Below, in pieces: positions 1-13,602 of a stretch of 13,602 bases of DNA. The notes beneath the pieces were generated by a model. The model ran no database searches. It was not told the origin of the DNA and saw only the letters and a list, made by a program, of their open reading frames with translations. The stretch is from an archaeon MnTg01 (GTDB taxonomy: Archaea > Thermoproteota > Nitrososphaeria > Nitrososphaerales > Nitrosopumilaceae): contig BFAR01000135.1 of the NCBI GenBank assembly GCA_008974855.1, forward strand, positions 1 to 13,602. Direction: 5' to 3'. The translations under genes were made by a program, and so were the position numbers. Within the stretch, counting starts at the first letter, position 1. The number at the start of each line of letters is the position of its first letter.

Positions 1-1
1 A

Positions 2-238
2 ATTTCAGATTCACAATCTACAAAATTAGATGCAACTGGCTTATTTTGCCCTGAACCTGTGTTTAGAACTAAAATCGCAATTGAAAAAATGCAGGTTGGT
101 GAAGTACTAACAGTACTTGCAGATGATCCAGCATCTGAAGATGATATTTCAAGATGGGTAAACCGAACTGGTCATGAACTGTTAAGCATGAACAAAAATG
201 ATAATGTTATTGAATTTACTATTAAAAAGGTGAAATAA
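2..238 (+). CDS. TusA/SirA-family sulfur carrier protein (5' end missing)
   Basis: Seventy-eight residues are visible, running off the left edge of the window, with a TAA stop at 236-238. The hallmark of the TusA/SirA/YeeD fold is present: a GLFCPEP box whose cysteine (codon 47-49) sits in the CPxP helix-cap motif. It is followed by the family pattern of a GEVLTVLADDPA strand and loop, then DDISRWVNRTGHELL. In this family the CPxP cysteine carries a persulfide and passes sulfur to partner proteins in the cytoplasm. The family is usually about 75-85 residues, so little is missing. The next gene, a cysteine synthase, starts three bases after the stop and its Shine-Dalgarno sequence lies inside this gene, so the two are co-transcribed and probably translationally coupled. 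Use of this carrier as the sulfur donor for that enzyme is an inference. Confidence 0.88.
   Translation: MSDSQSTKLDATGLFCPEPVFRTKIAIEKMQVGEVLTVLADDPASEDDISRWVNRTGHELLSMNKNDNVIEFTIKKVK
229..233 (+). promoter_or_regulatory. Shine-Dalgarno GGTGA for the cysteine synthase
   Basis: GGTGA lies in the last codons of the TusA-like gene, 8 bases before an ATA codon at 242. It matches the archaeal anti-Shine-Dalgarno end of 16S rRNA (…CACCUCC). The same motif at nearly the same spacing (9 bases) precedes the TTG start of the rhodanese gene at 8264. This is the main evidence that translation of the cysteine synthase begins at 242. Confidence 0.6.
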
Positions 239-241
239 CGC

Positions 242-1240
242 ATAGCCACTAAAGTTGAAATTGATCTTTCTATAATTAATCAAATTGGTAATACTCCATT
301 AGTTCCACTTGAATCTCTGGACAAAGATAATGTAAAATATTTTGCAAAACTTGAGGGACACAATCCGTTTGGATCTGTAAAAGATAGAGCAGCATATTGG
401 ATGATAAAAGACGCCGAAGAACGTGGAATTTTAAAAAAGAATCACAGTATTATCATAGAACCCACTTCGGGCAATACTGGAATTGCTTTAGCAGGAATTG
501 CAAAGTTATTAGGTTATGGAATCGAGATTGTAATTCCAGAGAAAGCAAGTAATGAAACTAAAAAAATTATCGAATACCTTGGTGCTAAATTATATGAAAC
601 AAGTGATGATCTTTGTCCAAAAGTTGGATCTGGCACTGATCAAAGTATAGCCCTTGCAACTTCTATTGCATCATCTAGGCCAGAGACATATTATTCTCCA
701 AATCAATATGCAAATGAGGCAAATTTTTTGGGGCATTACAAAGGAACCGGCCCCGAAATTTGGAGACAAACTGACGGCAAGGTAACTCACTTTTTTACTG
801 GAGTTGGAACAGGAGGCACAATAACTGGTATTGGGACATATCTTAAAGAAAAGAACCCTGAAATTAAGATAATTGGATGTCAGCCCCAACAAAATCATTT
901 AATCCAAGGATGGAGAAATTTTGAAGAATCAGCAAAACCTGACTTGTTTTTAAAGCGTGAAAATGTAGTTGATGATTGGATATATGTGACAAATGATGAA
1001 GCGTTTGGAGTTGTCAAAGAAGTATTTGAAAAAGATGAATTATTGATTAGCCCATCTTCGGCTGCAGTATATGCATCTATGAAAAAATATCCTATTGAAA
1101 GTGGTCATGTTGTTGGAATCTTTGCTGATGACGGAAGAAAATTCAAAAGCGTCTATGACGAACAAAATGTAATGACTGAAGAGGAATTTGAAAAAGATCT
1201 AAAAGAAGCAAAGTATGTATCCAAAATAGCATACATGTAA
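242..1240 (+). CDS. PLP-dependent cysteine synthase (CysK/CysM family), apparent AUA start
   Basis: Makes cysteine by PLP-dependent beta-replacement of an activated serine. Counted from the ATA at 242 the protein has 332 residues. Visible motifs are QIGNTPLVPL (14-23), the PLP lysine in GSVKDRAA (Lys47), the substrate loop TSGNTG (75-80), the phosphate-binding GVGTGGT (187-193) and a PLP-ring serine in SPSSAA (about 270-275). The first ATG, at 401, would remove the PLP lysine, so it cannot be the start. No ATG, GTG or TTG exists between the preceding in-frame stop (236-238) and the QIGNTPL motif, which leaves ATA 242, supported by GGTGA 8 bases upstream (ATT 260 is a weaker option). A GWRNFEE segment (Arg225) resembles the region of mycobacterial CysM that holds the O-phosphoserine-binding arginine, so O-phosphoserine may be the substrate. 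It follows a TusA-like gene. It ends five bases from the convergent response regulator. Confidence 0.9.
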   Translation: MATKVEIDLSIINQIGNTPLVPLESLDKDNVKYFAKLEGHNPFGSVKDRAAYWMIKDAEERGILKKNHSIIIEPTSGNTGIALAGIAKLLGYGIEIVIPEKASNETKKIIEYLGAKLYETSDDLCPKVGSGTDQSIALATSIASSRPETYYSPNQYANEANFLGHYKGTGPEIWRQTDGKVTHFFTGVGTGGTITGIGTYLKEKNPEIKIIGCQPQQNHLIQGWRNFEESAKPDLFLKRENVVDDWIYVTNDEAFGVVKEVFEKDELLISPSSAAVYASMKKYPIESGHVVGIFADDGRKFKSVYDEQNVMTEEEFEKDLKEAKYVSKIAYM

Positions 1241-1245
1241 TTTTC

Positions 1246-1632
1246 TCATTTAGTTTGGATTTTAGCAATCATCGTATTAAGGGAAAACGGCTTTTGTAAT
1301 ACTTCTACTGAATCTTTCAATACTCCAGGCGCACTTAATATTGAATTGATATTATATGCTGAAGCAAATATTACTCTTTGATTTGGGCATCTTTCCAAAA
1401 TTTCTCTAACTGCTTCTGCACCACTCTTTTTTGGCATGTTATTATCAATTAATACTACATCAAATGGACCAGATTCGATAGATTCAGTATCCAGAGACAA
1501 AAATGCTTCATTATATTTTTGCATGCACTCTTCCCCATCTCTAGCAGTAGTTACACTATATCCATTTTTTTCAAGTACATGTTTGTATTGTTGGATTGTA
1601 AAAAGATTATCTTCGGCTACTAGAACATTCAA
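1246..1632 (-). CDS. Stand-alone receiver-domain response regulator
   Basis: A CheY-like receiver of 128 residues with no output domain. It has the acidic pair Glu7/Asp8, the phospho-acceptor Asp63 in VVLIDNNMP, the switch residue Ser91 in FASAY, and the conserved Lys114 in LQKPF. The start is TTG at 1632-1630, with GAGG (1643-1640) seven bases before it and an archaeal TATA box about 24 bases upstream. The gene follows the membrane histidine kinase on the same strand with a gap of 67 bases, so that kinase is the likely phosphate donor. The output must come from protein contacts, a further relay, or competition for phosphate; which of these applies cannot be seen here. It is convergent with the cysteine synthase. 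Confidence 0.92.
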   Translation of the reverse strand: MNVLVAEDNLFTIQQYKHVLEKNGYSVTTARDGEECMQKYNEAFLSLDTESIESGPFDVVLIDNNMPKKSGAEAVREILERCPNQRVIFASAYNINSILSAPGVLKDSVEVLQKPFSLNTMIAKIQTK

Positions 1633-1652
1633 GTTATTTCCTCAGTGATAAT

Positions 1653-1660
1653 TATTTAAA
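1653..1660 (-). promoter_or_regulatory. TATA box for the response regulator
   Basis: On the minus strand this reads TTTAAATA, a near-ideal archaeal TATA box. Its centre is about 24-25 bases upstream of the TTG start at 1632, which predicts a leaderless or nearly leaderless transcript. This would let the regulator be transcribed independently of the kinase gene. Confidence 0.55.
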
Positions 1661-1677
1661 ATGGACTTTAACATTAA

Positions 1678-1698
1678 GTTTGTTTAAAGTAAACAAAC
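1678..1698. repeat. Perfect inverted repeat between kinase and response-regulator genes
   Basis: Two perfect 9-base arms, GTTTGTTTA (1678-1686) and TAAACAAAC (1690-1698), flank the spacer AAG. The element begins one base beyond the kinase stop codon (1702-1700) and lies about 18 bases upstream of the response-regulator TATA box. It could be a dimeric regulator site or an RNA hairpin at the end of the kinase message. No U-tract follows on the minus strand, which argues against a simple terminator. Confidence 0.6.
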
Positions 1699-1699
1699 A

Positions 1700-3169
1700 T
1701 CATAATTTCTTATTAATTGATAATTGTGATGGATTCATTATCTTATTTTTTTGTAAAATTGGAATTGAGAACTCAAAGATTGCTCCCACATCAAATTTGT
1801 TTTGAGCAGTAATCTCTCCACCATGAGCTTGAATAATACCTTTACACAGGAATAACCCAAGACCGGTTCCTGACTGTTCCATGTTTTTGATTCCTTTAGT
1901 TACAAATTTCTCAAAAATTTTTGGTAATATTTCTTCTGGTATTCCCAAACCTGTATCAGAAATTTTTATTTGAATTTTATTTTCATCCTGATATACATGA
2001 GTATCAATACTAATAGTTCCTCTTGTAGTAAACTTCATCGCATTATTTAGAAGATTTCGTAAAACTTGTTCGATTCTCATTTTATCAATTTCAACTTGTA
2101 TATTTTCATCTAAATTCTCTCGAATAATAACAGGTTTTTTTAGATTAATTTTTTGAGATTTAGTGATACCTAAAATAAGATCATTTATTTTTATTTTTTC
2201 TAATTGTAATTCCAATCTATCACTTTCAATTTTACTTACATCAAGTACAGCATTTGCTAAATCTTGTAATTTACTTGTAAGCTGTAATACTCCATCCCAG
2301 GCTTCTTTTTGATCAATATCTCCTGATTTTGCTAATTCTGCAAAACCCAAAATAGGTTGTAAGGGACTTTTTAATTCATGTGATGCAATTTCAATGAACT
2401 CATCCTTCATTCTATCTAATTCTTTTAATTTTTCATTTGCTGTTTTCAACTCTTTTGTTTTCAAATCTACCTCTTTTTTTAGGTCATTATTGATTTGGCT
2501 AATAAAAAATCCAAGAGCCGCTGCGATTGTGCCGACGATACTAATTATGATAATTTGTCCTGTAAGTGAATCTCTTTCATTATCTTCTATCTGATTAGTG
2601 GATTCATCTGCTAGAGTTGATAATAATGCTAGCATTCCATCTAATTCCATTTCCAACTGATTTTCTATACTCAAAATTTGTTTTAGTAAATCATCATTCA
2701 ATTTCAAATAGTTTAATTCAAGAAATAAATCCCCTATAAGAATCTCATATTGTTCATGAGTTGTCTTAATGTTAGATATTTTTTGGAATAAAGTTCTGAA
2801 TTCCTCAACTGATTTTTCAGATTTTGCCATATCCATTCCCACATTCACAATATTTTTGCCTCTTTCTATATCTGAATCAATTATTTCTCCACTTAACCAA
2901 AATTCTTCTTTTGCTTTTTCAATCTCAAGTAAATTGTTCGAGTCTGTATATCTAATAATTTTTTCTATACTAGTTGTTTGAGTGGATTTTTGAAATTTAA
3001 CATCTGATACAATTTCATTAAGTGGGGCATATTCTTGGGAAATTTCAATAATTTCATTACTAACTTTGGACATTTGATACATTCCAAACATTACAGTAAT
3101 TCCTAAAAGGAGAATAATAATTCCTACAGATCCTCCAATCTTAAAACTCGTTTTAGTGTTTTTTAACAT
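1700..3169 (-). CDS. Membrane sensor histidine kinase
   Basis: A 489-residue sensor kinase. The first membrane segment is at about 12-32 and the second at about 203-225. Between them lie about 170 mostly helical, charged residues, resembling a four-helix-bundle sensor of the chemoreceptor type that faces outward. A short coiled coil (about 227-255) leads into the HisKA dimerisation domain, with the phospho-acceptor His264 in IASHELKSPL. The HATPase domain shows the N box (RNLLNNAMKF, Asn376), G1 (DTGLG, 405-409), the F box (IFEKF) and G2 (GTGLGL, 434-439). All catalytic boxes are intact. There is no PAS, HAMP or receiver domain that I can recognise. The partner is probably the receiver gene just downstream. 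The ligand is unknown. Thioredoxin reductase lies upstream on the same strand, 78 bases away. Confidence 0.93.
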   Translation of the reverse strand: MLKNTKTSFKIGGSVGIIILLLGITVMFGMYQMSKVSNEIIEISQEYAPLNEIVSDVKFQKSTQTTSIEKIIRYTDSNNLLEIEKAKEEFWLSGEIIDSDIERGKNIVNVGMDMAKSEKSVEEFRTLFQKISNIKTTHEQYEILIGDLFLELNYLKLNDDLLKQILSIENQLEMELDGMLALLSTLADESTNQIEDNERDSLTGQIIIISIVGTIAAALGFFISQINNDLKKEVDLKTKELKTANEKLKELDRMKDEFIEIASHELKSPLQPILGFAELAKSGDIDQKEAWDGVLQLTSKLQDLANAVLDVSKIESDRLELQLEKIKINDLILGITKSQKINLKKPVIIRENLDENIQVEIDKMRIEQVLRNLLNNAMKFTTRGTISIDTHVYQDENKIQIKISDTGLGIPEEILPKIFEKFVTKGIKNMEQSGTGLGLFLCKGIIQAHGGEITAQNKFDVGAIFEFSIPILQKNKIMNPSQLSINKKL

Positions 3170-3247
3170 ATGAATTTAATTGGAAAAGAAACAGTATCTG
3201 TAAATGTTTGATCAAAATGAACAGACGAGGATTGTTTAAAAATACTC

Positions 3248-4246
3248 TTAGATTTCTGCTAGATATTTATCTACATCAATAGCTGCCATACATCCCATTC
3301 CTGCAGCAGTAACTGCTTGTCGATATCTATGATCATGTACATCGCCTGCAGCAAAAACTCCCTCTACGTTGGTTTTTGTATTTTCTTTAACAACAACATA
3401 TCCTTGGGTGTCTAACTCTATTTGATTTGTGAAAAGTTTAGTGTTAGGTTCATGACCAATTGCAACAAAAATTCCCCCTACATCGAGTGTTGTTTTTTCT
3501 TCATTTTTTGTATCTTTTAGAATCACTTTCTGTACTTTTCCATTTCCAATAATTTCTTCAACTGTCATATTCCAGTAAAATTTTATTTTTTTATCTGCAA
3601 AAGCTCTCTCTTGCATTATTTTGCTTGCTCTTAATTTGTCTCTTCTGTGTACAAGATGTATTGTAGATGCAAATTTTGTTAGAAATGTTGCTTCTTCTAT
3701 TGCAGAATCTCCACCTCCAGCGACCACTAGTTCTTGATTTCTAAAAAAAGGTCCATCACAGGTTGCACAATATGACACACCTTTTCCTGCATAGGTTTTT
3801 TCGCCTACCAAGCCAAGCTTTCTTGGATTGGCTCCAGTGCAAATTATTACTGCATTAGCCTGATATTCTTCAGATGCTGTTAGAACCTTGAATGGTTTAT
3901 GTTTGAAATCTACATTTACAACTTCATCGTCAATAATTGTGGTTCCCATTCTCTCAGTTTGTTTTCTAAAATTGATCATAAGATCTGGTCCCATTATCCC
4001 ATTTTCAAAACCTGGATAATTTTCCACATCGGTTGTATTTACTAACTGTCCTCCAGGTAAAATGCCTGAAAGTATTAGAGTGTCATGTCTTGCTCGTGAA
4101 GAATAAATTCCAGCTGTATATCCAGCAGGACCCGCACCAATTATAATCACATCAAACTTTGTCTTTTTTTTATTAGGATTTGTAGGTGGTTGGTCTTTAG
4201 ATCCTCTGTCTATTACTTGAGTTTCGTCTGTCGTACCTGCCATCAT
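3248..4246 (-). CDS. trxB: Thioredoxin reductase (NADPH, FAD)
   Basis: A 332-residue flavoprotein that passes electrons from NADPH through FAD and a Cys pair to thioredoxin in the cytoplasm. Visible in order are the FAD Rossmann motif GAGPAG (38-43), GGQLVNTTDVENYPGF (65-80), the redox centre CATC (Cys160/Cys163), the second nucleotide site GGGDSA (177-182), the NADPH 2'-phosphate-binding HRRDK (200-204), and the closing FAD motif FAAGDVHD (298-305). Before the Rossmann fold there is a polar, Lys-rich extension of about 30 residues that most bacterial TrxB proteins lack. Two consecutive ATG codons (4246 and 4243) are possible starts. A TATA box about 27 bases upstream, inside the end of the previous gene, predicts a leaderless transcript of its own. 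Confidence 0.95.
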   Translation of the reverse strand: MMAGTTDETQVIDRGSKDQPPTNPNKKKTKFDVIIIGAGPAGYTAGIYSSRARHDTLILSGILPGGQLVNTTDVENYPGFENGIMGPDLMINFRKQTERMGTTIIDDEVVNVDFKHKPFKVLTASEEYQANAVIICTGANPRKLGLVGEKTYAGKGVSYCATCDGPFFRNQELVVAGGGDSAIEEATFLTKFASTIHLVHRRDKLRASKIMQERAFADKKIKFYWNMTVEEIIGNGKVQKVILKDTKNEEKTTLDVGGIFVAIGHEPNTKLFTNQIELDTQGYVVVKENTKTNVEGVFAAGDVHDHRYRQAVTAAGMGCMAAIDVDKYLAEI

Positions 4247-4262
4247 AAATCAAATTTTCAAC

Positions 4263-5048
4263 TCATGAATTTAAATCAAACACCAATTTTCCTAGATTTT
4301 TTTCATGCTTTTCACAAAGTTTTCCTATTTCTATCTGTGAATGAAGTAAATCCTTTTGCCAATGGGGATTAAACAATCTACAATTTTTGTTTTCACAAAA
4401 AGGCTCTCCTGTGAGATGATAAAATAATGCCTGCATTACATATCCTTCAATTACAGTAGAAATACGTTCATCATGATATTCCAAATAACTTCCTTGATAT
4501 TTTTTCTTTATTGAATCAACATTGAGGCCTTGAGTCATATTAGAAATTAATTCCATATAATACCCTCTTGGCTTTGCAGGAGCTTCAATAATTCCTGTTG
4601 TAGAAATAATAGATGGGTTCGAACAAATAATTGCTCTTCCATGATATCTATAATCATCGAAATCATATGTACATGTTAGTCTATTTGTAAATATAACATG
4701 AAAATTATCCAAAGAGTTTTCATCTTCTGAAATTAAATTCGAAACAAGTTTCTGTAATTCAAACCCATCATACATTACTATGTTTTTTATTTTAGAAGAA
4801 TTTTTAAAACTTTCATTTTCAAATTCAATTTCTTCTATACTTGCTGAATGAAATTCAAATGGTTTTTTTGTATTAATGATTCTACATGATGCAAGATGTT
4901 TTGCAAGAGTTTTGTCTGCTTTTTGGAAAAAATTTTTCCTTATTTCTATATCTATCGAAAATGTTTTTTTGATAAAATCTGCTAGTTTTGATATTTTTAT
5001 TTCTGGTACTGACGGTTCATCATAAAGAAAAATTTTTGAAATTTTCAA
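4263..5048 (-). CDS. DUF6775-like conserved archaeal protein, possible degenerate metallopeptidase
   Basis: A 261-residue protein starting at TTG (5048), 23 bases downstream of thi4 on the same strand, so probably in one transcript with it. I recognise it only by memory as resembling the archaeal DUF6775 family, described as a putative metallopeptidase. The middle has a very distinctive block: HVIFTNRLTCTYD (117-129), YHGRAIICSNPSIIST (135-150) and EAPAKPRGYY (155-164). The end carries a helix with Glu201 and His211, then GEPFCENKNCRLFNPHWQ (214-231), with Cys218/Cys223 spaced like the cysteines after the zinc helix of archaemetzincins. A proper HExxH zinc motif is absent, so peptidase activity is doubtful. 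No signal peptide or membrane segment is seen. The function is not known. Confidence 0.65.
   Translation of the reverse strand: MKISKIFLYDEPSVPEIKISKLADFIKKTFSIDIEIRKNFFQKADKTLAKHLASCRIINTKKPFEFHSASIEEIEFENESFKNSSKIKNIVMYDGFELQKLVSNLISEDENSLDNFHVIFTNRLTCTYDFDDYRYHGRAIICSNPSIISTTGIIEAPAKPRGYYMELISNMTQGLNVDSIKKKYQGSYLEYHDERISTVIEGYVMQALFYHLTGEPFCENKNCRLFNPHWQKDLLHSQIEIGKLCEKHEKNLGKLVFDLNS
4268..4277 (-). promoter_or_regulatory. TATA box for thioredoxin reductase
   Basis: The minus strand reads GATTTAAATT, centred about 27 bases before the ATG at 4246 and overlapping the last codons of the upstream DUF6775-like gene. The spacing fits a leaderless archaeal transcript, so trxB can be expressed apart from the thi4 unit. 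Confidence 0.5.
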
Positions 5049-5071
5049 TAATCACATTAAGATATGGTTAG

Positions 5072-5914
5072 TTATCTGCCTAACTCTTTGATTTTTGCCG
5101 CTGTTATTTCTGCTGCTTTTTTACCTGAAAATAACATAGAACCAAACGTTGGACCCATTCTAGCCAAGCCATATGTTTCAGTTACCGCCATGCCTGCTGC
5201 AACAAGACCTGGATATACTTCACCAGTTTTTTCTACTACATGTTCTTCTCCCTCATTAACATTCATTGGATTCATTCCTTTCCATTCGATAAGATTTCTA
5301 TCAACAAGGCGCTTTACTGCCACAGAATCATGTCCAGATGCATCAATTATCATTTTTGATTCAAATGCCACCGGATCAACACATGTAATATTTCGTGGTA
5401 ATGCTGATACTGGCATCCAATTTACTACGATGCCCTCTACACGACCATTTTTTAAAACCAAATCATCAAATTTTGTTAAATTAAGAAATTTTACTCCTGC
5501 ATCACATGTCGCAGCAATTAATTTAGAAACTGCATGAGGTCCTGGTGTAAGATATAATCCATTTCCTACTTTTTTGTATGGAATCCCCAACTCGTCCCAA
5601 ATCTTTTGTGCTGGTTCTCTAACAGTAACAGGATTCATCATGTATCCGCCTAACCAATAACCCCCACCTAAGTAGTTGTTTTGTTCAATAATCAGAACTT
5701 TGAAACCCATAGTAGAGAGTTCTCGTCCTGCGGTAAGTCCAGCAGGTCCTGCACCAATAATGATCACATCTGATTCAGCTCTATCTATTAAAACTGAATG
5801 AAATTCATCTGCTATTGCTTTAGTAATGTCCACCTCTCTTACATCTGTAAAAATTTTTTTAGGCCTTTCTTCGTTAACTGATTCTTGCATAGCATAATCC
5901 ATCTTAAAACCCAT
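5072..5914 (-). CDS. thi4: Thiamine thiazole synthase Thi4, cysteine-type
   Basis: Builds the thiazole part of thiamine from NAD, glycine and sulfur. Counting from the ATG at 5914 (280 residues): the dinucleotide motif GAGPAG (54-59), the YLGGGYWLGGYMMN segment (81-94), NWMPVSALP (165-173), TCVDP with Cys178 (codon 5383-5381), DASGHD (191-196) and the C-terminal RMGPTFG (252-258). Cys178 aligns with the cysteine before (M/V)DP that donates sulfur in yeast and plant Thi4; many methanogen enzymes have histidine there and use free sulfide. This one therefore looks like a single-turnover, self-sacrificing type. The start is uncertain: TTG 5938 would add eight residues, while ATG 5902 is also possible. 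A TATTAAAA at 5951-5958 would place transcription start near 5929, favouring 5914. The DUF6775-like gene follows. Confidence 0.93.
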   Translation of the reverse strand: MGFKMDYAMQESVNEERPKKIFTDVREVDITKAIADEFHSVLIDRAESDVIIIGAGPAGLTAGRELSTMGFKVLIIEQNNYLGGGYWLGGYMMNPVTVREPAQKIWDELGIPYKKVGNGLYLTPGPHAVSKLIAATCDAGVKFLNLTKFDDLVLKNGRVEGIVVNWMPVSALPRNITCVDPVAFESKMIIDASGHDSVAVKRLVDRNLIEWKGMNPMNVNEGEEHVVEKTGEVYPGLVAAGMAVTETYGLARMGPTFGSMLFSGKKAAEITAAKIKELGR

Positions 5915-5961
5915 TAATAGTTTTCTCGAATTTGGCAAAATACTCTAAAATTTTAATATCT

Positions 5962-6246
5962 CTAAAGAAATTTTTCCTTTTTTTCGGTTCTAATCTTTTT
6001 AGGCATTACAGTTAGATCTCTGTCTCTTTTAATTAGCAGATCTTTTGCCATGTTATTTTTGAGTTGTTTAATTCTTGCTTGTTTAATTTGCTTCTCATAA
6101 ATTTCATGTAAACACTTTGAACAAATTTTATCGACACCGCTCATTCCTTCTGGTGGGGTTAATCCCATTTTAGCAAATCTTGTTCTAGATGTTTTCAAAC
6201 TTCCTATTTCAAATTTTTTTTTACAAGAGTAACAAACTTTGTCCAT
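5962..6246 (-). CDS. Small zinc-ribbon-like protein, function unknown
   Basis: A 94-residue protein with two CxxC pairs, CYSC (5-8) and CSKC (42-45), that can bind one zinc ion. It has a basic, helical second half rich in Lys and Arg (about 50-94), such as KQIKQARIKQLKNN. The pairs are separated by about 33 residues containing a GLTPPEGMSGVD loop. Basic tails of this type suit nucleic-acid or ribosome contact, but this is only inference. The ATG at 6246 has a TATA-like element about 24 bases upstream, implying a leaderless transcript. The gene ends 23-47 bases before the candidate thi4 starts on the same strand and could share its message. I do not recognise a named family. Confidence 0.75.
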   Translation of the reverse strand: MDKVCYSCKKKFEIGSLKTSRTRFAKMGLTPPEGMSGVDKICSKCLHEIYEKQIKQARIKQLKNNMAKDLLIKRDRDLTVMPKKIRTEKKEKFL

Positions 6247-6264
6247 GACTTATTTTCAATTATC

Positions 6265-6275
6265 TAATAAAAAAA
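6265..6275 (-). promoter_or_regulatory. TATA box for the small zinc protein
   Basis: The minus strand reads TTTTTTTATTA, centred about 24 bases upstream of the ATG at 6246. With the divergent sulfite reductase promoter it occupies the 212-base gap 6247-6458, which otherwise is plain A/T-rich sequence with no RNA gene that I can see. Confidence 0.4.
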
Positions 6276-6424
6276 CCTACATGACTTAACTAATGATAAT
6301 TAAATAAAATTAGTATTACCTAATTCTAATAATTTAGAAAGATTTTTGAAGTGTTTCAATTTTTTATGTGGCAAGATTTGGTCACTATATTCGAAACTTT
6401 GGTTAAAATTCCTGCTCTCAAAAA

Positions 6425-6432
6425 TTTATATC
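6425..6432 (+). promoter_or_regulatory. TATA box for the sulfite reductase unit
   Basis: TTTATATC, about 25 bases upstream of 6452-6454. The predicted transcript begins within a few bases of an ATG at 6452 and the TTG start at 6459, so the message is leaderless or has a leader of only a few bases. Confidence 0.5.
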
Positions 6433-6458
6433 TAAATTCAAGTGATATGTAATGACCA

Positions 6459-8267
6459 TTGACTATAGATAATCTTAAGCAATCCGGCCCTGATTCTAAA
6501 TTACCTAGAGTTAACTGGGCAAAAATTGAAGAAGCTGAAAATTTTGCAAAAACAGTTAAACTTTACAGACAAGGTAAAATTGACCACGATAACTTTCGAC
6601 GTTTTCGATTACAACATGGTGCATATGGTACTAGGATGACTGATGATTATGCTATGGTTAGGATTAAAATTCCAGCTGGTGAAATTTATCCAATTCAATT
6701 AGAAAAGATTGCTCAACTTAGTGAAACATTCTCTATTGGAAGTGCTCATATTTCCACTAGACAAAACATCCAACTTCATTGGGTGGTACTAGAAGATGTT
6801 TCAGAAATAATGCGTGGACTAAGTGAAGTTGGACTAACTTCTCGTGAAGCTTGTGGCAATACAGTTAGAAATGTAATGTGCAGCCCACTTGCTGGTGTAT
6901 GTCATGATGAAGAATTTGATACTACTCCATATGCTATCGCTACTGCAAAGTTTCTTTTAAGAAATCCATTAAATCAAAACCTTCCAAGAAAATTCAAATT
7001 TAATTTTACATGTTGTGAAAAACATGGAATGGCAAGAATGGTTGATGTTGGATTAATTCCTGTAACTAGAGAGATTGACGGGAAAACTCAGCGAGGTTTT
7101 AAGATCTTTCTAGGTGGAGGTCTTGGTAACAAATCATTTGTTGGTCATCATCTTGAAGATTTTACCCCAGAAGAAGATTTACTATACACTTCGATTGCAG
7201 TCCTTAGAATATTCGATAGAATGGGTAATAGAAAAAATATGGCAAGAAATCGAATGAGATATTTAGTTGATGAGATGGGCTGGGAAAAATTCCAAAACTT
7301 GGTGTTAAAAGAAAGAGCTATTGTAAGAGCTACTCAATCAGTAATTGTAAAACTCGATGTAGATAATACTCCTAATGACATTAAAAGACCAATTACTGTT
7401 TCTGACGAAGATGGAAAATCTACTCCTGAAGGTTATTCACGTTGGCTAAAAACATCTGCATTTAAGCAAAAACAGGATGGTTATCATTCTGTTTTTGTAA
7501 ACTTGGAAGCTGGAGATATTACTGCAAACCAACTTAATGCTCTTGCAAAAATTTGTAGGGAGTTTTCAGCAGAAGGTTTTGCTAGAAATGGATTTTCTCA
7601 AGAGATAGTGCTTCGTTGGATACATGAGAGTGATTTACCTCGATTGTATTCTAATTTACTTGAGGCAGGACTTGCAAAGCCTGGAACATTATCGATGGCA
7701 TCTCCTATAGGATGTTCAGGTACTACATCTTGTAACTTGGCACTTACCAACTCTCACCGTCTAGCAAAAGAAATTCAACGAAAATTTCTCGAATTAAAAT
7801 TAGATGAAGATGATGAACTTAGAGATTCAACTATCAAAATAAGTGGTTGTCCTAATTCTTGTGGCCAACATGAAATCGCTACAATTGGATTTTATGGCGG
7901 TGGTGGAAGAGTTGGCAACGATATGTATCCTTCATATCAAATGTCGTTAGGTGGCAGATCAGATAGGGAAACAATGTTAGGAGTTATTTGTATGCGGGTT
8001 CCTGCAAAAAGAATTATTCCAGTAATTCTAAAAATAATTGAAATATTCAAGAAAAACAAACAATCAGAAGATACTCTTTCGTCATGGATTAATAGAGTTG
8101 TTAAAGGAAATGAAAATTCTGAAATAAGGTCTGTAAATGATTTTAAGCAAATTTTAGCTCCTCTTGTAGTGTCTCCTACTAAAGAAAGCGATGCGGATTT
8201 CTATTTAGACTACGGCAGTGACACAAATTACCATACAATCACTGGAAAAGGTGAATGTGCTGCTTGA
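6459..8267 (+). CDS. Sirohaem [4Fe-4S] sulfite/nitrite reductase
   Basis: A 602-residue enzyme of the assimilatory sulfite/nitrite reductase family, which carries out the six-electron reduction of sulfite to sulfide (or nitrite to ammonia). It shows the usual internal duplication of ferredoxin-like half domains (about 60-125 and 340-405), each followed by a cofactor-binding domain. TRQNIQLHW (100-108) and ACGNTVRNVMCSP (131-143) match the sirohaem-binding region. The cluster cysteines are complete: Cys419-x5-Cys425 in GCSGTTSC and Cys464-x3-Cys468 in GCPNSC. There is no flavin domain, so electrons likely come from ferredoxin. TTG 6459 is effectively forced, since an in-frame TGA lies at 6453-6455 and no ATG follows before residue 60. 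The stop overlaps the start of a rhodanese gene, which favours sulfite over nitrite. The exact substrate is not settled by sequence. Confidence 0.93.
   Translation: MTIDNLKQSGPDSKLPRVNWAKIEEAENFAKTVKLYRQGKIDHDNFRRFRLQHGAYGTRMTDDYAMVRIKIPAGEIYPIQLEKIAQLSETFSIGSAHISTRQNIQLHWVVLEDVSEIMRGLSEVGLTSREACGNTVRNVMCSPLAGVCHDEEFDTTPYAIATAKFLLRNPLNQNLPRKFKFNFTCCEKHGMARMVDVGLIPVTREIDGKTQRGFKIFLGGGLGNKSFVGHHLEDFTPEEDLLYTSIAVLRIFDRMGNRKNMARNRMRYLVDEMGWEKFQNLVLKERAIVRATQSVIVKLDVDNTPNDIKRPITVSDEDGKSTPEGYSRWLKTSAFKQKQDGYHSVFVNLEAGDITANQLNALAKICREFSAEGFARNGFSQEIVLRWIHESDLPRLYSNLLEAGLAKPGTLSMASPIGCSGTTSCNLALTNSHRLAKEIQRKFLELKLDEDDELRDSTIKISGCPNSCGQHEIATIGFYGGGGRVGNDMYPSYQMSLGGRSDRETMLGVICMRVPAKRIIPVILKIIEIFKKNKQSEDTLSSWINRVVKGNENSEIRSVNDFKQILAPLVVSPTKESDADFYLDYGSDTNYHTITGKGECAA
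8250..8254 (+). promoter_or_regulatory. Shine-Dalgarno GGTGA fixing the rhodanese start
   Basis: GGTGA lies nine bases before TTG 8264 but directly abuts the in-frame ATG at 8255. The spacing therefore selects the TTG as start. Confidence 0.6.
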
Positions 8268-9067
8268 GCAAAGAAAACATCAAGAGCGTTACTACAGACG
8301 CAGACGTTCTACGTTCTGAAATCCGAGACAAAAGCGTTAGAGTAATTGATGTAAGACGAGAAGAAGATTATAAAAAAACCCATATTCCGACATCTGTTAA
8401 TATGCCTCTTGCAAATTTACTCTCTGATGATTCTCCAGAACGTGTTGTTAAACTTGTAAACGCCCTAGGAATTGATGACGAAACTTCTGTGGTAGTTTAT
8501 GATGATACTTTTGGGGCCTTGGCATCAAGAGTAGCATGGACTCTAGAATATCTTGGTCATAATGATGTATCTCTTCTTGATATGACTTTTGGGCAATGGA
8601 ATTCTTTAGGACTAGAAACTGATTCTAAGATACCTTCAATCGAATCAAAAAACCATTCTCTAAAATTAAGACCAGAAATTATGGCAACAGCTGATTATCT
8701 TGAAAAAGCAAAAGAAAAAGATGATGTAATTTTACTAGATAACCGAGAACGATTAAATTTCCTAGAACAACATATTCCCAAGGCAGTGAACATTCCATAT
8801 AGATCACTTGGAACTTCAGAAAAAATTCTTCGTCCTAAAGAAGATATGAAACGACTATTTGAAAATAGAGGAATAGAACCTGACTCTGAAATAATTACAT
8901 ACTGTGGTAGTGTTGGAACACTTTCAGGATTAGCATATTATGCTTTAAAATCAGTTAATCATTCAAATTTGAAATTGTATGTACGTTCTTTTAAGGAATG
9001 GAAAAATCTCAAAAAACCAATTGACAAACAGGAAAATGCACACTATTGGGATCTTTCAGCAGAATAA
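8264..9067 (+). CDS. Two-domain rhodanese (thiosulfate/3-mercaptopyruvate sulfurtransferase type)
   Basis: A 267-residue sulfurtransferase counted from TTG 8264. The N-terminal rhodanese domain has VIDVRREEDYKKTHIPTSVN (27-46) and VVYDDTFGALASR (76-88), with Asp at the catalytic position, as is usual for the inactive first domain. The C-terminal domain has LLDNRERLNFLEQHIPKAVN and the active loop YCGSVGT (213-219) with catalytic Cys214. The family moves sulfane sulfur from thiosulfate or 3-mercaptopyruvate to an acceptor. The start overlaps the reductase stop as TTGA (8264-8267), showing tight translational coupling. An ATG at 8255 would add only three residues (M-C-C) but has no usable ribosome-site spacing. 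The pairing suggests supply or recycling of sulfur species for the reductase, or handling of its sulfide product. It ends three bases from a convergent gene. Confidence 0.93.
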   Translation: MSKENIKSVTTDADVLRSEIRDKSVRVIDVRREEDYKKTHIPTSVNMPLANLLSDDSPERVVKLVNALGIDDETSVVVYDDTFGALASRVAWTLEYLGHNDVSLLDMTFGQWNSLGLETDSKIPSIESKNHSLKLRPEIMATADYLEKAKEKDDVILLDNRERLNFLEQHIPKAVNIPYRSLGTSEKILRPKEDMKRLFENRGIEPDSEIITYCGSVGTLSGLAYYALKSVNHSNLKLYVRSFKEWKNLKKPIDKQENAHYWDLSAE

Positions 9068-9070
9068 ATT

Positions 9071-10177
9071 TTAAGATTTAGTTCGTGCTACTTCATATCG
9101 TAACTTTTGAGTAATAGTCGCCTCAATATTATCAAAAGTATCTAACATCTTTTTCTTGTGATCTTTCAAATAATCGATTCCTCTATCTTTTAGTCTAATT
9201 TTCCAGAGTCTGATTTCTCTATGTTCTTCAAAAAATTGTTCTATCATTTGTTGACCATGTTTTTTAGGATCAATAAACAAGTCAAAATTTTCAATTGTTT
9301 TTTCCATGTCTTCATCTTCTATTGAAGATTTGATGGTTTGAATTGACTGACTAATTTCTTTTAGATTTTTAACTAATACTGGTAATTTTTTATGTGTAAT
9401 TCCAAGTAATCCTCTTTTGTCTACTCCAACTTTTTTTGCCATTTCTGGCACAAGATCATAATAATCTACTTTAGAAAACAGTTCAGTCTTTTTATGTTTT
9501 AAAATTAATCCTTTTTCAATTAATTTTGCCAATGCATCTAATGCATCAGCCTTATCAAGAAATGTAGTCCATACTATAGCTCCTATTGTATGATATCCCT
9601 GTCTAATAGATTCTAAAACAACAACTTCAATTATTCGTTTAAAACCTTCTTCTATTCTAACATTTATGAAATCTCTATCTTTTACTGCCTTTCTTGCATT
9701 TTTGACATCGATTTCAATTGCTCGCTTTAGTGCCTCTAATGATTCTGGAATTTGATACAAAAGAGATAGAAAACATGCTTTGTTATAATGTGCCATGCCA
9801 TAAGTTGGTTCAGACTCAATTGATTTTTCAGCAGAATCAAGTGCCTTTGCATATTGTTTTTGTTCATAATGAACTAGTGATTTTAAATTCCAGGCTTCTG
9901 AATTTGTTACATCAATTTCTAAAATTTTATCATACACTCTTAATGCACTTGCATAGTCATCTAAATGAAATTCTGCATATCCTAATTTTAAAAGGACATC
10001 AACATTATCTGGATCGATTCTTAAAACTTGCTCAAATACTTCAGTCGCGTCTTCAAGTTTTTCATCTGCCATTAAGTTGATGCCTTTTTTGAAAAGTTTA
10101 TTCCTGTTATAATCTGCATCTGTAAGACTCGTCTCTTCTTTGATTTCTTTTGGTTTCTTTTGAAACGGCTTTTTCAT
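9071..10177 (-). CDS. TPR-repeat protein with a possible winged-helix domain
   Basis: A 368-residue soluble protein. After a basic start (KKPFQKKPKEIK) there are about four tetratricopeptide repeats, at roughly 25-58, 59-92, 93-126 and 127-160. They show the usual pattern, for example EDATEVFEQVLRIDPDN and YASALRVYDKILEIDVTN. Residues about 185-255 (GYHTIGAIVWTTFLDKADALDALAKLIEKGLI) look like a winged helix-turn-helix with a beta wing around KHKKTELFSK. A long charged helical region (about 265-368) ends the protein. TPRs mediate protein contacts; the combined arrangement would suit a scaffold or regulator, but no target can be named. The start is ATG 10177 with a TATA box about 31 bases upstream. 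It is divergent from the collagen-like gene and convergent with the rhodanese. Confidence 0.82.
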   Translation of the reverse strand: MKKPFQKKPKEIKEETSLTDADYNRNKLFKKGINLMADEKLEDATEVFEQVLRIDPDNVDVLLKLGYAEFHLDDYASALRVYDKILEIDVTNSEAWNLKSLVHYEQKQYAKALDSAEKSIESEPTYGMAHYNKACFLSLLYQIPESLEALKRAIEIDVKNARKAVKDRDFINVRIEEGFKRIIEVVVLESIRQGYHTIGAIVWTTFLDKADALDALAKLIEKGLILKHKKTELFSKVDYYDLVPEMAKKVGVDKRGLLGITHKKLPVLVKNLKEISQSIQTIKSSIEDEDMEKTIENFDLFIDPKKHGQQMIEQFFEEHREIRLWKIRLKDRGIDYLKDHKKKMLDTFDNIEATITQKLRYEVARTKS

Positions 10178-10204
10178 ACAGATTATTATAGCGAATTTTC
10201 TCTA

Positions 10205-10212
10205 GATAAATA
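10205..10212 (-). promoter_or_regulatory. TATA box for the TPR gene
   Basis: The minus strand reads TATTTATC, centred about 31 bases before the ATG at 10177, giving a predicted leader of about six bases. Confidence 0.5.
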
Positions 10213-10235
10213 CTATTCCTAAAATTTACCTAGTA

Positions 10236-10265
10236 TTCACTATTTTTCACTAATTTTCAAATGGT
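10236..10265 (+). repeat. 10-base phased direct repeats upstream of the collagen-like gene
   Basis: Two decamers, TTCACTATTT (10236-10245) and TTCACTAATT (10246-10255), differ at one base. They are followed in phase by a weaker copy, TTCAAATGGT (10256-10265), and preceded by a weak one, TTACCTAGTA (10226-10235). The repeat length is one DNA helical turn. The block lies immediately upstream of the candidate TATA element (about 10266-10279), the position expected for an activator or cooperative repressor. It is a short A/T-rich pattern, so chance is not excluded. Confidence 0.45.
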
Positions 10266-10279
10266 AAATACAAAAATAC
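10266..10279 (+). promoter_or_regulatory. Candidate TATA element for the collagen-like gene
   Basis: AAATACAAAAATAC, whose second half is about 25 bases before GTG 10301, would give a leaderless transcript. It matches the archaeal consensus less well than the other boxes in this window. Confidence 0.3.
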
Positions 10280-10300
10280 TTCATAATTACACCAACGATA

Positions 10301-11638
10301 GTGTCTACTAATCCCAAAATTGAGATTCAGGGTACCTCTCCATTCAAACAACCTTCGGGGGTTTTTGAGGTTCAAATAGCTATATCTGATAAAAAACCCT
10401 CCGAGCAGAGTCTTATTTCAAAAAATTTTCCAACTCTCTGGAAGGATAAATTTCATTTACAGGTAGAACATCAAAAGTTTAAAGAAATTTTAGGTAGTGC
10501 AGAAAACCCTCTCCCAAAATCTGTATTAGATTCTACTTTAGTTTGGGTAATAGTTTCAGATCAGTTTTCTTCATTAAACTCTGTTTTTGAGGTACAAATT
10601 TCTAAAACCTCTACAAAGATACCTTCTAAACCAGAAAAACCTCAGATTGAAACTCCTAGAATAGAACCCGAATTAAGAGCTCCTCCTAAAAGTCCAAAAA
10701 TTCAGAAAGAAATTCCATCACCAAGTGATCTTCCTGGTATTCCTGGAGAACGAGGTTCTCGTGGTACTTCGGGAGACATAGGTGATAAAGGACGGACAGG
10801 ATCTCCAGGTCCACAAGGTGATCCAGGTCCACCAGGTTCAGAAGGTCCTTCGGGAGACAAAGGTGATGCTGGTCCTCCTGGAGATAAGGGTGACAAAGGA
10901 CTAGCTGGACCAAGAGGAGAAAAGGGTGACAAAGGACTAACTGGAGATAAGGGAGATAAAGGAGACAAAGGCTCGTCTGGTTTTCCAGGTGAAAAAGGAG
11001 GTAAAGGTGAAAAAGGTTCTTCGGGAGACAAAGGTGATAAGGGTCCTACAGGGGAACGGGGAACCAGGGGTCCTACCGGTGATAAAGGAACACTTGGTGA
11101 ATCTGGTTCAAAAGGAGAAAAAGGATTAACTGGTGAAAGCGGTTCTGTGGGAGATAAAGGCACTCAAGGACCTCAAGGAAAACCAGGAGATAAAGGATTA
11201 ACCGGAGTTCCAGGATCTCCGGGAGATAAAGGAGAAAAAGGAGCAGTAGGTTCACAAGGAGAAAAAGGTCTTACTGGTACGGCAGGCCCTCCAGGAGATA
11301 AAGGGCCTATAGGTCCACAAGGTCCACAAGGTCCAAGAGGTCAAGCAGGTGCACCTGGAGAAAAAGGTCCGGCTGGCCCACAGGGTATTCAAGGCCCACA
11401 AGGTGAACGAGGACAATCTGGTACACATGGTCCACCAGGTGAACAAGGACCTCGAGGCGAACAAGGTCCTCCAGGGGCTATTGGTCCTAGAGGTCCTCCG
11501 GGTCCACCAGGCGAACAAGGCGGAGCTGGAATGTCAGAAGAAAATAAAATACTGTTTAAGGAATTGTTACAGATTCTAACTTCTAAAAATATTATCACTA
11601 CTCCAGAGCAAATCAAACTTATGAGTTACTTGTATTAA
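10301..11638 (+). CDS. Collagen-like triple-helix protein with a novel N-terminal domain
   Basis: A 445-residue protein in four parts. Residues 1-104 form an unrecognised, probably beta-rich domain (VFEVQIAIS near 21-29 and VFEVQIS near 95-101). Residues 105-145 form a Pro/Lys/Glu linker. Residues 146-409 are 88 consecutive Gly-X-Y triplets without a break (10736-11527). Residues 411-445 form a short helical tail ([14 protein letters not shown]…) that could register or trimerise chains. The first two thirds of the repeat are rich in GDK and GEK, with Lys-Gly-Asp/Glu pairs known to stabilise triple helices lacking hydroxyproline. The last 25 or so triplets are rich in GPQ, GPP and GPR and have little Asp. 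No signal peptide or membrane segment is visible, so location is unclear. The start GTG 10301 is the first in-frame start after an A/T-rich promoter region. Gly codons are mainly GGT/GGA, in line with host codon preference. Confidence 0.92.
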
Positions 11639-11677
11639 TCATATGTTCAAATACGATTAAAAACTAGGTAGTAACTG

Positions 11678-11962
11678 ATGAGTCAAAAACCAAATAAAAT
11701 TGAATTTAAGATGTTGGATTTCGAACGATTAGAAAATGAATTTGTATCTTTCAAACTAGAAGATGGAACTATTGTTAAAGTCAAAGTTGATTTAGACCGA
11801 GTAGGAATTGCAACAAATTTCAATAATCCTGACGGAACTCCTCATTATGCTATTAATACATCCGTTAAATTATCTGTAATTCCAAATAACAGAAAATTCA
11901 CTGTTGAAAAAACCTCGATCAAAGGAAAGCAATCTTCTCCTCCGTCACAGATGTTTACTTGA
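11678..11962 (+). CDS. Small protein of unknown function following the collagen-like gene
   Basis: A 94-residue protein starting at ATG 11678, with AGGT (11666-11669) eight bases before it as a weak ribosome site. The body looks all-beta, with alternating polar and hydrophobic residues: EFVSFKLEDGTIVKVKVDLD (21-40), VGIATNFNNPDGTPHYAINT (42-61) and VKLSVIP (63-69). A polar tail, KGKQSSPPSQ, follows. There is no signal peptide, membrane segment or cysteine pair. The gap of 39 bases behind the collagen-like gene on the same strand suggests one transcript and perhaps a shared structure or process. I do not recognise the family. Confidence 0.75.
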   Translation: MSQKPNKIEFKMLDFERLENEFVSFKLEDGTIVKVKVDLDRVGIATNFNNPDGTPHYAINTSVKLSVIPNNRKFTVEKTSIKGKQSSPPSQMFT

Positions 11963-12006
11963 AATTTTATAAAATCTTTCTAAATTTACAGTGTAATCTG
12001 AGTAAT

Positions 12007-12183
12007 TCAGTAAACACTTTCTGCAGATGGCCGTCTGCCTTGTAACCAAGTCATCTTTCCACAAATTGTACATTTGTATTTCCTTCTACGTTTGTATGTA
12101 GGAATTTTTGGTAGAAATACAATTTCTTGTTTTGTTTTTATCATACAATATGTGCACCATCTATACTCAATTTCTTTTTCCAT
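12007..12183 (-). CDS. 58-residue zinc-ribbon protein
   Basis: A short gene that reads MEKEIEYRWCTYCMIKT at its start and ends in RRPSAESVY before TGA (12009-12007). Two pairs, CTYC (Cys10/Cys13) and CTIC (Cys38/Cys41), are 24 residues apart, which is zinc-ribbon spacing. Between them lies the basic stretch YKRRRKYK. GGTG (12192-12189) precedes two adjacent ATG codons, at 12186 and 12183; the second has better spacing (five bases). It sits 30 bases downstream of the DRG-type GTPase stop on the same strand, so it is probably co-transcribed. Small basic zinc ribbons often bind RNA, ribosomes or transcription complexes; with a ribosome-linked GTPase upstream, a translation-related role is a reasonable inference but not shown. 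Confidence 0.78.
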   Translation of the reverse strand: MEKEIEYRWCTYCMIKTKQEIVFLPKIPTYKRRRKYKCTICGKMTWLQGRRPSAESVY

Positions 12184-12213
12184 CATAACACCTTTTATTC
12201 AAAAAATTTTCTC

Positions 12214-13317
12214 TCATAACCCACGAGTTTTGATTATGGTTAATACATCTTCATCCAACAATATATGATTGATTCCTACTCTTTGCCCTCCAAACTTTAC
12301 ACTTTTTCCCCAAATCAGTCCATACCTAAACTGTTTTTTCATATTTCTATGTAATTTGTTACAGATATCTAACACTGTTGAGCCCTCCTTTGCTATTAGT
12401 GGTTCTTTGAAATCTGTTTCTCCACCTTTAGGCCTCAAGTAGATTCGCATGAAACGAAGTTTTTCATAAATCATATCTTTGAGAACATCCACATTTTTGT
12501 TTGTCTCTGCAGATACTGTAATGTATTCGGATTTGATTTTTGTTTTCAAATCTTTTAGAAATTTATCATCTACCAAATCAATTTTATTGATTACTGTAAG
12601 CGCTATGGCATATGTTTTACTTCCAGACAACATATCAACAATTTGATCCGACTCAACATCTTCCCTTATCACAACTCTTGCACTAGTAATTCCATAAACA
12701 TGAAGAATGTCTTTTAGAAGTTTTTCAGATATTTTCGTTAATTTCACTTGTTGGGCTACTGAAATTCCGCCAATTCCAGTTTTTTCTATTATAATATTTG
12801 GTGGTTTTTGGTTTAATCTTATTCCAATATTTGCTAATTCTGTTACTAGAACATCTTCATGAGCTGGTTGAAACACATCTAACATCAAAAGTACTAAATC
12901 CGCACTCCTTGCCACAGATAGAACTCTTTTTCCTAATCCCTTGCCACTTGACGCGCCTTTAATAATACCAGGCAAATCCAATATCTGAATTTTAGCACCA
13001 CGGTATTCCATCATCCCAGGTACAACTGTAAGAGTTGTAAATTGAAATGCACCTATAGATGATTTTGCAGAAGTTAATCTATTTAGTAAAGTAGACTTTC
13101 CTACGCTTGGCAAACCAATGAAAACAACTGTTGCATCTCCAACTCTCTTAACATCAAAACCATCTGAGACAGTAGTTTTTTTAGATCTTGCCTCTTGATC
13201 TCTTTTTAATTTAGCAATTTTTGCTTTTAGTAAACCAACGTGATGTTCTGTGGCTTTATTGATCTTTGTTTGAGCCATCTCATCTTGTATTGCCTTTATT
13301 TTTTCAGGAATTCCCAT
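12214..13317 (-). CDS. DRG-type GTPase with TGS domain (Obg/DRG family)
   Basis: A 367-residue GTPase of the developmentally regulated GTP-binding (DRG/Rbg) family, which associates with ribosomes and translation in eukaryotes. An N-terminal helical, Lys-rich region (about 1-55, MGIPEKIKAIQDEMAQTKINK) is typical of DRG proteins. The G domain has G1 GLPSVGKS (68-75), the G2 threonines in FTTLTVVPG (about 93-101), G3 DLPG (114-117), G4 NKID (244-247) and G5 SAE (269-271). The insert between G3 and G4 (about 165-235) matches the DRG S5D2L region. A C-terminal TGS domain (about 290-366) includes the RYGLIWGKSVKFGGQRVG signature. Length and domain order are normal for the family. The TATA box lies about 31 bases upstream. 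A small zinc-ribbon gene follows in the same unit. Confidence 0.95.
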   Translation of the reverse strand: MGIPEKIKAIQDEMAQTKINKATEHHVGLLKAKIAKLKRDQEARSKKTTVSDGFDVKRVGDATVVFIGLPSVGKSTLLNRLTSAKSSIGAFQFTTLTVVPGMMEYRGAKIQILDLPGIIKGASSGKGLGKRVLSVARSADLVLLMLDVFQPAHEDVLVTELANIGIRLNQKPPNIIIEKTGIGGISVAQQVKLTKISEKLLKDILHVYGITSARVVIREDVESDQIVDMLSGSKTYAIALTVINKIDLVDDKFLKDLKTKIKSEYITVSAETNKNVDVLKDMIYEKLRFMRIYLRPKGGETDFKEPLIAKEGSTVLDICNKLHRNMKKQFRYGLIWGKSVKFGGQRVGINHILLDEDVLTIIKTRGL

Positions 13318-13344
13318 TTAGATCAGCTCATGTTTTGATATTAG

Positions 13345-13352
13345 AAATAAAA
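13345..13352 (-). promoter_or_regulatory. TATA box for the DRG-type GTPase
   Basis: The minus strand reads TTTTATTT, centred about 31 bases before the ATG at 13317, predicting a leader of about six bases. Confidence 0.42.
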
Positions 13353-13450
13353 GGGTTTAATGACAAATAGATCTAAAATTCATAATAGTTTAATTTAATC
13401 TTGACATTTTTTACGGAGCAATTATTATCTGGTTAGAAATATGAGATCTA

Positions 13451-13602
13451 TTGAAACAAAAAACATTTGCTGTTGATATAGATGGTACCATTACTGAAAA
13501 TGGAATTGGACGAATAAATCTTGACGCATTAAGCACATTGCGACACCTTACAAAAATTGGTCATAATGTAATTTTTGTTTCAGGGCGCTCCTCTGTAGAG
13601 GG
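13451..13602 (+). CDS. HAD-superfamily phosphatase, archaeal phosphoglycolate phosphatase type (3' end missing)
   Basis: Fifty codons are visible before the window ends. Starting from TTG 13451 the protein reads MKQKTFAVDIDGTITENG. DIDGT is HAD motif I, with the nucleophile Asp9 and the acid/base Asp11. It is followed by LDALSTLRHLTKIGHNVIFVSGRS, whose VSGRS is motif II. The arrangement fits the archaeal phosphoglycolate phosphatase/sucrose-phosphatase-like (Cof-type) branch, which removes phosphate from small metabolites in the cytoplasm. The ATG at 13441 is out of frame, so TTG is the likely start. The exact substrate cannot be told from this fragment. The gene is divergent from the GTPase. 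Confidence 0.85.
   Translation, partial: MKQKTFAVDIDGTITENGIGRINLDALSTLRHLTKIGHNVIFVSGRSSVE

Follow-up and report, generated by a model that had tools for sequence, protein, structure and literature searches.

A family-wide collagen-like protein without a recognisable export signal in the Nitrosopumilaceae

We analysed a 13,602-nucleotide stretch of archaeal DNA (the window) and found that it encodes a real, conserved and lineage-specific collagen-like core protein of the Nitrosopumilaceae that carries no recognisable export signal. Its architecture and descent, as described below, are held with high confidence. For its function, the explanation that we prefer, and to which we give an even chance as a whole, is that this lineage-specific core protein is a cytosolic homotrimeric rod acting as a spacer or tether. 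The basis for that explanation is the architecture of the protein, its conservation, the glycines that have been kept, inheritance as a single copy at a mostly fixed place, and the missing export signal.

The features of the window are collected in Table 1. Pfam family PF01391 (Collagen) matched the protein at 149.3 bits, against a gathering cut-off of 27.2, and was the sole Pfam family listed for it. The first-pass annotation had described 88 perfect triplets ending at residue 409; the unbroken run is real, while the count is corrected to 89, as the last triplet, GMS at the junction with the tail, had been omitted. The commonest triplets are GDK (15), GPP (7) and GEK (7). The GC content of the repeat is 52%, compared with 33% for the whole window, and reflects glycine and proline, because the third codon positions are A/T-rich (GC3 of 0.15 in the repeat and 0.20 in the part before it). 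A repeat artefact at the DNA level was ruled out: 71 of the 89 nine-base units are distinct, TRF returned only three short arrays inside the repeat, and glycine codons have changed synonymously among orthologs.

Table 1. Features in and around the collagen-like gene, with positions in the window.
Feature	Position	Strand	Basis or remark
TPR-repeat protein gene, divergent, usual neighbour	9071..10177	-	Pfam TPR
Promoter-like block (AAATAC..AAATACTT in the family)	10266..10281	+	20-35 nt upstream of the start codon
Collagen-like protein gene, 445 aa	10301..11638	+	GTG start; ORF translation and Pfam
N-terminal beta-sandwich domain, residues 1-102 (predicted fold)	10301..10606	+	AF2; single copy in 36/37 family genomes
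Variable Pro/Glu/Lys/Ser-rich linker, residues 103-145	10607..10735	+	Ortholog alignment
89 uninterrupted Gly-X-Y triplets, residues 146-412	10736..11536	+	Strict count and Pfam PF01391
GPR-GPP-GPP cap (conserved), towards the C end of the repeat	11483..11509	+	Position counts in 85 orthologs
33-residue helical-hairpin tail (predicted fold)	11537..11635	+	AF2; column identity in orthologs
orf94, 94-aa protein gene, other side of the inferred insertion point	11678..11962	+	Neighbour comparison
OBG-type GTPase gene (MMR_HSR1 and TGS), further neighbour	12214..13317	-	Pfam

Orthologs were gathered as 105 entries, 36 in one set (window included) and 69 from named loci. The two sets share some genomes, and 97 entries are distinct. 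Removing 11 that were open-ended or contained N, together with L038, which appears frame-broken, left 85 complete distinct orthologs. Among the alignments, A1 leaves out the copy of G023, A3 holds a chosen subset of 18 of the 30 tails in A2, and A4 covers 66 of the 69 named loci, all of which have the N-domain.

The promoter-like block upstream of the gene has A at positions -35 to -33 in 94-95% and at -27 to -25 in 92-98% of the 85 orthologs, and we read it as a putative archaeal TATA box. A Shine-Dalgarno-like motif was seen in two of the 85; a TATA-like block with few such motifs is what is expected for leaderless archaeal transcripts. In the window, the upstream in-frame stop is separated from the start by 11 codons, which is also the median of the 85 orthologs. 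Five orthologs (L042, L043, L048, L051 and L064) have a possible start at least 15 codons upstream. If used, the longer starts of L048 and L051 would run across the site of the promoter-like block, and the possible extension of L051 contains a hydrophobic segment, which calls for caution.

The first-pass annotation had noted neither a signal peptide nor a membrane span nor a cell-wall anchor, and hydropathy and the upstream stops agree with it. Within the first 45 residues of the 85 orthologs, the highest 15-residue hydropathy mean is 1.3 (median 0.35); no stretch is strongly hydrophobic, and by this measure no signal peptide was found there. The top 19-residue Kyte-Doolittle mean is 1.08 for the window protein, with a median of 1.25 and a maximum of 1.65 (residue 81, inside the N-domain) over the 85 orthologs, where the usual cut-off for membrane spans is 1.6; hydropathy gave no clear membrane span in this set. 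LPXTG occurs in none of the 85, no lipobox was seen within their first 40 residues, and RR appears within the first 15 residues of a single ortholog. By eye, a hydrophobic, signal-like N-terminal segment is present in further collagen-like proteins of the order, those of MY2 contig C21, G043, G039 and G055. Archaea of this order can thus mark a collagen for export, and here the mark is missing, so that the protein may be a collagen working inside the cell. As to location, we consider cytosolic residence reasonably likely, as against export, which we consider doubtful.

The first-pass annotation had allowed for a rod that is exported, and nothing that we found shows that it is. The chief alternative to a cytosolic rod is the same trimeric rod exported without a classical signal, which would serve as a surface fibre or adhesin, strengthen the S-layer, or bind particles or cells, with the tail or the head as its anchor. 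We regard this as possible but rather unlikely. Export without a leader does occur, a surface location predominates among the characterised prokaryotic collagen-like proteins, spore-nap and phage-fibre collagens have no signal peptides, and an earlier start of L051 would add a hydrophobic stretch; against this stand the 85 orthologs just described, with no clear signal, lipobox, membrane span or LPXTG among them. The available part of PMC13037477 bears on the question as well, as it reports an "LPXTG-anchored collagen-like adhesin" at both the transcript and the protein level in Ca. N. chungbukensis MY2 and suggests that it has a role in the S-layer. This adhesin may be the MY2 ortholog of the window gene, which scores 167 bits with NCBIfam NF038329, compared with 43.7 for the other collagen piece of MY2. 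However, the label, at least as the available text gives it, could mean this ortholog or another collagen gene of MY2, which has at least one more. It is also the name of NF038329, whose cut-off of 325 the MY2 ortholog misses by about half and the window protein misses at 130.7 bits.

Comparison with known systems gave partial likenesses. As in the streptococcal proteins Scl1 and Scl2 (NF038330 and NF038329, the SclA and SclB models), a non-collagen N-terminal head is joined to a long uninterrupted Gly-X-Y run. In contrast to the window protein, with no recognisable signal or LPXTG, Scl1 and Scl2 are exported and LPXTG-anchored, and the window protein has an additional C-terminal hairpin; besides its score with NF038329, it falls below the cut-off of NF038330 (127.8 against 400 bits). 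Phage and prophage collagens (such as EPclA) and the spore protein BclA are signal-less and assembled in the cytosol, which is a further likeness, but the gene described here lies on the chromosomes of an archaeal family, once per genome, and the phage searches gave no match for it. Lcl of Legionella (NF046116) shares the order of a collagen repeat followed by a C-terminal domain, and the window protein scores 140.7 bits with its model, below the cut-off of 500, with the best stretch inside the repeat. A difference is that Lcl is presented in the available part of PMC10723406 as an extracellular adhesin. Closer to hand, the MY2 C21 piece and G043 show that related archaeal genomes contain Gly-X-Y repeats; these differ in their hydrophobic, signal-like starts, and G043 has no N-domain or tail match.

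Two further collagen-like arrangements came to light in the order. Another collagen-like gene of Ca. Nitrosotenuis chungbukensis MY2 (L159 and L158), apparently split over two contig ends, has a signal-like start; its collagen part is preceded by Ala/Lys-rich repeats and followed by repeats of other kinds. In another family, two proteins (L166:4571-6991 in G039 and L167:1050-3224 in G055) have a hydrophobic N-terminus and a collagen stalk of 19-21 triplets, with ten CxxCH motifs and MtrC/MtrF-like domains. We read these as multihaem cytochromes carried by a collagen stalk, perhaps with a role in extracellular electron transfer.

The repeat itself forms a single unbroken Gly-X-Y run in all 85 complete distinct orthologs, 9,803 triplets in total. 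The counter used skips pieces of fewer than five triplets and would overlook a break so near an end. Between the members of eight ortholog pairs, 16-76 glycine codons differ and every difference is synonymous, while the X and Y codons of the same pairs show 13-55 nonsynonymous differences. The absence of nonsynonymous glycine differences follows from the runs being unbroken; the point is that the DNA has diverged and the glycine frame has been kept. This bears on a second alternative, in which only the N-domain and tail are functional, and the repeat is a low-complexity expansion that is unstructured or nearly neutral. Such an expansion would fit the variable length of the repeat (69-185 triplets, median 120), the divergence at the X and Y positions and the few copies that appear frame-broken inside the repeat, those of G009 (L038), G017 (L057) and L124. 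Nevertheless, we find it improbable, given a glycine frame that is intact over all these triplets despite synonymous codon change, and given a GPP cap whose distance from the tail is fixed. The frame breaks may stem from sequencing error, decay or phase variation.

Some copies are less complete. Several contain runs of N, and that of G028, a relative of G007, is cut by a contig end. In G007 (L036), whose genome is 0.8 Mb, the gene has been kept, but its repeat is short, with two runs of 10 and 22 triplets, and its tail has diverged, being only 22% identical to that of the window protein; genome reduction may lie behind this.

Counting back from the C-terminal end of the repeat, triplets -6, -5 and -4 are GPR in 75, GPP in 83 and GPP in 78 of the 85 orthologs, which puts the conservation of the GPP-GPP pair at 92-98%, compared with a share of 7.4% for GPP among all triplets. 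The tail that follows has 33-37 residues. Mean column identity over the last 45 residues is 74% in 30 orthologs (84% in the chosen subset of 18), above the 54% of the N-domain in 35 orthologs; the whole part before the repeat ranges from 119 to 187 residues in the 85. An N-terminal domain of about 104 residues and a helical tail of 35 had been proposed from the window alone, and AF2 supports both, as a folded head of about 100 residues and a helical tail of 33. The tail is predicted as two helices in a hairpin, with pLDDT of 95-98 per ten-residue block over most of its length. The N-domain is predicted as a six-strand, all-beta fold with a mean pLDDT of 81, falling below 50 at residues 103-112, and has generic similarity only to known structures. 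The conserved hairpin lies next to the GPP cap, in the position that a non-collagen trimerisation domain would take.

These parts suggest how a homotrimeric collagen-type rod could form inside the cell. The C-terminal hairpin would gather three chains, and the GPP-GPP cap beside it would nucleate a triple helix that zips towards the N-terminus. The helix would be held by proline and by G-(D/E)-K triplets, presumably with no hydroxyproline. With the 0.286 nm rise per residue of the collagen triple helix, the window protein would make a stiff rod of about 75-76 nm, and the length of about 75 nm given in the first-pass annotation holds if the repeat is a triple helix; across the family the rods would measure 59-159 nm. 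One end would display three small beta-sandwich heads on flexible linkers and the other a conserved helical foot, an arrangement that could space or tether, in a multivalent way, two partners in the cytosol or on the inner face of the membrane. The predicted trimer and triple helix are very probable, while the tether role is a reasoned guess. More tentatively still, and at somewhat less than even chance, the gene may provide these archaea, one of the most abundant archaeal groups, with an intracellular collagen rod of roughly 60-160 nm that links or spaces the chromosome, the division machinery or the membrane, and that arose once in the stem of the family and was kept by almost all members examined.

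The distribution of the gene follows the family closely. A search with the N-terminal 145 residues over 61 genomes of the order returned one copy in each of 36 of the 37 Nitrosopumilaceae (own genome included) and none in the 24 genomes of other families. A profile of 35 N-domains matched 51 of 201 genomes of the order, all of them Nitrosopumilaceae, and the misses listed, 20 of 150, are one genome of the same family (G201) and 19 of other families. The two misses of these searches within the family, G031 and G201, look like assembly gaps, because the TPR gene begins at base 15 of its contig in G031 and was not found either in G201. The tail profile matched 33 of the 61 genomes, again one copy each and all Nitrosopumilaceae, missing G007, G028, G031 and G036 in the family. 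By both the N-domain and the tail, the gene is single-copy wherever it was found. The first-pass annotation had allowed that the repeat might be missing from close relatives; it is present in 36 of the 37 family genomes, and any match to PF01391 occurs in those 36 and in four of the 24 others.

Scanning named genomes with the tail gave 93 confirmed matches, of which 80 loci were kept. They carry the labels Nitrosopumilus, Nitrosarchaeum, Nitrosotenuis, Cenarchaeum, Nitrosomarinus, Nitrosomaritimum, marine group I and Thaumarchaeota. On the strength of these labels the family is taken to be the Nitrosopumilaceae, and orthologs in such kin of Nitrosopumilus support the archaeal host assumed at the outset. 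The N-domain was not found in 11 of the 80 loci. In each of these 11 the match to the tail lies within about 900 bases of the locus start, which indicates a contig cut inside the gene. Two loci labelled otherwise, L110 (Phycisphaerae) and L147 (Nitrososphaeraceae), are typical in having the TPR neighbour and are probably mis-binned contigs.

The gene also mostly keeps its place. Of two sets of 35 and 69 loci, which share genomes, 32 and 65 have a divergent TPR gene within 700 nt (97 of 104). Downstream, orf94 follows within 3 kb in 20 and 25 loci of these sets, and the OBG gene within 7 kb in 25 and 47; orf94 was found in 21 of the 37 family genomes. Outside the family, the TPR gene was found in 6 of 24 genomes, all without the collagen gene. 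Two of these, G038 and G054 of one other family, are the only ones holding both TPR and orf94, and there the two are divergent neighbours with some 100-200 nt between them and no collagen gene. As the flanks adjoin in these genomes, the gene was probably gained once, between TPR and orf94, in the stem of the Nitrosopumilaceae. It may instead have been lost in the family of G038 and G054, but a stem gain is favoured by the N-domain being found in no genome outside the Nitrosopumilaceae. Distances between N-domains track those of TPR (34 genomes, r 0.69), SiR (30, r 0.77) and OBG (25, r 0.72), with none of 2000 permutations as high. Elsewhere in the window, positions 1246-3169 hold a histidine kinase (Pfam) with an N-terminal hydrophobic segment and, beside it in the same orientation, what appears by eye to be a response-regulator-like protein.

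That the gene is a decayed tail-fibre gene left by a prophage or another mobile element is extremely unlikely: collagen-like repeats do occur in prophages (PMC3368898, in the part available), but this reading is already contradicted by a gene that keeps a family-wide fixed place, present in 36 of 37 family genomes and mostly at one site among cellular genes. The first-pass annotation had named a match of the N-domain to a tail-fibre family as evidence for such an origin, and none emerged. When the N-domain of one ortholog was compared by tblastn with 50,697 phage records, nothing matched at E up to 1; PHROGs gave nothing at E below 0.06 (best E 0.062, in one of 67 members), and scans of viral contigs with the tail and the N-domain gave no confirmed match.

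Collagen-type rods are mostly thought of as extracellular. In the parts available, PMC5302728 describes collagen segments as practically found only in Metazoa, the review of prokaryotic collagen-like proteins in PMC8968730 contains no word beginning with "archae", and PMC8889253, PMC6697440 and PMC3836704 hold nothing on the window gene. Among the matches listed from the openly available literature, as far as their text was available, the gene is not described as such, with the automatic adhesin label of PMC13037477 as a possible exception. The Nitrosopumilaceae, which are major marine ammonia oxidisers, thus carry a single-copy, family-wide collagen-like gene without a recognisable export signal, and its birth is likely traceable to an identifiable empty site. 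If the protein is cytosolic, archaea would have a collagen with a structural task within the cell; if it is exported, it must take a route that has so far escaped recognition.
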